NCBI RefSeq assembly: GCF_000820845.2 | Contig: NZ_CBXV010000004.1 | Span: 62,001-126,000, forward strand | Direction of reading: 5' to 3' | Length of the DNA stretch: 64,000 nucleotides | Source of the DNA: Pyrinomonas methylaliphatogenes | GTDB lineage: Bacteria; Acidobacteriota; Blastocatellia; Pyrinomonadales; Pyrinomonadaceae | Part shown: positions 1-64,000 of the stretch, one piece after another | How the letters are laid out: each line of letters begins with the position of its first letter | Numbering within the stretch: position 1 is the first letter of the stretch | Notes under the pieces: model-generated | What the model saw: only the letters and a program-made list of their open reading frames with translations | What the model was told of the DNA's origin: nothing | Database searches by the model: none | Position numbers and translations under genes: made by a program

Positions 1-2
1 CG

Positions 3-80
3 GGCATCGGGTACGAAGTGAAACGGGCGCGCGTCGAGATGTTGACCGTGCGAAGCGCCGCTTTGCGCGCCGATGGATGA
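3..80 (+). CDS. 3' end of an unidentified upstream gene (partial)
   Basis: A reading frame is open from the left edge to a TGA at 78-80 and gives 25 residues ending in a basic, amphipathic tail (VKRARVEMLTVRSAALRADG). It ends 60 bp before the next gene on the same strand, as the tail of a preceding gene would. The fragment is too short to assign to a family, and one other frame is also open here, so it could be chance. Confidence 0.35.
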   Translation, partial: GIGYEVKRARVEMLTVRSAALRADG

Positions 81-140
81 AAGGCGTCTTCGATTCGTCG
101 TCGATGAAGATAGGAGGGAAGGGCGAAAAAGAGCAGCATC

Positions 141-1304
141 ATGGAGATCGATAGAGCGACAGCGCGAAGACTTAACGCTTACATGGAAGAGCATCTCGAT
201 GAGACGCTCGCGCTCGCGCGCCAGTTGGTCGAGACCGAATCGCCGTCGAAGGATGCGGAAGGGAGCTGTGCCGTGGTCGAGCTTCTGGTCCAAACGGCGC
301 AAAGGATAGCGGGCGTGTCGGCGATCGAGAGGCGACCTGCCGGAGCTTGCGGCGAACATTTGCGCATCGTCTTCGGCGATGTGAATTCGGGGGCGCGCCC
401 GGTCGTCCTACTGGGCCATACGGATACGGTCTATCCGCGTGGGACGATCCGCCTTCAGCCTTGGCGTGAAGAGGACGGTCGGATCTATGGGCCTGGAATT
501 TTCGACATGAAGATCAATTGCGCGCTCGCGCTCATGGCGATGCGCGCCTGCGCAGAACTCGATCTGCCGCTCGCGCGCCCGGTCGTCGCGCTGTTGACTT
601 GCGATGAGGAGTCAGGCAGCGACCATGGTCGCGCCATCGTCGAAGCGGAGGCGCGTCGCGCCGCGCACGTGCTCGTTCTGGAACCGTCGGCTCCGGGCGG
701 ATGCGCGAAGACGGCGCGCAAAGGGACCGGGATCTTCTGCCTCGAAGTCGAAGGTCGCGCGGCGCACGCTGGACTCGAACCGGAAAAGGGCGCGAGCGCC
801 GTGCTTGAGCTTGCGCGCCAGATCGAGCGCATCTACGCGCTGGCCGCGCCGGAGAAAGGAACCACGGTCAACGTCGGCGTCGTGTGCGGCGGCACGCAAG
901 TGAACGTCGTCGCCGCGCACGCGCGCGCCGAAATCGACATCCGCTTCAGCACACAAGCCGAAGCGGAAAGAGTCGAGCGCGCTTTGCGCGAGTTGAAGCC
1001 GTTCGATGCACGCACGCGCCTTCGTCTCTCCGGCGGCATCAATCGTCCGCCGCTCGAGCGCACGCCCGCAGTGGTCGCGCTCTACGAGCGCGCGCGCCGA
1101 ATCGCTTCGCTCCTCGATTGGGAACTTTGCGAGACGAGCGTCGGCGGAGCGTCCGACGGGAATTTCGCTGCCGCCGTCGGCGCGACCGTGCTCGATGGTT
1201 TGGGCGTCGCCGGCGATGGTGCCCATTCTGATCACGAGCACATTCTGGTCGCGGACGTCGCGCGTCGCGGCGCGTTGCTCGCCGCGCTGATGGTCGCGCT
1301 CTAA
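141..1304 (+). CDS. M20-family zinc metallopeptidase (glutamate carboxypeptidase-like)
   Basis: Predicted cytosolic zinc exopeptidase of 387 residues, close to the length of carboxypeptidase G2-like M20 enzymes, which release a C-terminal residue from peptides or N-acyl amino acids. The family metal ligands are visible: His93 and Asp95 in GHTDTVYP, Asp122 in FDMK, the Glu156-Glu157 pair in CDEESGS, and a C-terminal His in the GDGAHSDHEH stretch. A lid or dimerisation domain sits in the middle, beginning around the GRAAHAG motif. No signal peptide is seen. The ATG at 141 is the only start after an in-frame stop at 111. The Shine-Dalgarno-like AGGAGGG at 112 is unusually far upstream (about 22 nt). 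The next gene, gamma-glutamyltransferase, begins shortly after, so the two may act together on glutamyl compounds; that is inference. The exact substrate cannot be told from sequence. Confidence 0.88.
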   Translation: MEIDRATARRLNAYMEEHLDETLALARQLVETESPSKDAEGSCAVVELLVQTAQRIAGVSAIERRPAGACGEHLRIVFGDVNSGARPVVLLGHTDTVYPRGTIRLQPWREEDGRIYGPGIFDMKINCALALMAMRACAELDLPLARPVVALLTCDEESGSDHGRAIVEAEARRAAHVLVLEPSAPGGCAKTARKGTGIFCLEVEGRAAHAGLEPEKGASAVLELARQIERIYALAAPEKGTTVNVGVVCGGTQVNVVAAHARAEIDIRFSTQAEAERVERALRELKPFDARTRLRLSGGINRPPLERTPAVVALYERARRIASLLDWELCETSVGGASDGNFAAAVGATVLDGLGVAGDGAHSDHEHILVADVARRGALLAALMVAL

Positions 1305-1353
1305 GATCGGTATGCGGAGACGGATCTCTACCACTCAAATTAACTGGACCGGT

Positions 1354-3084
1354 ATGATAAGAAACTGGCGGAAGACGTTGGCGATCCTTTTGATGCTGCT
1401 GCTGGCGAGCGGCGGCGTGACCGCCGTCGGTGCCGCATCGCGCCCGCCCGTGCGCGCGCGAAACGGCATGGTCGCCTCGACGAGCCGCATCGCGTCGGAA
1501 GTGGGCGTTGACATCCTAAAGCGCGGCGGCAACGCCGTCGATGCGGCCATCGCCGTCGGCTTCGCGCTCGCCGTGACGTGGCCCGCGGCGGGCAACTTAG
1601 GCGGCGGCGGCTTCATGTTGATCCGTTTGAAGGACGGGCGCACGACCGCTATTGACTATCGCGAGATGGCGCCGCTCGCCGCTTCGCGCGACATGTATCT
1701 GGACCGGAACGGTAACTTGATCCAAGGCGAAGGATCGTCGCTCGTCGGCTATCGCGCCTCAGGAGTTCCGGGAACGGTCGCCGGCATGGCGCTCGCTTTG
1801 CAAAAATACGGTTCAGGCCGCTTCACGTGGGCGCAGCTCCTAGAACCGGCGCGCCGTTTGGCTGCTGAAGGCTTCACGGTCGATTACAGGCTGGCGCGCA
1901 GCTTACGCGCGAGCGCCGATCTGCTGGGCCGGTACGAAGACAGCCGACGAATCTTCTTGCGCGACGGCAAGTTCTACGAAGAGGGCGAGATCATACGTCA
2001 ACCGGATCTGGCGGCGACGCTGGCGCGATTGCAAAAAGGGGGGCCGCGCGAATTCTATGAAGGCGAAACGGCGCGCTTGATCGCCGAAGACATGAAGCGC
2101 CACAACGGGACGATCACGCTCGAGGATCTGCGCGGTTACGTGGCGAAAGAGCGCGCGCCCGTCAGCTCGACCTATCGCGGCTACAAAATCATCTCGATGC
2201 CGCCGCCGTCTTCGGGCGGCGTGGTGCTCATCGAAATGCTCAACATCCTCGAAGGATTCGATCTCGGTCGCATGGGCTGGGCGTCGGCGGAGAAATATCA
2301 TGTAATGGCGGAAGCGATGCGCCGCGCTTTCGCCGACCGCGCCGAGTACATGGGCGATGCCGATTTCGTCAACGTGCCGGTCGCCGGTTTGATCGATAAA
2401 TCTTACGCGGCGAAGCTGCGCGCGACGATCAACCTCGAACGGGCTTCGACGAGCGCGGAAGTGAAAGCCGGCAAACCCGCTGGCGCGGAAGCTGAAGAGA
2501 CGACCCATTTCACCGTGGTCGATCGTGAGGGCAACGTCGTCGCCAACACATACACGTTGAACGGCAGCTACGGATCGGGAGTGGTGGCGAAAGGGACAGG
2601 CGTGTTGCTCAACAATGAGATGGATGATTTCGCGGCTAAGCCCGGCGTGCCCAACATGTTCGGTTTGATCCAAGGCGAAAGGAACGCGATCGCGCCGAAA
2701 AAGAGACCGCTTTCGGCGATGACGCCGACGATCGTGCTTCATCCGGACGGCTCGTTTTACTTCACCGTCGGTTCGCCCGGTGGACCGACGATCATCAACA
2801 CGGTGTTGCAGGTGATCGTCAACATCATCGATCACGGGATGAACATCCAGCAGGCGATCGACGCGCCGCGCATTCATCATCAGTGGCTGCCGGATGAACT
2901 CGTCTACGAGCCTTACGGTCTAGCGGAAGATACGAAACGCGCGCTCGAAGCGCGCGGGCACAAACTGACCGCGCGTCCGCGCTACATGGGCGATGCCGAA
3001 GGCATCATGCGTGAAGAGAAGACGGGCGTGCTTCTCGGCGCGACCGACCCGCGCTTGAGCGATGGACCGGCTGTCGGTTACTAG
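1354..3084 (+). CDS. ggt: Gamma-glutamyltransferase (glutathione hydrolase)
   Basis: Ntn-hydrolase that removes or transfers the gamma-glutamyl group of glutathione and related compounds in the periplasm. It is made as one chain that cleaves itself before a catalytic threonine. That Thr is seen in TTHFTVVD (residue 383 with this start), about two thirds along, which would give large and small subunits. Other family blocks are present: GGNAVDAAIA near the N-terminus, GGGGFML, PPPSSGG and the late GSPGGPTIINTV. The chosen ATG (1354) begins a good signal peptide, with RNWRK followed by a Leu-rich core and an AVGA cleavage region. An in-frame ATG at 1312 would add 14 residues and place the start 8 nt after the M20 stop. 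The length of about 576 residues is normal. Probable operon with the upstream peptidase. Confidence 0.93.
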   Translation: MIRNWRKTLAILLMLLLASGGVTAVGAASRPPVRARNGMVASTSRIASEVGVDILKRGGNAVDAAIAVGFALAVTWPAAGNLGGGGFMLIRLKDGRTTAIDYREMAPLAASRDMYLDRNGNLIQGEGSSLVGYRASGVPGTVAGMALALQKYGSGRFTWAQLLEPARRLAAEGFTVDYRLARSLRASADLLGRYEDSRRIFLRDGKFYEEGEIIRQPDLAATLARLQKGGPREFYEGETARLIAEDMKRHNGTITLEDLRGYVAKERAPVSSTYRGYKIISMPPPSSGGVVLIEMLNILEGFDLGRMGWASAEKYHVMAEAMRRAFADRAEYMGDADFVNVPVAGLIDKSYAAKLRATINLERASTSAEVKAGKPAGAEAEETTHFTVVDREGNVVANTYTLNGSYGSGVVAKGTGVLLNNEMDDFAAKPGVPNMFGLIQGERNAIAPKKRPLSAMTPTIVLHPDGSFYFTVGSPGGPTIINTVLQVIVNIIDHGMNIQQAIDAPRIHHQWLPDELVYEPYGLAEDTKRALEARGHKLTARPRYMGDAEGIMREEKTGVLLGATDPRLSDGPAVGY

Positions 3085-3183
3085 AGCCGTCTGCAGGTGG
3101 CAAAGAGCGAGTCCTCGCGGCGAGAGGCGAATGTGGTCCGATCCATCAAGAAGTCGATCCCGCATGCCGAACTGCGGGCAATT

Positions 3184-3678
3184 TCACACCTCGCAGCGGC
3201 ACCCGCACAACAACTGGATTTCGACCGGCGACTTGTGTTGCGAAGCGCCATCTCGACGTAGATGCAGGACGAGAAGCGTGTATGGATCGAAGACGATCAC
3301 GTCTTTGACGCCTTGCGAAAGGTAGAATTGTGGTCCGATCTCCAGATCCTTGGCTTCGTAGCCTCTGCTGATGACTTCGATCACCGCTTCGGGCACGAGC
3401 GTGATCGCCTCTTCTTCCTCGTCTGGCTCGCGGCAGAAGATCGAAATGTCGGGCCGTTTGAGAGAGCCGTCGGGAAAGTTGATATAAACATCGGAGACGT
3501 GAACGCAGGAACACGAGCTCCCACTGCTCTGTGCTGAGTCGATCGGAGCGATGGTCGCGCGAATACGGTCGATGGCCTTCTGATGTTTGTAGATGGGGTA
3601 AGGCTCCCAGATCGGCAGCCCACGCACGATCTCCAGCTTGATCCCAAGTTCTTCCGCCTTGAAAAACTTCGGATCCAT
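3184..3678 (-). CDS. Uma2-family (DUF820) putative endonuclease-fold protein
   Basis: The Uma2 family has a PD-(D/E)XK nuclease-like fold and unknown biological role; it is common in cyanobacteria and Acidobacteriota. Seen here are the family strand-turn motifs: LKRPDISIF with the conserved Asp, PEAVIEVIS with the conserved Glu, and the YLSQGVKDVIVFDP segment. The start is set at 3678 because GAGGCG lies just upstream; a longer frame to 3750 adds 24 residues without family features. The product is 164 residues, slightly short. A Cys pair (LLCGCRCEV) ends the protein. It stands alone between the convergent ggt gene and thiD, which is on the same strand 150 bp upstream. Function unknown; a nuclease role is only inferred from the fold. 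Confidence 0.8.
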   Translation of the reverse strand: MDPKFFKAEELGIKLEIVRGLPIWEPYPIYKHQKAIDRIRATIAPIDSAQSSGSSCSCVHVSDVYINFPDGSLKRPDISIFCREPDEEEEAITLVPEAVIEVISRGYEAKDLEIGPQFYLSQGVKDVIVFDPYTLLVLHLRRDGASQHKSPVEIQLLCGCRCEV

Positions 3679-3828
3679 GTTCGCCTCGCATGCGAAGTTT
3701 AATACAGTTCGAATGCCATCGCTAGTGCGTCTCGATGACGATGAGTTCATCGGCGCTGGCGCATCGGGCGCGACGTGACTCGATGCCTCGGGACAACAAG
3801 CTGTTACTCGGAGCCAGATCCGGAAGCG

Positions 3829-4659
3829 TTACGCTTCGCCGGTCTTGTCGAGCACCGACCGCACCGAATGAGCTGAGTTCACCGGATGGAAACCCCGACC
3901 GATGGGAGGCGCTTTCATGATCGCTTCCGTGACGAAATCTTTCGCTCTGGCGACCGCTTCGTGCAAGCTCAATCCGTGGGCGAGACACGCGGCGATCGCT
4001 GCCGAAAGTGTACAACCCGTGCCATGCGTCGCTTTGGTTTGAATGCGCGGCGCGCTGTAGAGGCGGACCTGTTCACCATCATCCAGCAGGTCGAGCGCCT
4101 CATCCGCAAGATGCCCGCCTTTGATGAGCACGGCGCGCGCGCCCATCTCGCGCATGATGCGCGCGGCTTGACGCATGCCCTCTTCATCCTTGATGCGCAG
4201 CCCGGTGATGCGTTCGGCTTCAGGGATGTTGGGCGTCGCGATCCGCGCCAGCGGCAGCAGCTCTCTTTTGAGCGCTTCGAGCGCTTCGTCATCGATCAGA
4301 TCGTAGCCCGAAGTTGAGCGGACCACCGGATCGACCACCGGCGCGGGCAGCGGCGTTTCGCGAAACAGGCGCGCGACTTCGGCGATGATCGCGCGCGTCG
4401 GGAGCATGCCGGTCTTCGCGCCAGCGACGGAGAGATCTTCGACGACTGGGAGGATCTGATCGCGCACCGTTTCTGCCGTCTGGTGGACGGCACCGAAAAC
4501 TCCGGTCGTGTTCTGAAAAGTAAGCGAAGTGACGGCCGCAACGGCGAAGCAACCGAAGGCGGTGAAAGTTTTGATGTCGGCGACGATGCCCGCGCCGCCG
4601 GAAGGGTCGAGCCCGGCGATGGTCAAGGCGATGATCGGTTCGTCTTTGTGGTCTATCAT
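3829..4659 (-). CDS. thiD: Hydroxymethylpyrimidine/phosphomethylpyrimidine kinase
   Basis: Ribokinase-fold enzyme that phosphorylates HMP and then HMP-phosphate to give the pyrimidine half of thiamine. At 276 residues it has the usual size. The N-terminal substrate motif ALTIAGLDPSGGAGI is complete, the KTGMLPT block follows, and the C-terminal anion hole and catalytic region HGTGCTLSAAIA is intact. It lies 58 bp downstream of thiE on the same strand, so the two probably share a transcript. No TPP riboswitch could be recognised upstream of the cluster. With only thiE and thiD here, the context fits thiamine salvage as well as synthesis. Confidence 0.95.
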   Translation of the reverse strand: MIDHKDEPIIALTIAGLDPSGGAGIVADIKTFTAFGCFAVAAVTSLTFQNTTGVFGAVHQTAETVRDQILPVVEDLSVAGAKTGMLPTRAIIAEVARLFRETPLPAPVVDPVVRSTSGYDLIDDEALEALKRELLPLARIATPNIPEAERITGLRIKDEEGMRQAARIMREMGARAVLIKGGHLADEALDLLDDGEQVRLYSAPRIQTKATHGTGCTLSAAIAACLAHGLSLHEAVARAKDFVTEAIMKAPPIGRGFHPVNSAHSVRSVLDKTGEA

Positions 4660-4717
4660 GTCAACGCTCCGCTCGAAGTTCGATCTACCAGATGAAAGCG
4701 CCGCGCTTACGGGCCGC

Positions 4718-5377
4718 CTAAGGACGGGCCGGTTTATGGTGCGTTATGCTTTCAATTACAGCGGGCAAATCTTTCGCTGCGGTAAACAGCCTTATGGCGG
4801 CGATGCCGGAGGCGCCGGCCTCTAGCGCTTGGGCGAAGTTATCGAGGGTGATGCCGCCGAGCGCGATGACGGGGAAGGGGCGAAGGGCTTGAACGACTTC
4901 CCGCAAACATTCCACCCCTAGTGGCGATCCGTAGATCGATTTGGATGGCGTTTCGAAGATCGGGCCGAAGACGACGAAGTCCGCTCCCGCATCGCGCGCT
5001 TCGCCAGCTTCTACGAGCGAGTGTGTGGAGACGCCGATAAGGAGATCCGGACCGAAAGCCTGACGAATGACATCGGCTTTCAAAGAATGTGAAGTAAGAT
5101 GCACGCCATCAGCTCCGGCGGCGCGCGCGATATCGGCGCGATCGTTGATCAGCAAACGGGTCGCGCTACGGTTCGTTATCTCAGCCGCGCGACATGATAG
5201 CTCGTAAAGCCTGCGCGCCGGCAAATTCTTCTCTCGAATCTGAATGAGGCTGACGCCGGATTCGACGGCGCGACGGATGAGATCGATCGTGCGGGCGAAA
5301 TCATCTTGGGCGGATAACTCACCGCTCGTGATGAGATAGGTGATAGGAGTTGGGATCTCGCTCGATAGGTCGTGCAT
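4718..5377 (-). CDS. thiE: Thiamine-phosphate synthase (ThiE/TenI family)
   Basis: TIM-barrel enzyme that joins HMP-pyrophosphate and thiazole phosphate to form thiamine phosphate. Motifs of the family are visible: LIQIREKNL near residue 50, LLINDRADIA, GADGVHL, IGVSTHS, ADFVVFGPIF and the late ALGGIT phosphate-binding loop. The length of 219 residues is typical. The partner thiD follows after 58 bp. The start codon lies inside the end of a small membrane-protein gene in a different frame (59 nt overlap), suggesting translational coupling. TenI-type isomerases look very similar, but the adjacency to thiD favours ThiE. Confidence 0.9.
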   Translation of the reverse strand: MHDLSSEIPTPITYLITSGELSAQDDFARTIDLIRRAVESGVSLIQIREKNLPARRLYELSCRAAEITNRSATRLLINDRADIARAAGADGVHLTSHSLKADVIRQAFGPDLLIGVSTHSLVEAGEARDAGADFVVFGPIFETPSKSIYGSPLGVECLREVVQALRPFPVIALGGITLDNFAQALEAGASGIAAIRLFTAAKDLPAVIESITHHKPARP

Positions 5378-5669
5378 GGTGCTCTTCTTGCGCCTGCAAC
5401 AGACGGACGGTGCGCTTGAAGTTGAAGATCTCCCAAAAAGCCATAAGTAGATTGAGAATCCCGAGGCCGGTTACCGCCCCGCGCACCCAGCCCGAAGCGA
5501 TCACTTGGCGCAGACTCTGCAGCCCGATCTTTTGCGCCGCGTACAGAAGCAGGTAATTGTCGCCCCAATCGCCGAGGCCGAAGGGTTGCACCCACGGCAG
5601 AAAGACGAGCGCAAGCCCCACCTCAAGGCTCAGTATGATGTAGAAGACGACCGTTAATCTCGCTGCCAT
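5319..5669 (-). CDS. Small integral membrane protein, unknown function
   Basis: Protein of 116 residues with two or three hydrophobic segments: RLTVVFYIILSLEVGLALVF at the N-terminus, a middle stretch around LLLYAAQKIGL, and AVTGLGILNLLMAFWEIF. A charged tail rich in His and Glu follows. The ATG at 5669 is chosen because the frame upstream runs through a repeat element and encodes a non-membrane segment. The 3' end overlaps the thiE start by 59 nt, so the two are probably co-transcribed. The family is not recognised with certainty; similar small membrane proteins are seen in Acidobacteriota. A role in thiamine uptake is possible from position but nothing in the sequence shows it. Confidence 0.65.
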   Translation of the reverse strand: MAARLTVVFYIILSLEVGLALVFLPWVQPFGLGDWGDNYLLLYAAQKIGLQSLRQVIASGWVRGAVTGLGILNLLMAFWEIFNFKRTVRLLQAQEEHHARPIERDPNSYHLSHHER

Positions 5670-5709
5670 CGCCCCGCTATGATAATGGCACAGAAGGGAA
5701 GCGCTAGTC

Positions 5710-5794
5710 CACCCCAGATGGCGCGTCAACTCGCTTCTTCTGGTGGAGCGAATTCGATCTGGGTGCGTGATAGCTCACCCCAGATGGCGCGTCA
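5710..5794. repeat. Pair of 19 bp direct repeats, 66 bp apart
   Basis: The 19 bp string CACCCCAGATGGCGCGTCA occurs at 5710-5728 and exactly again at 5776-5794. Weaker similarity extends about 7 bp to the left of each copy. The second copy contains the stop codon of the TPR gene (5792-5794, minus strand). The pair fills the gap between that gene and the small membrane protein. Its geometry matches four other repeat pairs in this window, each with a different sequence. Confidence 0.85.
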
Positions 5795-7915
5795 CTTGGT
5801 GAGGTTTCGTTGCGATTGGAGCTCTCGCAGGCGTTCGCCCACTCCGCGATAGGAGACGTTTATGCCGTAAACTTCCGAGAACACTTCGATCGCACGCTCG
5901 ATATCGCCCATCTGCTCGTAGGCGTTGCCCAGTTCGTAACGTAGAGCTTGATACTCGTCTTCGGAGTGACCTGGCGCGTCGAGGCCGCGTTTGAACCACA
6001 TGGCGGCAACGCGCGGCATCCCTTTCTGCATGAAACAGTGGCCCAGCAGGTTGCAGCACTGCAAATAGCGCGGCGTGCCATCCTGTGGCGCGGTGAGCGC
6101 GATCGCTTTTTGGAACTCTTCGATGGCTTCGTCAAGGAGATCCATCTCCTTGTAAGCGACGCCGAGATTGTAGTGGGTTTCGTAATCCGAAGGTGATGCG
6201 GCTGGCTCGTCTTCGCCCAGTTCGGCGCGGAACTCGTCAAGCAACGCGGCGAAACCCGGGTCGATCGTTGGCCCATGCCCGTTCGCCCTCTTCTCGGCGG
6301 CGAGTTGCGGCGGATCCGGCGCGGCTTCAGCCACGATGGCCTCGATGAGGCCTACCTCTTCCGCTGGAATAGCGCCGTATTCGACCTCAGAATCTGCGGG
6401 CGTCGCCGTTGCTTGAGCTAAGCGCGCGCGCCTTTCCGCAATGCTCGCGTGCGGGCCGAATTGTTGCTCCAGAAGATCGAGCGTATCGCGCGCGATGTCC
6501 ACATAACCTTGCGTCAGATAGTAGTCAACGCTCTCGAGCTCCTGCTGAAGCAGTTTCTCCCGACGGGCAACTTCGCTCGAGGACGCGAGCGCATCCTCGA
6601 AGGATTGAAGGTTCGGAGTCGCGATCTCGGCAACGCCATCGATGTTCGAATCGAAGCCGACCGCCTCCCATCCAAAGGCGAGATCTGGCGTGACCGCAGA
6701 CTCGAATCCCGAAGCTGAGTCTTCAAGGCGAAAAGCCGTGTACTCGACCTCATCGGCGCTCTTGGGCGCGTGGTTGTTCGACACGGCTTCTTCGGTCGAA
6801 AGGCGGGCGAGATGAGCGAGCGCGCTCTGCTCCTCTTCCGCCAATCCTTGCTCGCGCGCCGCCTCGACCAATCTTTCGAGCGTCGCGCGCAATCGCTCGT
6901 CGTCGCGCTGCCAAGTGTAGATGCGCACGAGCAGGCGTAAAGCCTCGATCTGTTCAGGATCGCATTCGAGGCTGTGATGGAGAAGTCCCTCGAGCGTCTC
7001 TTCATCGCGCGCCGCTAAAGCCGGCTCGATCACCTGCGCGAGCAGACAAACGGCGCGCGCCGCATCGCCGCGACGCAGATAAAAACGCGCCACTTCGATC
7101 AGCGCTGTGTAGCTGTGCGATTCGCGCGCGAAAAGATCCTTCGCCACGCGCTCGGCGGCTTCGATCTCCTCGGCCTCGAGATAAGCGCGCACCAGCATGG
7201 CGCGGAGTTCCGCGTTCTCTGGATCATCCGCGATCGCCCGTTCCAGAATCTCCGCCGCATCATGGGCCAGGCCCAATCCGCAATAGGCTGAGACGAGCCC
7301 GCTGAGCGCCTCTTGATTGAGCGGATCGAGTCCGTAAGCTTGATTGTAAGCGTCAAGGGCACGCTCATATGCCTTCTGGGCCAGCAGATTGGCACCGGCT
7401 TGAACATAGGCCTCAGCCGCATCGAAACGCAGCCCCTCATGCGCATAGCTCTGGGCCAGCTTCAACCGAATCTCAGCGTTCTGCGGATCGAGATCGGCGA
7501 TGCGGCGAAGGACCTCGAGCGCCTTGCGGCGTTGCCCCGCTTGCGTGTAGGCGTCAGCCATCAACATGTACTGCTGACGCGCTTCGACGATGAGCCCTTG
7601 TTGCTCGTAGAGCGTGCCGAGCTTGTCGGCGACGTCAAGCGCCGTCGGATCCAGACGCTGGATCTTCTTGTACATCGCGATGGCCTTCAACGTGAAACCT
7701 TGAGTGCGGTAGTGCTCGGCCACGCGCGTAAAACACGCGATGGCGTCGGCGGGCTTCTCCGCACGCACATATAGATCGCCGAGCGTGTTGAGCGCAGCGA
7801 AGTCTTTCGGATCGTGCTCGGCGATGCGACGGTACTCTTGGATGGCCGCCGCGATCTTGCCCTGGGAAAGATGTTTTTCTGCCGCGCGAACGGCTTTTGC
7901 TTTGTCGAAGCGCAT
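5792..7915 (-). CDS. Large TPR-repeat protein
   Basis: A 707-residue, mostly helical protein with no signal peptide or membrane segment, probably a cytosolic scaffold. About ten tetratricopeptide repeats fill residues 1-370, for example AAIQEYRRIAEHDPKDFAAL and ALEVLRRIADLDPQNAEI. An acidic low-complexity linker of about 200 residues follows, and a second TPR group closes the protein (THYNLGVAYKEMDLLDEAI). A split TPR layout with acidic linker is common in acidobacterial and myxobacterial proteins, but no specific function can be assigned. It is a single gene, and its stop codon is embedded in a repeat element. Upstream, 275 bp separate it from the divergent oxidase gene. Confidence 0.85.
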   Translation of the reverse strand: MRFDKAKAVRAAEKHLSQGKIAAAIQEYRRIAEHDPKDFAALNTLGDLYVRAEKPADAIACFTRVAEHYRTQGFTLKAIAMYKKIQRLDPTALDVADKLGTLYEQQGLIVEARQQYMLMADAYTQAGQRRKALEVLRRIADLDPQNAEIRLKLAQSYAHEGLRFDAAEAYVQAGANLLAQKAYERALDAYNQAYGLDPLNQEALSGLVSAYCGLGLAHDAAEILERAIADDPENAELRAMLVRAYLEAEEIEAAERVAKDLFARESHSYTALIEVARFYLRRGDAARAVCLLAQVIEPALAARDEETLEGLLHHSLECDPEQIEALRLLVRIYTWQRDDERLRATLERLVEAAREQGLAEEEQSALAHLARLSTEEAVSNNHAPKSADEVEYTAFRLEDSASGFESAVTPDLAFGWEAVGFDSNIDGVAEIATPNLQSFEDALASSSEVARREKLLQQELESVDYYLTQGYVDIARDTLDLLEQQFGPHASIAERRARLAQATATPADSEVEYGAIPAEEVGLIEAIVAEAAPDPPQLAAEKRANGHGPTIDPGFAALLDEFRAELGEDEPAASPSDYETHYNLGVAYKEMDLLDEAIEEFQKAIALTAPQDGTPRYLQCCNLLGHCFMQKGMPRVAAMWFKRGLDAPGHSEDEYQALRYELGNAYEQMGDIERAIEVFSEVYGINVSYRGVGERLRELQSQRNLTK

Positions 7916-8190
7916 CGTGTGATTCGATCTCGGTCGCTAACTGCGAGCAGGTCTCGTCGTGGTAATAGCAAGAGAGCGAAGCGGTTTTCGACCCTCCCGT
8001 CTGGGCAGCCGGAACTTACGCTAACACGGTCTCGCGCTCAGTGTCAACCATGTTTATGTATTTTAAACAAAGTCTTCGGAAATCGGCCCGTCTCTTCGCG
8101 GTTAGATCCCGGGCGACGAGAAATCCGCTTCGCGCATTTATCCTTGTTCCGCCTTGCGGGTTAAAATGGGGTTCGCGAGGAAGGCTGCTG

Positions 8191-8911
8191 ATGAAACGAG
8201 CGATCGTCACTAAGGAACCGACCGTGACAGCCGAGCCGACCGGGACTTTCGTCGCGCGCAAGCCCGGCTGGGGAGTGAACGGTAACGGACATCGAAACGG
8301 CGGGGTTTCGCGGGAATGGCGGTGGCGGCGGCGGGAGGGACCGCGATGATGCGGCCCATGATGGCCAGCCGATCCGTTACAAACTGGGGCTGTTGTTCGG
8401 TCTGGTTGCCATTACCATGACGTTTGGTGCGTTGACCGGGGCCTTCGTCTTACGCTTGATGAGCAACCATGATTGGCATTCGATCAGGATGCCGCGTCTG
8501 CTTTGGCTGAGCACGGCTTTGATCGTGGCGAGCAGCGTGACGATGGAGGCTGCGCGGCGGGCGCTGCGCCATCGAGCCATACGTCCTTACTATCACCGGT
8601 TATTGTTGACTTTGGGGCTCGGTTTAGGTTTCCTCATCGCGCAGTTGATGGCTTGGCGTTCGTTGGTCGCGCGCGGCATCTATCTGGCCAGCAACCCGCT
8701 CAGTTCTTTCTTCTACATCATCACCGGAGCGCACGGGTTGCATTTGATGGGTGGGATCGTCGCGCTCGGATATCTCGTCGCATGTGCGCGCAGCCTCGAG
8801 ATCGAAGCTATGATGGAGCGACGGACGATCTCGGAAGGGGTTGCCATCTATTGGCACTTCATGGACCTGTTGTGGCTCGGCCTTTTCGCCTTGCTCTCAT
8901 CTTTGGGTTAG
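8191..8911 (+). CDS. Heme-copper oxidase subunit III, apparent frameshift in the N-terminal linker
   Basis: Membrane subunit III of a cytochrome c/quinol oxidase; supports proton-pumping subunit I. The body (from about 8372) is intact: RYKLGLLFGLVAITMTFGA starts the first helix, and later GAHGLHLMGG and YWHFMDLLWLGLFALL carry the family His and Glu positions. About five transmembrane helices are present. The only good start is ATG 8191 with GAGGAAGG just before it. It opens a different frame, giving MKRAIVTKEPTVTAEPTGTF and a Gly-rich stretch that stops at 8347-8349. The subunit III frame is open from 8279 but has no ATG and begins with another Gly-rich stretch (GNGGGGGRDRDD). The two halves fit as one protein if one base is skipped or inserted between about 8279 and 8347. 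This may be a real mutation, a programmed shift or a sequencing error. No subunit I or II lies nearby. Confidence 0.75.
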
Positions 8912-9047
8912 TCGAGTTCCACCAACCTATTTGGAACGGCTTCAAGTGATCTATATGACGGAAGGCAAGATAACTCCCTTCGGAGCGGAAGGCGAGGTGG
9001 GGTGCGGACTTTGCATACAGTGCGAGCGAGGAGTCAAACAATGGTTC

Positions 9048-10916
9048 ATGTCGAGATCTCACTTCAGATCGGCTTGGTTGAGCGTTGGGCTATGGGGAAA
9101 ATGTGTTACGATCGGTCTCGCCTTTTTGTGGTTCTTCATGTTCGGCGGAATCATCTACGGCCAGCACGAGTCGCCGGCAGTGCCGTCCGACTGGATGACG
9201 CCTGCGGAGCGGACCGATTATCGTGAGACTCCGCGTTATGCCGAGACGATCGCTTTCAGCGAGCGCTTAGCCGCCGCTTCGCCGTGGGTCCGTTTGGTCC
9301 ATTTCGGCGAAAGCGGCGAGGGGCGGGCGCTTCCGCTGCTGATCGTCGCAAAGGATGGGACTTTCACTCCGGAAGCGGCGCGCAAAGCGAGCAAGGTCGT
9401 CGTGCTCATTCAAGCGTGCATTCATGCGGGCGAATCGGAGGGGAAGGATGCCGGTTTGGCTTTGATCCGGGATATCGCCATCACGAAGACGCGCGCGGAG
9501 CTGATCGATCGCGCCGTGTTGCTTTTCATCCCCATCTACAACGTCGATGGGCACGAACGTTTCGGCCCCTATAATCGCATCAACCAGAACGGTCCAGCCG
9601 AGATGGGGTGGCGCGCGACGAGCGCTGGGCTGAATCTGAACCGTGATTACATCAAAGCCGATGCGCCGGAGACGCGCGCTTGGCTCCGTTTGTGGAACGA
9701 ATGGCAACCGGATCTGTTCATCGATTGCCACACGACCGATGGGGCCGATTTCCGCTACAACATCACCTATCAATTCGAGCGACACGAGAATGCGCCCATG
9801 TCTATACGCCAATGGATGCGCGAAATCTTCGAAGGGCGCGTCGTCCCTGCCGTGGAGGCGGAAGGCAATTTGGTTTCGCCCTACATCGTGTTGCATGATG
9901 AGACGGATCCGGCGCGGGGCATAGATGAGTTCATTTCGACGCCGCGCTTCGCCACCGGCTATGTCCCGCTGACGCGCAATCGACCGGCGTTGCTGATCGA
10001 AACGCACATGTTGAAACCTTATCGTTCGCGCGTGCGCGGAACGTACGATGTGCTCCGTTTCATGCTCGCGGAAGTCAATCGCGATCCCGCGTCGTTGATC
10101 AAAGCCGTGCGCGCTGCCGATGAGGAGGCCGGTTCATGGGGGCGGAGCTATGATCCGCAGCGTCGGGTCGCGCTCGAAGTCGAGCCGACAGAAGGATCGG
10201 TTCCGTTCCTGTTCAAGGGTGTGCGGTATCGGCGCGAGTTGAGCGAGATCTCCGGCGCGGTCCGGATCATATATGAATCGGAGCCGCTCGACCTGGAGGT
10301 TCCGCTCCGCAATCAAGCGCGAGTCAGCGTATCGGTCGCGCCTCCCCTGTACTACATCGTGCCGCCGCAGTGGAAAAGCGTGATCGAACTGCTGGCGGCG
10401 CATGGCGTGATGATGCGCAGGATCGAGGAGCCGCTAACGGTTGAGGTGGAAAGCTATCGCTTTCGTGACGTGAAATGGGCTCCATCCTCTTTCGAAGGGC
10501 GAGTGCTCTTATCTTTCGTCGCTGATCCGATTCATGAGCGCCGCACTTATCCGCGCGGATCGGTCCTCGTTCCGGTCGCTCAACCTGCGGCGCGTTTGAT
10601 CCTGCACATGCTCGAACCGCAGGCTCCGGATTCGCTCGTTCGCTGGGGATTCTTCAACGCCATCTTCGAGCAGAAAGAGTATGGTGAAGACTATGTGCTC
10701 GAGAACTTGGCGAGGCGGATGATAGCTGAGGACCCGAAACTGAAAGAGGAGTTCGAAGAGCGCGTGGCGCGCGATCCGAAGTTCGCGGCGGATGCGCGCG
10801 CACGTCTGCGCTTCTTCTACCAGCGATCGCCGTATTGGGATGCGCAACTGAATCTCTATCCGGTCGGGCGCATTCTGAATCCGATCGCCGTGCGCTCGAT
10901 TGAGTTAAAGCCTTGA
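9048..10916 (+). CDS. Secreted M14-family zinc carboxypeptidase
   Basis: Periplasmic or secreted zinc metallopeptidase of 622 residues. Zinc ligands are His126 and Glu129 in CIHAGES and His228 in FIDCHTTDG; the catalytic Glu is probably Glu318 in LLIETHM. Between them lies LNLNRDY, the family substrate-binding region. A signal peptide covers residues 1-37: a basic start (SRSHFR), a hydrophobic core (IGLAFLWFFMFGG) and likely cleavage before QHES. ATG 9048 is chosen because the longer frame to 8841 runs into the oxidase gene and has no family features. GAGGAG lies about 14 nt upstream. The C-terminal 250 residues form an extra domain as in other bacterial M14 proteins of this size. Substrate unknown. 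Confidence 0.88.
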   Translation: MSRSHFRSAWLSVGLWGKCVTIGLAFLWFFMFGGIIYGQHESPAVPSDWMTPAERTDYRETPRYAETIAFSERLAAASPWVRLVHFGESGEGRALPLLIVAKDGTFTPEAARKASKVVVLIQACIHAGESEGKDAGLALIRDIAITKTRAELIDRAVLLFIPIYNVDGHERFGPYNRINQNGPAEMGWRATSAGLNLNRDYIKADAPETRAWLRLWNEWQPDLFIDCHTTDGADFRYNITYQFERHENAPMSIRQWMREIFEGRVVPAVEAEGNLVSPYIVLHDETDPARGIDEFISTPRFATGYVPLTRNRPALLIETHMLKPYRSRVRGTYDVLRFMLAEVNRDPASLIKAVRAADEEAGSWGRSYDPQRRVALEVEPTEGSVPFLFKGVRYRRELSEISGAVRIIYESEPLDLEVPLRNQARVSVSVAPPLYYIVPPQWKSVIELLAAHGVMMRRIEEPLTVEVESYRFRDVKWAPSSFEGRVLLSFVADPIHERRTYPRGSVLVPVAQPAARLILHMLEPQAPDSLVRWGFFNAIFEQKEYGEDYVLENLARRMIAEDPKLKEEFEERVARDPKFAADARARLRFFYQRSPYWDAQLNLYPVGRILNPIAVRSIELKP

Positions 10917-10927
10917 GAGCCTGCGGC

Positions 10928-11077
10928 TCAAACGGCGCGGCGTCCGGTGATCAAATTGATGATCAAGATCACCAGCGCGATCACCAAGAGAAGGTGAAGC
11001 AGGCCGCCCACCGTGAATTTGGTGATCACTCCAAGAAGCCACAGGACCAGCAGGATGACGATGATCGTCCAAAGCAT
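10928..11077 (-). CDS. Lmo0937-family small membrane protein
   Basis: A 49-residue protein that is almost entirely two hydrophobic helices: LWTIIVILLVLWLLGVITKF and LLHLLLVIALVILIINLITG, ending in a short basic tail (RRAV). This is the pattern of the lmo0937 (DUF5670) family, found singly in many phyla and often stress-linked; function unknown. The start is well supported: GGAGAGGAGAAAG directly precedes the ATG at 11077. The open frame continues upstream of that start without family features. It is convergent with the M14 peptidase, 11 bp away. Confidence 0.85.
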   Translation of the reverse strand: MLWTIIVILLVLWLLGVITKFTVGGLLHLLLVIALVILIINLITGRRAV

Positions 11078-11348
11078 CTTTCTCCTCTCCTTATCCCCAG
11101 CCGTCCGCTGAATTTCACGGGCGCGCTGGCGTTTGAACTCGAAACGTCTCTTGAGCAACGCTCGTGCCAGAGACTCGGAAAGGGCGGAAGTGGGCGATAA
11201 GCGCGACGCGGCGTCTCCCAAGACGGCCCTCGCTGTATGGAAATGCGCGAGATCGGCGAGTTGGCTGTCTTGAATCGAGCCGTTGCTGGCTTGATTGTCC
11301 CATCCGTTCTCCTGTAATTTTCTTTTCACGACTCGCACGAGCGGATCA

Positions 11349-12080
11349 ATGCCATATCCAAGCGCATCGCGCCTCGAACTACCCATCCTGCAGGAGCTCG
11401 CTGCGACGGGCGGGACCGAAGAGTTGCAACTTCTCTATCGGCGCCTCATCGGCTATTTCCCGCAGTTGACCGGGGCGGAGATCGCGGCCATTGGCGATGG
11501 AGAGCACGATCGTTGGCGGCGTCTCGTTCAGCGCGCGGGCGCGTCATTGGTCGAGAAGCGTCAGATCGAACGGCATCATGGACGCTGGACGATCACTTCG
11601 GCAGGAAGGCGGCGCGTCGATGAGGAGGCGTTGCAGTTCGCTTTGACCGAAGGCGTAGGCCCGGGCGCGTCCGAAAAGCGCGCTTTCTCGCACGAGGAAG
11701 CTCAGCGGATGTTGCTTGAGATCGGGGGCGCGCTCGGTTATCACGCGGAGGCGGAGTTCGACGGTTACGATGTCGTGTGGCGTGTGGATCGCGCGAGCCC
11801 GCGCCTGAGCCACGTTTTCGAAGTGCAACGGCGGGGGAGTCTCGATAGCGCGCTCGCGCGCCTCAAACGCGCATATGATGCGCAGCGCTCGCGCCCCTTC
11901 CTGATCGTCGCCAGCGAGCGCGATACGGTGCGCGCCGAGCGGAGCTTGAACGTCGCGCGACATGGAGCTTTTCACGAGATCGGGAGGGTGACTGCGATCC
12001 TGAGCTTCGAACAGTTGCGTCGGCTCCATCGCGCTCTCTGGCCCGTCAGAGAGCTTCTCGCGCTCTTTTTCGAACGATGA
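11349..12080 (+). CDS. Winged-helix protein with a possible PD-(D/E)XK-like C-terminal domain
   Basis: A 243-residue cytosolic protein. Residues 10-95 look like a winged-helix domain of the Mrr-N kind (LELPILQELAATGG, then HHGRWTITSAGRRRVDEEAL with the Trp and late basic patch usual there). Residues 125-210 resemble a nuclease core: AEFDGYDVVWRVD with the putative metal Asp, SHVFEVQRRGSLDSALARLK with a Glu-x-Gln in place of Glu-x-Lys, and a following strand PFLIVASERD. ATG 11349 is preceded by GAGCGGA. The stop overlaps the mutS start by 4 nt (ATGA), so the two are translationally coupled, which suggests a role linked to DNA. The nuclease reading is inference from pattern only; the family is not recognised with confidence. 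Confidence 0.6.
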   Translation: MPYPSASRLELPILQELAATGGTEELQLLYRRLIGYFPQLTGAEIAAIGDGEHDRWRRLVQRAGASLVEKRQIERHHGRWTITSAGRRRVDEEALQFALTEGVGPGASEKRAFSHEEAQRMLLEIGGALGYHAEAEFDGYDVVWRVDRASPRLSHVFEVQRRGSLDSALARLKRAYDAQRSRPFLIVASERDTVRAERSLNVARHGAFHEIGRVTAILSFEQLRRLHRALWPVRELLALFFER

Positions 12081-14635
12081 TGGTCACACCGCCACTGCGC
12101 AAGCAGTATCTCGAGATCAAGGGGCGTTACCGGGACGCGCTTCTTCTTTTTCGCATCGGCGATTTCTATGAGGCTTTCGATGACGATGCGCGCGTGCTGG
12201 CGCGCGAGCTCGACATCGTGCTCACCACGAAGCCGATGGGCAAGCATTTGCGCGTGCCGCTCGCTGGCATCCCGCATCAGAGTCTCGATCGCTATCTGGC
12301 CATCTTGATCGCGCGCGGCTATCGCGTCGCCATCTGCGAGCAGTTGGAAGAAGCTCCGGCCAAGGGAAAACGGCTGATCGCGCGCGACGTGGTGCGCGTG
12401 GTCACGCCGGGCACGGTGATCGAGCCCGGGCTTCTGCAGAGCAAGACGAACAACTATCTGGCCGCTTACGTGACCGATGGGAAGCGAGTTGGACTAGCGC
12501 ACGCCGACGTTTCGACGGGAGATTTCGCCGCCACCGAAGTTGATGTCGCGGAGGCTTTGGGTGAGCTTCAACGGATCGCGCCCGCCGAGACCCTCGTCGC
12601 ACGCGATCAACCCATCGATCAAAGTCAAGTGCCCGGCTTCATCACGCGCATCGGCGAAGAGCTCTTCGAAGAGGAGCACGCGCGTCAAGCCCTGCTTGAA
12701 CATTTCGGCGCGCGCACGCTCGCTCCCTTCGGGCTAGAGGCGCAGCCGCTGGCCGTGCGCGCGGCAGGCGCGATCATCGCCTACTTGCGTGAGATGCGTT
12801 CGATCGCTATCGGCCATCTGACGCGCTTGCGCAGCTACGAGACGGAAAGTTTCATGACGCTGGACCAGCAAACGGTGCGCGCGCTGGAGATCTTCGAAAG
12901 CGACGCTCCGGCGGGGACGCTGCTCGCGGCGCTCGATCGAACGCGCACGCCGATGGGAGGGCGCTTGCTGCGGCGTTGGCTACGCCAACCGCTGCTCGAT
13001 CTAGCGGAGATCGTCCGCCGGCAAGAGCACGTCAGATGGTTCTACGAGCGGCGCGAAGCGCGCGAGGAGATCGTTTCTGCGCTCGGCGGCGTGCATGATT
13101 TGGAGCGTCTGTCGGCGCGCGCGCGATCCGCTTCCGTGACGCCCATCGAGCTCCTTTCGCTGGCCCAGAGTCTGGAGGCGATTCCGCGCGTGCGCGCCGT
13201 TTTGCAGCGGGATCGCCGGCATCTGGGCGCATTGCTCGCCGCCCTGCCTGATTGTCAGCGGGTGATCGATGCGATCCGCGCCACAATATCGGATGAGATA
13301 CTGCAAGCTGGGCGCGGACCGATCATCCGCGATGGGGTGTCGGAAGAGCTCGATCGGTTGCGCACCCTTCTGCGCGATGGGAGACGATATCTGAGCGAGC
13401 TCGAAGAGCGCGAGCGCGCGCGCACGGGGATCAAAAGTTTGCGCGTCGGTTACAACAAGGTCTTCGGTTACTACATCGAAGTGACGCGACCGAATCTCCA
13501 TCTCGTCCCCGAGGATTACGCGCGTAAGCAAACTCTCGTCAATGCGGAGCGCTTCATCACGCTCGAACTCAAAGAGCACGAGACGCTCGTCGTGCGCGCC
13601 GAAGAACGGATCAGGGAGCTTGAAGAGAGTCTGTTCCGGCGGCTGTGCGGTGAGATCGCGCAGCGGCGCGACGAGATCTTGGCCGCGGCGCGCACGCTCG
13701 CTTATCTCGATGTGATCGTCTCGTTGGCCGAGGTGGCTGTGGAGTGGGGATATACCTGTCCGCGAGTGAACGAAAGCGCGTCCTTGCGCATCCGCGGCGG
13801 GCGTCATCCAGTGCTCGAAAGGAGATTGGGGCGCGAGCGATTCGTCGCCAACGATCTACACCTCGGCGGCGATGGCCCACGGATCGTGCTGCTTACCGGA
13901 CCGAACATGTCCGGCAAGACGACCTACATGCGGCAGGCGGCGTTGATCGTTTTGCTCGCGCAGATCGGTTCGTTCGTGCCAGCAGCAGAGGCGGAGATCG
14001 GCCTTTGCGATCGCATCTTCACGCGCGCCGGACTCTACGATCGAATCGGGAGCGGCGAATCGACCTTCATGACGGAGATGATCGAAACGGCCCACATCTT
14101 GCACCACGCCAGTTCGCGTTCGCTCGTGCTCTTCGATGAACTCGGACGCGGGACCTCGACTTATGACGGATTGTCAGTCGCGCGCGCCGTTCTGGAGTAC
14201 ATTCACAATCACCCGCAGTTGGGATGTCGGACGCTGTTCGCCACGCATTATCATGAGCTGACGGAACTGGAATCCGTGTTGCCGCGACTCGAAAACTTCC
14301 ACGTCGAGATCGCCGAACGGGAGGGAGAATTGATCTTCTTGTATCGAGTCATCCCTGGACGGGCGGAGCGAAGCTACGGCGTATATGCGGCAAAGCTCGC
14401 CGGATTGCCGCCGCCGATCGTCCGTCGCGCGCGCGAACTCTTGGGCGAATATGAGGATGGGGCGCGCAAGGGGCCGGCAGCGCATATGCGCGGAACGATT
14501 AGACCCGACTTGATCGACAAATTGCTTGCGCTGGATCTAGATTCGCTCTCTCCGGTCGAAGCCCTGATGAAGCTCTACGAGTTGCAGCGCGAAGCTGTGT
14601 TGGAAGCTGGGAAGGGAAGAAGAGCGGCAAAGTGA
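12077..14635 (+). CDS. mutS: DNA mismatch repair protein MutS
   Basis: Mismatch recognition ATPase of 852 residues, the normal length. The N-terminal mismatch-binding domain has the Phe-x-Glu motif in RIGDFYEAFD. Connector, lever (MTLDQQTVRALEIFES) and clamp domains follow. The ATPase has Walker A GPNMSGKT at 608-615 and Walker B LFDELGRGTST at about 685-695, with the composite-site motif ATHYHEL after it. The C-terminus ends in the short helical region that carries the dimerisation module in long MutS1 proteins. The start overlaps the stop of the preceding gene by 4 nt. No mutL is seen in the window. Confidence 0.97.
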   Translation: MMVTPPLRKQYLEIKGRYRDALLLFRIGDFYEAFDDDARVLARELDIVLTTKPMGKHLRVPLAGIPHQSLDRYLAILIARGYRVAICEQLEEAPAKGKRLIARDVVRVVTPGTVIEPGLLQSKTNNYLAAYVTDGKRVGLAHADVSTGDFAATEVDVAEALGELQRIAPAETLVARDQPIDQSQVPGFITRIGEELFEEEHARQALLEHFGARTLAPFGLEAQPLAVRAAGAIIAYLREMRSIAIGHLTRLRSYETESFMTLDQQTVRALEIFESDAPAGTLLAALDRTRTPMGGRLLRRWLRQPLLDLAEIVRRQEHVRWFYERREAREEIVSALGGVHDLERLSARARSASVTPIELLSLAQSLEAIPRVRAVLQRDRRHLGALLAALPDCQRVIDAIRATISDEILQAGRGPIIRDGVSEELDRLRTLLRDGRRYLSELEERERARTGIKSLRVGYNKVFGYYIEVTRPNLHLVPEDYARKQTLVNAERFITLELKEHETLVVRAEERIRELEESLFRRLCGEIAQRRDEILAAARTLAYLDVIVSLAEVAVEWGYTCPRVNESASLRIRGGRHPVLERRLGRERFVANDLHLGGDGPRIVLLTGPNMSGKTTYMRQAALIVLLAQIGSFVPAAEAEIGLCDRIFTRAGLYDRIGSGESTFMTEMIETAHILHHASSRSLVLFDELGRGTSTYDGLSVARAVLEYIHNHPQLGCRTLFATHYHELTELESVLPRLENFHVEIAEREGELIFLYRVIPGRAERSYGVYAAKLAGLPPPIVRRARELLGEYEDGARKGPAAHMRGTIRPDLIDKLLALDLDSLSPVEALMKLYELQREAVLEAGKGRRAAK

Positions 14636-14732
14636 GAGTTCGTCGCCTTCTTTTTGCGGTCTCGTGGCCGATCGTTTCGAGCGGGTGGCGAAGAACCCCG
14701 CGCATCGTGGTCCTATGTAACGCTCGGTCGTT

Positions 14733-15638
14733 TCAGACCGGATCGGTGTGGATCTGCACGTGGGAGCGCGGGATCTCCTCTTCGATCGCGCGTAGGACTT
14801 TGACCGTGATCTCATGCGCTTCGTCGAGCCTTTTGTGCCGGTCTATTTCGAGGTGCAGATCGATGAATTTGACCGATCCCGAACGCCGCGTGCGCAGGTC
14901 GTGAAAGCCGCGCACGCCTTCATCGCGATAGCGTTCGACGATGGCGGCGATTTTGTCATCGATCTCCAAAGGGAGACGACGATCCATCAGCACATCGACC
15001 GAATCTCGCCCGACGCGAACGGCTGACCAGATGATATAGAGCGAAATCGCCAGCGAAATGAGCGGGTCGGCGATGAGCCATCCTGTTCGGACGACGATGA
15101 TGAGCGCAAGGAGCGCGCCGAGGTTGGTCCAGATATCGGTTAGATAATGGAGCGCGTCGGCTTGTAGCGCCGGCGACTCGGTCGCGCGCGCGACGCGCCT
15201 CAAGCGCGTAACCAGCAGAGCGCTCACCAAAGTGGCGATCAGCATCGCCACGATCCCGAAGGATGTTGCGGCGATCGAATGTGGGATGATCAGTCGCCGT
15301 ATCGCTTCGATGATGAGGAAGAGTCCCGAGAGAGTGATGATGCTGGCTTGGAAGAGCCCGGCGAGCGATTCGGCTTTGCCATGCCCGTAAGCGTGATCCT
15401 CGTCCGCCGGGCGCGCCGCCGTGCGGACCGCGACGTAATTGATCGCCGAAGCGAAGATGTCCATCGTCGAATCGAGCAATGAGGCCCATACGCTGATCGA
15501 TCCAGTGAGCCATCCGGTCGCCGTCTTCAGCGCGATCAGAAAAGCGGCGGTGAGAATGGACAGGCGCGCCGCACGGCTTTTGGCCCGCGACTCTTCGGCC
15601 AGGGAGAGCGAAGCGTGCTTAGACAGGTTCGCGGCCAT
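14733..15638 (-). CDS. Cation diffusion facilitator (CDF) family transporter
   Basis: Inner-membrane divalent metal/proton antiporter of 301 residues. Six transmembrane helices are followed by a cytosolic ferredoxin-like metal-binding domain (VRGFHDLRTRRSGSVKFIDLHL). The intramembrane metal site is visible as Asp-x-x-x-Asp in LLDSTMDI and His-x-x-x-Asp in HYLTDIW. The His-rich loop DEDHAYGHGKAE is present. Asp at the first position of the first motif fits the mixed Fe/Zn/Mn subfamily better than a specific zinc exporter, but the metal is not certain. ATG 15638 is preferred over a GTG at 15677 because residues in between are basic and not conserved. Confidence 0.92.
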   Translation of the reverse strand: MAANLSKHASLSLAEESRAKSRAARLSILTAAFLIALKTATGWLTGSISVWASLLDSTMDIFASAINYVAVRTAARPADEDHAYGHGKAESLAGLFQASIITLSGLFLIIEAIRRLIIPHSIAATSFGIVAMLIATLVSALLVTRLRRVARATESPALQADALHYLTDIWTNLGALLALIIVVRTGWLIADPLISLAISLYIIWSAVRVGRDSVDVLMDRRLPLEIDDKIAAIVERYRDEGVRGFHDLRTRRSGSVKFIDLHLEIDRHKRLDEAHEITVKVLRAIEEEIPRSHVQIHTDPV

Positions 15639-15686
15639 GGCTATTCGCCCACATGATAGCAAAAACCGCCGCTTCACTCTTACGTT

Positions 15687-16691
15687 TCAATGCCCAAAGG
15701 CGTCGGGGCACTCGGAGATCTCATCGACGACACGGCTACGGGCCGCGCGGGTCACGATGGCGACGCCAGCGAAGATCAGAAGCATCGCCACCCACGCTCG
15801 ACGGTTGGGCCATTCTCCGAGCATGAACGGCGAGATGGCGAAAGCGACCAGCGGTTGCAAGTAGATGTAAACGGCAACGCTGCTCGGCGCGACTCGCGCG
15901 AGCGCCCAGGAGTTCAAGTAATATGCGCCGACGGTCGGCACAAGCACGATGTAGAGGACGACCAGCCAGATGCTGAGATCGAGCTCGGCGATGCGCATCC
16001 CTGCGAGATGATAGATCCCGAACGGCGCCGTGACGAGGTTCGCCAGGAGGAAGATGAGCGCTGTGACGGTCAACGCCCCATAGCGCCGAATGAGATCTTG
16101 CGCCAAGACGATATAGGAGCCGTAAAAGATAGTGTTCGCGATGAGGAGCGCGTCGCCCGAGATGGTGTGAGCGGAAAAATCGCTGCGCGTCGGATCGACG
16201 AGATAGATGACGCCGACGGCGGCAAGCGCGATGCCGAAAGCTTTGCTCAGCGTGAGCTTCTCCGCGCCGAGGGCGACGCTCGTCAGCAGCGTGAAGATCG
16301 GAATGGCCGTGCCGAGCAAAGTGGCGTTGATCGCCGTCGAGCGAGCCAACCCCTCGATGAAAAGTAGCTGGTTGAGAACGATGCCGAAGAGGCTGCAGAG
16401 CGCGAGGCGGCCATAATCTTCGCGTCGAATCTGCCTGAGGCGCGATCTGCCGCGTTGGAGCAGCGCGAACATGAGCGCTGCTCCGGCGATGCGCAGGGCG
16501 ACGAGCGCGACGCCCGGAAATGCTTTCAACGCGAGCTTGCCGAAGACCGGCCACGTGCCGAACATCAGTTGCACGGCGATGAGCGCCAGATGCGGGGCGC
16601 TGCGCTGCCATAGCGCGCCCGACGTCCGCTCGCCGACGCGAGGAGTTGATATCCTCGAGTCGGTTGCCTCACTCAAATCCGATCGTGGCAT
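15687..16691 (-). CDS. EamA/DMT-family transporter
   Basis: A 334-residue inner-membrane protein with ten predicted helices in two EamA repeats. The first runs from HLALIAVQLMFGTWPVFGK to about residue 180, the second from GDALLIANTIFYGSYIVLAQ to RRAWVAMLLIFAGVAIV. The family exports amino acids, metabolites or drugs; no substrate can be inferred. The first 28 residues are polar. It lies just upstream of the CDF gene on the same strand (48 bp) and downstream of the E2 gene, from which it is separated by a hairpin. Confidence 0.88.
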   Translation of the reverse strand: MPRSDLSEATDSRISTPRVGERTSGALWQRSAPHLALIAVQLMFGTWPVFGKLALKAFPGVALVALRIAGAALMFALLQRGRSRLRQIRREDYGRLALCSLFGIVLNQLLFIEGLARSTAINATLLGTAIPIFTLLTSVALGAEKLTLSKAFGIALAAVGVIYLVDPTRSDFSAHTISGDALLIANTIFYGSYIVLAQDLIRRYGALTVTALIFLLANLVTAPFGIYHLAGMRIAELDLSIWLVVLYIVLVPTVGAYYLNSWALARVAPSSVAVYIYLQPLVAFAISPFMLGEWPNRRAWVAMLLIFAGVAIVTRAARSRVVDEISECPDAFGH

Positions 16692-16770
16692 GTATCTATC
16701 TCAACGTAGAAGGTGAGGGGCTCGGATCCTCGTTTTGCGATTCGACGGCGCAAAATGAGCGACCGGTCGA

Positions 16771-16795
16771 GGAGGTGGGGCCGAAGCCCACCTCC
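16771..16795 (-). terminator. Hairpin after the pyruvate dehydrogenase operon
   Basis: A perfect 9 bp stem, GGAGGTGGG against CCCACCTCC, with a UUCG-type loop when read on the minus strand. It begins 6 bp after the E2 stop codon. There is no U-run, so it may protect the mRNA 3' end or weaken readthrough into the transporter gene instead of being a full intrinsic terminator. Confidence 0.6.
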
Positions 16796-16801
16796 GAAGC
16801 G

Positions 16802-18070
16802 TCAGATCAACAAGCGGAGCGGGTTCTCCAGCAGCCTCTTGAAAGTCTGTAAGAATTGGGCGCCGGTGGCCCCGTCGATGATGCGATGATCGCAAGACAT
16901 CGTGACGCGCATCATCTGACGGATGACGATCTCGCCGTCACGCACGACCGGTTTCGGTTGAGCGGCGCCGACGGCCAAGATGCCGGCTTCGGGCGGATTG
17001 ATGATCGCCGTGAACTCGTCGATGCCGAACATGCCGAGATTGCTCACCGAAAAGGTCGCGCCCGTGTACTCTTCGGGTTTGAGCTTACGCGCTCGGGCGC
17101 GCTCGGCGAGCTCGCGGATCTCGCGGCTGATCGTCCCCAAGCTCTTCAAATTGGCCGCGCGCACAACCGGCGTGATCAGCCCATCTTCGAGCGCAACCGC
17201 GACGCCGATGTCGGCTTGCTTGTAGTAGCGAATCGCCCTTTCTTGGAACGAGGCGTTGACCTGCGGGTGCTGCATCAGGGCGGCGGCGGCGACTTTGACG
17301 ATGATGTCGTTAAGACTGATGTTGAGTTCCGGATCGAGTTCATTGAGCGATCGCCGCAGCTCTATGGCGCGATCCATCTCGATCTCGGTCGTCAGGAAGA
17401 AATGCGGGACTGGACCGATCGATGAGGCGAGACGACGCGCGATCGTCCGCCGCATCTCGGTGAGCGGAACCTCTTCATAAGGCGCGGCCTCTGAAGGGAT
17501 CGGTTGGGCCGGAGCCGCTTCGGCCAAGCGCGGCGCAGCTTGACGACTGGCTTCGATCGCCGCCTCGATATCCCGTTTGATGATGCGCCCGCCTGGGCCG
17601 CTGCCCTTCAGGGTGCGCAAATTGATCCCAGCTTCTGCGGCCATGCGGGCAGCGATGGGCGAGACGAAGATCCGTTCAGCGCCGCGCTCGCCATTGCTAG
17701 GCGCTTCGGGAGAAGGCGCTTCGCGACGCTCCTCTCGGGCGGCGCGCTCTTCCGCTGCGGGCGCGCTCTGCTTGACCTTCTCTCCGCCGGGACTCTTTTC
17801 GACTTCGGTGAGCAGCGCAGAGATATCTTCATCTGCCTCGCCGACGATCGCGATGGGGTGCCCGAGCGGGACCGATTCGCCTTCGTGGACCAAGATCTTG
17901 CGTAAAACGCCCGCCGTATTGGCCGTCACTTCCATCGTGGCCTTGTCCGTATCGACTTCGGCGATGGTCTCGCCCGGCGCGATCTGTTCGCCCTCCTTCT
18001 TGAGCCAGCGGGCGAGTTGCCCCTCCTCCATCGTCGGGGAGAGTTTCGGCATAACGATCTTCGTGGCCAT
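16802..18070 (-). CDS. Pyruvate dehydrogenase E2, dihydrolipoamide acetyltransferase
   Basis: Core of the pyruvate dehydrogenase complex; moves the acetyl group from lipoamide to CoA. 422 residues with one lipoyl domain (1-80, lipoyl lysine in DTDKATMEV), a Pro/Glu-rich hinge, a peripheral subunit-binding domain (FVSPIAARMAAEAGINL, about 135-170) and the catalytic domain with the active-site His in SCDHRIIDGA. The third gene of a minus-strand operon after E1-alpha and E1-beta (56 bp spacing). GAGGT before the ATG supports the start. Branched-chain E2 proteins are similar, but the presence of PdhA/PdhB-type E1 genes favours pyruvate. No E3 gene is present here. Confidence 0.92.
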   Translation of the reverse strand: MATKIVMPKLSPTMEEGQLARWLKKEGEQIAPGETIAEVDTDKATMEVTANTAGVLRKILVHEGESVPLGHPIAIVGEADEDISALLTEVEKSPGGEKVKQSAPAAEERAAREERREAPSPEAPSNGERGAERIFVSPIAARMAAEAGINLRTLKGSGPGGRIIKRDIEAAIEASRQAAPRLAEAAPAQPIPSEAAPYEEVPLTEMRRTIARRLASSIGPVPHFFLTTEIEMDRAIELRRSLNELDPELNISLNDIIVKVAAAALMQHPQVNASFQERAIRYYKQADIGVAVALEDGLITPVVRAANLKSLGTISREIRELAERARARKLKPEEYTGATFSVSNLGMFGIDEFTAIINPPEAGILAVGAAQPKPVVRDGEIVIRQMMRVTMSCDHRIIDGATGAQFLQTFKRLLENPLRLLI

Positions 18071-18126
18071 TCGTTTACCTCAGAGATTAGATTTGTCTTT
18101 ACGACTCTAAGCGGCGCGAACGCTCA

Positions 18127-19110
18127 TCAAGCCGTATAAGTCACCTCGCGCACGGCGGCGACGATGCGTTGCACATCCGGGATCGCTAAGGCTTCGAGGT
18201 TCTTCGCGTATGGCATCGGCGCATCGGCGCCTGAAACGCGCCGCGGCGGAGCGTCCAGATAATCGAACGCGCGCTCGATGATCTCGGCGCTGATCTCCGC
18301 GCCGACGCCGCAGAACGGATGAGACTCTTCGGCGATGACGACGCGATTGGTCTTCTTCACCGAGTTGACGATCGTCTCGATGTCAAGCGGGCGAATAGTG
18401 CGCGGGTCGATCACTTCACATGAGATGCCCTCTTTTTCCAGTTCTTCGGCGGCCCGCAGCGCGACCGGCACCATCAGCGAACGCGCGACGATCGTCACAT
18501 CGGTCCCTTCGCGTTTGATGTCGGCGACGCCGAGCGGAATGATGAAATCCTCATCTTCGGGCACTTCACCCTTCATCCCATACATCCGCTCCTGTTCCAT
18601 GAAGATGACCGGATCGTCATCGCGGATGGCGCTTTTGAGCAGGCCCTTGGCATCGGCGGGCGTCGAAGGCATGACGACCTTCAACCCAGGGAAATGGGCG
18701 TACCACGATTCGAGCGCCTGCGAGTGCTGCGATGAGACTTGGTAGGCGGAACCGTTCGGGCCGCGAAAGACGATGGGGATCTTAAACTGGCCGCCCGACA
18801 TGTAGAGCATCTTAGCGGCGGAATTGATGATCTGATCGGTCGCTAGTATGGAGAAATTAAAGGTCATGAACTCGATGACCGGACGCAAGCCGACCATCGC
18901 CGCGCCGACGCCGAGACCGGCAAAGCCCAGTTCGCTGATAGGCGTATCGATCACACGTTTAGGGCCGAATTCGGCGAGCAGTCCGCGCGAGACCTTGTAG
19001 GCTCCTTCATAAGCGCCGACCTCTTCGCCCATCAGAAAGACGCTTTCATCACGACGCATCTCTTCGCGCAAAGCTTGATTCAAAGCTTCGCGCATGGTGA
19101 TCAAAGGCAT
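18127..19110 (-). CDS. pdhB: Pyruvate dehydrogenase E1 component, beta subunit
   Basis: Beta half of the alpha2-beta2 thiamine-diphosphate E1 enzyme; 327 residues, normal. It begins with [18 protein letters not shown], and the family blocks [32 protein letters not shown] and [13 protein letters not shown] are present. The start at 19110 has a strong AAGGAGGT 11 nt upstream; the longer open frame overlaps the alpha gene and is not conserved. It lies 55 bp after E1-alpha and 56 bp before E2. Confidence 0.95.
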
Positions 19111-19165
19111 TCTCTGAAAAACCTCCTTCGGGAAGGCGCGCGGTTCCGACCGCTGAACCGGGCCT

Positions 19166-20302
19166 CTATGATTTGATCGGGTTAGCGTAAACGTCCGTAT
19201 ACAGTTCTTCGGGCGCGGGAAGAGGGCTCTCTTCGGCAAAGCGCACGGCGCGTTCGATCTCTTCATGCACGCGCTGCTCGATCTGCTTCATCGTCTCATC
19301 GTCGAGCAGCCCCTTTTCGCGCATGCTGGCGCTCAGGAGTTTGATCGGATCGCGCTGTTGGTATCGCTCTATCTCGGCGCGCGTGCGATAATTGCCGGGA
19401 TCGGACATCGAGTGGCCCATGTAGCGATAGGTGCGCACTTCAAGCAGGGTGGGCAGCGATTCCGTGCGCGCGCGTTCGACGGCGCGCAGCGTCGCCTCGC
19501 GCACGGCCAGCACATCCATCCCATCGACGAATTCCGAGGCCATCCCGTAAGCGCAAGCCTTCCGCGCGATATCCTGTAAAGACATCGCGCGGGCGAGCGA
19601 TGTCCCCATGCCGTACTGGTTGTTCTCGCAGATGTAAACGCACGGGAGCTTCCACAGTTGCGCCATGTTCAACGACTCATTGAATGAGCCTTGATTGACC
19701 GCCGCTTCGCCGAAGAAGCAGAGCGTCACCTTGTCTTCGTTGCGATATTTGGTCGCAAACGCGATGCCCGTAGCCAGGGGGATCTGACCGCCGACGATGG
19801 CGTGGCCGCCGAGGAAGTTGACGCTCGCATCGAATAGATGCATCGAGCCGCCTTTGCCCGCCGAGCAACCTCCGGCTTTGCCGTAAAGCTCGGCCATGAT
19901 CTCTTCTGCCGACATGCCCTTAGCGAGCGCGTGCCCGTGGTCGCGGTAGCTGGTGATGACGTAATCGTCCGGACGAATGGCGGAGATGGCTCCGACGGCG
20001 ACAGCTTCTTGACCGATGTAGAGATGGCAAAAACCGCCGATCTTCCCGAGACTATATGCCTCGGCGGCTTTCTCCTCGAACCGCCGGATCAGGACCATTT
20101 GATAGAGAAGATGGAGTAGAAGCTCTCTATCCGTCGCTTCGATACGCCCTTTTTGATCCTCTTTGCGCTGCTCGTGCTCCGCGTGCAATTCTTCCGCAGT
20201 CAGTAGATCGGACGCCTCTTGTTCGGTAACCGCCGTCGTCGCTACGCTCGAGGTCACCTCATCCGCTTGTTGACGTGAGTTGGATGGTTTCCTGCTGCTC
20301 AT
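19166..20302 (-). CDS. pdhA: Pyruvate dehydrogenase E1 component, alpha subunit
   Basis: Binds thiamine diphosphate and decarboxylates pyruvate with the beta subunit. The ThDP motif region reads [14 protein letters not shown], with Glu-Ala where most relatives have Asp-Gly, so a metal-ligand Asp is replaced by Glu; the terminal Asn is kept. Substrate and cofactor blocks [33 protein letters not shown] and [11 protein letters not shown] are all present. A Glu/Gln-rich extension of about 65 residues precedes the catalytic domain. The start at 20302 is chosen because the frame upstream overlaps the promoter. It is the first gene of the operon, and the promoter at 20388-20416 fits it well. Confidence 0.93.
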
Positions 20303-20387
20303 CTCGATTTTCCGTCTCTGCTTAGCTAGGCGGAAGCCCTGGGGCTTCAAACGTTCGTTAAGACTGTGCCAAGGTGGCCGAACGAAG

Positions 20388-20416
20388 ATTATACGCAAGC
20401 TTGCGGTTTAGCGCAA
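20388..20416 (-). promoter_or_regulatory. Sigma-70-type promoter of the pyruvate dehydrogenase operon
   Basis: On the minus strand, TTGCGC (20411-20416) and a perfect TATAAT (20388-20393) are separated by 17 bp. Transcription would begin near 20380, giving a leader of about 80 nt before pdhA. Confidence 0.7.
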
Positions 20417-20459
20417 AAAGGGGGTATGTGGCCGCTCGTCAAACGCCGCTGCGGTCGCG

Positions 20460-20491
20460 AAAAAAAGCGGCGCACGCGCGCGCGTGCGCCG
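20460..20491 (-). terminator. Rho-independent terminator of the HD-GYP gene
   Basis: A 24 bp perfect palindrome at 20468-20491 (CGGCGCACGCGC and its complement), followed on the minus strand by GC and seven T residues. It begins 26 bp after the stop codon of the HD-GYP/GGDEF gene and insulates the pyruvate dehydrogenase promoter. Confidence 0.85.
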
Positions 20492-20516
20492 TCGAGGGTT
20501 GACGGAGGTCGAATCC

Positions 20517-23024
20517 TCAGCGAAGGGCGTCGAGCGAGGCCAAAGAGCCGGTGCTGATGGTGTCGGGCGATAGCTTGCGCGCGTGTTTGTCCCGCTGCAT
20601 GTGGCGATGGGCCGCTTCTAAGAGTTCTTCGGTCGTCTCGCCATCATCGGGGAAGCAGGCGATGCCGATGCTCAAACCTATTTGCAACGTGCGCCCGGTG
20701 CGGACCGAAAAGCGATGTGTTTCGACCGCCGAACGAACCCGTTCCGCGACCGCCGCCGCCACATCGCGCGAAGCCATCGGCATCAAAGCGACGAATTCAT
20801 CGCCCGCAAAGCGCGCCAGCACGTCCATCTGGCGAAGCTGCTTTTTGACGATCTCGGCGACGTTGGCAAGCAATCGGTCGCCTAGACCATGCCCGTGCGC
20901 TTCGTTCACCCGCCTGAAGTCATCTAGATCCATGCTGATGACGGTCAACGGTTCGCGCCCCAAGCGCTTCGATTCGGCGATCCGCTGCTCGAGCAACAGA
21001 CGGAACGCGCGCGCGTTCGGTAGATCGGTCAGCGGATCGGTCAGCGCGCTCTCGCGCGTCTTCTCGAAAGTCAGTGCGTTGTTCAGCGCGACGGAAGCGT
21101 GCTGCGCGACCGATTCGAGCAGGCGCACGTGCTCTGCCGTGTATGACGAGCGCGCCATCGAATAGAGCGTGATCGCGCCGAAACTCCCGTTCTCGCGCAC
21201 TAACGGGGTCGCGAGCACGCAGCGAATCGAACGCACGATCTCTTCGGGCAAGCCGACGAGATCGAGTTCGGGCGGCGTGTTGCATAGCGACCGCGCGTTG
21301 GCGATCACCCATCCCGTGATCCCTTCACCGATGCGCACGCGGCGCTGCGAAAAGGCGTCGGCGTGATCACCCGCCGCGTAGATGGCTGAAGCTCTGTTGG
21401 TCCGCTCATCGACGATGTAGATGACGCACGTATCGAAGGGGAGGATGGCGCGCAACTTGCTCGTGATGATGGTCGCCGTATCGTGCAGGCTGAGCGAAGA
21501 GCCGATGGTTTGCGCGATCTCATGAAGCGCGAGGACCTCGCGTTGCGCTTCGGCGATCGAACGGAAGGCCGCATCCGTCTCGCGCGAGCCGAGTTCTCCT
21601 GTCGCTAGGCCAGCATCCGGAAGCGCGTTCGTCATCGGCACGGGCGATGGTTCGGAAACCTGCTCCTGAATGTCCTGTGCCGCGATCAGCCGATCGAACT
21701 CCTCAACGTGCGAGATGAACGCCTCGACGATGCGCGGATCGAAAGATGTGCCCGAGAGACGGCGCAACAGGGCCAACGACTCATCGCGCGTCATGCCGCG
21801 ACGGTATGGACGATCGCAGCGCGTCGCATCGTAGAAATCGACCACCGCGATGATGCGCGCGACGAGCGGAATCTCCTCTCCTTTCAACCCCTTCGGATAA
21901 CCCGTGCCGTCCCACTTCTCGTGGTGGTAGCGGACCACATCTTCGACCGGATAGGGGAAACCGACGCGCCGCACGATGTCGGCCCCGACGACCGTGTGGA
22001 TCTTCATCTTCTCGAACTCCGCCGCCGTCAGTTTCCCAGGCTTGTTCAATATGTACTCCGGAACCGCGAGCTTGCCGATGTCGTGAAGAAGCGCTCCCGC
22101 TTCGAGCGCGCGCAGCTCGGCTTCGGACACGCCGAGTATGCGCCCGAGCTCCATCGCGTAGATCTGCGTGCGCCGAACATGGCCGTGCGTCGTCTGATCC
22201 TTGGCGTCGATCGCGATGGCGAGCGATTCAACAGCATTCATGTGCAGTTGAGCGATCTCTTGCAGATGCCGACGCTTCTCCGCTTCCGCCCGTTGTATTT
22301 GCGCGATGCGCTGCGCGTTCAAACGGTTGAGCAAATAGACGAGCGCGATGATCAGCAACCCGATCAGCAAGAACGCGAGATCGCCGCTGCGCCACGTCAC
22401 GTGAAAGAGAATCGCCGCCGCCGCTCCGGCCATCTGCGTGAGAAACCCCCAAAGCAAAGCCTCGCGCGAGAGCGCCGCAACGGACGATGCTTCAAGATAA
22501 TCGAAAACTAGAATCGTCGCCGTAAAGAGCCCGTATTGCACGAAGGCCATGACGGAGAGCAGCAACAACATCAGGTTGAGAGAGGGCGTCGTCGCTTCGA
22601 AGAGGGGACTCGACGTGAAACCTATCAGAAGCTCGAAGAGCGAAGCGGCAACGTAGGTCGAAATGGTGCTCGCCGCAGTCAGCAGGATGAGACGCTCGCG
22701 ATGCCGCGGTCGAGTCGAAAGGAGACCGTCGAGAGAGGAGAGAAGAGAGGCCGCCCCCGCCCCTTCGAGTATGGCGGCGAAGAAGATAAATGCGCTGGCG
22801 ATCGATCGCTCGCTTTGCTCTTCGCCCTCCTGAGCCTCCTCGCGCGTGGAGGTGATCCTAAATTGAGTCGCAATCGCCGTCAGGATGAGCAGCGCGCTGA
22901 GCCACTTGAACCGTTCAGGCGACAGCGAACGCGAGATGTCACGCGCCGAGGCGGCCAGACAGAGAACGGCGAGGAGGGTGATGGAGACGACGAGGATGAT
23001 CTTCGACCAGTTGCGTTTGAGCAT
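20517..23024 (-). CDS. Membrane HD-GYP / GAF / GGDEF cyclic-di-GMP signalling protein
   Basis: An 835-residue protein with both degradation and synthesis modules for c-di-GMP. Residues 1-250 hold about eight membrane helices. The HD-GYP domain (about 265-450) has HDIGK, HHEKWDGTGYP and the following HD-GYP blocks intact, so phosphodiesterase activity is likely. A GAF domain (about 500-650) follows, then a GGDEF domain (about 670-820) whose signature is AGDEF, still compatible with diguanylate cyclase activity. An RQMD sequence five residues before it matches the RxxD inhibitory site. The start at 23024 begins a clean membrane helix (KIILVVSITLLAVLCLAASA). A terminator follows the gene. No neighbouring partner. 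Confidence 0.9.
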   Translation of the reverse strand: MLKRNWSKIILVVSITLLAVLCLAASARDISRSLSPERFKWLSALLILTAIATQFRITSTREEAQEGEEQSERSIASAFIFFAAILEGAGAASLLSSLDGLLSTRPRHRERLILLTAASTISTYVAASLFELLIGFTSSPLFEATTPSLNLMLLLLSVMAFVQYGLFTATILVFDYLEASSVAALSREALLWGFLTQMAGAAAAILFHVTWRSGDLAFLLIGLLIIALVYLLNRLNAQRIAQIQRAEAEKRRHLQEIAQLHMNAVESLAIAIDAKDQTTHGHVRRTQIYAMELGRILGVSEAELRALEAGALLHDIGKLAVPEYILNKPGKLTAAEFEKMKIHTVVGADIVRRVGFPYPVEDVVRYHHEKWDGTGYPKGLKGEEIPLVARIIAVVDFYDATRCDRPYRRGMTRDESLALLRRLSGTSFDPRIVEAFISHVEEFDRLIAAQDIQEQVSEPSPVPMTNALPDAGLATGELGSRETDAAFRSIAEAQREVLALHEIAQTIGSSLSLHDTATIITSKLRAILPFDTCVIYIVDERTNRASAIYAAGDHADAFSQRRVRIGEGITGWVIANARSLCNTPPELDLVGLPEEIVRSIRCVLATPLVRENGSFGAITLYSMARSSYTAEHVRLLESVAQHASVALNNALTFEKTRESALTDPLTDLPNARAFRLLLEQRIAESKRLGREPLTVISMDLDDFRRVNEAHGHGLGDRLLANVAEIVKKQLRQMDVLARFAGDEFVALMPMASRDVAAAVAERVRSAVETHRFSVRTGRTLQIGLSIGIACFPDDGETTEELLEAAHRHMQRDKHARKLSPDTISTGSLASLDALR

Positions 23025-23235
23025 CTTAAAGCGCGAAGGGCCGCCGAGGGAGACGCGAACCGAATTTTAAAGAGCTCGACCTTCGATGAGTTTGAAATAT
23101 GCCAAACATTGTTTGGCAAGGGCAAGATAACCCCTTTTCGTTCATCCGTCAAGGGGCTTCTCCGCAGCTTGCGCTCGGGATCGCGGGACCAGTGCCGTTT
23201 TCTCTCCGGGCAGGCTTTGGTATCCTTCTGTGGCG

Positions 23236-24399
23236 ATGACCGTCGCTTTATGGCAGCGCGCCGATGGGGGCGCTCTCTTCTACGACGTCTGCATTATCGG
23301 CGCTGGCATCACCGGCGTGAGCCTCGCTTGGTGGCTGCGGCGCCGCAGCCCGACTTTGCGCATCGCGCTGATAGAGGCGCGGACGCTCGGGGCGGGGGCT
23401 TCGGGGCGAAACGCCGGAATGGTTCTGGCCGGGCTGGCCGATCACTACGATCGGATGATTGAGCTTTACGGGCGCGAGCGAGCGCAATCTATCTGGTTTG
23501 CGACGCTGATGCATCAACGCTGGTTATGTGAATTCGTCGCGGAGACGGGCACCGATGTCGAATTGGAAAAATGTGGGAGTTGGCGCGTGGCGTTCGCGCC
23601 GGATGAGCGCGAGCATCTGGAGAGATCCTTCGTCTTACTTCGCGAGGATGGCTTTGAAGCTGAGTTCTCATCGCGCGATCCGCTCTCCATTGGATTCCAT
23701 GGCGCGCTCGGGATAAGGGGCGACATGGGGATCCATCCGCTCAAGCTCGTGCGCGCTCTGTGGCAGGCTTCCGGCGCGGAACTTTTTGAAAACTGCGAGG
23801 CGGAGCGGATCGATCCCGAGGCGAATTCGGTCCGCATACGTTCGCGTTGCGCGGAGTTCATCGCTTCACGTGTCTTCATCGCGCTCAACGCCTATGCTCC
23901 TTTCTTCCATCCCCATTTTCGCCCCCTCGTCGCTCCGCAGCGTGGGCAGATCCTTGTGACGGAGCCCCTTCGGCGATTTCTGGATCGTCTCGTCTACGCG
24001 CATTATGGCTACATCTATTTCCGGCAATTACGCGATGGGCGTCTGCTGCTCGGCGGCTTTCGTCATCTCTTTGCAGGGCAAGAGCAAACGTCTGTCGATG
24101 AGGTGACGCCCGAGGTGCAAGGGGCGTTGGAGAGTTTCCTGCGCGAGAAGTTGGCGGTCGAGGCGCGCATCGAAGCCCGTTGGGCAGGCGCGATGGGGTT
24201 CTCGCCGGATGGTTTGCCGATCATCGGCGTCGGTCCAGAGTCCGACCGCGTCATCTATGCGCTCGGTTTTACTGGTCACGGTTTCGGGCTGGCTTTGGAG
24301 GTGGCTCGCCGTGCCGTCCTTTTGAGCGAGACGGGGGAGGCGGATCATCTCTTCGGGAGCGAGCGGTTCGGCGCGCGCGTGGACCAGGGCCGCGCTTAG
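23236..24399 (+). CDS. FAD-dependent oxidoreductase (DAO/glycine oxidase-like family)
   Basis: A 387-residue flavoenzyme of the D-amino-acid oxidase superfamily. A Rossmann FAD motif GAGITG lies near residue 20, preceded by DVCII and followed by the acidic strand end LIEARTLGAGASGRN. The middle has the family Pro/Gln element (APQRGQILVTE), and the C-terminal FAD block is WAGAMGFSPDGLPIIG plus GFTGHGFGLA. This arrangement fits oxidases of secondary or primary amines such as glycine, sarcosine or gamma-glutamylputrescine; substrate unknown. ATG 23236 is used; a GTG two codons earlier is possible. Divergent from the HD-GYP gene. Confidence 0.88.
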   Translation: MTVALWQRADGGALFYDVCIIGAGITGVSLAWWLRRRSPTLRIALIEARTLGAGASGRNAGMVLAGLADHYDRMIELYGRERAQSIWFATLMHQRWLCEFVAETGTDVELEKCGSWRVAFAPDEREHLERSFVLLREDGFEAEFSSRDPLSIGFHGALGIRGDMGIHPLKLVRALWQASGAELFENCEAERIDPEANSVRIRSRCAEFIASRVFIALNAYAPFFHPHFRPLVAPQRGQILVTEPLRRFLDRLVYAHYGYIYFRQLRDGRLLLGGFRHLFAGQEQTSVDEVTPEVQGALESFLREKLAVEARIEARWAGAMGFSPDGLPIIGVGPESDRVIYALGFTGHGFGLALEVARRAVLLSETGEADHLFGSERFGARVDQGRA

Positions 24400-24824
24400 G
24401 GGGAAAGAAAATCGTTCGGAAAGCGCGTTCGGGGCTTGACGAACAGCGAAAAATCGTGTATTCCCCGCATCTTGTGTTACACTTCGCCTGCGGGAGATCT
24501 CCTTGCAGGTCGTAGCACAAGCTTCGCTCGCTCCGCCGGGACGTGAAGTTCCAAGCCTCGCTCTGGCTTTCAAACAGGAGCGTGCGAGCGCGGAGTGTGC
24601 GACCTGTCAAAAAGGCAGGTTCAACAGTGGTTCGTCGTGCGGCGGACCACTCGCTTCAGTCTGGGCTTCGCTCTGGCGCTGGGCGCGATATGGGCGCGAG
24701 CGAACGCTCTGGTCGGAAAACCCTTCGGGTTGTTGACGGGCTCGCTGTTACGCGCCGCAGGAGTCCGTGCACGACTCGAATAACTACTTCAAACCCTGAA
24801 TCAAGGGCGACAGGAGGAAACTAG
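24400..24824 (+). other. 425 bp region without a firm gene; possible leader or small RNA
   Basis: The gap between the oxidoreductase and the Asn-rich lipoprotein. A promoter-like TTGACG at 24436-24441 is followed after 17 bp by TATTCC. Downstream lie many hairpins: ACCTG (24602-24606) with CAGGT (24616-24620), and TCCGCCG (24532-24538) with CGGCGGA (24640-24646), about 100 nt apart. The first hairpin and its flank resemble a hairpin in the 6S RNA of this window (46800-46816). A small frame with a signal-peptide look also lies here (24637-24783). Three weak readings remain: a long leader of the lipoprotein gene, a structured small RNA, or a decayed small gene. Confidence 0.35.
24637..24783 (+). 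CDS. Possible small secreted peptide (signal-peptide-like ORF)
   Basis: A 48-residue frame starting at GTG 24637: basic start (MRRTTR), hydrophobic core (FSLGFALALGAIWA), a plausible cleavage site (ARANA) and a short tail ending in ARLE. It has no good Shine-Dalgarno site, and the region is rich in hairpins, so it may be non-coding or the remnant of a larger secreted protein. It stops 41 bp before the lipoprotein start. Confidence 0.2.
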   Translation: MRRTTRFSLGFALALGAIWARANALVGKPFGLLTGSLLRAAGVRARLE

Positions 24825-25136
24825 ATGCGACGAACTTTGGCTCTTCTGGCTTTGTTGACGGCTACGGTCGTCTGGGCTGGGTGCCCCGGACCGGAGAACG
24901 CGAACAACGCGAACGCTAATGTTGGGCTGACGAACGCGAACGCTGGCTACACCTATAACGCCAACGTGAGCACTTACAACGCCAACGTGAGCCTCAACGA
25001 GAACCTGGGGATGGGTAACATGAATGTTAACGCGGGCGTCTCTAACCGGAATGCGGGCGCTAATGCCAACGTTGTGAACCGTAACGCTGGCACCACCAAT
25101 CGTAACATGGGAACGAATGCGAACCGCACTCCGTAG
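24825..25136 (+). CDS. Asn-Ala-rich small lipoprotein
   Basis: A 103-residue lipoprotein: signal peptide RRTLALLALLTATVVWAGC with lipobox ending at Cys19, then about 80 residues made largely of Asn, Ala, Val, Gly and Thr in irregular short repeats (NANANVG, YNANVS, NRNAG). There are almost no charged residues, so it is likely a disordered or beta-stacked surface protein. Low-complexity NANAN lipoproteins of this kind are known from Acidobacteriota genomes; function unknown. The ATG is preceded by AGGAGG with good spacing, and a strong terminator follows. A long leader (about 350 nt) may precede it. Confidence 0.8.
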   Translation: MRRTLALLALLTATVVWAGCPGPENANNANANVGLTNANAGYTYNANVSTYNANVSLNENLGMGNMNVNAGVSNRNAGANANVVNRNAGTTNRNMGTNANRTP

Positions 25137-25165
25137 TGCCCGCGCGGAAAGCCGATAAACGAGCG

Positions 25166-25200
25166 AGGCGCGCTTGTGTTATGGCGCGCCTTTCGTTTTT
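25166..25200 (+). terminator. Rho-independent terminator of the Asn-rich lipoprotein gene
   Basis: Stem AGGCGCGC (25166-25173) pairs with GCGCGCCT (25184-25191), followed by TTCGTTTTT. It lies 30 bp after the stop codon, and the stem could serve the convergent gene as well. Confidence 0.85.
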
Positions 25201-25225
25201 CGGTGGGGGCAGCGAAGCTTGATCT

Positions 25226-27310
25226 TCAGGCCAACTGCTGGGCCAGCTCATCCGCAGAGGTGACCGGCTCGCGGCAGACGCGGTTCTGGCAGACGTAAGC
25301 GGTCGGACGCCCTTCGCGCATCGCGCGCCCATCGAGTAACGGAAGGAGTTTGCGCGCCCTCTCATCTTCGCCGAAGGACTGGACCAGCACTCTGTTCGGT
25401 AAGAAGGGCCGCCACGCCTTGCGCCTTAGCTCGCGCCCGGCCTCTTTCGTCGGAGCGATGATGACGATCTCCACTGGGTCGGAAAGGTAAAGGTCGAGCG
25501 CGCTGAGCGCGCCGCCGAAGGCCGAAGGATAGCTCAGCATCGCATCGCGCAAAAGGCGCAAGATGGAGACGGCGTAACGGTTGAACTCTTCTCGTCCGGT
25601 CAATCGCGCGAGTCGCAGAAAGAGTTCGGCGGCGACGGAATTGCCCGATGGCGTGGCATTATCGAAGAAATCTTTGGGGCGGACGATCAGATCGTCGCGA
25701 TTGCGACCTGCATAGAAGAAGCCGCCCTGTTCCTCGTCCCAGAACTCCTCGATCATTCGCTCGCTAAGCGCGAGCGCTTCTTCGAGCCATTCGAGCGTGC
25801 CCGTCGCCTCGTGGAGCGCAAGTAGACCGCGCGCCAAAAAGGCGTAATCATCCAAGTAGCCATCGAAGAGCGCGCGTCCGTCTTTGTAAACGTGATAGAG
25901 ATGGCCATCATGGCGCGCGTGTTCGAGCAGGAAGCGCGCGTTGCGCTCGGCTATTTCGCGGTAATCGTCGCGATCCAAGATGGCCGCGGCTTCGGCGAAG
26001 CTCTGGAGCATCAGACCGTTCCACGATGTCAGTATCTTCTCGTCGCGCCCGGGTCTCGGGCGGCGTTCGCGCGCGACGAATAGTCTCCGCCTCGCATTTT
26101 CGATGATCCTTTGCGCCTCTTCGAGCGAGAGGTGAAAGTCGTCGGCGAGCGCTTCGATCGGACGCGCGATGTGCAGGACGTTGCGCCCCTCGAAGTTCCC
26201 GGTTTCGGTGATGCCGAAGTGAGCGCAGACGATCTCCGCTTCGCCGGGCTCGAAAAGTTCGAAGATCTCCTTTCTGGTCCAGACGAAGAACTTGCCCTCT
26301 TCGCCTTCTGAATCGGCGTCTTGGGTTGAGTAAAATCCGCCGCTTTCGTCGCGCATCTCACGCACGACCCAATCGAGCGTCTCTTCACAGATGCGACGGA
26401 AGAGGATTTCACCCGTCACTTGGTAGACGTGAAGGTAGAGAAGCGAGAGGAGGGCGTTGTCGTAAAGCATCTTCTCGAAATGCGGCACCAGCCAGCGCTC
26501 ATCCGTCGAATAGCGGTGAAAGCCTCCGCCGAGTTGGTCGTAGATGCCGCCTTCGGCCATTCGGCGGCAGGTGAAAGTGACCATCTCGAGCGCCGCGCTT
26601 CGTCTGGTCCGGTGGTAGAAGCGGAGGAGGAATTCCATATTCATCGCGGCGGGGAATTTCGGCGCGCGTCCCCAACCGCCGTAGACTTGATCGAAAGACC
26701 GGGACAAGCTCGCGTAGGCGCGTTCGAGGATCTCTGTCGAAAGAAGCTCCGACGATGCTTGCGTGACGTTCATGCGACGGAGCGCCGAAAGGACGCTCCA
26801 GGCGGACCGCTTTATGCCCTCGGGATCGTTGCGGTAGGCTTCGGCGACGGCGAGCAGCACGCGCCGAAAGCTAGGCATGCCGTAGCGGTCTTCCGGCGGA
26901 AAGTAGGTGCCGCCGTAAAATGGCACAAGGTCTGGCGTGAGGAAGACCGTCAGCGGCCAACCGCCGTGCCCGGTCATCATCTGCACCGCGTTCATGTAGA
27001 TCTGGTCAAGATCGGGGCGCTCTTCGCGGTCCACCTTGATATTGATGAAATTCTCGTTCATCAAGCGCGCGATCTCTTCCGAGGCGAAAGATTCGCGCTC
27101 CATCACGTGGCACCAATGGCAAGCCGAGTACCCGATGCTCAGCAGGATGGGTTTGTTCTCTCGGCGCGCCCGTTCGATGGCTTCTTCGCCCCACGGGTAC
27201 CAATCGACGGGGTTGTGCGCGTGCTGGCGCAAGTAAGGGCTCGTCTCGTTGATGAGCCGGTTCGTGTATCGTGGCTCATTCGCTCTCGCTTCTTGATTCA
27301 TGGGTGTCAT
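25226..27310 (-). CDS. DUF255 thioredoxin-fold protein (YyaL/spermatogenesis-associated 20 type)
   Basis: A 694-residue cytosolic protein of the DUF255 family. The N-terminal thioredoxin-like domain (1-165) has [20 protein letters not shown], then CxxC as CHWC in [11 protein letters not shown], and the family block [12 protein letters not shown]. The rest is an (alpha/alpha)6-barrel-like region ([32 protein letters not shown]) as in N-acylglucosamine epimerase-like proteins. Its biochemical function is unknown; glycan or redox roles have been proposed from fold. Length is typical. It is followed by the convergent lipoprotein terminator, and 82 bp upstream lies the antiporter gene on the same strand. 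Confidence 0.9.
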
Positions 27311-27392
27311 TTCAAAGTCATTCTAACAGCTTCGCGCGGAAGTTGCAGCGCCGCGAATTCACGTTGCCCTTGCTGACCCTCGATTCGGGACG

Positions 27393-28610
27393 TCATCTGC
27401 TGAGCGCCTCTTCCTGTGCCGGATTCGCCCGGGCCGCAGTTTCAGTGGCGAACAGAACCTTCAGCAGCGGCGGAGCGACGAGCGTCGTCACCACCGACAT
27501 GAAGAGCACGACGCCGTAAACCTCTTGGCCGATAACGCCGAGTTGCAGTCCGATCAATGCGACGACGATGCCAACCTCTCCGCGCGGAGCCATGCCGACG
27601 CCGATCTGCGCGATGCGTCGCCACCCCATGCCCCAAGCGCCCGCGCCGCACCCGACGAGCTTGGTCAGCAGGGCGAGAAGCGTGACGAGGAGCGCAAAAG
27701 CGATGACGCGCGCGTTGTTGAAGACGCTCAAGTCAAGCTGTAGCCCGATGTTGACGAGGAAGAAGGGGACGAAGAATTCCGTGACGCCGCGCGTTTGTTC
27801 ATGTACGTCATGGGCGCCTTCGATCGCTTCGGCAAGCGCCATCCCGGCTAGAAAAGCGCCGATGATCGCGGCGATGCCGATCTTCGCGGCGGCGGCTGAA
27901 AGGCCCAAGCAGATGATCAGCGAGGCGATGAAGAGCGAGTGTTCGATGCGCAGGCGGGCAAGCCGCGGGGTCAGGCGGTTCAAGGCGGGCGCGCCGACGA
28001 AGGCGACAAAAGCGGTGAAGGCGATCGCCGCAAACGCCGTGAGCCCGAGTTCCAATATCTTGATCTCTCCGGCTGCGACGCTCGAGACGACGGCGAGAAC
28101 GAGAAGACCAAGGATGTCATCGATCACCGCAGCGCCGAGGATGATCCGGCTGACCGGTGTGTCGAGGAGGTTCATCAGCGAGAGCACGCGCGCCGTGATC
28201 CCGACCGAGGTGGCGACCATCGCGGTGCCGAGAAAGAGCGCGCTCGTATCCCCTCCGCCCCAGGCGCGCATGAGCGCCCAGCCTCCGATGAACGGGACGA
28301 TGACGCCGAGCGTTGCGACGAGCGCCGCGCGTTTGCCGACGCCGAAGATGGCGCTCGGCTTGGTCTCGAGTCCAACGCTGAAGAGCAAGAAGATGACCCC
28401 GAGTTCGGCGAGCGCGTCGATCAAGGGAGATGGCGCAACCAACCGCAGCATGCTTGGGCCGATGATGATGCCCGCCAAGATCTCTCCGACGACCGCCGGT
28501 TGGCGGAGCCTTTCGAAGATCTCTGCCGTCAATTTGGCGGCGACGAGCGTGACAAGAAGCGTCACAAGCGCTCCCGTCTCCGCGCTCGCCGCGAGAGGAA
28601 CGGAGAACAT
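27393..28610 (-). CDS. Cation:proton antiporter (CPA2 / KefB-type)
   Basis: A 405-residue membrane protein with about twelve helices of the Na+/H+ exchanger fold. The N-terminus carries the family motif RQPAVVGEILAGIIIGP. A paired acidic motif in VIDDILGLLVLAV represents the ion-binding site, and FFLVNIGLQLDL is also typical. It has no C-terminal TrkA-N domain, so it is a short form. ATG 28610 has GGAGGGAAG immediately upstream, so this start is preferred over one 13 codons earlier. Whether K+ or Na+ is moved cannot be told. Confidence 0.9.
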   Translation of the reverse strand: MFSVPLAASAETGALVTLLVTLVAAKLTAEIFERLRQPAVVGEILAGIIIGPSMLRLVAPSPLIDALAELGVIFLLFSVGLETKPSAIFGVGKRAALVATLGVIVPFIGGWALMRAWGGGDTSALFLGTAMVATSVGITARVLSLMNLLDTPVSRIILGAAVIDDILGLLVLAVVSSVAAGEIKILELGLTAFAAIAFTAFVAFVGAPALNRLTPRLARLRIEHSLFIASLIICLGLSAAAAKIGIAAIIGAFLAGMALAEAIEGAHDVHEQTRGVTEFFVPFFLVNIGLQLDLSVFNNARVIAFALLVTLLALLTKLVGCGAGAWGMGWRRIAQIGVGMAPRGEVGIVVALIGLQLGVIGQEVYGVVLFMSVVTTLVAPPLLKVLFATETAARANPAQEEALSR

Positions 28611-28759
28611 AAATCTTCCCTCCGATCGGGCGAGAAGCGCATCGCGCAAGCCATGAGCTTAGCAGGCGAGGCGTGAGATGCGAAAGCGTAGAGGGAGAAA
28701 AGCAGGAGATGGGGCGTTCTATCCGCATGAAGGTTGAGCGAATGGGTAATGTTCTCAAT

Positions 28760-29028
28760 TTAAACAAAGGACTTGACTTGAAACCTGATCTCATCGTACA
28801 CTGCAGATGTTGCTGGCCAACCGAATAGCTTTTCGATGCGCCTCAAGCGTTCCCGTTCGGCGAAACGCTCGGCGCAGTTGTGTATGAGGCTCACAAGGGC
28901 TTGAGGATCGTTGAGTTTCTCCGAGCTTGACGGCTTCTTCGAGCGCCCGACTGTCGCCTTCTTCCTAAGCTCTTAATTTTAATAATTTTAAAATTTTGCG
29001 CGTTCGGTTTTAGAGGCTTTGCCATCAT
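28760..29028 (-). pseudogene. Possible frameshifted small gene, unknown family
   Basis: Read on the minus strand, an ATG-ATG at 29028 opens a Lys/Asn-rich start (MMAKPLKPNAQNFKIIKI). After the AT-rich stretch a second frame continues with no ATG of its own: a basic stretch (RKKATVGRSKKPSSS), then a charged helix (ALVSLIHNCAERFAERERL) and the end DEIRFQVKSFV before TAA at 28760-28762. The total is 269 nt, one base from a multiple of three. Together the two frames read like one small basic protein of about 90 residues. The family is unknown and both pieces could be chance. The tonB promoter overlaps the 3' end. Confidence 0.25.
28773..28802 (+). promoter_or_regulatory. Sigma-70-type promoter upstream of the tonB-exb operon
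   Basis: TTGACT at 28773-28778 and TACACT at 28797-28802 with an 18 bp spacer. It would give a 5' leader of about 300 nt ahead of tonB. Confidence 0.55.
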
Positions 29029-29115
29029 GGTTTCCCGGTTTTCGAGATCTTCGGTTTTACCGTGCGGAAATTGCGCCTCTGATTCGCTGGCACCGGTAGA
29101 GATGGAGGAGTGAAG

Positions 29116-29916
29116 ATGTTCGACGTTCTAGTCGAATCCGGTTCGCATAAGGAAGATCTCCAACGCAAAGGATCGTTCCTGTTGGGGACGGCGATCATTT
29201 ATGGTCTATTGATCTTGGGCTTCTTCGTGCTGAGCATCTACCTGTATGAAGCGCGGTTAGACGCCCAGAACCTAGAGCTTGTGGCGCTGGTCGCCCCTGT
29301 CCCCGTGCAGCAGCAACCGGAGCAGCAACAGCAACAAGAGCAGCCCAAGCAGACCACCACTCAGCAGCAGGTGGCGACGCGCACCGAGTTGATCGCGAGC
29401 ACTCTTGACCCGACGAAGGTTCCCGAGAAGCCTTCGACGGTGGCAAGCAAGGTGCCGCCCGTGCCGCCGAACATGCCCGTCGCTTTAGGCAAGACGAATA
29501 CCGATCCGGTAGGGCCGAGCGGTCCGGTCGGCCCGCCCGGAGTGGTCGGCGTGGTCGGCGGGACTGGGACCGGGTCGCGCGTGGTTAACGTCGAGGAACC
29601 GCCGCCGCCGCCAGCTCCAACGCCGACGCCGAAGAAGATCATCCAATCGGGCGGCGTGCTGAACGGCAAGGCCATCAGTTTGCCGCAGCCCGTTTATCCG
29701 CCGATGGCCAAAGCGGCGCGCGTCTCCGGCACGGTCAACGTGCAGGTGCTCGTTGATGAAACGGGGAAGGTCATCTCGGCGACTGCGGTGAGCGGGCATC
29801 CGTTGCTCCGTCAGGCTGCAGTGCAAGCCGCATATCGCGCGCGATTTACACCGACGCTCCTTTCCGGGCAGCCGGTGAAAGTGCAGGGGATCATCACCTA
29901 TAACTTCGTGCTCTAA
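29116..29916 (+). CDS. tonB: TonB-family energy transducer
   Basis: A 266-residue inner-membrane protein that spans the periplasm and drives outer-membrane receptors with ExbB/ExbD. The cytosolic N-terminus is about 20 residues, one membrane helix follows (AIIYGLLILGFFVLSIYL), then a periplasmic Gln/Pro-rich spacer (QQQPEQQQQQEQPKQTT) and a Gly/Pro-rich stretch. The C-terminal TonB domain (about 190-266) reads VNVQVLVDETGKVISATAVS and ends in ITYNFVL. ATG 29116 with GGAGGAG about 6 nt upstream is preferred over GTG 29110. First gene of tonB-exbB-exbD-exbD; a hairpin follows it. Confidence 0.92.
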   Translation: MFDVLVESGSHKEDLQRKGSFLLGTAIIYGLLILGFFVLSIYLYEARLDAQNLELVALVAPVPVQQQPEQQQQQEQPKQTTTQQQVATRTELIASTLDPTKVPEKPSTVASKVPPVPPNMPVALGKTNTDPVGPSGPVGPPGVVGVVGGTGTGSRVVNVEEPPPPPAPTPTPKKIIQSGGVLNGKAISLPQPVYPPMAKAARVSGTVNVQVLVDETGKVISATAVSGHPLLRQAAVQAAYRARFTPTLLSGQPVKVQGIITYNFVL

Positions 29917-29922
29917 AGTTTC

Positions 29923-29943
29923 GGGGCGGACCGTGTCCGCCCC
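29923..29943 (+). terminator. Hairpin between tonB and exbB
   Basis: A perfect 9 bp stem, GGGGCGGAC (29923-29931) and GTCCGCCCC (29935-29943), with a 3 nt loop, 7 bp after the tonB stop. It lacks a U-run. It could slow transcription or protect the 3' end of tonB mRNA. Confidence 0.55.
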
Positions 29944-29989
29944 GCAGCAATCTTGCAGGATCATATAAAACCTCTGGAGGGTCTTTACC

Positions 29990-30748
29990 GTGACGATGTT
30001 CGTGAACCTATTAGGAACCAAGGCTTTCGGTCTCCTCCTCCTGTTGCAGGAAGGGCAGGAGCTGAGCTCGCAATTTACCATCACCGAGATGTTGAAACAC
30101 CTCGGCTGGGTGGCGCTGACCGTCGTCTGCATCCTGTTGCTGATGTCAGTCTACTCGATCGCCATCATGGTCGAGCGTTACCTGACCTACTCGGCGGCGA
30201 AGAAGCAATCGCGTGAATTCGCCCCGCGGGTCGCGCAAGCGCTCAAGAATGACCGCATTGATGAGGCCATCAAGATCAGCGACAAACACAAGAAATCGCA
30301 TCTGGCGATGGTCGTCAGCGCCGGGCTGCAGGAGTTCCGCGCGCATGAGAACTCGTCCGAGTTGTCCGGCGATGAGATCGAGGCTTCGAAGCGTGCGCTG
30401 CAACGCGCCATCGCCATCAAGACCAACGAGTTCAAGCGTGGCCTGTCAGGCTTGGCGACCATCGGTTCGACGGCGCCCTTCGTCGGCCTGTTCGGCACGG
30501 TCTTCGGCATCATCAACGCCTTCCAAGGCATGAAGCAGGCCGAATCGGCTGGTATCGCGGCGGTGGCTGGCGGCATCGCCGAGGCCCTGTTCACGACAGC
30601 GCTCGGGTTGGCCGTGGCTGTGCCGGCTGTCTGGATGTTCAACTATTTTACGGGCAAGGTCGATGGCTTCATCGTCGAGATGGACAACTCGGCTTCGGAG
30701 TTGATCGACTACTTCATCAAGAATCGCACGAAACAACTGAAGGCTTAA
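29990..30748 (+). CDS. exbB: ExbB/TolQ/MotA-family proton channel subunit
   Basis: A 252-residue inner-membrane protein that forms the proton channel with ExbD and energises TonB. Three membrane helices: one at about 45-65 (WVALTVVCILLLMSVYSIAI), and two after the cytosolic domain (GLATIGSTAPFVGLFGTVFG and ALFTTALGLAVAVPAVWMF). The family Thr and Pro residues around the second and third helices are present. GTG 29990 is used because GGAGG lies 9 nt upstream; ATG 29996 is possible. Hairpins flank the gene on both sides. Confidence 0.93.
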   Translation: MTMFVNLLGTKAFGLLLLLQEGQELSSQFTITEMLKHLGWVALTVVCILLLMSVYSIAIMVERYLTYSAAKKQSREFAPRVAQALKNDRIDEAIKISDKHKKSHLAMVVSAGLQEFRAHENSSELSGDEIEASKRALQRAIAIKTNEFKRGLSGLATIGSTAPFVGLFGTVFGIINAFQGMKQAESAGIAAVAGGIAEALFTTALGLAVAVPAVWMFNYFTGKVDGFIVEMDNSASELIDYFIKNRTKQLKA

Positions 30749-30763
30749 CCTCGTCGGAGATTC

Positions 30764-30828
30764 GGCGCCCTGGTGCGATCGCGCTCATTCTGGCGCGACC
30801 GGTTCCGAGTGTGATCGCATTGGGCGCC
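30764..30828 (+). other. Long hairpin between exbB and exbD
   Basis: GGCGCCC (30764-30770) pairs with GGGCGCC (30822-30828), and TGCGATC (30774-30780) pairs with GATCGCA (30813-30819). This gives a two-part stem of 14 pairs with a 32 nt loop. It occupies nearly the whole gap and probably sets relative mRNA levels of exbB and the exbD genes; this is inference. Confidence 0.6.
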
Positions 30829-30844
30829 TCATGGAGAGCGGCTT

Positions 30845-31309
30845 ATGGGAATGCAAGCAGGTAGCAGCGGCGGTCTACAATCCGAGATCAACGTCACGCC
30901 GATGGTCGATATCATGCTCGTGATCCTGATCATCTTCATGGTGATCACGCCCTTCTTGCAGCAGGGGATCACCGTCGCCATCCCGCGTGACATGAACAAC
31001 CCGGAAGTGGATCCGGCGATCATCAAAGAATCTTCGGTCGTCATCTCGATCCCCGAAGATAATCAGTTCTACATCGGCAAAGAGCGGATCGATAAGGATT
31101 CGCTGAAGAGCGAGATCGAGAATCGGATGCGGGATAAGCAAGGCGACGAACGCATCGTCTACATCAAGAGCGGAGTTGGCGTCAGTTATGGGAATGTCGT
31201 CGAGGTGATCAACCTGATACGCCAAGCCGGGGTGGACCAGATCGGTCTCGTCGCCGATAGGAAGAAGAAGGGCCAAGGCGGCGGCGCGACTGAGGCCGCC
31301 AAGCAATGA
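30845..31309 (+). CDS. exbD: ExbD/TolR-family protein, first copy
   Basis: A 154-residue protein with one membrane helix (MVDIMLVILIIFMVITPFLQ) containing the proton-carrying Asp of the ExbD family, then a periplasmic domain ending in a Lys/Gly-rich tail. It partners with ExbB in the TonB motor. SEINVTPMVDIML is the standard family entry motif. It lies 96 bp after exbB and 27 bp before a second, clearly different exbD. Confidence 0.93.
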   Translation: MGMQAGSSGGLQSEINVTPMVDIMLVILIIFMVITPFLQQGITVAIPRDMNNPEVDPAIIKESSVVISIPEDNQFYIGKERIDKDSLKSEIENRMRDKQGDERIVYIKSGVGVSYGNVVEVINLIRQAGVDQIGLVADRKKKGQGGGATEAAKQ

Positions 31310-31336
31310 AGTCTCGCGTGAAAGGAGATTGAGCCT

Positions 31337-31825
31337 ATGGCAATGGGCAGTGGCACGAAGGCCGAACCATACATCAACGTCACTCCATTCATCGATATCC
31401 TTCTGGTGCTTCTGATCATCTTCATGGTGATCACGCCGATGAAGCCGAGCCGGTTCAAGGCGCTCGTCCCGCAGGAGCCGAACCCCAACCAGAAGGACAT
31501 CAAACCGAACCCGCTCACGCTCGTCGTCTCGATCGACAAAGATATGAAGCTTAAGCTGAACACGGAGGATATGGGGACGATCTACGATACGAGCAAGTTG
31601 AGCACCACGCTCGCCCAGCTCTTCGAGAAGCGGCGTCAGGAGCGTGCCTACCGATACGGGATGGAGAACCGCACCGATCTACCTGAAGAGGAGCGCATCG
31701 AGAAGACGGTCTTCATCAAGGCTCCGCGTTCGATCAAATACGGCGAAGTCGTCAAGGTGATAGATGCGGTCAAGGGAGCGGGAGCCAACCCGATCGGGTT
31801 ACAGATCGATGATCTAGCGCAGTGA
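31337..31825 (+). CDS. exbD: ExbD/TolR-family protein, second copy
   Basis: A 162-residue ExbD paralogue. The membrane helix FIDILLVLLIIFMVITP has the conserved Asp, and PYINVTPFIDILL is the entry motif. The periplasmic part differs strongly from the first copy, with an insertion (EKRRQERAYRYGMENRTDLP) in the middle of the domain. Two different ExbD proteins may form mixed dimers in the ExbB pore. The ATG is preceded by AAGGAGATTGAGCC. Confidence 0.92.
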   Translation: MAMGSGTKAEPYINVTPFIDILLVLLIIFMVITPMKPSRFKALVPQEPNPNQKDIKPNPLTLVVSIDKDMKLKLNTEDMGTIYDTSKLSTTLAQLFEKRRQERAYRYGMENRTDLPEEERIEKTVFIKAPRSIKYGEVVKVIDAVKGAGANPIGLQIDDLAQ

Positions 31826-31865
31826 GGCTAACCTGAAATTTGAGTCACGAGGATCAGAGAGAACC

Positions 31866-32711
31866 ATGAGAGCTTTCTTCGTCAGGCTGGGGGTGGCGTT
31901 GATCGCCGCCTGTTGCGTCTCGGGCTGCAGCGTCATCAATCGCATTCGCGCCAAGAACGAGATCAATGAAGGCGCGCGCGCCTATCACGAACGAAAGTAC
32001 GCCGAGGCGCAGCAGCATTTCGAACGCGCGCTCGAACTCGATCCCGAGCAGAAGAACGCGCAGTTCTTCATCGCGCGGGCGATCCACGCGCAGTACAAGC
32101 CCGGCGTGGATACGCCGGAGAACATCGCCAAGGCGGAAGCGGCGATCGAGGCTTACAAGAAAGTGCTCGAGCATGATCCGAATAACGACGAAGCTTATAA
32201 CGCCGTCGCTTATCTATATGGCGCCATCAAACAGGATGATAAACAGCGCGATTGGATCATGCAGCGGGCCAATCTTCAGACCATTCCGCCCGAAAAGCGC
32301 GCCGAAGCCTACACCGTCTTGGCGAGCAAAGAGTGGCAATGCTCTTATACCATCACCGAACAGCAAGAGAACAAGCAGACCGTGATGAAGGATGGCAAGG
32401 CCATCATTCAGTATAAGAAGCCGAAGAATCAAGCCGATTTCGATCAAGCCTTGAGGTGTGCCACGCACGGGCTCGAACTTATCAACAAGGCGATCGAGCT
32501 TAATCCGAACAGCGAATCGGCCTGGTCCTACAAGACCAATCTGTTGCTCGAGATGGTTAAACTGGCTGAGATGGAGGGCAACGCCGAAAAGCGCGCGCAG
32601 TATGACAAGCAGTACAAGGAAGCGCAGGAGATGACGCTCAAACTGAGCGAAGAGGCGCGGCGGCGGCGGGAGGCGGAAGCGAAAAAATCGCCCGCCCAGA
32701 AAGCGAGTTGA
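31866..32711 (+). CDS. TPR-repeat lipoprotein
   Basis: A 281-residue lipoprotein: signal peptide ending in the lipobox VSGC (Cys about 21), then TPR repeats (AYHERKYAEAQQHFERALEL; EAYKKVLEHDPNNDEAYNAV; GLELINKAIELNPNSESAW) separated by a short insert rich in Gln and Lys. The C-terminus is a charged helix (LSEEARRRREAEAKKSPAQ). Its position just after exbD (40 bp) suggests a periplasmic accessory to the TonB system, as TPR lipoproteins are for TolA/TolQ-type machines. The specific role is unknown. A strong terminator follows. Confidence 0.85.
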   Translation: MRAFFVRLGVALIAACCVSGCSVINRIRAKNEINEGARAYHERKYAEAQQHFERALELDPEQKNAQFFIARAIHAQYKPGVDTPENIAKAEAAIEAYKKVLEHDPNNDEAYNAVAYLYGAIKQDDKQRDWIMQRANLQTIPPEKRAEAYTVLASKEWQCSYTITEQQENKQTVMKDGKAIIQYKKPKNQADFDQALRCATHGLELINKAIELNPNSESAWSYKTNLLLEMVKLAEMEGNAEKRAQYDKQYKEAQEMTLKLSEEARRRREAEAKKSPAQKAS

Positions 32712-32735
32712 AGCCCAATTGGCGTCGTCAAAGCC

Positions 32736-32783
32736 GATAGGTGGGGCTCGACTTTCAGGTTGAGCCTCACCTATCATTGTTTT
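32736..32783 (+). terminator. Terminator of the tonB-exb operon
   Basis: A 17 bp stem with two G-U pairs: GATAGGTGGGGCTCGAC (32736-32752) with the complement at 32759-32775, loop TTTCAG, followed by ATTGTTTT. It separates the TonB cluster from the rel gene. Confidence 0.85.
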
Positions 32784-32818
32784 GGGAAGAGGTCGAGACC
32801 CTTCGACCTTTGTCCGCT

Positions 32819-35020
32819 ATGATCCGCATCGGGGATGTCATCGAGAAGGTTCGGCAGAACCATCCGCAGGCCGACTTGGATCTCCTACGTCGCGCGTATT
32901 TCTTCTCTGCGCGCCATCATCAGGGACAAGTGCGCGCTTCGGGCGAGCCGTATCTCACTCACCCGCTCGAAGTCGCCAACATCCTCGCCGAGATGCGCCT
33001 CGATGAGGTCTCGGTGGCGACGGGGCTTCTGCACGATGTCGTCGAAGATACGTTGGTCGATCTCGAGACGATCCGGCAGTATTTCGGCGATGAGATCGCG
33101 CATCTGGTCGATGGCGTGACGAAGATCGCGCAGATCAGTCACGCCTCGCGCGAAGAGCGCCAGGCCGAAAACGTGCGCAAGATGTTGCTCGCGATGGTCG
33201 ATGACGTGCGCGTCGTGCTCGTCAAACTCGCCGACCGCTTGCACAACATGCGCACGCTGCACCATCTTCCGGTCGAGAAGCAGAGGCGGATCGCGCAAGA
33301 GACGCTCGACATCTACGCCCCGATCGCGCACCGGCTCGGGATGGGCCGCTTGCGTGGCGAACTCGAGGATTTGGCCTTCAAGCATCTTTATCCCGAAGAG
33401 TATCGGGCCTTGGCCGAACAGTTGGAGAAGCGCCGACCGGAACATGAAGCCTTCCTGAATCAGGTCAGAGCGCGCATCGAGGAGAAGCTGCGTGAGGCGG
33501 AGATCCCGTTCGTGCGCGTCGAGGGGCGCGTCAAACGTCTCTATTCGATCTGGAAGAAATTGAAGCGGCAGCACATCGAACTCGATCAAGTCTACGATCT
33601 CGTCGCTGCGCGCATCATCACGCCGGGCAACGAGATCCGCCACTGCTACGCGGCGCTCGGCGTGATCCACCACACCTGGCATCCAATCCCGGGGCGGATC
33701 AAGGACTGGATCGCCACGCCGCGCGACAACCTCTACCAATCGCTCCATACTTCGGTCATCGGCAATGAGGGGCAGCCGTTTGAGGTCCAGATCAGGACCG
33801 AGGAGATGCACCGGATCGCCGAAGAGGGCGTCGCCGCGCACTGGAAATACAAGGAAGGGAAGCGCGGCACGCATGAAGATGATGCCGCTTTTCAGTGGCT
33901 GCGCTCGCTCATCGAGTGGACGCAGGAGGTGAAGGATTCGCGCGATTTCCTCGAATCGCTCAAACTCGATCTCTACCCGAAAGATGTCTATGCTTTTACG
34001 CCTAAGGGGAAGGTGATCCAACTCCCGCGCGGCGCGACACCGGTCGACTTCGCCTATGCCATCCACTCCGAGGTGGGCCACACTTGTACCGGAGCGCGCA
34101 TCAACGGGCGCATGGTCCCATTGCGGACGCAGATCCAAAACGGCGACGTGGTCGAGATCATCACTTCGCCTAATGCCCATCCGAGTCGCGATTGGTTGAA
34201 TTTTGTGGTCACTTCGCGCGCGCGCAGCCGCATCCGTCACTGGGTGGCCGAGCAGCAACGCGCCGAATCGATCGAGCTCGGGAGAAAACTTCTGGAGAAA
34301 GAGGCGGCGCGCTTCCAACTTTCAGCCAAGAAGATGTTGAACGATGCGAGCGGCGAGTTGAAGCGCGTCGCCAGCGAGTACGGCTACGGTCGTATCGAAG
34401 ACCTTTTGGCGGCGATCGGTTACGGCAAGCTCATACCGCGCAACGTCATCGCTAAGTACCTCGGCCCGGAGAGGTTCGCCGAGCTGGAGCAGAAGAAGGA
34501 GTCGAAGTTGCGGACGAGCGTGCGCGAAGGCGTCCAGGCGGTCAAACGGCTGATGCGCGTCGGCGATGACGCCATCGTCGTGCGTGGCGTGGATGATCTG
34601 CTGATCACCCGAGCGCGTTGTTGCAACCCGATCTACGGCGAAGAGATCATCGGTTACGTGACGCGCGGCAAAGGCGTCACAGTGCACGCGCGCCATTGCC
34701 GCAACGTGCAGCAGCTGATGGCCAATCCCGAGCGGATCGTCGAAGTCGAGTGGGCCGGTCAGGTCAACGCCGCCGTCTATCCGGTCAAATTGTTGGCCAT
34801 CACCGAGAATCGGACGGGGATGTTGGCCGGGATCACGAGTGCGATCTCCGACATCAAGACGAGCATCCGCGATGCGCGCGCGACCGTTTCGGCGGACAAC
34901 CGCGGTTATATCGAGGTGACCGTCGAGGTCTTCGATTTGAAGCATCTGGACCGGGTGATCCGCTCGATCCGCAGCGTCCCGGGCGTCATCGATGTCGAGC
35001 GCGTAAACGGAGCGGGTTGA
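32819..35020 (+). CDS. Bifunctional (p)ppGpp synthetase/hydrolase (Rel/SpoT)
   Basis: Long RSH protein of 733 residues that makes and degrades the alarmones ppGpp and pppGpp. The HD hydrolase domain (about 20-170) has LLHDVVEDT and the preceding His motif. The synthetase domain (about 230-350) has [12 protein letters not shown] and the [19 protein letters not shown] substrate region. TGS ([20 protein letters not shown], about 390-450), helical/zinc-finger-like ([20 protein letters not shown]) and C-terminal ACT domains follow. Both catalytic domains look intact. ATG 32819 is chosen; the longer frame overlaps the upstream terminator. Confidence 0.95.
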
Positions 35021-35078
35021 TTTGGCGCGCGGTGGAGCTTCTGCTAAAATCCGCAGCTTAAAATTTCGGGCATCGAAG

Positions 35079-35462
35079 ATGGGAAGAGAGAGAATCGACA
35101 CGGAGCGTGCGCCGCAGGCCATCGGGCCGTATTCGCAAGCCATCGTCAGCGGCGAGTGGATCTTCACTTCGGGGCAGATCCCGCTCGATCCGCAAACGGG
35201 CGAGATGGTCGAGGGCGACGTGCGAGCGCAAACCGAACGGGTGCTGCTCAATCTGGAAGCGATCCTCGAAGCCGCTGGCGCGAGCTTGCGAGATGTCGTC
35301 AAGACGACCGTCTATCTGGCCGATCTGAATGATTTCAGCGCGATGAACGAAGTTTACGCGCGCTTCTTCACTGATCCGCCAGCGCGCTCGACCGTGCAGG
35401 TGGCGCGCTTGCCGCGCGATGCGCGCGTTGAGATCGAAGCGGTGGCCAAACGATCGCTCTAG
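35079..35462 (+). CDS. ridA: RidA-family enamine/imine deaminase
   Basis: A 128-residue cytosolic YjgF/YER057c/UK114 protein that hydrolyses reactive enamines and imines formed by PLP enzymes. The typical motifs are [28 protein letters not shown], the DVVKTTVYL strand, and the catalytic Arg in PARSTVQV followed by the conserved EIEAVA. Trimer-forming and of normal length. It starts 58 bp after rel; the shorter ATG is used because the longer frame overlaps rel. Confidence 0.94.
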
Positions 35463-35528
35463 AAGTCGCCTCAAAGATGGCAGAAGCTGAAGGGGATCGA
35501 GCCGAAAAAGGTACCTATGAGATCGCTT

Positions 35529-35723
35529 CTAGGCAGCTTTGGCGACCTTGCCCGCTTTGATGCAGCGCGTGCAGACGCGCATCCGTCGCGTGCCGCCCTG
35601 CGGCAAAGCGACGCGCACCGCTTGCAGATTGGGTTCGAACCGACGTTTCGTGCGATTGCCGGCCTTGGAGACGTTGTGCCCGAATTGCGGCCCTTTGCCG
35701 CAGACTGCGCATCTTTTCGCCAT
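35529..35723 (-). CDS. rpmB: 50S ribosomal protein L28
   Basis: A 64-residue ribosomal protein beginning [18 protein letters not shown] with the N-terminal Cys pair, and ending [18 protein letters not shown] with the second Cys pair. So this is the zinc-binding (C+) form of L28. CGGAGG before the ATG supports the start. It is a single gene on the minus strand with its own promoter at 35761-35790, between two plus-strand genes. Confidence 0.95.
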
Positions 35724-35760
35724 AAGGATTGCCTCCGTATAGGATGAAATGAAATTCAAA

Positions 35761-35790
35761 CTTATAGCAGACAGATTCAATCTCGGTCAA
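35761..35790 (-). promoter_or_regulatory. Promoter of rpmB
   Basis: On the minus strand, TTGACC (35785-35790) and TATAAG (35761-35766) with an 18 bp spacer. The start would be about 30 nt before the ATG. Confidence 0.65.
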
Positions 35791-35842
35791 GGTAAGGTTT
35801 CCGAGCGGTTCGAGACTTCTAACTGAGAGGAAGAGGATCAAA

Positions 35843-36946
35843 GTGCGTAGCTTGAGGATCGGGATCTCGATTTTCGTCGCTTTCTTATCATTCGGGTTGA
35901 TCTCTTGCAACCGTCAAAGCGCTCATGTCGCTGATGGTGTCGCCGCGACGGTCAACGGGCGGAGCATCATGCTGAGCGAAGTCGATCGCATCATCAGCCA
36001 ACAGACGGGCGGACAGCAAGCGCAGCTATCGCCGCTCGAATTGGCTGCGGCTCGATTGCAGGTGCTCGATGGGCTGATCCAACAAGAAGTGCTCTTCCAA
36101 CGCGCTGAGAAGGAAGGGTTGCTGCCGACTGAGGATGAGATCACGCAAGCGATCAATTCGGAGAAGATCCAGCGCAACATGACGGAGGAAGAGTTCCAGC
36201 GCATGTTGCGCGAATCAGGTCAGACTGAACAGGCTTTGCGTGAGACGGTGCGCAAACAGTTGGCCATCCAGAAACTTCAAGATAAAGTGATCGGCAAGAT
36301 CGCGATCAGCGACAAGGAGGTTGAGGATTTTTACAACAACAACAAGCAGCAGTTCGTCAACGCGCGCGGTGTCGGGCTGGCGAACATCGTCGTCGATCCG
36401 CAGGATAACGGCTATCAGGATGACGCCAAAAACGAGGCGGAGGCCAAGCTGAAAATCGACGAGATATATCAGCGCCTTAAGACGGGAAATGCCGATTTCG
36501 CGACGGTCGCCCGCGCGCGCAGCGAGGATCCGAGCAACGTGCGCGGCGGCGATATCGGATTTGCGACGGAAGAGCAGTTGAGGCAGGCCGGATTCCCGCA
36601 AGATCTGATCAACAAGTTCTTCAATTCGATGCAGGTTGGCGACATCACTCCGCCGATCAAATTCCCCAATGGGCGTTGGTACATCTTCAAGCTCACGGAC
36701 AAGCGCTTGCAGACGGAGAACTTGACGCTCGACAGTCCGGGCGTGCGCGACCAGATCAAGAACGCGTTGATCAATCAACGCAGATCCCTGCTTAACGCCG
36801 CCTTGCTCGAAGTGGCGATGAACGAGGCGAAGATCGTCAACTACTTGGCGCGCAACATGCTCAACAGTCCGAACAACCTGAGCGGCGTGCGTCCTGCGCC
36901 AGCCGCGACGGCGCAGCCGACCGGTTCGGCGAGCCCGCAGAAGTAG
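35843..36946 (+). CDS. SurA/PpiC-type periplasmic peptidyl-prolyl isomerase, lipoprotein
   Basis: A 367-residue chaperone-isomerase probably anchored in the membrane by lipid: signal peptide ending GLISCN with lipobox Cys at about 24. A SurA-like N-terminal helical domain follows (VADGVAATVNGRSIMLSEVD, about 30-180), then a parvulin domain (about 180-290) with FATVARARSEDPSNVRGGDI. The C-terminal helix is followed by a Pro/Ala-rich tail. GTG start with AGAGGAAGAGG upstream. It helps fold outer-membrane or secreted proteins. Divergent from rpmB. Confidence 0.88.
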   Translation: MRSLRIGISIFVAFLSFGLISCNRQSAHVADGVAATVNGRSIMLSEVDRIISQQTGGQQAQLSPLELAAARLQVLDGLIQQEVLFQRAEKEGLLPTEDEITQAINSEKIQRNMTEEEFQRMLRESGQTEQALRETVRKQLAIQKLQDKVIGKIAISDKEVEDFYNNNKQQFVNARGVGLANIVVDPQDNGYQDDAKNEAEAKLKIDEIYQRLKTGNADFATVARARSEDPSNVRGGDIGFATEEQLRQAGFPQDLINKFFNSMQVGDITPPIKFPNGRWYIFKLTDKRLQTENLTLDSPGVRDQIKNALINQRRSLLNAALLEVAMNEAKIVNYLARNMLNSPNNLSGVRPAPAATAQPTGSASPQK

Positions 36947-36994
36947 CGCTCGATGGTCCGGTGGTGATCGATCGCTTGGAGTTCTGACGCTTCG

Positions 36995-38890
36995 ATGCTC
37001 TTTCGACTCACAGACGTACGCAAAGCCTACGGCGGTCAAGAGGTTTTGCGCGGCCTCTCATTGCAAGTCAATGCTGGCGAGCGCGTCGGGCTCGTCGGGC
37101 GTAACGGGGCCGGTAAAACGACCATCTTTCGCTTGATCGCCGGAGATGAGGTCCCGGATAGCGGCGAGGTGACGCGCGCACGCAACATCCGTCTCGGCAT
37201 GCTCGCGCAACACGTGGAGTTCGAGCCAGACGCGACCGTCCATGAAGTCGCCCTCTCGGCTTTCGGCGAACTTCAGCGGATCGAGCGCGAGATGCGTGCG
37301 CTCGAACATCGCATGGCCGAAGGCGCGGACGACTTAGAGCGCGTGCTCGACCGCTACAGCGAACTTCAGCATCGCTTCGAGCGCGAGGGGGGATTCGAGT
37401 ATGCGGCGCGGGCTGAGGCCGTGTTGGAGGGGCTGGGATTTGGGCGAGAGACTTGGTCGTTAGAGACCGCGAAGCTTTCCGGCGGGCAGAAGAATCGCCT
37501 GGGCTTGGCGCGCCTCCTCCTTTCCTCCCCTGACGTCCTGTTGCTCGATGAGCCGACGAACCATTTGGATACGGCGGCGGTCGAGTGGCTCGAGGAGTTC
37601 CTCGAAAACTATCCGTCGGCCTATGTGATCATCAGCCACGATCGTTACCTTCTCGATCGAGTTTGTGAGCGGATCATTGAGGTCGAGGGGGGCAGAGCGA
37701 CGAGCTATACGGGCAACTATACGCGTTACATCATTGAGCGCGAAGCGCGGCGCGAAGCGCAGCGTCGCGCCTACGAGCAGCAGCAGGAGTTCATCGCGCG
37801 TACCGAAGAGTTCATTCGCCGCAATATCGCGGGGCAGAAGACGAAACAGGCGAAATCGCGGCGGAAGATGTTGGAGCGATTGGAGCGCATCGAAGCCGTG
37901 CGTGAGGAACGTGCGAGCGGCGACTTCAGTCTGCGTGAGATAGTGCGCGCCGGAACGCAAGTCCTCACGCTTGAGGATTTGAGCATCGGATACGATGAAC
38001 GCGCTCTCGCCTGCGGCATAAACCTTCTTCTGCGGCGCGGCGAGTCCCTCGGCATCATCGGGCCGAACGGTTCGGGCAAGACGACTTTCGTCAAAACGCT
38101 CCTCGGAAAGCTCGCTCCGCTCGCCGGCGAAGTGCGTTGGGGGACCAACGTGCGGATCGGATACTATGCGCAGCAGCTCGACGATCTCGACCCGCGCAAC
38201 GAGGTCATCATGGAGTTGCGGCGCGTCGCGCCATCGACGGCGACGGCGGGCGAGCTTCGGTCTTTCCTCGCGCGCTTCCTCTTCACGGGGGATGACGTTT
38301 ACAAAAGAGTCGGCGACCTATCGGGGGGCGAACGCGGTCGGCTCGCGCTCGCCAAACTCATCTATTCGCGGGACAACGTCCTTGTTCTGGATGAGCCGAC
38401 GAATCATCTCGATATCCCTTCGCGCGAAGCGCTGGAGGCGGCGCTCGACGAATACCCCGGGACGATCATCGTCATCAGCCACGATCGTTACTTTCTGGAC
38501 CGCATCGTGACGCAGATCCTCGCCTTCGACGGGCAAGGTCAGGTCGAACATTTTCTCGGCAATTACACCGAGTATCACGCTTGGAAAAAGGCGCAGAAAG
38601 CGATGCCTGTCGAAGAGCGGAAGCGGAGCGATAAGCGCGAGCACCCGCGGCGCAAAGGTGGCGAGCGAAGAGCGGAGCCGGCTCGCGATGTGAGCGCCAT
38701 CGAAGCGGAGATCGAGGAACAGGAAGCGTGCCTTAAGGCGGTGGCGGAAGAGATGGCGAAAGCCGAAACGGCTTGCGATCCGCTGCGCCTGCGCAGTCTG
38801 CGCGAGGAGTATCAACGGATCGAAGAGCGCTTGTGTAAGCTCTATGAGGAGTGGGAGGCGATCGTCGCCAAAGTCGAAGGCGTTGCTTGA
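36995..38890 (+). CDS. ABC-F family ATPase (Uup-like translation factor)
   Basis: A 631-residue cytosolic protein with two ABC domains and no membrane part. Domain 1: Walker A GRNGAGKTT near residue 38, signature LSGGQKNRLGLARLL, Walker B DEPTNHLD. The inter-domain linker is the charged P-site tRNA interaction helix (GQKTKQAKSRRKMLERLERI). Domain 2: GPNGSGKTT and LSGGERGRLALAKLI. The C-terminal coiled coil (ERRAEPARDVSAIEAEIEEQ) matches Uup. Such proteins act on the ribosome during stalled or difficult translation. The gene ends at the tRNA promoter: the stop codon lies inside the -35 box. Confidence 0.93.
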   Translation: MLFRLTDVRKAYGGQEVLRGLSLQVNAGERVGLVGRNGAGKTTIFRLIAGDEVPDSGEVTRARNIRLGMLAQHVEFEPDATVHEVALSAFGELQRIEREMRALEHRMAEGADDLERVLDRYSELQHRFEREGGFEYAARAEAVLEGLGFGRETWSLETAKLSGGQKNRLGLARLLLSSPDVLLLDEPTNHLDTAAVEWLEEFLENYPSAYVIISHDRYLLDRVCERIIEVEGGRATSYTGNYTRYIIEREARREAQRRAYEQQQEFIARTEEFIRRNIAGQKTKQAKSRRKMLERLERIEAVREERASGDFSLREIVRAGTQVLTLEDLSIGYDERALACGINLLLRRGESLGIIGPNGSGKTTFVKTLLGKLAPLAGEVRWGTNVRIGYYAQQLDDLDPRNEVIMELRRVAPSTATAGELRSFLARFLFTGDDVYKRVGDLSGGERGRLALAKLIYSRDNVLVLDEPTNHLDIPSREALEAALDEYPGTIIVISHDRYFLDRIVTQILAFDGQGQVEHFLGNYTEYHAWKKAQKAMPVEERKRSDKREHPRRKGGERRAEPARDVSAIEAEIEEQEACLKAVAEEMAKAETACDPLRLRSLREEYQRIEERLCKLYEEWEAIVAKVEGVA

Positions 38891-38916
38891 CAGCGGGAAA
38901 ACCTCTCTGTTACTTT
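38887..38916 (+). promoter_or_regulatory. Promoter of tRNA-Val
   Basis: Consensus TTGACA (38887-38892) and TACTTT (38911-38916) with an 18 bp spacer. The -35 box overlaps the stop codon of the ABC-F gene. The transcript would begin near 38923, about 23 nt before the tRNA. Confidence 0.65.
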
Positions 38917-38946
38917 AATCTGCCGCTGAAAGTTCGCAAAACGTGT

Positions 38947-39021
38947 AGGCGCGTAGCTCAGGGGTAGAGCGCTACTTTGACACGGTAGAGGTCAGCGGTT
39001 CAAATCCGCTCGCGCCTACCA
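38947..39021 (+). tRNA. tRNA-Val (anticodon GAC)
   Basis: A complete 75 nt cloverleaf. Acceptor AGGCGCG pairs with CGCGCCT, the D-stem is GCTC/GAGC, the anticodon stem is CTACT/GGTAG around loop TTGACAC, and the T-arm is AGCGG-TTCAAAT-CCGCT. Discriminator A and an encoded CCA end the gene. The anticodon GAC in the 7 nt loop reads GUC/GUU valine codons. Confidence 0.97.
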
Positions 39022-39056
39022 TTCAGACAAGATCTCCGGCTCGAAGCTCCCGAAGT

Positions 39057-39082
39057 CCTTCGACCGCTGGAGCGGTCGAAGG
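39057..39082 (+). terminator. Palindromic hairpin after tRNA-Val
   Basis: A perfect 12 bp inverted repeat, CCTTCGACCGCT and AGCGGTCGAAGG, separated by two bases, 35 bp past the tRNA. There is no U-run. It may mark the end of the tRNA transcript or lie in the thrS leader. Confidence 0.5.
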
Positions 39083-39211
39083 CGCTTCCGCTGGACTAAC
39101 CTTGAAGCGAAAAACGCTATTTGCGACGGCTAGATCAGCGTGGTGCCAGCAGCGAGGGCGAGCAGCATTCTTCGTGCTTCTCCATAGCCCTCCGTCATCG
39201 AGCGATAACGG

Positions 39212-41215
39212 ATGAGTGAGATCAGAGTTCGACTGAACGGTGAAGCGGTGTCGCTTCCGGCACCGATCACGATCGTTGAAGCGTTGCGGCGATTGGACCG
39301 CGAGCTGGCCAATCGAGCGTTGGCAGCTAAAGTCAACGGGCGCGAGGTCGATCTCAGTTACGAGCTGAAGCCGAACGGAGCTGAGGTGGTCCAGATCGAA
39401 CCGATCCTGCCGCAAACGGACGAAGGGCTGGCTCTATTGCGCCATTCGACCGCGCATCTGCTTGCTGCCGCTGTGCTCGACCTGTTTCCAGGGACGAAGC
39501 TCGGCATCGGTCCCGCCTTGCTCGACGACCCGCGCGGCGGCTTCTTCTACGACATCATCGCGCCGCGACCCTTAACCGAAGAGGACCTGCCGGCGATCGA
39601 GCGGCGCATGCGCGAGATCGCCAAGCGGAACTTCGCCTATCGGCGCGAAGAGATACCGAAAGCCGAAGCCTTACGCATCTTTGCCGAACGCGACGAGCCT
39701 TTGAAGTGCGAGTTGATCGAAGAGAAGGGCGGCGATGTGGTGAGCGTCTACTATATCGATGGGACGCCGTTCATAGACTTTTGCACCGGTCCACATGTGC
39801 CCGATACGAGCAAACTGCGCGCCTTCAAACTCCTCTCCATCGCCGGGGCCTACTGGAAGGGCGATCCATCGCGCCCGCAGATGCAGCGCATCTACGGGAT
39901 CGCCTTCTTCACGCAGGAAGAACTCGACGAGTGGTTGCGCCGGCGCGAGGAGGCCGAACGGCGCGACCATCGCCGATTGGGGCGCGAGCTCGATCTCTTC
40001 TCGATTCAGGAAGAATACGGTCAAGGCTTGATCTTTTGGCATCCGAAGGGTGCCATCGTCCGCAAAGAGATGGAGGATTATCTGCGCGCGGAGTTGCTCC
40101 GGCGCGGTTATGGATTGGTCTTCACTCCGCACATCGCCAAGCGCGAGTTATGGCAGCGGAGCGGACACGAAGAGAATTACGCCGGCTCGATGTTCTCGCC
40201 CTTCGAGTTCGAAGAGGTCGAGTATCGCCTGAAGCCGATGAACTGCCCGTTCCACATCGGCATCTACAAATCGCAGCAACGTTCTTATCGCGATCTGCCG
40301 TTGCGTTACGCCGAGTTCGGCACAGTCTATCGGGCGGAGCTTTCGGGCGTATTGCATGGCTTGCTCCGCGTGCGTGGCTTTACGCAAGATGATGCGCATA
40401 TCTTCTGCACGCCCGAGACGGTGCGCGAAGAGGTCATCGGTTGCGTCGATTTCGCCTTCGAGGTCTTCCGCACCTTCGGCTTCGACAAGTTCAGAGTCGA
40501 GCTCTCGGTGCGCAGCGACGATCAGGACAAACACTACTTGGGCTCGCCCGAAGACTGGGCGCATGCCGAAGCGGCATTGATCGAAGCTTTAGAGGAAAAA
40601 GGCATCCAGTATGAGCGCATAGAGGGCGAAGCGGCTTTCTATGGGCCGAAGATCGATATCAAGGTCGAAGATGCCATCGGGCGTTTGTGGCAGCTTTCGA
40701 CGATTCAACTCGATTTCAATCTGCCGGAGCGCTTCGCGCTCGAGTACATCGGCGAGGACAATCGTCCACACCGTCCGATCATGATCCATCGCGCGCTGTT
40801 CGGCTCGATCGAGCGGTTCTTCGGCGTGTTGATCGAGCATTACGCCGGAGCCTTTCCGCTCTGGCTCGCGCCCGTGCAAGCCATCGTTTTGCCGATCACG
40901 GATCGCGTCAACGATTATGCGGCGCGCGTGGCGCACGCTTTGCGCGAGGCCGGTTTGCGCGTCGAGGCCAACTTGCGCAGCGAGAAGATCGGAGCGAAGA
41001 TCCGCGACGCGCAGTTGCAGAAGATCCCCTTCATGCTCATCGTCGGCGATCGCGAAGCGGCCAGCGAACAAGTGGCCGTGCGCGAAAGGGCGCGTGGCGA
41101 TATCGGCGCAATGAGCATCGCAGATTTCAAAGAGCGCGCGCGACATCTGGTCCAGACGCGCGCCTTGTGTAATTCATTGGAAGGGGCGGGGGGAGCCTCC
41201 CCGCGAGGTCAGTGA
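39212..41215 (+). CDS. thrS: Threonine-tRNA ligase
   Basis: Class II aminoacyl-tRNA synthetase of 667 residues. TGS domain (1-62), editing domain (about 63-225) with [11 protein letters not shown] and [11 protein letters not shown], catalytic domain (about 245-535) with zinc-site Cys in KPMNCPFHI, and later His in the [14 protein letters not shown] motif 3 region, then anticodon-binding domain to 650. All normal. The ATG at 39212 follows AACGG; no strong Shine-Dalgarno is seen. It is followed after 37 bp by infC and the ribosomal protein genes. No T-box could be found upstream. Confidence 0.96.
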
Positions 41216-41252
41216 CAGGGGCACGCGATGCCCAAAACAAGGAGGTGGAGCT

Positions 41253-41876
41253 ATAGCTAACGGCTATCGAGGTCGCGGAAGGGATAATCGCCTGCCGACG
41301 GTACGCATCAACGAGCGCATACGGGCGCCCGAAGTGCGCGTCGTCGATGAAGACGGGAAACAGCTCGGCATCATGCGCACGCGCGAAGCGCTGATGCTGG
41401 CGCAGGAGCGCGGGTTGGACCTGGTCGAGATCGCGCCGACGGCCAATCCGCCCGTCTGTCGTATCATCGACTATGGCAAGTTTCAGTATGAGGCGAAGAA
41501 GAAGGCCGCCGAAGCCAAAAAGAAACAGGTCGTCATCAACGTCAAAGAGGTCAAGTTCCGACCCGGCACCGACGAGCACGATTACAGCTTCAAGATGAAG
41601 CACGCTCGCGAGTGGCTCGAGGATGGCGACAAGGTGAAGGCTTCAATCTGGTTCCGTGGGCGCGAGATAACGCATCGGGAACTGGGCGAAAAATTGCTCC
41701 AGCGTCTCGAGCAGGATTTGGCCGATGTCGGCGAAGTCGAGGCTCGCCCGCGCATGGAGGGTAACCAGATGTTTCTGGTCTTCGCGCCGAAACGGCATAA
41801 GACGAGCAAAGCCGACAAGAGCGCGCAGCAGAAACAGGGGGCTGCGGAAGGCGAGGGCGCCACTTCGATTTCGTAA
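41253..41876 (+). CDS. infC: Translation initiation factor IF-3 (AUA start)
   Basis: A 207-residue initiation factor that checks the start codon and keeps ribosomal subunits apart. The N-domain begins [15 protein letters not shown], then the linker ([15 protein letters not shown]) and the C-domain ([34 protein letters not shown]), with a polar tail. The best start is ATA at 41253, 6 nt after a full AAGGAGGT: starting there gives the conserved N-terminal segment ([19 protein letters not shown]), which any ATG or GTG start would lose. Rare start codons are known for infC and allow IF3 to limit its own synthesis. A 10-codon ORF (ATG 41228 to TAA 41260) overlaps this start. Confidence 0.94.
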
Positions 41877-41992
41877 AGCTGTCGGGAGGGCGGCCTCATT
41901 CTCCTGTCCGGCGATGAATCGGCTGGAGGGATTACTTTTGTGAACGGGGATTCTCGCACGAGATCATAAGAACGATAAAGAGGGGATCGAAG

Positions 41993-42196
41993 ATGTCCAA
42001 ACTGAAGACGCATAAAGGAGCCGCCAAACGGTTCCGACTGACGGCAACGGGAAAGATCAAGCGCGGCCACAGCCACGCGCGCCATATCTTGACCAAAAAG
42101 AACAGCAAGCGTAAGCGCCATCTGGATATCGACACCTTCGTCGATAAGACGGACGCCAAGCGTATCAAACTGATGTTGCCTTATGGGCGCGAGTGA
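41993..42196 (+). CDS. rpmI: 50S ribosomal protein L35
   Basis: A 67-residue, very basic protein with the family N-terminus [20 protein letters not shown] and the block [15 protein letters not shown]. It lies 116 bp after infC and 44 bp before rplT, the classical infC-rpmI-rplT order. The region between infC and rpmI has hairpin-forming sequence (CGGGAGGGCGG and CTCCTGTCCGG) where L20 could bind its own mRNA, but no specific leader was proven. Confidence 0.97.
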
Positions 42197-42240
42197 AGGG
42201 TTGACCGCTTCATTCATCCGCAAGCTTTCGAGGAGGATCT

Positions 42241-42621
42241 ATGCCTAGAGCGAAACGTGGTAACAAGCGCCTCGAACGGCGCAAGAAGATTCTGCGATTG
42301 GCGAAGGGATATCGCGGGACGAAATCGAAACTTTACCGCGCGGCCAAAGAGTCGGTCGAGCGCGCGCTCCAGTTCGCATACACTGGACGCAAATTGAAGA
42401 AACGCGATTTTCGAAGCCTTTGGATCGTGCGCATCGGGGCCGCGGCGCGTCTGCACGGATTGAACTACTCGCAGTTCATGCACGGGTTGAAGGTGGCGGG
42501 CATCGAACTCGACCGTAAATCGCTCGCCGAATTGGCCGTCAGCCATCCGGATGCGTTCGCGGAGCTCGTCGGGCAGGCGCGCGCCGCTTTAGAGCAGAAA
42601 CCGCAGCGCGCCGCCGCATGA
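42241..42621 (+). CDS. rplT: 50S ribosomal protein L20
   Basis: A 126-residue 23S rRNA-binding protein, essential in early 50S assembly and repressor of its own operon in many bacteria. Sequence features are [39 protein letters not shown] and the C-terminal [15 protein letters not shown] Shine-Dalgarno AGGAGG lies just before the ATG. It ends 9 bp before pheS. Confidence 0.97.
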
Positions 42622-42630
42622 CAGGATGCG

Positions 42631-43716
42631 ATGACGGAAGTGGATCACATCGCGGAGTTGGAGGCGGTACGTAGCGCGTTCGCGCGCGCCTTCGAGCGCT
42701 TCGCGCGCTTCGAAGGTGGTGCCGGCGCCCTTCCGCTGGACGAAGCGGAAAGCGCGTTGCGCGAGCTCAGCGAGCTGCGCGCGCGACACACGGGGCGTAA
42801 GAGCGCGCTGGCCGCGCTCAAAAAGCAGATCGGTCGCGTGCCCGTCGAAGAGCGGGCGGCTTTCGGGCAGAGCGTGCAGCGCCTCGAAGCGGAGATCGAA
42901 ACGCGGCTTGAACGAGTCGAACGCGCGCTCAAGGAAGCGGTCGAACGCCAACGGATCGAACGCGAACGGCTCGATGTCACGTTGCCTGGGCGACGACCGA
43001 GGCGCGGCCATCTGCATCCGATCACCTTGTTGCGGCAGCGCATGGAGGATATCTTCGTCGCGATGGGATACGCGGTGGAGGATGGGCCGGAGATAGAGAC
43101 CGACTTCTACAATTTCGATGCGCTCAACATCCCGCCTTCGCATCCGGCGCGCAGTTCGCAGGATACGTTCTACACGAGCGACGGTTTGGCGTTGCGCACG
43201 CAGACTTCGCCCGTGCAGATCCACGCCATGCAACGACGGCGTCCGCCGTTGCGCGTCGTCGCGCCCGGCAAAGTCTTCCGCCGTGACACGCCGGATGCGA
43301 CGCACAACCCGATGTTCTTCCAGATCGAAGGCTTGCTCGTCGATCGCGGGATCACGATGGCCCACTTGAAGGGGACCATCGCGGAGTTCGTCCGGCGCAT
43401 GTTCGGGCCGCAGACGCGCACGCGCTTTCGTCCATCCTACTTTCCATTTACCGAACCGAGCGCTGAGGTCGACTACAGTTGCTTCATCTGCAACGGAACA
43501 GGTTGCCGCGTCTGCAAAGGTGTTGGCTGGATCGAACTCGGCGGTTCCGGCATGGTCCACCCGAACGTCCTGCGCGCCGTCGGGATCGATCCGGAAGAGT
43601 TCTCAGGGTTCGCTTTCGGTCTCGGGATAGATCGCATGTGTGCGTTGATGTATGGGCTCGACGATATTCGCCTCCTCTATGAAAACGACGTGCGGTTCTT
43701 GACGCAGTTCGATTGA
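42631..43716 (+). CDS. pheS: Phenylalanine-tRNA ligase alpha subunit
   Basis: The 361-residue catalytic subunit of the alpha2-beta2 PheRS. An N-terminal coiled coil (about 30-95) is followed by the class II domain: [19 protein letters not shown], motif 2 area with [13 protein letters not shown], and motif 3 near the end with [16 protein letters not shown]. The Cys cluster [17 protein letters not shown] is notable: a small zinc-like knuckle seen in some bacterial PheS proteins. It starts 9 bp after rplT and ends 10 bp before pheT; same transcript. Confidence 0.96.
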
Positions 43717-43726
43717 TGTCCGCTCT

Positions 43727-45817
43727 ATGTTGATCAGCTACAACTGGCTTCGGGAACTGGTCCGGTTCGAGCTTTCGCCGCGCGAGTTGGCCAAGCGGCT
43801 GACGATGATCGGTTTGGCCGTGGACACGGTGCGCGAGGCGGGCGATGACTATATCCTCGAATTCGACCTTACTTCGAACCGACCGGATTGCCTTTCGCAT
43901 CTCGGCGTCGCGCGTGAAGTGGCCGCATTGGTCGGCGCGCGCGTGCATCTGCCCGAGGCGAAAATCCCTTCGCTTCGCGGGCGCGCGGGTGAGTTGATCT
44001 CGGTCGAGATCGAGGAACCGGATCTATGTCCGCGTTACACGGCGCGCATCGTGCGTAACGTGCGGATCGCCCCATCGCCCGAGTGGTTGGCGGATCGTTT
44101 GCAGAAGATCGGGCAGCGCCCGATCAACAACGTCACGGATATCACCAACTACGTCCTTCACGAACAGGGGCAACCGCTCCACGCTTTCGATCTCGACCGT
44201 TTGAGGGGAAGAAAGATCATCGTGCGATGCGCGCGCCGCGGCGAACGGATTTTGACGCTCGATGGCGTCGAGCGCGAGTTGGCCGCACAGATGTTGGTGA
44301 TCGCCGACGCGGAGCGGCCAGTTGCCATCGCCGGTGTGATGGGCGGAGAAGAGGCGTCTATCCATGAGACGACGCGCAACGTTCTGATCGAGAGCGCGTA
44401 CTTCGATCCGTTGACGGTGCGAAGGACGGCCCGCGCGCTCGATCTTCATACGGAATCATCACATCGTTTCGAACGCGGCGCTGATCCGGAAGCAGCGTTG
44501 CGTGCCCAAGAGCGCGCCATCGCGCTCATTTGCGAGATCGCGGGCGGCGAAGCGACCGAGGACGCGCTCGATCTTTATCCGCGTCCGATCGTCAGACCGG
44601 TCGTCGCGCTTCGTCCATCGCGCGTCGAAGCCCTTACCGGAGTCGCCGTTCCCGAAGAGGATATCATCCGCATTCTGACTGCGCTCGGATTCCATCTGAA
44701 AGATGGTGAGCGGATCGAGGTCGCTGCTGCGGAGCAGCCTTTGCGTTTTATCACTCCGTCGTGGCGCGTCGATATCGAGCGCGAAGAGGATCTGGTCGAA
44801 GAGGTCGCGCGCCATCGCGGGTACGAGAAGATACCGGAAGAGTTGCCCGCTTCGAAGAACGTCGGCGAATACCTCTACGGCGAAGAACGTCGCCGCACCG
44901 CGCGACGCGCGCTCGCCGCTTTGGGGTTCGATGAAGCGATCAGCTTCAGTTTCATCAATTCAGCTTACGAGCATGGATTTGCGCCGTTGCCGACGCTCGG
45001 CGGTGACGAAGTGGAATTCGTGAAGGTGAGCAATCCGATCATCGAAGGGGTGACTTTGATGCGGGCCAGTCTCGTGCCCGGATTGCTCGAAGCTGTGCGC
45101 CATAACTTCAATCACGGCACACGCGATGTTCGGCTGTTCGAATTGGGGCGCGTCTTCGCGCGAGATCCGCATGGGGAGCGCCCGCGCGAACGCGAGAGCT
45201 TGGGATTAGTAGCGACCGGTGGAGCATTGGAGGAGGGACGCGCCCTGGCGCAACGTGCGCTGGACTTTTACGATGTGAAGGGCGCGCTCGAGGCGGCGAG
45301 CGAAGCGATGGCGGCGCCGCGTTTGGAGTTCGAAGAGGCGCGCGTCGCGCATCTACGCGAAGGTCAAGCGGCGCTCGTCCGGTTGAACGGGCGCGCGATC
45401 GGTTACATAGGACGCTTAGCCGAAAGCGTCGCCGCGCAATTCAAGTTCAAACAGCCAGTTTACGTCGCCGAAATTGATCTCACTTCGTTACTCGAAGCCG
45501 AAGCGCGCAAGGTGCGCTATGCGCCGCTTCCGCGCTATCCGGCGATCGTGCGCGATCTTTCCATCATCATCGAACGAAGGATATCATGGGCGGCGATCCG
45601 TCGCGCCGTGCTCGCGCTCGGTTTGGCCTACTTGCGGAGCGTCGAATTCGCCGACGTTTACGAAGGTCAAGGCGTGCCGGAAGGGCACCGGTCGCTCACG
45701 CTCCGTTTGGAGTATCGCGCCGACGATCGCACGTTGCGCGATGATGAAGTGGACCGCATGCATGAGGTGATAGTGCGCAAGTTGAAGGATGAATTCGGCG
45801 CACAATTGCGGCAGTGA
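43727..45817 (+). CDS. pheT: Phenylalanine-tRNA ligase beta subunit, short form
   Basis: Beta subunit of PheRS, 696 residues against about 790-800 in E. coli. The usual N-terminal tRNA-binding OB-fold (about residues 40-150) is missing: the N-terminal part ([18 protein letters not shown]) goes directly to [21 protein letters not shown]3/B4 editing, B5 ([18 protein letters not shown]) and the FDX-ACB anticodon domain ([20 protein letters not shown] at the C-terminus) are present. The frame is unbroken, so this is a natural short form; shorter PheT proteins occur in some lineages. It ends the translation block, just before the zapB-like gene's promoter. Confidence 0.93.
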
Positions 45818-45826
45818 GGTTCGCTC

Positions 45827-45856
45827 TTGCGCTTGGCGCGCACTTGGTCGCATAAT
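45827..45856 (+). promoter_or_regulatory. Promoter of the zapB-like/zapA operon
   Basis: TTGCGC (45827-45832) and CATAAT (45851-45856) with an 18 bp spacer, between pheT and the small coiled-coil gene. The same -35 sequence occurs in the pdhA promoter. Confidence 0.5.
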
Positions 45857-45895
45857 CAAACGCCGAAGCCGAATAACTTCTCCACAGGAGAGGCG

Positions 45896-46177
45896 ATGGT
45901 GGGACTGACGGGGCTGGAGAAATTCTCACATCTTGAAGATAAGATCTACCGCACCATCGAGCTGACTAAAGCTTTGCGTCAGGAGAAGGAGAATCTGGAG
46001 CGCGAGTTGGCCTCCTTGCGGCGCGAGATGGGAAATCTTTTGAGCGAAAAGGAGAGGCTCGAAGCGCAGGTCGAACGGTTGCTCGCCGAACGCGACACGA
46101 TTCGCATGAAAGTCGAAGCGATGCTCGATGCGATCTCCGTCTTGGATCCTGAAATCGTGGAGCAGGTGCGCAGATGA
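45896..46177 (+). CDS. ZapB-like coiled-coil cell-division protein
   Basis: A 93-residue protein consisting of one long coiled coil (KFSHLEDKIYRTIELTKALR; SLRREMGNLLSEKERLEAQV) with leucines in heptads, and a short C-terminal segment. In size and form it matches ZapB/DUF904, which links to ZapA and FtsZ rings. The start at 45896 follows AGGAGAGG. It overlaps zapA by 4 nt (ATGA), which supports a joint function. The family match is by pattern and context, not by clear sequence identity. Confidence 0.75.
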   Translation: MVGLTGLEKFSHLEDKIYRTIELTKALRQEKENLERELASLRREMGNLLSEKERLEAQVERLLAERDTIRMKVEAMLDAISVLDPEIVEQVRR

Positions 46178-46545
46178 GCGACGGGAACAAGTTCACCAAT
46201 CGAGGGACGATTGAGCAGACGCCGACCATCAAGGTGGAGATCTATAATCAAGTTTATAACATCCGATCGGACGGCGATGCTGAATATGTCGCGCAATTGG
46301 CTGAGTTCGTCGATCGTCGGATGCGCGAGATCTCATCGAGCACGCTGACGGTCGATTCGCTCAAAGTGGCGATCCTCGCCGCGTTGCACATCGCCGATGA
46401 GCTCCATCGTTTGAAACGACTGCACGAACAAACGGACGCGCAGCTTGCGGCTCGGAGCGCCGAGTGCGCCGAAATGCTCGACCGCGTGCTTCGGTGGAAA
46501 CCGAGCTTGGACGCTTCATCCTCTTCCGGCGAATTGGGCGCTTGA
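46174..46545 (+). CDS. zapA: Cell division protein ZapA
   Basis: A 123-residue cytosolic protein that bundles FtsZ. The N-terminal beta domain (VEIYNQVYNIRSDGDAEYV) is followed by the helical region (AEFVDRRMREISSSTLTVDS; ALHIADELHRLKRLHEQ), then a variable tail. ATGA overlap with the zapB-like gene. Directly downstream is the 6S RNA gene, as in many bacteria where zapA neighbours ssrS. Confidence 0.92.
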   Translation: MSDGNKFTNRGTIEQTPTIKVEIYNQVYNIRSDGDAEYVAQLAEFVDRRMREISSSTLTVDSLKVAILAALHIADELHRLKRLHEQTDAQLAARSAECAEMLDRVLRWKPSLDASSSSGELGA

Positions 46546-46617
46546 CGCCAAGCGCTGTCCTGGTCGCTTCACCCTCTCTGCGTTCGATTCCAATCTTTTC
46601 CTAAGCTGAGGACCGTT

Positions 46618-46645
46618 TTGCAGTCGCTCGCGCTTGTGCTAGTAT
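46618..46645 (+). promoter_or_regulatory. Promoter of 6S RNA
   Basis: TTGCAG (46618-46623) and TAGTAT (46640-46645) with a 16 bp spacer and a TGTGC just upstream of the -10 box. It would start transcription near 46651, exactly at the 6S closing stem. Confidence 0.65.
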
Positions 46646-46649
46646 CTTC

Positions 46650-46865
46650 GACGGCGAAGAGGGCGCACTTCTGCGGGGTGCGTTACCGAATCCAATGATT
46701 GAGCCAACGCCGTTGAAAAGGGAGACCGATGCCGCACGCCAGTGCGCTCCTTCAGTGTTAAGGAAGCGCCAGAGGCTGCGGCTGCGCTAAAGGTCACCCA
46801 CCTGTCTGTTGCAGGTTCAAATCACGGCTTCGGGACGGCCATTGCGGAAGCCCTCTTCGGCCAAA
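46650..46865 (+). ncRNA. ssrS: 6S RNA
   Basis: Global regulator that mimics an open promoter and binds sigma-70 RNA polymerase. The ends pair: GGCGAAGAGGGC (46653-46664) with GCCCTCTTCGGCC (46850-46862). In the 3' half the known 6S hairpin is recognisable: ACCTG (46800-46804) and CAGGT (46812-46816), followed by TCAAATCACGGC, like the CACCTTG-AACCAAGG-GTTCAAG region of E. coli. The purine-rich central bubble sides are present. Size of about 213 nt is normal. It lies directly after zapA, the usual neighbourhood in many phyla. Assignment is from structure and position only. Confidence 0.82.
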
Positions 46866-46900
46866 CATGGCGCGTCAGGTTGCAGGATGCCATCCTTCGG

Positions 46901-46947
46901 GCGCGTTCCGTCGAAAACATGGTTCGTCGGAGCGCGTTTCGGTTTTT
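46901..46947 (+). terminator. Terminator after 6S RNA
   Basis: Stem GCGCGTTCCGTCG with CGTCGGAGCGCG (46925-46936), with one mismatch and one wobble pair, then TTTCGGTTTTT. It lies about 40 nt after the 6S 3' end and before the YmdB-type gene. Confidence 0.65.
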
Positions 46948-47000
46948 AAGATGGTCTTTTCGGATCGCGCCTCAATCAGCAGCGGCGGAGTTGTTTTTGA

Positions 47001-47783
47001 ATGAAGGTACTCGTCATCGGAGATATCGTCGCGCGCCCCGGACGGACGGCAGTGCTTGAACGGATCGAGGACTTGCGCGAGCGCTACAAAGCTGATCTCA
47101 TCATCGCCAATGTGGAGAACTTAGCGGGCGGATATTCGATCACTCCACCGCTTGTCGAAGAGCTGTTGGCGGTGGGCGTGGATGTGATGACCTCAGGCAA
47201 TCATATCTTTGATAAGCGCGAAGCGATCGCCTACATCAACCAGCAACCAAAACTGTTACGTCCGGCGAACTATCCGCCAGGCACGCCGGGTAACGGCATG
47301 TGGGTAGGGCAGGTCAACGGCGTCGGCGTCGCGGTCATCAACTTGATCGGGCGCGTCTTTATGGGACCGGCGGACGATCCCTTCCGCGCTGCGGATGCCC
47401 TGCTGCGCGAGCTGGACCCTTCGGTGAGGGTCCGCCTCGTAGACTTCCATGCCGAGGCGACATCGGAAAAATGCGCTCTCGGCTGGTACTTGGATGGACG
47501 GGTGTCGGCCATCTTCGGCACGCATACGCACGTGCAGACGGCTGACGAACGCATCTTGCCGCAAGGTACGGCATACATCACCGATATCGGGATGACGGGA
47601 AGCCATGCGGGAGTCATCGGCATGGATCGCGATGACGTGATCGCGCGATTCTTGACGGTTACGCATCGGCGCCTTGAGAGCGCCAAGGGCGATGTGCGCA
47701 TCTGCGGGATCGCGCTCGACATAGATGAGCAGACGGGACGCGCGCGCGGAATATCACGCTTCGCCATCAAGCATGAATCTTGA
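47001..47783 (+). CDS. YmdB-type (TIGR00282) metallophosphoesterase
   Basis: A 260-residue cytosolic di-metal phosphoesterase; relatives hydrolyse 2',3'- or 3',5'-cyclic nucleotides and affect biofilm or RNA turnover. Metal-binding motifs of the calcineurin-like superfamily are complete: IGDIVARPGR, NVENLAGGYS, SGNHIFDKRE, DFHAEATSEK, GTHTHVQTAD and DIGMTGSHAGVIG. Length matches the family. ATG 47001 is the only sensible start; the region upstream is 6S RNA and its terminator. Convergent with the VWA gene, 23 bp away. Confidence 0.94.
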   Translation: MKVLVIGDIVARPGRTAVLERIEDLRERYKADLIIANVENLAGGYSITPPLVEELLAVGVDVMTSGNHIFDKREAIAYINQQPKLLRPANYPPGTPGNGMWVGQVNGVGVAVINLIGRVFMGPADDPFRAADALLRELDPSVRVRLVDFHAEATSEKCALGWYLDGRVSAIFGTHTHVQTADERILPQGTAYITDIGMTGSHAGVIGMDRDDVIARFLTVTHRRLESAKGDVRICGIALDIDEQTGRARGISRFAIKHES

Positions 47784-47806
47784 AAGCTGTGTTAATTGCC
47801 CGAAGA

Positions 47807-49024
47807 TTACCCTTTCGGGGCGATATAGTATGGGCGATGTTGCACGACATAATCTTTGTCGTCGAATTTGCCATCGCCATCCACATCAACTTTGACGACG
47901 ATCTTATGCGGTTTCCCATCATGCTGAGCGCTTGGTTTGAAGCCGAGGCTGTACTGATTGCGAAGCATGGCATCGATCGATTGCAGCACGCTCGGCAGTT
48001 CGCCCTCGAACGTGACGGGGAAGTAGGCGCCGCCCGACTCCTTGGCGAAAGTGTTGAGCGCGTTCTGCGCTTGCAAGAAGGTCAGGCGTCCGGGAAAGCC
48101 CGTGATGTAATCGGTCGGCTCCAGTTGATCGCCGTACTTCTTGAAGAAGAGATTGGCGGTCCCGATGATGTAGATCGGCACGCCAGCGCTCTGAACGATG
48201 CGGCGCGCTTCGTCATAGTTGATCTTGCTGAAGGTGTCTATCCCGGAACTGACCAGAATCACGGCTGTACGCCGCCCTTGCAACGCTGCTAGACCGGCAT
48301 ACTCCATCGTCTCCTGTTTGCTGTTCTCCAGCACGACGGCGTCGCCTTTCCCGCCGATGAGGGTGAATTTTAGGGCATCGAAGAGATTGGCTTCGCGCGA
48401 AGCGGGAAAATTGCGCAGAAGTAGATCGATCACCTGCCGAATGCGGCCCGGATCGTTGGTGAAATCGGTCAGCGGAGTCGGGCGCATGTCATAAGCGATC
48501 ACCGAGACGTAATCTTCCGGGCGAACGAACTGTGAGAGGAACATCGCCATCGGGCGCAGGACTTCATACCGGCCCGGCTCGAACCAGTTCCCGCCGAGCG
48601 CATCGGTCAGTTTGCTATATTCGAGGACCATCGCCACCGTGATCGGCGCTTCAGGGGTGGCGAAGTTGGTGATCTCCCTTTGCACGCCGTCTTCGAAGAT
48701 GGCGAAATTCTCCTTCTTCAGCCCCGTGATGAGCTTGCGCGTCTTCTTGTGGTAGACAACCGCATCGACGTTGACGACCGAGGTTTCGACTTTAACGGTC
48801 TCGGCCTCCTGCGGGGAACCTATGACGTCCGGCGGTGGGGCTTCCTGCGGTTCTCCGGTCTGCGGTTGCACGCCGCTCGATCGTTTGTTCTTCTTTTGAG
48901 TGGTCGAGGGTTGAACGCGCCCCGCTTGGGCGCGCGCTTCAGTCGGAAGGCGCAGCGTCAAACCGAAGATCAGTCCGAGGCCGAGAAGTTGGGCGATGAT
49001 TTGGCGGAAGATAGACTTTCTCAT
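47807..49024 (-). CDS. Secreted VWA-domain protein (VWFA-related Acidobacterial type)
   Basis: A 405-residue secreted protein: signal peptide (QIIAQLLGLGLIFGLTLRLP then TEARA-QA), a Ser/Gln-rich spacer, a beta domain starting VKVETSVVNVDAVVYHKKTR, then the VWA domain (about 130-350) with FAIFEDGVQ, DYVSVIAYD, ALKFTLIGG and VILVSSGIDT. The metal-site Asp/Ser pattern is only partly kept, as in this TIGR03436-like family. The C-terminal strand region ends KVDVDGDGKFDDKDYVVQHR, which resembles a calcium loop. ATG 49024 with GGAGCC upstream is preferred to a longer frame without signal peptide. It follows the lectin-like gene on the same strand; the gap holds repeats. Confidence 0.85.
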   Translation of the reverse strand: MRKSIFRQIIAQLLGLGLIFGLTLRLPTEARAQAGRVQPSTTQKKNKRSSGVQPQTGEPQEAPPPDVIGSPQEAETVKVETSVVNVDAVVYHKKTRKLITGLKKENFAIFEDGVQREITNFATPEAPITVAMVLEYSKLTDALGGNWFEPGRYEVLRPMAMFLSQFVRPEDYVSVIAYDMRPTPLTDFTNDPGRIRQVIDLLLRNFPASREANLFDALKFTLIGGKGDAVVLENSKQETMEYAGLAALQGRRTAVILVSSGIDTFSKINYDEARRIVQSAGVPIYIIGTANLFFKKYGDQLEPTDYITGFPGRLTFLQAQNALNTFAKESGGAYFPVTFEGELPSVLQSIDAMLRNQYSLGFKPSAQHDGKPHKIVVKVDVDGDGKFDDKDYVVQHRPYYIAPKG

Positions 49025-49358
49025 AACGGGCGGCTCCAGCTCTGCGATTTTGTCCCCATGGTAAGTCGCAGGGCACGACGGGGTCAATCTCCTTCGGACT
49101 GAACTTATGATGCGCGAAACGACATCGAAGGTGGTCTTCGACGCTCTGGGTTCGCAATCATTAACCTCTTTTCATACTTGCTGGCTGCGCGTCAACGCGC
49201 GCCGCTTGACCAGGACGCTCTGGGTTCGCAATCATTAACCTCTTTTCATGATCGCCCGATCTTGAAGCCGCGACTCGCATGATTTGACCGGTCTCAATCC
49301 AGCACCGCGCACACACCACGCCAAAAGATCCATCTCGGCTCGCATGATCTGACCGATT
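49025..49358. other. 334 bp intergenic region occupied by repeat pairs
   Basis: Between the VWA gene start and the end of the lectin-like gene. The first 115 bp would hold the VWA promoter. The rest is two pairs of direct repeats (49140-49249 and 49271-49362). No ORF with coding features is seen. Confidence 0.8.
49140..49249. repeat. Pair of exact 36 bp direct repeats with a 38 bp spacer
   Basis: Copies at 49140-49175 and 49214-49249 are identical over 36 bp; they begin GACGCTCTGGGTTCGC and end CCTCTTTTCAT. The spacer is 49176-49213 (38 bp). This is CRISPR-like geometry, but there are only two copies and no cas gene. The flanks differ immediately outside both copies. Confidence 0.92.
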
Positions 49359-49362
49359 TCAA
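49271..49362. repeat. Pair of diverged 27 bp direct repeats, 65 bp apart
   Basis: CGACTCGCATGATTTGACCG at 49271 (27 bp in all) recurs at 49336-49362 with four changes. The second copy contains the TGA stop of the lectin-like gene (49359-49361, minus strand), as in the pair at 5710-5794. The sequence is unrelated to the adjacent 36 bp pair. Confidence 0.75.
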
Positions 49363-50096
49363 CGCGGCTGAGCCGAAGGCACTTCGGCTTCGACGACGGC
49401 GTTGAAGAACCCCGAGTTGTCGTTCAGGTTGCCCTCATTGATGCCGAGGAAGAGCACGCCGTCGCGTTGTGCGCGAAATTCGCGTTGCCTCCCGATGAAG
49501 ATGAAATCATCGTTATCGTCGCCGATGACGGCGATCAATGCGCCCGTCGGCTCATCGCGGATCAATTTGTTCGGGTCGGGAAGCGTCGGAAGACCTGCTG
49601 GAGTCGAGTAGACGCCGTTGCCGAGCGAGACTTGACCGGTGGCCGAAATGCGCAGCAGTTGACCGCGACGGACCACCAGACCCGTGTTCGTCCAACCGTT
49701 GGCCGTGTTATCGGCGAGCACGCGAACGTTGATGCGCACCCAATTGTTGGAAGCTTGCGTCGTCGAAGATGGCGCCGGGTTGGAGGCCGTTTGACGCGGC
49801 GCGTTCGCCGGTGGAGTGGATGGCTGTGTGGCTGGTGGAGGGGCATCGCCCGCCGTGTTAGGCGGGTTCACGGAATCGAACTCGATCGATTCGACATCCT
49901 CCACGTAGAGCATCATGCGACTGGCGCGCCCGCGCGCGCCCGCCCCGACGAGAACGGTGAACTGTTGATCGCGGAAGCCGATGACTTGACCGCGGATGAC
50001 GGTCCCATCTTTGAGTCGAATGGTATCGGCAAAGGTCATCGAAGCGGCGACGAGCGCGATGACGATCGCCGGAATGAACATCTGCCTTCGATCCAT
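49359..50096 (-). CDS. Secreted protein with a PA-IL-lectin-like C-terminal domain
   Basis: A 245-residue protein with a signal peptide (MFIPAIVIALVAASMTFADT). A small N-terminal beta domain follows (TIRLKDGTVIRGQVIGFRDQ; MLYVEDVESIEFD), then a Pro/Ala-rich linker (APPPATQPSTPPANAPRQ) and a C-terminal domain resembling the LecA/PA-IL galactophilic fold: NTGLVVRRGQLLRISATGQV, PTGALIAVIGDDNDDF, VLFLGINEGNLNDNSG. The last motif has the Asn/Asp pattern that binds calcium and sugar in PA-IL. Sugar binding is inference. ATG 50096 is preceded by GAGGTGAGG. It lies 113 bp after the anti-sigma gene, so it may belong to that regulon. Confidence 0.75.
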   Translation of the reverse strand: MDRRQMFIPAIVIALVAASMTFADTIRLKDGTVIRGQVIGFRDQQFTVLVGAGARGRASRMMLYVEDVESIEFDSVNPPNTAGDAPPPATQPSTPPANAPRQTASNPAPSSTTQASNNWVRINVRVLADNTANGWTNTGLVVRRGQLLRISATGQVSLGNGVYSTPAGLPTLPDPNKLIRDEPTGALIAVIGDDNDDFIFIGRQREFRAQRDGVLFLGINEGNLNDNSGFFNAVVEAEVPSAQPR

Positions 50097-50209
50097 GATC
50101 CTCACCTCTTTACAGAATCGCACTTTGCTGCTCGGTCGAGAGCGCGCGGAGCGAATGGAGAGCCTCTTTGGCTTGATGGCGCAAGGAGGCTTTCAGGTTG
50201 CTCGCGCTC

Positions 50210-50449
50210 TCAATGAAGGGCGCGGTTGGCGATCCCCAATCGCCGCCAAAGCTCATCCTCGTCGGGGTAACGGATCGTATCTGCGCCGCATAATGATCTG
50301 GCGGTCTCTACGATCAGGATGAGATCGTGAAAGACGTCGGCGCAGGGCGAGCAGACCTGCAGATGCGCCCTGATTTCGAGCATTTCGACATCTTCAAGCG
50401 TGCCCGCGTGATATTCGCTGAGCAACTCCAAGCTTCTCTCACAATCCAT
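50210..50449 (-). CDS. Zinc-finger anti-sigma factor
   Basis: A 79-residue cytosolic protein of the zf-HC2 anti-sigma type. The start [20 protein letters not shown] is followed by [15 protein letters not shown]: a Cys near the N-terminus and the His-x3-Cys-x2-Cys set that binds zinc. No membrane helix, so it is a soluble sensor. Its start overlaps the sigma gene end by 11 nt, the usual arrangement for partner pairs. Confidence 0.88.
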
Positions 50450-51044
50450 CGTTGCCCTCCCGAGAGTTGGATGCCGTTTGTTGTCGAATCAGATTGCGCA
50501 GCTTCAGTCGCGCCTTGTGCAACTGCGATTTCGAGGTGCCTTCGCTGAATCCAAGCATGCGCGCGATCTCATCATGATCATAACCTTCGATGTCATGGAG
50601 CACGAAGACCGCGCGATAGCCGGGCGGCAGTTGCGCGATCGCTTTCTCGAGCGCGATGCGATCGATGATCGGCATGCGACTGGGATCTTCTGTCCCCTGA
50701 ACGATCTGAAGCGGCGTTTCCCCTTCCTCAGTCGTCTGTTCGCTGCGCGTGCTTTTGCGTCGCAGATGCATCAACACTTGATTGACCGTCATGCGGTGGA
50801 GCCACGTCGAGAAAGCGGAATCGCCGCGAAAACTGCCGATCTTGTTGTAAAGGTTTAGGAAGACTTCCTGCGTCAGATCCTCCGCTTCGGTCGGATTGCC
50901 GAGCATGCGCAGGCAAAGGGCATAGACGCGCTTGAAGTGACGACGGTAGATCTCCTCGAAAGCGCTCGTATCGCCAGCCGCCGCTTTTTGCGCCAGCTCG
51001 AAATCGGTCGGTCTCTTTTGCGCTTCTGCCGCGTTCACGCTCAC
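50439..51044 (-). CDS. ECF RNA polymerase sigma factor
   Basis: A 201-residue extracytoplasmic-function sigma factor. Region 2 is [20 protein letters not shown] with QEVFLNLY, recognising the -10 box. Region 4 is [20 protein letters not shown] then [20 protein letters not shown], the -35-binding helix-turn-helix. A short charged N-terminus ([20 protein letters not shown]) precedes. It is coupled to the anti-sigma gene by overlap. A sigma-70-like promoter lies 55 bp upstream; the regulated genes may include the two secreted proteins downstream. Confidence 0.93.
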
Positions 51045-51098
51045 AGTTCGCTGTCTTTCTCGCCGATCTTGCCGTAAGGTGGGCGAATCACGCCAGCA

Positions 51099-51127
51099 AT
51101 ACTATAATGCTTCGACTCCGTCTACAA
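51099..51127 (-). promoter_or_regulatory. Promoter of the ECF sigma operon
   Basis: On the minus strand, TTGTAG (51122-51127) and TAGTAT (51099-51104) with a 17 bp spacer, just downstream of the VOC gene. It resembles a housekeeping promoter more than an ECF-type one (AAC / TCA). Confidence 0.6.
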
Positions 51128-51135
51128 GGACGCGG

Positions 51136-51552
51136 CTATTTGGCGAAGATCTGCTTTCGATCGGCGAACGCTTTGAATTCGAGCGCGTTGCCGCTCGGAT
51201 CGAGAAAGAACATCGTCGCTTGTTCGCCCGGTTGACCGCGGAAACGTATGTGGGGCTCGATGATGAACTCGATCCCGGCCCGCCGCACGCGCTCGGCCAG
51301 CTCCTGCCACTGTTCCATCGTCAGGATCACTCCGAAATGGGGAACGGGAACGTCGTGCCCATCGACCGGATTGAAGCCGCGGATGCCGGTATGTCCTGGG
51401 ACGAGATGAGCGACGATCTGGTGCCCATAGAGGTTGAAGTCGATCCATGTATCGCTGCTGCGCCCTTCGTCACACCCTAAAACGCCGCCGTAGAACTGGC
51501 GCGCGGCCTCGAGATCGTGGACGGGAAAAGCGAGGTGAAAAGGGTTCTCCAT
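51136..51552 (-). CDS. VOC-superfamily (glyoxalase/dioxygenase-fold) protein
   Basis: A 138-residue protein with two vicinal-oxygen-chelate half-domains. Metal-ligand candidates are His in [10 protein letters not shown] and Glu in [10 protein letters not shown] at the C-terminus. [14 protein letters not shown] and [14 protein letters not shown] are typical of the family. The overall pattern resembles VOC proteins of acidobacteria and cyanobacteria. Whether it is a lyase, a dioxygenase or a resistance protein cannot be told. Confidence 0.8.
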
Positions 51553-51661
51553 CAGCCTCCTCCTGTGCTGAAGCTCTTCGCTATTTTAACGCGCGTTTGC
51601 GCGGATCCGCGAACGCGAAATCAAGATCGCAACTCAGCGGTCCATTCGAAGATGATCGAAT

Positions 51662-54337
51662 CTATGCGGGACGAGGCGCATCGAGCGTTTCGCGCACCTT
51701 GCGCACGAGCGCGTCCGGCGCGAAAGGCTTTTCGAGAAATGGTTTATCTTCGCTGAGCAAATCTCGGCGCAGGTTCTCATCATCCATGTAACCTGAAGTG
51801 AAAAGGATGCGCATGCGCGGGCGAAGAGCTTTCGCCTGCAGGCTCAGTTCATGGCCGCTCATCTGCGGCATGACGATGTCGGTGAGCATCAGGTCGATCG
51901 TCCCGCGATGCTCGCGGCAGATGCGCAGCGCTTGGCGCGGATTAGATGCTTCGAGGACGACGTAGCCGAACTCTTCCAACGTCGCGCGCGCCATGCGTCG
52001 CACGCTCTCCTCGTCTTCGACGAGAAGGATCGTCTCATTACCGTAACCTTGCGGGGCGGGCGTGGAGGATTGCCGTTTCCGGTGCGAGGCGGCTTCGGCG
52101 ATCACTTGCGGCAGATAGATTCTGAAGATCGCCCCTTCGCCCGGACGGCTATGGACCGTGACGTATCCCCCGCTCTGTTTAACGATGCCGTAGACGGTCG
52201 ATAATCCTAGGCCGGTCCCTTTGCCGGGCTCTTTGGTCGTGAAGAACGGTTCGAAGATGTGACGCTGGACCTCTTCATCCATCCCGCAGCCGGTATCGGC
52301 AACTTCCAGCAGGACGTATTTGCCCGGGGCGATGAAAGGATGATGGCGCAACAGACTCTCTTCCGTCTCGATATTGGCGGTGCGGATCGTGAGGAGGCCG
52401 CCGTTGGGCATCGCATCGCGCGCGTTCACCGCGAGGTTGACGATCACCTGTTCGATCTGGCTGGGATCGACTTTGGTTGGCCAAAGATCTGGGTATAGCT
52501 CGAGGCGGAGTTCGATGTTTTCGGTGAGCAAGCGTTGCAACATCTTGCCCATGTCTTCGACGACTTCGTTGAGATTGAGCGGCTTCGGTTGGATGATCTG
52601 TTTGCGGCTAAAGGCGAGAAGCTGGCGCGTCAAGTTGGCCGCGCGTTCAGCCGATTTTTTGATTTCGGCGATTTGACGGCGCAGCGATTCATCTTCGCGC
52701 ACGCGCCGCAGAGCGAGATCGGCATAGCCGATGATCGCCGTGAGCAGATTGTTGAAGTCATGTGCGACTCCGCCCGCGAGCCTGCCGACCGCTTCCATCT
52801 TCTGTGCTTGTCGCAACTGATCTTCGAGCTGTTTGCGCGGCGTGATGTCACGGTTGACGCCGACGATCGAGAGCGGATTGCCCTGCCCGTCGCGCTGAAG
52901 GACGAAGATCGAGTCGGCTGTGCCGGTCGTGCCGTCCTTGCGTTTGAAGGCGATCTCGCCTTCCCATCGCCCTTCAGTAAGGACGGTCTCGCGGATTTCG
53001 GCGTCGATCTGTTCGCTGATCTCTGCGGAATAAAGGAGCGAGGAATCTTGGCCCAGCACCTCGGCCTTCGCATAGCCGAAGATGCGTTCTGCGGCTGGGT
53101 TCCAATCGGTGATGCGCCCTTGCAGGTCGGTCACGATGACGCCATCGTAAATCGTGTCGAAAACCAGGGCTTGGCGTCGGAGTGCCTCTTCGGCGCGACG
53201 TTTCTCGGTGACGTCATTGGCCAACACGAGCTTGGAGCGCCTGCCGTTCAGTTCCAGGATGTGAGAGATGATCTCGACTTCGATGATCGTCCCGTCCTTT
53301 TTGCGGTGACGCCAGACGCCGGAGCGGTGATACCGCTGATCGGAATCGGCGATATGCTTGACGCGATTCATTAAGGTCGAGAGGTCTTCGCGCGGTCGTA
53401 TGTCTTGAATCGTCATCGAAAGGAACTCTTCGCGCGAATAACCATAATGCCGAATCGCAGCCTCATTGACGTCGAGAAAAGCGAGCGTCTCGAGATCATA
53501 AACCCACATCGGGAGCGGATTGCTCTCGAATAACAGACGGTAGCGCGCTTCCGATTCGCGCAGAGCCCTTTGGACGCGCTTCTGTTCGGTCAAGTCTTTG
53601 GCGATGCCGAAGACGCCGACGATCTGACCATCGACGATGATCGGCATATTGGTGACGTTCAGTTCGATGCGTCGGCCATCTTTGTGGTAGATGGCCGTTT
53701 CGTAATTTTGCGGCTCGCCTTCGGCGGCTTGCCGAAAGCGCTGGACAGTTTGTGGGAGCTCTTCTGGAACGATGAGCGTGGTGAAGGAGCTACCGATCAG
53801 CTCCTCTCTCGTATAGCCGGATAGTTTATGACAGGCCGGATTGACTTCGACGAAGCGCCCTTCGAGATCGAACGAATAGACCGCATCGGGATTGTATTCG
53901 AAGAGCGATTTGTAACGCTCCCTGCTCGCTTGAAGCGCTTTCTCGGCGCGATTCTTCTCGACGAGGAGCCGCACCTTGGCGAGCAAGAAACGCGGATCAT
54001 ATGGCGCTTCGACGTAATCATCGGCTCCGACCTGCAGGGCTTCGACCATGCTCGGCACATCTTTGCGGATGGCGCTCAGCAGGATGATCGGCGTCGGCGC
54101 TAGGTGCGAAGTCGCGCGAATGCGGCGGCAAAGCTCGATCCCGTCCATCACGGGCATGGCGACGTCGCTGACGATGAGATCTGGAGGATCGAATTGAGCC
54201 AAATGAAACGCTTCCTCTCCGTTCAGCGCGCCGATGACCCGATATCCCTCTCGCTTGAGGAGGAAAGCGGTGACTTCAAGCTGATCGGGAAGATCATTAA
54301 CGAGGAGGATGGTGGGCGAACCTTTATCATCTGACAT
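51662..54337 (-). CDS. Hybrid sensor histidine kinase / response regulator
   Basis: An 891-residue signalling protein without membrane segments. Order: N-terminal receiver (phospho-Asp in LIVSDVAMPVMDG, about residue 58), three PAS domains (RYKSLFEYNPDAVYSFDLEG; RYRLLFESNPLPMWVYD; FDTIYDGVIVTDLQGRITDW), a histidine kinase with H-box GVAHDFNNLL (His about 526), HATPase boxes DTGCGMDEE and GKGTGLGLSTVYG, and a C-terminal receiver (TDIVMPQMSG, about 820). With two receivers it can pass phosphate both ways inside the chain. No DNA-binding domain. Divergent from the VOC gene at 54794 across the repeat region. Confidence 0.93.
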   Translation of the reverse strand: MSDDKGSPTILLVNDLPDQLEVTAFLLKREGYRVIGALNGEEAFHLAQFDPPDLIVSDVAMPVMDGIELCRRIRATSHLAPTPIILLSAIRKDVPSMVEALQVGADDYVEAPYDPRFLLAKVRLLVEKNRAEKALQASRERYKSLFEYNPDAVYSFDLEGRFVEVNPACHKLSGYTREELIGSSFTTLIVPEELPQTVQRFRQAAEGEPQNYETAIYHKDGRRIELNVTNMPIIVDGQIVGVFGIAKDLTEQKRVQRALRESEARYRLLFESNPLPMWVYDLETLAFLDVNEAAIRHYGYSREEFLSMTIQDIRPREDLSTLMNRVKHIADSDQRYHRSGVWRHRKKDGTIIEVEIISHILELNGRRSKLVLANDVTEKRRAEEALRRQALVFDTIYDGVIVTDLQGRITDWNPAAERIFGYAKAEVLGQDSSLLYSAEISEQIDAEIRETVLTEGRWEGEIAFKRKDGTTGTADSIFVLQRDGQGNPLSIVGVNRDITPRKQLEDQLRQAQKMEAVGRLAGGVAHDFNNLLTAIIGYADLALRRVREDESLRRQIAEIKKSAERAANLTRQLLAFSRKQIIQPKPLNLNEVVEDMGKMLQRLLTENIELRLELYPDLWPTKVDPSQIEQVIVNLAVNARDAMPNGGLLTIRTANIETEESLLRHHPFIAPGKYVLLEVADTGCGMDEEVQRHIFEPFFTTKEPGKGTGLGLSTVYGIVKQSGGYVTVHSRPGEGAIFRIYLPQVIAEAASHRKRQSSTPAPQGYGNETILLVEDEESVRRMARATLEEFGYVVLEASNPRQALRICREHRGTIDLMLTDIVMPQMSGHELSLQAKALRPRMRILFTSGYMDDENLRRDLLSEDKPFLEKPFAPDALVRKVRETLDAPRPA

Positions 54338-54793
54338 GGAAACTCACCTTGATCTACGAGAGTCCAACCGCTGCGATTATCACACGGAAAAGGGCAGCGG
54401 ACGTTTGAGGGGGCGCTGCCGCTTGGAGAAAAGTTACGTTACTTGAACGAAGAAGTCAACAGCCATTAATTGCGCAGTTTACGCGCCCGTTGGGCTTTAC
54501 AAGCGGTGAACGCGCGCTAAATGCGCCGCGTGCTCCTAAGCCCTCTTGCCGCGAGAGGTTGAGCGTTTCGCGGCCTACTGCGCGCGCTAAATGCGCCGCG
54601 TGCTCCTAAGCCCTCTGATTTAAGAGCGTTTTCGCTCCCGAAGGGATCTTCTCCAGTCGGCGTGCAAATCGTTCATCCATTCCATTAAAATCGATCGGAG
54701 TAGATTAGGCGGAATGAGGATCGTGGGCGCAATTGCCGACTCGTTTATGATAAAAGAAACGAGATTTCGAATCGGGCATCCCGCGACAAGGTT
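54338..54793. other. 456 bp divergent intergenic region
   Basis: Holds the upstream regions of the histidine kinase and the VOC gene, a hairpin at 54393-54420 (GGCAGCG with CGCTGCC) and the 36 bp repeat pair at 54511-54616. An AT-rich stretch with GATAAAAG-like sequence near 54750 may be a promoter for the VOC gene. No coding ORF is seen. Confidence 0.7.
54511..54616. repeat. Pair of exact 36 bp direct repeats with a 34 bp spacer
   Basis: Copies at 54511-54546 and 54581-54616 are identical; they begin CGCGCGCTAAATGCG and end CTCCTAAGCCCTCT. The spacer is 54547-54580. Flanks differ at once on both sides. This is the same size class and geometry as the pair at 49140 but an unrelated sequence. 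Confidence 0.92.
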
Positions 54794-55219
54794 ATGCTGA
54801 TCTCCGGCATTCTCGAAACCTGTCTTTATGCGGCGGATCTCGTTGCGGCGGAGCGGTTTTACGCACACGTCCTCGGGCTCGACGTCGTCGGGCGCGAAGA
54901 TGGGCGTCATGTTTTCTTCCGTTGCGGCAACGGCATGCTTTTGATCTTCAATCCTAATCGAACCAGCATGGAGTTGAGCTTCATCGGCGGAGCGAAGATC
55001 CCTTCTCACGGCGCGCGTGGACCCGGGCACGTCGCTTTCGCCATCATGGAACGAGATCTCGACGCTTGGCGAGAGAAGTTAGCGCAAGCCGGTATCGAGA
55101 TCGAATCCGAAGTGGCGTGGCCGCAGGGCGGAAGATCGCTCTACTTGCGCGATCCGGCGGGCAACAGCGTCGAGTTGGCTACGCCGCAAATCTGGGGCAG
55201 TGCGTTTCGGGCGAGCTAG
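54794..55219 (+). CDS. VOC-superfamily glyoxalase-like protein
   Basis: A 141-residue protein of the vicinal-oxygen-chelate family. LETCLYAADLVAAERFYAHV starts the fold, and GPGHVAFAIMERDLDAW and YLRDPAGNSVELATPQIWG carry the likely metal His and Glu. Such proteins include glyoxalase I, epimerases and resistance proteins; the substrate is not evident. The RluA gene start lies 7 bp after its stop. Confidence 0.82.
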   Translation: MLISGILETCLYAADLVAAERFYAHVLGLDVVGREDGRHVFFRCGNGMLLIFNPNRTSMELSFIGGAKIPSHGARGPGHVAFAIMERDLDAWREKLAQAGIEIESEVAWPQGGRSLYLRDPAGNSVELATPQIWGSAFRAS

Positions 55220-55226
55220 CGCGTTT

Positions 55227-56210
55227 ATGGTTATGATGAGGATGGAAGTCGAAGCGGATCGCGTCAGAAGGGTGGAATCAACGTTGCAGTTCGAGGTCGG
55301 CCCGGAGTCCGCAAGGCAGCGATTAGACGACTTCCTCGCCGCGCATATCGGTTGGTTGAGCCGTTTGCGCATCGCGAAACTGATCGCCGAAGGGAAGTGT
55401 TTCGTGAACGACGAGCCGGGAAATGCGGGCCGTCGTCTGCGCGTCGGCGATCGCGTTTGGGTCGAGCCAGGCGAATTCGTTCCTAACGCGATGACGCCGG
55501 AGCCGATCCCGTTGGAGATCGTTTATGAGGATAGCGATCTGCTCGTCGTCAACAAACCATCGGGGATGCTCGTGCATCCGACGCGCAACGTGAAGAGGGG
55601 AACGCTCGCCAACGCGCTCACCTACTATCTGAACCGCGATCTGTTCGCGACGGCGGGGCAAAGCGAGGCATCGCGCTCAGCGGGCGACGAATCGCCCGCG
55701 CTCATCAGGCCGGGGATCGTCCACCGACTCGATCGCGCCACATCAGGTTTGATGGTCGTCGCTAAAAACCAGCGCGCGCTGAGTGTGCTATCGCGCCAGT
55801 TTCAACGCCGGCTCGTCGAGAAGAGCTATCTGGCGATCGTCCATGGTCGCGTCGCGGAAGATGAACTGGCGATTCGCGCCCCGATCGGGCGCGATCCGGA
55901 GGCCAGACCGAAATGGCGGGTGATGGAGGGCGGCAAGGAATCGGAAACGCGCTTGCGCGTTCTCGAGCGAAGAGAGAGGCGCACATTGGTCGAGCTTCAA
56001 CCGTTGACCGGTCGGACAAATCAATTGCGCATCCATTGCGCGCACATCGGCCATCCGATTGTCGGCGATGATTGGCACGGCGCGGAAGATCATTCGACTC
56101 GCCTCTGCCTACATGCCGCTCGACTCTCTTTTCGCCATCCTAGTTCTGGAGAGATGATGCGGTTCTCTACGGCTTTGCCCGCAGAGATGGCCCGATCATT
56201 GGATGACTGA
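55227..56210 (+). CDS. RluA-family 23S rRNA pseudouridine synthase
   Basis: A 327-residue enzyme that isomerises uridines in rRNA or tRNA. N-terminal S4 RNA-binding domain (about 20-85: ARQRLDDFLAAHIGWLSRLR), then the catalytic domain with VNKPSGMLVHPT and the catalytic Asp in HRLDRATSGLMV. LTGRTNQLRIHCAHIGHPI is the family C-terminal motif. RluD-like because of the S4 domain. It starts within the end of the VOC gene region; several in-frame ATGs lie between 55227 and 55242, the first is used. DUF1992 follows 3 bp after the stop. Confidence 0.93.
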   Translation: MVMMRMEVEADRVRRVESTLQFEVGPESARQRLDDFLAAHIGWLSRLRIAKLIAEGKCFVNDEPGNAGRRLRVGDRVWVEPGEFVPNAMTPEPIPLEIVYEDSDLLVVNKPSGMLVHPTRNVKRGTLANALTYYLNRDLFATAGQSEASRSAGDESPALIRPGIVHRLDRATSGLMVVAKNQRALSVLSRQFQRRLVEKSYLAIVHGRVAEDELAIRAPIGRDPEARPKWRVMEGGKESETRLRVLERRERRTLVELQPLTGRTNQLRIHCAHIGHPIVGDDWHGAEDHSTRLCLHAARLSFRHPSSGEMMRFSTALPAEMARSLDD

Positions 56211-56213
56211 GGT

Positions 56214-56540
56214 GTGGGCATGGGATTGGAGAAGATCATCGAAGAGCGGATCAAAGAGGCTATAGAGAGCGGAGCCTTCGATAACCTCTCGGGCAAGGGA
56301 AAGCCCCTCGATCTCGCGCCGTATTTTCAAACGCCGGAAGATCTACGTCTCGGCTATTCGATACTCAAGAGCGCTGGCTTTCTGCCGGAAGAAGCGCAGA
56401 TATTGAAAGAGGTAGAGGCGTTGCGCGAGCAACTGGCGACTGCCGATGCGCAACGTCGGACAAGGATCGAAAAGGCTATCGGCGAGAAGCTGGCGCATTA
56501 CCACATGTTGATGGAAAGGCGGAGAAGGGGGAAATCCTAG
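56214..56540 (+). CDS. DUF1992-family protein (DnaJ-like, YhdN type)
   Basis: A 108-residue cytosolic protein starting GMGLEKIIEERIKEAIESGA, then GKGKPLDLAPYFQTPEDLRL, and ending in a basic helix (LAHYHMLMERRRRGKS). The family is annotated as DnaJ homologue subfamily C member 28-like; its function is not known. It starts with GTG 3 bp after the RluA stop, or with ATG 56220; an operon is clear. Confidence 0.88.
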   Translation: MGMGLEKIIEERIKEAIESGAFDNLSGKGKPLDLAPYFQTPEDLRLGYSILKSAGFLPEEAQILKEVEALREQLATADAQRRTRIEKAIGEKLAHYHMLMERRRRGKS

Positions 56541-56553
56541 GAGCGCGCAAAAG

Positions 56554-57603
56554 ATGTTCGGGAGACTTTCGAATCCGATCCTCATGCTGATTCTAAGGCT
56601 GCGATCGAAAAGATGGCTGCGGCCCATCGGTCCGCGTCGGGCGGTGGCGATCTTTGTGCTCCTTCTCGCGTCGAGCGCGGGCGGACGCGGCGGGGATGAT
56701 CTGCGCGGTCAAATATCCGCGTTGATTCGCGCGAGCGGCGCGGAGAAGGTGGCCGTCGCTTTTCACGATCTGGAGACCGAGCGCGAGCTTCTGATCGATG
56801 CTGACGAGAGCTTCCACGCGGCGAGCACCATGAAGGTTCCCGTGATGATGGAAGTCTTCCGGCAAGCGCAGGCCGGGCGGTTAGCGCTCGATGAGCGGCT
56901 GAAGGTCAAAAACGAATTCCAGAGCATCGCCGACGGTAGCCCGTATTCGCTTTCTCCGCAAGATGATTCCGAACGGACGCTCTACCGCAGAGTTGGAAGC
57001 GAGGCGACGGTGCGCGAGTTGGTCCGCTTGATGATCACCGAGAGCAGTAATTTGGCGACGAACCTTCTGATCGAAAGGGTCACGCCAAAGAGCGTGATGG
57101 AATTGGTTCATAATTTAGGCGCCGACGGGATGCGCGTGTTGCGTGGTGTCGAGGATGGCAAGGCTTATGCTCGCGGGCTGAACAACACGACGACGGCTCG
57201 CGCGCTGATGATCTTGCTCAAAGCCATCGCCGAAGAGCGCGCCATCTCGCCGCAGGCATCGGCGGAGATGCGCGAGATCCTGCTCGCTCAGAAGTTCAAC
57301 GAGGGGATACCGGCGGGATTGCCGCCGGGCGTGAGAGTGGCGCACAAAACCGGATCCATCACGCGCATCTATCACGATGCCGGAATCATCTATGTGCCGG
57401 GCCGCAAACCCTATGTGTTGGTCGTCCTGACGCGGGGGATCGCCGATGAAGGGCGCGCGCATCAACTCGTCGCCGATATCTCTCGCGCGATCTACCAAGA
57501 TGTCGTTCGCGGGATCAACTCGCTTCCAACGGAGGCGAGATCGCTTCGCCCCTACGTCGCTTGTAGATCTAATGAGGTCCGGTATCTGCGACCTTCAAAA
57601 TAG
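56554..57603 (+). CDS. Class A beta-lactamase-like serine hydrolase
   Basis: A 349-residue secreted or membrane-anchored protein: basic N-terminus with a hydrophobic core (AVAIFVLLLASSAGG), then the penicillin-binding fold. Active-site motifs: Ser-x-x-Lys in HAASTMKVPV, Ser-x-Asn in ITESSNLATN, and Lys-Thr-Gly in AHKTGSITRI. The omega-loop equivalent is GVEDGKAYARGLNNTTTA, with a Glu at the position of the deacylating residue. Similar proteins in Acidobacteriota are annotated as serine hydrolases; resistance activity cannot be assumed. The gene follows DUF1992 after 13 bp. A repeat pair begins 23 bp after the stop. Confidence 0.85.
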   Translation: MFGRLSNPILMLILRLRSKRWLRPIGPRRAVAIFVLLLASSAGGRGGDDLRGQISALIRASGAEKVAVAFHDLETERELLIDADESFHAASTMKVPVMMEVFRQAQAGRLALDERLKVKNEFQSIADGSPYSLSPQDDSERTLYRRVGSEATVRELVRLMITESSNLATNLLIERVTPKSVMELVHNLGADGMRVLRGVEDGKAYARGLNNTTTARALMILLKAIAEERAISPQASAEMREILLAQKFNEGIPAGLPPGVRVAHKTGSITRIYHDAGIIYVPGRKPYVLVVLTRGIADEGRAHQLVADISRAIYQDVVRGINSLPTEARSLRPYVACRSNEVRYLRPSK

Positions 57604-57625
57604 CGGCGCGTTTCGCCGACGGGGC

Positions 57626-57721
57626 GTTCGGAGGGAATTCGACCCAATCTGCAGCAGACATCCGAGATTCGAGTCGGTCCCTCGCGATGAGGTTCGAAGA
57701 GAATTCGACCCAATCCGCAGC
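57626..57721. repeat. Pair of near-identical 30 bp direct repeats, 66 bp apart
   Basis: Copies at 57626-57655 and 57692-57721 share 27 of 30 positions (core AATTCGACCCAATC). Weaker similarity continues beyond each core (AGTCGGT recurs about 69 bp later), so this looks like a diverging 66 bp tandem duplication. It lies between the convergent beta-lactamase-like and EEP genes. Confidence 0.8.
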
Positions 57722-57760
57722 CCCATTCCCGCCGGATCGTAGTCGGTTTTAGCTCCAACG

Positions 57761-58681
57761 TTAAAGTTCGACTTCCGCCCATACGGGCCAGTGATCGGAG
57801 ATTTTGCCAATTGAGCGAGCCACACCCCAGCGCACGACGCGCAACCCGCGCACGAATATCCAATCGGTGTGCAATCGTATGGGGCCGGAGCGCCACGTCG
57901 CCGTCCCGGTCGGCTGTGGCGAAAAATAACCGCGGCTCTCTAGAAAATCGCGCGTCTCTTCGCACGCGCGGCGCGATAGCGTGTTGAAATCGCCCATGAT
58001 GATGATCGGGCGAGATCCGGCCCTCTCTTCGGCTTCGGCCAAGATCTTCTCGTGCTGGACCAGTCGATTCTCGATCGCGGCGTGTGGGTCTATGTGCACG
58101 CAGAAGATGAACGCTGGCGTTCCTTCCATGAGGATTTGGGCGGCTAGCGCGACGCGCGGGCGCCACGCGCATTCGAACCAGGGGAGTTCGATGCGTTCGA
58201 CCTCGAGCAGAGGGAGGCGACTGAGAAGGGCGACGCCCGTGTCGCCATCATCGTCCACCGCGATCGACTCTTCAAAATCCAGATACCACTGTTTCGGGCG
58301 AGGCGCGGTCTCGCGTGGCAATCCTTGCGCCGCATGAACGTAGCACATGCCGAGCATCTGGGCCAGTTCATAAGCGATATGATGCCCACCGGCGCGCTTC
58401 GTCCCTCGATCGGCCTCCTGCAAGGCGATGACTTCAGGGCACGGGAGATGGCGTCCGGCGGAGAAGGCTTGTGCCGCCAAGCAGATGTTGCGCGCGACGA
58501 GCGAGCTTCTACGACGCGGACGCCGCAGACCCAATCGGCGAAGTAGACCGCCAGAGATGAGCCGCTGTCCGACGGCATATCGGATGTTGAATGTCGCGAC
58601 GATGAGCCTTTGCGGTGACTGGGCGCACTCTCTCTGCCTGAAGTCGCCCCGTTCGACATCCGTTTCGATCATCAAGCTCAT
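57761..58681 (-). CDS. Endonuclease/exonuclease/phosphatase-family protein
   Basis: A 306-residue EEP-superfamily metal-dependent phosphoesterase. Motifs: ATFNIRYAVG with Asn, ALQEADRGTKR with metal Glu, VHIDPHAAIE, GDFNTLSRRA with Asp/Asn, and SDHWPVWAEVEL with the catalytic Asp-His. No signal peptide, so it is cytosolic. Relatives cut DNA, RNA, or lipid phosphates; the substrate is not known. It lies 30 bp after moaC on the same strand. Confidence 0.88.
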   Translation of the reverse strand: MSLMIETDVERGDFRQRECAQSPQRLIVATFNIRYAVGQRLISGGLLRRLGLRRPRRRSSLVARNICLAAQAFSAGRHLPCPEVIALQEADRGTKRAGGHHIAYELAQMLGMCYVHAAQGLPRETAPRPKQWYLDFEESIAVDDDGDTGVALLSRLPLLEVERIELPWFECAWRPRVALAAQILMEGTPAFIFCVHIDPHAAIENRLVQHEKILAEAEERAGSRPIIIMGDFNTLSRRACEETRDFLESRGYFSPQPTGTATWRSGPIRLHTDWIFVRGLRVVRWGVARSIGKISDHWPVWAEVEL

Positions 58682-58711
58682 TTCGATCTGAAGCGATCGG
58701 CGCCCGTTCTC

Positions 58712-59182
58712 TCACTCGCGCCGGTAATCTCCGGATTTCCCGCCGGTTTTCAATTCCAGTCTGATATCCGTGATGCGCATCGTGCGGTCGAGAGCTTTGC
58801 ACATGTCATAGACGGTGAGCGCCGCAACGCTCGCTGCCACTAGCGCTTCCATTTCGACGCCAGTCTGCGCGCGCGCGCGCGCTTCAGCTTCGAGCCTTAT
58901 CCCATCAGCATCGAATGCGACTCGGATGTCTATGTGTGTGAGCGGGATCGGATGGCACATCGGGATCAAGTCCGCCGTTCGCTTGGCGGCCATAATGCCG
59001 GCGATCCGCGCCACTTCGACGATGCCGCCTTTGGGCCCGTGCCCTTGACGGATCGCTTCAACGGTCTCGCGGGCCATCACCACGCGCGCCGAGGCGATGG
59101 CCCGGCGCAGGGTTTCAGGCTTCGCGCTCGTGTCGATCATGCGCGCGCGTCCTTCCTCATCGATGTGCGATAATCCGGACAC
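58712..59182 (-). CDS. moaC: Cyclic pyranopterin monophosphate synthase
   Basis: Molybdenum cofactor enzyme that makes cPMP from the MoaA product. 156 residues, normal. Signature motifs: SHIDEEGRARMIDTSAKPET at the N-terminus, TADLIPMCHPIPLTHID in the middle, and GVEMEALVAASVAALTVYDM with KALDRTMRI near the end. GTG 59182 is chosen because it begins just before the conserved SHIDEEG; the longer frame upstream is not conserved. No other mo-cofactor genes are in the window. Divergent from the LacI regulator. Confidence 0.93.
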   Translation of the reverse strand: MSGLSHIDEEGRARMIDTSAKPETLRRAIASARVVMARETVEAIRQGHGPKGGIVEVARIAGIMAAKRTADLIPMCHPIPLTHIDIRVAFDADGIRLEAEARARAQTGVEMEALVAASVAALTVYDMCKALDRTMRITDIRLELKTGGKSGDYRRE

Positions 59183-59335
59183 GTCTTGAGTAAACCGCAA
59201 AAAGAGTTTAAGTGCAAATCCGCGAGGCGGGCGTTTACGGTGTAGGGAAAAGTCGAGGTGTTTGGTAAATTCTATATCGAGCCAAAGCGTTGAGCGGCTC
59301 TGCGCTGGAAGGCGAACTTTCGCGAGCGATTGTCT

Positions 59336-60379
59336 ATGCCGACGACCCTTGCTGATATCGCTGCCGCGTTGGGCGTGTCGAAGATGACGGTTTCGCGCGC
59401 CATCAGGAATCATCCATCGGTCAATCCGGAGACGCGCGAGCGCGTGCTGGAGATGGCGCGGCGCATGAACTACCGGCCCAACCAGCACGCGCGCGCTTTG
59501 GCGACTAACCGTTCGTACTTGATCGGTTTCATCGCGCCCGACCTGATGCATTCTTACTTTGCCGAGATCGCCAAGGCGGTCGAGGCGGTCGTCCGCCCCG
59601 CTGGTTACGAGATCCTGATTTGCAATACCGAAGAGGATGCCGAAAAGGAGATCGCTGAGGTCGAAGCTTTGCGCCATCGCACGGATGGTCTCATCATCGC
59701 TTCGGCGCTTCCGCCGCAGCGCGTCAAAGAATATCGCCGGTGGATACGCGAAGGAACGAAGATCGTTCTGATCGATCGCCGTTTCCAAAACTTGAAGTGC
59801 ACGGCAGTGATCACCGATGATGTGCGCGTCGGTTCGATGGCGACCGAACACTTGATCGCGCTCGGACATCGGCGCATCGGTCATCTGCGTGGGCCAGCCG
59901 TTTCGACCGCCGAGGAGCGTTTTCTGGGCTATCGGCAAGCGTTGGCGAAACATCGGATCCGCTTCGACGAGAAGCTCGTGCGCGCGTGCGGCTTCTTCGA
60001 GGATCAGGGATACGAGGCGATGCGCGCCTGGATCGAGGAAGGCGATCTGCCGTCAGCCATCTTCGCGACTAATGATCCAGTCGCGATCGGCGCGATGCGC
60101 GCATTGGAAGAGGCCGGCATCAGGGTGCCGGACGATATCTCGCTCGTCGGCGCGGGCGATATACGCTACGCCGATCTGCTGCGCGTGCCGCTGACGACTG
60201 TCTCATGGGCGCGGACTGAGATGGGCAGACAGGCGGCCCAGTTGCTCATCGAGATGTTTGAGGATGGGGTCGGCCTCAAACAACGTGAAGTGCGAGTCGA
60301 GCCGCGTCTGATCGTGCGCCAGTCTTGCGCTCCGTTCGACCCAAAGAGAAGCCGCGTCGCGCTGAGATCAGCGGATTGA
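59336..60379 (+). CDS. LacI-family transcriptional regulator
   Basis: A 347-residue repressor. Helix-turn-helix at the N-terminus (TLADIAAALGVSKMTVSRAI), hinge region RMNYRPNQHARALATNRSYL, then a periplasmic-binding-protein-like effector domain (LIGFIAPDLMHSYFAEIAKA; FATNDPVAIGAMRALEEAGI). It probably responds to a sugar and controls the convergent solute-binding protein and alpha-galactosidase genes. A weak palindrome, CAAAGCGTTG at 59283-59292, is a possible operator but is unproven. Its 3' end overlaps the solute-binding gene by 12 nt. Confidence 0.92.
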   Translation: MPTTLADIAAALGVSKMTVSRAIRNHPSVNPETRERVLEMARRMNYRPNQHARALATNRSYLIGFIAPDLMHSYFAEIAKAVEAVVRPAGYEILICNTEEDAEKEIAEVEALRHRTDGLIIASALPPQRVKEYRRWIREGTKIVLIDRRFQNLKCTAVITDDVRVGSMATEHLIALGHRRIGHLRGPAVSTAEERFLGYRQALAKHRIRFDEKLVRACGFFEDQGYEAMRAWIEEGDLPSAIFATNDPVAIGAMRALEEAGIRVPDDISLVGAGDIRYADLLRVPLTTVSWARTEMGRQAAQLLIEMFEDGVGLKQREVRVEPRLIVRQSCAPFDPKRSRVALRSAD

Positions 60380-61531
60380 GCGCTCTCGACAGATGCTCGC
60401 GACCCGTTCCTTGATTTGGCGGAGCGCTTCGTCGATCGTCAGGTACCCGATCGTCGCGCGTTGGACGGTTTGCCACAAGACCTCTTCGATCTCCGGGTAG
60501 TGGGCGAACTTCGGTGGGATCAACGTCCGATGCGCGATCACTTCTTGCAATAGTTGCAAGCGCGCGCGGTCGATCGCATCCGCTTCGCGTTGCATCTGGT
60601 CCATTATGGAGTGGCGAACTGGAACGCAGCCTTGTCGCGCCTCGATGATCTGTCGCTCGGCTGAGGTCAGATAGAGCAGTAGCTCGAGCGCTTCCGGTTT
60701 GCGCGCCCCGCGCTTGGTCAGAGCGAACGTGTGGCTGCCGCCGTAGGCCAAAGATTTGCCCGCCGGGCCAATCGGGTAGATGCTCAGCGCGAAGCGATCG
60801 TGAACGCATGAGATTGCCGGGTCGCGATGGAATCGGTAGTAACCGGGCCATTCGCCGACCATCGCGGCGCGTCCTGAACGGAAACAGTCATGGACCTCAT
60901 CGTAATGCCACATCGGTAGCTCGGGTGGCACGAGCCCTTCGAGATAGAAGGTGCGCAATAAGCTGAGCGCCCAACGCCCAGCATCGTTTTCGATATCGGG
61001 CGCGAGATCTTCCGGGAAGAGTCTTCCCCCGGCCATCTCGACCAATTCGAAAAAAGTGCCGAAAAGTCCGGATTCGCGGCCCGGAAAGGCGAACCCGTAA
61101 CGATCCGGCGGACGATTGACGGCGCGCGCCAGCTCGAGCAGTTCGTCCCAAGTGGCTGGCGGCGAGGTGATGAGATCGGTGCGGTAGTGGAGCAGGCGAA
61201 CATCGAAATTGCGTGGCAACCCGTAAAGCGATCCGTCGATGCGCGCTAGCTCGATCAACGGTGATGCGAAATCGTCGAGCGTCGCTCCATCGATGAGATC
61301 GTCCAACGGAGCGAGAAAATCGAGTTGCGACGGCGCGTACTTCGTGTGCGTCGAGATCAGATCGTAGGGCACTTCGGCGAGCGAGGCCAGATGACGGTTG
61401 AGCGTTGGATGATCGCCGCGAAATGCGATCTCGACTTTGATCCCGGTCGTCGCCGTAAATTCTGGCAAGGATTCATAAAGTCGGTCGTAAGCTGGCCCGC
61501 TGATCAGCGCAACCCGTAACTCGTCGCCCAT
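60368..61531 (-). CDS. ABC-type sugar solute-binding protein without visible signal peptide
   Basis: A 387-residue family-1 (MalE-like) extracellular solute-binding protein by pattern: LPEFTATTGIKVEIAF, PYDLISTHTKYAPSQLDFLA, DLITSPPATWDELLELARAV, AGGRLFPED, AAMVGEWPGYYRF. The start ATG 61531 has a strong GGGGAG and an upstream in-frame stop, and the first residues (GDELRVALISGP) are already fold, so no signal sequence or lipobox is encoded. Either the protein is cytosolic or the export signal was lost. No permease genes are near. It lies 47 bp after the alpha-galactosidase gene on the same strand. Confidence 0.8.
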   Translation of the reverse strand: MGDELRVALISGPAYDRLYESLPEFTATTGIKVEIAFRGDHPTLNRHLASLAEVPYDLISTHTKYAPSQLDFLAPLDDLIDGATLDDFASPLIELARIDGSLYGLPRNFDVRLLHYRTDLITSPPATWDELLELARAVNRPPDRYGFAFPGRESGLFGTFFELVEMAGGRLFPEDLAPDIENDAGRWALSLLRTFYLEGLVPPELPMWHYDEVHDCFRSGRAAMVGEWPGYYRFHRDPAISCVHDRFALSIYPIGPAGKSLAYGGSHTFALTKRGARKPEALELLLYLTSAERQIIEARQGCVPVRHSIMDQMQREADAIDRARLQLLQEVIAHRTLIPPKFAHYPEIEEVLWQTVQRATIGYLTIDEALRQIKERVASICRERSIR

Positions 61532-61578
61532 CAATTCTCCCCTCGTAGATTCGGATCAAGAAGGCGGTTCATCGCGTT

Positions 61579-64000
61579 TCACCTGACGAGCTTCGCATCG
61601 GCCCAGTCGGCAGGGACGCGACCGCCATCGCCGCCGACGCGCCGCACGCGAAGCGAAAGGCGCCGCACGCCGCTTATGTTGACTTTGACCGGCAGCGGGC
61701 GATCGCCCTTCTTTACGACGCCTTGCCAGAGCTCTTTGCCATCTCCGCTGACCGTGAATTCGACGCTTCGGGGATCGTTCGATCGATAACTATCGTCTAT
61801 CCCGACGAGCGCCGAGAAGGTCGTGTATGGCCCAGCGATTCCGAATTCGATTTCGGAATCGGTCGGCATGCCGATCCCGGTCGCATGGCTCTGACCGTCG
61901 AGCGATAATCTGGTCCCGAGGAAAGTTCGGTCGCGTTCCGGCTGTTGCCAGCCCGACGTGAGGCGCAAAGGCGTGAGCGCGGAGAGAGGCAGCTCTTGCG
62001 GGAGAAGTTGTCGCAGCGAGAACTCCACGCGCGCTCCCTTTTCGCTCAGCGTGCCATCGTACCAGACGGCGCGTATCTCCGCTGTGTAAGCGGCATCTGG
62101 ATCGAGGTTGCGTAGGGTGAAAACGTTCGTCGGAGTGAAACCGAGCGGGCGCCCATTGAGCGCCACCACGTAGCCAGCGACGCCCTGATAAGGCGGGTTC
62201 CAGCGCAGATCGACGCCGTCGAGACTGACGCGCTCGATCCACGGATTCGACGGCTCGCGGACCGGATAGCGATAAAACTCCGCCGGTTCGAAAGCGACTT
62301 CCCACCGCACTTCGGTCGTCCGCGGCGCGGCGAACTCGATGGTCGCCCAGCCTTGATGGTTGTCGATCTTCACCGGCAGTTCGCCCGCCTCGGTACGTGC
62401 GATTGCCTTCTTGATGGCGAAATTCTTCCCGCGCGGAAAGACGAAGCGCAGTTCGTAAGGGTCATCTTTGATAACTCTGCTTCGCCCTGAATAGGAATGG
62501 GTCGCCGGATCGTAGCGCTGGTCCAGTAGATCGACCCAGCCTTGGGTGATATGTCGACTGGTCGAAATCAGTTGGATGCGATCTTCATCGGGCAGAAGCG
62601 TAAGCACGCGGCAGCTCGCCGGGTTGAGTTCGATCGTCATCCCGTGTTCCCACGCTCCCAGATATTCGCGGTTCCAGAAGTCGAAGATGTGGACCGGGCG
62701 ATTAGCCGGAAGCCCCAGCTCCTGCCAATTCAAATAGACGAGCGATGGACGATCCTCGTCGTAATTGAAGATGCCGACGACATCGTACTGCCGATCGAGA
62801 TGTTTGATCTTCAGATCGAAGATCCGTTTATCTCGCTCAGCCGGGAAGAGGTCGAGCGGTCTGATGTCGACGGCGGGATAGATGCGGCGCAAAAGTTCGA
62901 CCCGCTCTTCCGGCAGATCCATCAACCGGTCGCTCGTCAAGAGGGCTTGACCCGTCAATCCTTGCAGCGTCGCCCAGGCGCGCGCTTGCTCTAAGGGAAG
63001 CGGCGGGCGCACGACGAAGACATCGGGGTCCGTGTACCAAGCGATGTTGTGCAGAAAGTAGTATTGCATCGTGGCGCGAAGCGCGTACTTGAAGCCGTTC
63101 CATGCGGCGACGATGTCCGTGCCGGTGCGCGAGCCGTTCATGATCCCGATGCCTTCGAGCGGGATGCCCCAACAGCCAAGCAGATAGCTATCCGGGCCGA
63201 TCGCCGAACGGATGCTCGCCAGCGTCTTACGATAGAGCGCAACCGGATCCTCGGTCTGATCCTTCATGAAGGCGCGCTTCGTCCGATACTCGCGAACGAC
63301 GATCGGTTGGCCATCTATCTTGAAATACTCATATCCCCAACGTTTGAGCGTGCGGAAGAGATCCTTCAGATACTCGCGAGCTTCTGGAGTCGAGGGATCG
63401 ACAAGATAACGTCCCTCCCATGTGCTCGAGGCCGACGATCCATCCTCTTTGAGCAGGAAGACGCGCGGATGGCTCTTGACGACTTGCTCGTTGCTCTGTC
63501 CGTGCGGCGCGAGCCAGATGCCCGGCTTCAGTCCGAGTTCTTTGATATAAGCGGCGAGCCCATCCAGCCCGCTCGGGAAGCGCGCCGCATTGACTTTGGT
63601 CCAGTCGCGGTTGTCGCTTTGACCGCGCCCGGCGCCTTGCCATCCGTCGTCGATCTGCACGTATTGCGCGCCATAATCCTTGAGGTTACGCGCGATCCAC
63701 TCCGCGTTACGTCTGACTTCGGTTTCGTTGATCTCTTGGTAGTAGTAATACCACGAACACCAGCCCGCTGGCGGGAGAGGGAAGTGCGATTTATCTATCG
63801 GCGCGAAGTATCTTACGCGAAGTCTATCTTTGTAGTAACCTTTGATAACCGTCCCGTCTTTCAACCGCAGTTCGTCTGCCGCGGGATCGAAGACTCCATC
63901 GGCCAGCGGCGTGTCGACATCGCCGAGCGTCATCACGAAGAGGTCCTTGTTCGTCCCGTCTTTGATCCTCGCCTGAATGGGGTGGGGCCACGCCCGTGCC
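61579..64000 (-). CDS. Alpha-galactosidase-like glycoside hydrolase with NPCBM domain (5' end outside window)
   Basis: The reading frame is open to the right edge, so the start lies beyond 64000; at least 807 residues are visible. The catalytic (beta/alpha)8 part shows the GH36/GH27-like clan motifs: WCSWYYYYQEINET, YVQIDDGWQG, KPGIWLAPHG and YFKIDGQPIV with the nucleophile Asp. A beta-sandwich follows (LNPASCRVLTLLPDEDRIQL), then a fibronectin-like part (VAGYVVALNGRPLGFTPTNV), and at the C-terminus an NPCBM sugar-binding module (LTSGWQQPERDRTFLGTRLS; FSALVGIDDSYRSNDPRSVE). It probably splits alpha-galactosides. Whether it is secreted cannot be seen because the N-terminus is missing. Confidence 0.85.
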   Translation of the reverse strand, partial: ARAWPHPIQARIKDGTNKDLFVMTLGDVDTPLADGVFDPAADELRLKDGTVIKGYYKDRLRVRYFAPIDKSHFPLPPAGWCSWYYYYQEINETEVRRNAEWIARNLKDYGAQYVQIDDGWQGAGRGQSDNRDWTKVNAARFPSGLDGLAAYIKELGLKPGIWLAPHGQSNEQVVKSHPRVFLLKEDGSSASSTWEGRYLVDPSTPEAREYLKDLFRTLKRWGYEYFKIDGQPIVVREYRTKRAFMKDQTEDPVALYRKTLASIRSAIGPDSYLLGCWGIPLEGIGIMNGSRTGTDIVAAWNGFKYALRATMQYYFLHNIAWYTDPDVFVVRPPLPLEQARAWATLQGLTGQALLTSDRLMDLPEERVELLRRIYPAVDIRPLDLFPAERDKRIFDLKIKHLDRQYDVVGIFNYDEDRPSLVYLNWQELGLPANRPVHIFDFWNREYLGAWEHGMTIELNPASCRVLTLLPDEDRIQLISTSRHITQGWVDLLDQRYDPATHSYSGRSRVIKDDPYELRFVFPRGKNFAIKKAIARTEAGELPVKIDNHQGWATIEFAAPRTTEVRWEVAFEPAEFYRYPVREPSNPWIERVSLDGVDLRWNPPYQGVAGYVVALNGRPLGFTPTNVFTLRNLDPDAAYTAEIRAVWYDGTLSEKGARVEFSLRQLLPQELPLSALTPLRLTSGWQQPERDRTFLGTRLSLDGQSHATGIGMPTDSEIEFGIAGPYTTFSALVGIDDSYRSNDPRSVEFTVSGDGKELWQGVVKKGDRPLPVKVNISGVRRLSLRVRRVGGDGGRVPADWADAKLVR

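Follow-up and report, generated by a model that had tools for sequence, protein, structure and literature searches.

The window analyzed here is a 64,000-nt stretch of the genome of Pyrinomonas methylaliphatogenes, and the region of interest (425 bp, 24400–24824) lies between an upstream gene for a FAD-dependent oxidoreductase (Pfam DAO) and a gene for a small Asn-rich lipoprotein, a protein for which Pfam and NCBIfam gave no family at E ≤ 0.01. The following features were recognized, all on the plus strand:

24435–24464, +, promoter-like block, CTTGAC-N7-(G/A)AAAAATCGTGTATTyC, in which 7/7 aligned genomes share CTTGAC and the 14-letter AAAAATCGTGTATT without change
24474–24483, +, second conserved element, GTGTTACACT, similar to an extended −10 (TGnTACACT), with counterparts at this position in homologues
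24484–24824, +, putative structured 5′ leader of the lipoprotein mRNA (341 nt as cut), proposed from consensus-fold z and substitution pattern
24529–24597, +, 5′ domain with alternative helices 24529–24536/24590–24597 or 24524–24534/24577–24587 (two folds, choice of partner uncertain)
24598–24624, +, stretch of ~25 nt with a 6S-like hairpin (24602–24620) and a TTCAA tail, absent from the same-genus relative G001 (gap of 25)
24628–24649, +, hairpin 24628–24636/24641–24649, probability 0.99 in the consensus of the window and G001; its 3′ arm overlaps CGGCGGA
24667–24704, +, helix 24667–24673/24698–24704 with 24676–24679/24694–24697, consensus probability 0.99
24725–24779, +, helix P6 (24725–24732/24772–24779), with the best cross-genus support of all helices
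24794–24807, +, short hairpin P7 (CCCU/AGGG), probability 0.93, just upstream of the ribosome-binding site
24813–24817, +, Shine-Dalgarno GGAGG, within GGAGGAAA, inside a block conserved in 7/7 genomes
24825–25136, +, Asn-rich lipoprotein gene (103 aa, 25% Asn), with a signal peptide and Cys at residue 20
25165–25192, +, terminator-like hairpin 3′ of the lipoprotein gene

The promoter-like block and the spread of the unit

Read directly, the block contains TTGACG at 24436–24441, followed after 17 nt by TATTCC at 24459–24464. The preliminary description had pointed to this promoter-like TTGACG and its 17-bp spacing; position, spacing, and strong conservation bear it out, but not as a consensus σ70 promoter, since a promoter scan found no such site for the block. 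In homologues, the position of GTGTTACACT is occupied by GTG(T/C)TACA(C/T)T or near variants. Two candidate start regions are possible, near 24471 (after TATTCC) or near 24490 (after TACACT), and the transcript may start at the latter if TACACT serves as the −10.

When the block was used as a search pattern with up to two mismatches, 11 sites were found in 10 of 119 family genomes (the reversed-pattern control gave 0 in every row). This search added three lipoprotein loci, in genomes G028, G015, and G002, each with a long leader; at four other, weaker sites, the sequence read there contained no such lipoprotein gene. A stricter version of the pattern, applied to a collection of genomes from 84,980 species, returned three loci, each of which carries the label Pyrinomonadaceae or Pyrinomonas. 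Three further observations concern promoter-like sequences. A second element, TGTGTTATACTCC or a near variant, lies upstream of the main block in G002 (L044), G011 (L061), G025 (L063), and G036 (L007), which suggests tandem promoters. In the window, the 6S RNA gene is preceded (46627–46660) by GCTTGTGCTAGTATCTTCG, similar to the TCTTGTGTTACACTTCG element of the leader, and both may be extended −10 promoters. Finally, CTTGACAAACGGCGAAAAATCGGTGTATT, on the minus strand of L010 (G106) at 1501–1529, is a close copy of the promoter block.

With the whole region as a DNA query, 4 of 60 genomes were matched, its own included. In an alignment of these four loci, the promoter-like block is conserved, the middle changes fast, and the end, with the ribosome site and the start of the lipoprotein, is again conserved. 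In seven genomes, the promoter block is followed by the leader, then by the ribosome site, and then by the start of the lipoprotein. Two sequence models were used: R1 covers the 3′ end together with the beginning of the lipoprotein, and R2 the 5′ block. At E ≤ 1e-6, they matched 21 and 10 of the 119 family genomes, respectively. In all ten R2-matched genomes, seven of which had supplied the training sequences and three of which lay outside the training (G011, G019, and G025), an R1 match was present at the same locus, downstream and on the same strand, so that the 5′ block precedes the lipoprotein start in 10/10 genomes. Weaker R2 matches in G016, G007, and G013 (E 0.004–0.024) were also at R1 loci, whereas the remaining weak ones, none of them at R1 loci with E ≤ 1e-6, may be due to chance. 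Extended to the class, the R1 search at E ≤ 1e-6 matched 21 of 162 genomes, family members only.

The conserved unit, as judged by comparison of sequences, comprises the promoter block, a leader of 198–456 nt (320–456 nt in 13 of the 14 genomes), a strong Shine-Dalgarno sequence, the Asn-rich lipoprotein gene, and often a terminator, in 14 Pyrinomonadaceae genomes whose loci were extracted for having such a leader upstream of the lipoprotein. The lipoproteins encoded after these 14 leaders have 95–127 residues, 17–40% of them Asn. An equivalent terminator-like hairpin lies 53–59 nt past the stop codon in 7 of the 12 loci for which 200 nt of sequence past the stop was at hand. At E ≤ 1e-60, just 4 of the 119 family genomes have the upstream FAD gene, and the leader-lipoprotein unit is therefore independent of that neighbour. 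In addition, related Asn-rich lipoproteins beginning MRRTLAL or MRRTIAF, with similar ribosome sites, are encoded at L071, L072, and L073 (G021, G077, and G127), where no leader was recognized; by sequence, this gene family appears wider than the leader.

Predicted folding of the leader

The whole region is predicted to be more stable than 100/100 dinucleotide shuffles (z −4.52). Consensus folds were scored against column shuffles, in which dinucleotides are not preserved, and gave z −4.98 for the leaders of the window and G001, −4.18 for those of G036 and G012, and −5.73 for six core leaders, with 0/200 shuffles as low in each case. The pair G013 and G133 reached only −1.68 (11/200 as low). 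As controls, the antisense strand of the window and G001 leader gave z −0.68, seven coding blocks from the same pair ranged from +1.36 to −2.46, and two coding blocks from G036 and G012 gave +0.62 and −2.25. Over 12 leaders, single-sequence z values ran from −0.09 to −4.08, the former belonging to the 198-nt leader of G019. The conserved sense-strand structure is weak in G013/G133 and in G019.

Between the window and G001, substitutions affect 22 of the 156 columns that are paired and 79 of the 154 that are not, a comparison in which conserved columns are biased toward pairs because the fold was derived from the same two sequences. In the hairpin at 24628–24649, one pair is changed on both sides and two on one side, and in the helix at 24667–24704 two pairs are changed on both sides and still pair; the outer part of this helix (24667–24673/24698–24704) is only 0.13–0.35 probable in the window sequence alone. 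The 5′ domain (24529–24597) yields no covariation because it is nearly identical in G001. The alignment of the window and G001 contains gaps whose lengths are not divisible by three, and the leader was therefore judged, by reading, unlikely to be coding sequence. We also considered an anti-Shine-Dalgarno switch, in which UCUCC (24498–24502) would pair with GGAGG. Such pairing occurs in one window and G001 fold and is absent from the fold begun at 24465, and a switch is not claimed since the pairing is fold-dependent and such short complements are common.

Support across genera is greatest for P6. The preliminary description had proposed aligning related genomes to look for covariation, and compensatory changes were indeed found: over five homologous pairs in 13 genomes, 63 of 65 cells are paired, with exchanges of C-G for U-A, G-C for A-U, and U-A for C-G. 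We chose the strands visually, close to a fixed anchor, a procedure biased toward pairing. G019 does not enter the count, since no helix of this sort was recognized in its leader, and P6 is not fully paired in G133 and G016. When the right strands were shuffled, 1 in 10,000 trials paired as well, and 0.5% of permutations did so when the count was limited to the eight distinct forms. P6 ends 37–49 nt upstream of the start codon. Behind it, P7 abuts the Shine-Dalgarno sequence, and in homologues a CCC/GGG hairpin can form at the same position. The mean unpaired probability of the Shine-Dalgarno sequence is 0.24 in the window leader and 0.02–0.51 over 14 leaders, and local pairing may therefore keep translation low. 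In most leaders the value is similar when only the last 60 nt are folded; in these predictions, low accessibility would be mostly local and not clearly an effect of the long leader.

In the six core genomes, a structure of 40 pairs gave 92.9% paired cells (91.1% in shuffles; 2/500 as high) and four pairs changed on both sides (1.1 in shuffles; 3/500 as high). Slid versions of this structure reached at most 46.9% paired, an advantage that arises in part from its derivation from the same six sequences. A long-range helix closes ~430 nt in these genomes. A model of the core 5′ domain, R3, matched only its six training genomes among the 119, once per genome and at this locus only, and a search with it left the window and G001 unmatched. 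Consequently, the central part of the window leader corresponds to the core domain in position, and the same fold is not established for it.

This failure of R3 in Pyrinomonas, together with a middle for which no convincing alignment of Pyrinomonas with the other genera is obtained, is what might be expected of a passive, GC-rich, and fast-evolving spacer in which function is limited to the promoter, P6/P7, and the ribosome site, and G019 manages with 198 nt. The strand-specific consensus fold, set against coding and antisense controls, speaks against such a spacer, as do substitutions that avoid pairs and a length that holds steady in 13/14 genomes, and we regard it as quite unlikely. A separate trans-acting or scaffold RNA, transcribed from this promoter too and released by processing or partial termination with the lipoprotein made by read-through, as in the large ornate bacterial RNAs, would suit the large multi-helix body with its ~430-nt closing helix, the very strong conservation of the promoter, and the terminator-like matches found within the leader in G036 and G011 (2/14 leaders). 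Yet the window leader has no terminator-like site between RNA and gene, the R3 body occurs at no other locus (6/119 genomes), strong 5′-block matches are confined to lipoprotein loci, and the conserved P6 ends close to the start codon; a separate RNA is accordingly improbable. The core-genera closing helix and a possible pseudoknot would also fit a new, large, multi-domain RNA restricted to Pyrinomonadaceae, both leader of the lipoprotein mRNA and a functional RNA itself, e.g., a sensor of envelope signals, which we consider a tentative and rather unlikely proposal.

The hairpin shared with 6S RNA

The preliminary description had been drawn to a hairpin at 24602–24623 by its similarity to one at 46800–46820 in the 6S RNA. 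This similarity is real. The hairpin ACCTGTCAAAAAGGCAGGTTCAA (24602–24624) has its counterpart, ACCTGTCTGTTGCAGGTTCAA, at 46800–46820 within the true 6S RNA of the window (46665–46854, 57.9 bits to RF00013 of Rfam, which served as a positive control). The gapped pattern ACCTGTC-N-GCAGGTTCAA, fixed post hoc when the match had already been seen and built on two non-independent hairpin arms, had two matches in the window and none in 100 shuffles. Exact matches in the whole genome (3,788,560 bases in 16 contigs) numbered two, the leader region and the 6S RNA (reversed-pattern control, 0). In a single-sequence fold, the hairpin (24602–24620) forms with pair probabilities of 0.80–1.0. The longest exact word common to the region and 6S RNA has 10 letters, and 31 of 293 stretches of 425 nt taken at random from the window share a word at least as long.

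A 6S-like RNA that binds RNA polymerase could account for this exact gapped match to the genome's own 6S RNA, the sole other copy in the genome, and for a TTCAA tail likewise identical to part of it. However, 24350–24900 had no match up to E = 5 among all Rfam 15 families, RF00013 included. The same-genus relative provides a further comparison: its orthologous leader has a 25-nt gap at the hairpin position, and an exact copy of the hairpin is present in its 6S gene (91% identity over 220 positions, 63.6 bits to RF00013). The arms TCCGCCG (24532) and CGGCGGA (24640) exist, as had been described, but their enclosing pairing does not stand, with a mutual probability of 0.0; the former lies within or adjoining helices with 24577–24597, and the latter pairs with 24628–24636 in the window and G001 consensus. 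No 6S-type closing stem around a central bubble is thereby predicted, and the leader, which sits before a ribosome site, differs from 6S RNA in this respect too. On these grounds, we reject a 6S-like RNA, once offered as a reading of the region, as hardly credible. Chance or a private insertion best accounts for the match, and the hairpin, from the sequences compared, appears to be a lineage-specific extra outside the conserved part of the leader. A single matching hairpin is insufficient for naming an RNA.

Two observations belong to the RNA scans themselves. The 63.6-bit 6S RNA of G001 (L118) was missed by the faster gathering-mode Rfam scan and recovered by a permissive one. A misplaced RNase P RNA was also considered and rejected, as RNase P lies on another contig (265 bits).

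A probable leader acting on its own mRNA

Covariance searches with models of 6S RNA (RF00013) and acidobacterial RNAs had been proposed for this region, which matches none of them in our Rfam scans. Ten related loci (L040, L043, L044, L041, L042, L002, L063, L061, L064, and L068), scanned against Rfam to E = 1, had no match at or above the gathering score. No Rfam riboswitch was matched in the region or these loci, and no switch conserved across genera was detected. Acido-1 (RF01686) and Acido-Lenti-1 (RF01687), candidate structured RNAs of Acidobacteria that a table in PMC2864571 gives as not cis-regulatory, were likewise revealed by comparative structure in this phylum, and neither was reported in the scans of the window region and ten related loci. 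The large ornate RNAs OLE, ROOL, and GOLLD (PMC12286853) resemble the leader in having hundreds of nucleotides, several helices, and a lineage-restricted occurrence; the leader differs in being tied to one downstream gene and ribosome site and in having no Rfam match. Our literature search found no description of the leader, and nothing on an asparagine-rich lipoprotein in Acidobacteria or a Pyrinomonas riboswitch.

A structured leader of the lipoprotein gene, one of the readings in the preliminary description, is well supported by the conserved unit, the sense-strand fold, and the compensatory changes, and the lineage-specific noncoding RNA proposed alongside it fits as a description of this leader. 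The region is most likely the long folded 5′ UTR of a small Asn-rich lipoprotein mRNA. From its own promoter-like elements, its frequent own terminator, and its survival of neighbour change, we infer a long 5′ UTR that acts in cis, together with transcription from this promoter, a leader joined to the mRNA, and control of stability or translation. On the sequence evidence, 24435–25192 is probably a monocistronic unit whose folded leader sets the stability or translation of the lipoprotein mRNA in cis. The conserved promoter would drive an mRNA with a 5′ leader of ~340 nt here (198–456 nt in relatives), which would fold into a multi-helix RNA with P6 and the small hairpin P7 adjoining the Shine-Dalgarno sequence at its end. 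Acting in cis, the leader may shield the mRNA and limit or time ribosome access to the Shine-Dalgarno sequence, so that it would set the amount of the envelope lipoprotein. The simplest alternative role would be stabilization of the mRNA for this protein.

The ompA leader of Escherichia coli is an example of a long structured 5′ UTR of an abundant envelope protein. The unit described here resembles leaders of that type in its conserved promoter, folded leader, strong ribosome site, and envelope-protein gene, a likeness of arrangement in which no sequence relation is claimed. To our knowledge, few regulatory RNAs have been described in Acidobacteria. Since the leader is kept with its promoter in relatives and matches no RNA family in Rfam, it is a reasonable candidate for a new regulatory RNA. 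Conserved with its promoter before one lipoprotein gene, and present in a cultivated type strain, it offers a concrete target for RNA-seq and reporter work.

Follow-up and report, generated by a model that had tools for sequence, protein, structure and literature searches.

The pair of 36-bp direct repeats at 54511-54616 of the window, the whole 64-kb stretch of Pyrinomonas methylaliphatogenes K22 DNA that was analysed, is very probably the product of off-target CRISPR spacer integration, an event of the kind called neo-CRISPR. This assignment follows from the geometry of the pair and from the class of similar pairs to which it appears to belong, and the pair itself is most likely a neutral scar. 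In the proposed mechanism, a resident Cas1-Cas2 integrase, by size presumably that encoded on contig 5 by the Cas4/Cas1 module of type I-G, would take up a prespacer of ~34 bp and attack both ends of a staggered 36-bp target lying between a kinase gene and a VOC gene, outside any array; gap filling of the single strands would then duplicate the target on either side, giving the order target-insert-target.

Structure and setting of the pair

The pair consists of the following parts:
54511..54546, no strand: first copy of the 36-bp duplicated target, 36/36 identical to the second copy, sequence CGCGCGCTAAATGCGCCGCGTGCTCCTAAGCCCTCT
54547..54580, no strand: insert ('spacer') of 34 bp, sequence TGCCGCGAGAGGTTGAGCGTTTCGCGGCCTACTG
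54581..54616, no strand: second copy of the 36-bp duplicated target, 36/36 identical to the first copy

The copies are 34 bp apart, with a period of 70 from start to start, and they are flanked by the start of a hybrid histidine kinase (54337, minus strand) and the start of a VOC-type ORF (54794, plus strand), which are arranged divergently. The sequence-only reading had described an exact 36-bp pair at 54511/54581 with a 34-bp spacer between a kinase and a VOC gene, and this description was confirmed in full. The 36-mer has no further occurrence in the whole 3.79-Mb genome, so the pair has two copies only, compared with the three or more shared repeats of a canonical CRISPR array, and it does not qualify as one. 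No donor of the 34-bp insert was found in the genome itself, and the insert has no exact match in viral contigs (IMG/VR) and no full-length match in phages or plasmids.

Direct repeats often arise by tandem duplication, and a simple duplication of ~70 bp followed by partial loss or decay could be proposed here. However, the layout is A-B-A, without B after the second A; the two 36-mers still agree in every base, yet no trace of the 34-bp segment follows the second of them, and such duplication would leave unexplained the two fixed sizes and the distant donors of the class described below. This origin is very unlikely. A paired protein-binding site in a divergent kinase/VOC regulatory region, which had also been suggested from the sequence, would suit a position between two divergent ORFs. 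It is extremely unlikely, since the 36-mer is unique in the genome, the 67 pairs have no sequence in common, the sizes follow the CRISPR arrays and not an operator, the 70-bp spacing belongs to a genome-wide size class and is not peculiar to this locus, and the sister species G001, of the same genus, has no pair at the intervals orthologous to two other pairs of the window.

The window contains five pairs of the same period class, namely the pair at 54511, the pair at 49140 and three decayed ones. The four others are:
5710..5794, no strand: probable decayed pair with an exact core of 19 nt (22/24 over 5705-5794), period 66
49140..49249, no strand: 36-class pair, two exact copies of 36 bp starting at 49140 and 49214 around a spacer of 38 bp, period 74
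49274..49362, no strand: probable decayed pair, 21/24, period 65, under the counting threshold
57626..57721, no strand: 30-class pair, 30-nt copies 27/30 identical, 36-bp spacer, period 66

The 49140 pair, earlier singled out as a comparator of the same size, is thus exact as well, with 36 bp and a period of 74. A comparison of the 54511 locus in related genomes had been proposed along with the first description. The locus itself has no match in G001, and the neighbouring kinase, used as a query against the genome contigs, returned distant kinases only and no close relative; the comparison could be made for two other pairs of the window, neither of which has a counterpart pair in G001. The interval orthologous to the 49140 pair contains no pair, nor does that orthologous to the 57626 pair, which measures 280 bp in K22 and 218 bp in G001. 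At the window and L040 pairs, the intergenic DNA of G001 is too diverged for base-exact empty-site joins. For the in-gene pair L040:16693, the counterpart region in G001 is a variable linker and uninformative.

A genome-wide class of pairs and the resident CRISPR arrays

The K22 assembly comprises 16 scaffolds and 3,788,560 bp, the same figures as in the published genome report (PMC4644332), and the window occupies positions 62001-126000 of its contig 4. In a sample of 840 kb, or 22% of this genome, 67 isolated pairs with a period of 63-76 were counted, equal to 80/Mb, with CRISPR arrays and clustered tandem repeats excluded; by extrapolation from the 840 kb, the whole genome carries about 300 such pairs. 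With a stricter score, 58 pairs were found at periods 64-76 compared with 16 across the 368 remaining periods from 20 to 400, which per period is an excess of 103-fold. Three runs of order-1 Markov sequence sized to the 835-kb sample yielded no pair with a score of at least 18 at periods 60-80, which places the 54511 pair far beyond chance. The sequences of the 67 pairs are mutually unrelated, and the pairs fall into two classes, one of ~30 nt at period 65-68 and the other of ~36-38 nt at period 70-75; decayed pairs scatter somewhat around these values. The sequence-only reading had argued for a general process that makes pairs and against a single repeat family, and the unrelated sequences and two fixed geometries bear this out; the direct-repeat survey that it had proposed genome-wide was carried out on the 840-kb sample, where it gave the excess at period 63-76 and, in addition, the two size classes.

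The copies are identical in 17 of 65 pairs and less than 90% identical in 11 of 65, and this spread suggests that the process has been running over a long time. Meanwhile, 43 of the 68 listed pairs lie outside any reading frame of at least 120 codons, compared with 25 of 300 random stretches, an intergenic bias that is expected if insertions within genes are removed. Several single loci were also recorded during the census. At contig 8, 406931-407086 (L027:6931-7086), three copies of a 30-nt repeat enclose two different spacers of 36 and 30 nt in what is apparently a new array; its first spacer has a second copy, 34/35 identical, at C8:635518 (minus strand). At L044:6228-6323 (contig 2), a 30-class pair lies across the start-codon region of an ORF that is TsaE-like as judged from its sequence alone, and the insertion is likely to have duplicated the probable translation start. 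A tandem-repeat cluster at L022:4550-5064 (contig 4), with periods of 75, 117, 150 and 192 bp, is probably a coding repeat and was left out of the pair counts.

The K22 genome has two cas1 loci, each beside a CRISPR array, and these arrays can be used as size rulers. Array A, with 36-bp repeats, 35-39-bp spacers and a period of 71-75, follows a type I-G-like Cas4/Cas1 fusion gene on contig 5, upstream of which lie csm-like genes. Contig 9 carries a type I-B operon that runs into array B, which has 30-bp repeats and 35-38-bp spacers. The repeat of array B is also present at the opening of contig 5, and near the start of this contig decayed copies of it with 1-3 mismatches are found at 2138-2741 on the minus strand, in the opposite orientation. 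The ~36-38 class matches array A in repeat length and period (70-75 in the class, 71-75 in the array), and the ~30 class matches array B in both respects. This equality of two pair geometries with two resident arrays argues for off-target integration, and so does the presence beside these arrays of two cas1 genes whose predicted products, Cas4/Cas1 and Cas1b, have E, H and D intact at the invariant positions, with cas2 adjoining each. For the 54511 pair, the 36-bp target has the length of the array A repeat. The 34-bp insert is 1 base under the shortest array A spacer, and it was counted as having a resident spacer length because the duplication may by chance extend one base further, which would explain the shortfall.

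The pair might alternatively be what is left of an array, or a minimal array, of a further unseen CRISPR system with the 36-mer as its repeat, which would agree with the repeat-spacer-repeat geometry and with the annotation of 15 CRISPR loci in K22 (PMC4644332). In that case, however, each pair would require its own repeat and its own system, while the pairs are unrelated to one another and only two cas1 loci are present, which makes this reading highly improbable.

Origin of the inserts and ends of the targets

When 37 inserts were searched against the whole genome, 11 had a further copy in the chromosome with an E value of 0.03 or better; the strong matches are ungapped, extend over the whole insert and end at its edges, and the weaker ones are partial. 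In the same search, none of the 17 spacers from the two arrays has a copy outside the arrays (P about 0.009 for 11/37 against 0/17), and no full-length match was present among the matches listed when spacers were compared with the 840-kb sample. The inserts of the class are probably captured DNA, about a third of them being copied from distant chromosomal sites, and the difference between inserts and array spacers argues for off-target integration. Self-derived spacers would be harmful in a real array and are presumably tolerated at the pairs, which are likely to be silent; given this tolerance, the pairs may reflect the range of captured DNA as it was before selection.

TTC/GAA adjoins 3 of the 11 donors and is the motif used as PAM for type I-G Cas4/1 (PMC10274657), a coincidence that is suggestive only as a sign of a PAM. 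The target ends of the 30-class have the form G|G.T, with an information of 4.73 compared with 3.04 ± 0.33 at random sites, and resemble the ends of the 30-bp repeat, which start with G. Both the donor motif and the end motif may speak for off-target integration. The target ends of the 36-class have no significant motif. As regards a preference for stem-loops, folding of the targets is not stronger than that of their flanks and only slightly stronger than that of shuffles. Counted against off-target integration at 54511 are its insert without a donor, its site without a match in G001, its short 34-bp spacer and the non-significant motif of the 36-class.

Repair of a staggered double-strand break, in which end-joining fill-in and templated filler would duplicate the overhang without any CRISPR enzyme, would likewise yield A-B-A with inserts taken from elsewhere, as seen in part of the class. 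However, such repair predicts neither two sharp classes of length and period equal to those of the resident arrays, nor a motif at the target ends as in the 30-class, nor the near absence of pairs in the sampled relatives, and it is considered unlikely.

Relatives and known systems

In the sister species G001, 94 kb contain about eight pairs of this kind, a density similar to that of K22. By comparison, six other genomes of the family, ~1.16 Mb in all, contain 3 pairs in total, with none in two cas1-negative relatives and 0-2 in each of four cas1-positive relatives, and loci from 80 unrelated genomes contain 3 pairs in 1.17 Mb. Within this sample, the property is therefore concentrated in Pyrinomonas, a distribution that favours off-target integration, and the few or absent pairs in the four cas1-positive relatives indicate that the presence of cas1 alone is not predictive, a point that counts against it. 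The similar density in G001, set against that of the other cas1-bearing relatives, raises the question of which factor confining Cas1-Cas2 is missing or altered in Pyrinomonas.

The distance from the Cas4/Cas1 stop to the cas2 motif is 411 nt in K22, whereas it is 22 nt in two relatives whose protein ends match; for the cas1-cas2 gap of the type I-B operon, relatives have 98, 140 and 106 nt and K22 has 301 nt. The extra DNA in both K22 gaps contains pairs (L009 / L012:14377-14800; L014:14986-15270), and these enlarged gaps, with shorter ones in relatives, also argue for off-target integration; the cas1-cas2 region is possibly a hot spot for pairs. In G001 (L301), a pair is present at the end of cas2. 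On contig 586 of the same species (L301), sequence resembling another enzyme, which we take to be gamma-glutamyltransferase-like, stands in place of the N-terminal half of the Cas1b frame, so that this is either a chimeric contig or a broken gene.

Neo-CRISPR loci formed by off-target integration were reportedly described by Nivala, Shipman and Church in 2018 (Nat Microbiol 3:310), who are said to have named a few natural candidates and to have seen off-target spacer integration mainly under overexpression. The K22 pairs are alike in that a repeat-sized target is doubled around a spacer-sized insert outside an array. They differ in being natural, in their estimated number of ~300 events, in having two size classes from two systems, in inserts of which ~1/3 can be traced to the host chromosome, and in their occurrence in two species of one genus. 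The non-canonical Cas1-Cas2 integration of Nivala et al. 2018 is cited in passages of PMC9456107, PMC11788318 and PMC11687729, and off-target spacer integration is described in a passage of PMC11788318 as known mainly from overexpression experiments. The literature searched contained no report of similar event numbers in a natural genome, which is not proof of priority.

If the explanation by off-target integration is true, target choice, protospacer choice, any self/non-self bias that precedes selection and the way in which new arrays are born could be read from the sequence of a wild genome, and CRISPR adaptation would be a mutational force on its own host. A broader proposal, which we put forward only tentatively and consider rather doubtful, is that promiscuous CRISPR integration in Pyrinomonas would be a standing genome-scale mutagen, placing insertions of 66-75 bp into promoters, a start codon and cas operons; some pairs would grow into arrays, of which the locus on contig 8 with three repeats and two spacers is an example, so that CRISPR loci would arise de novo, and the chromosome would record captures before selection, including self spacers that arrays cannot keep.

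The canonical arrays of K22 (type I-B with 30-bp and type I-G-like with 36-bp repeats) share the lengths of repeat and of spacer with the pairs, but each pair has its own unrelated 'repeat' and normally one spacer, and the array spacers tested are without a match in the host chromosome. Similarly, casposons and other target-duplicating transposons double their target by staggered integration; unlike these, the pairs are without transposon ends or cargo and their inserts are spacer-sized only, and, in contrast to casposons, both K22 cas1 genes adjoin CRISPR arrays.
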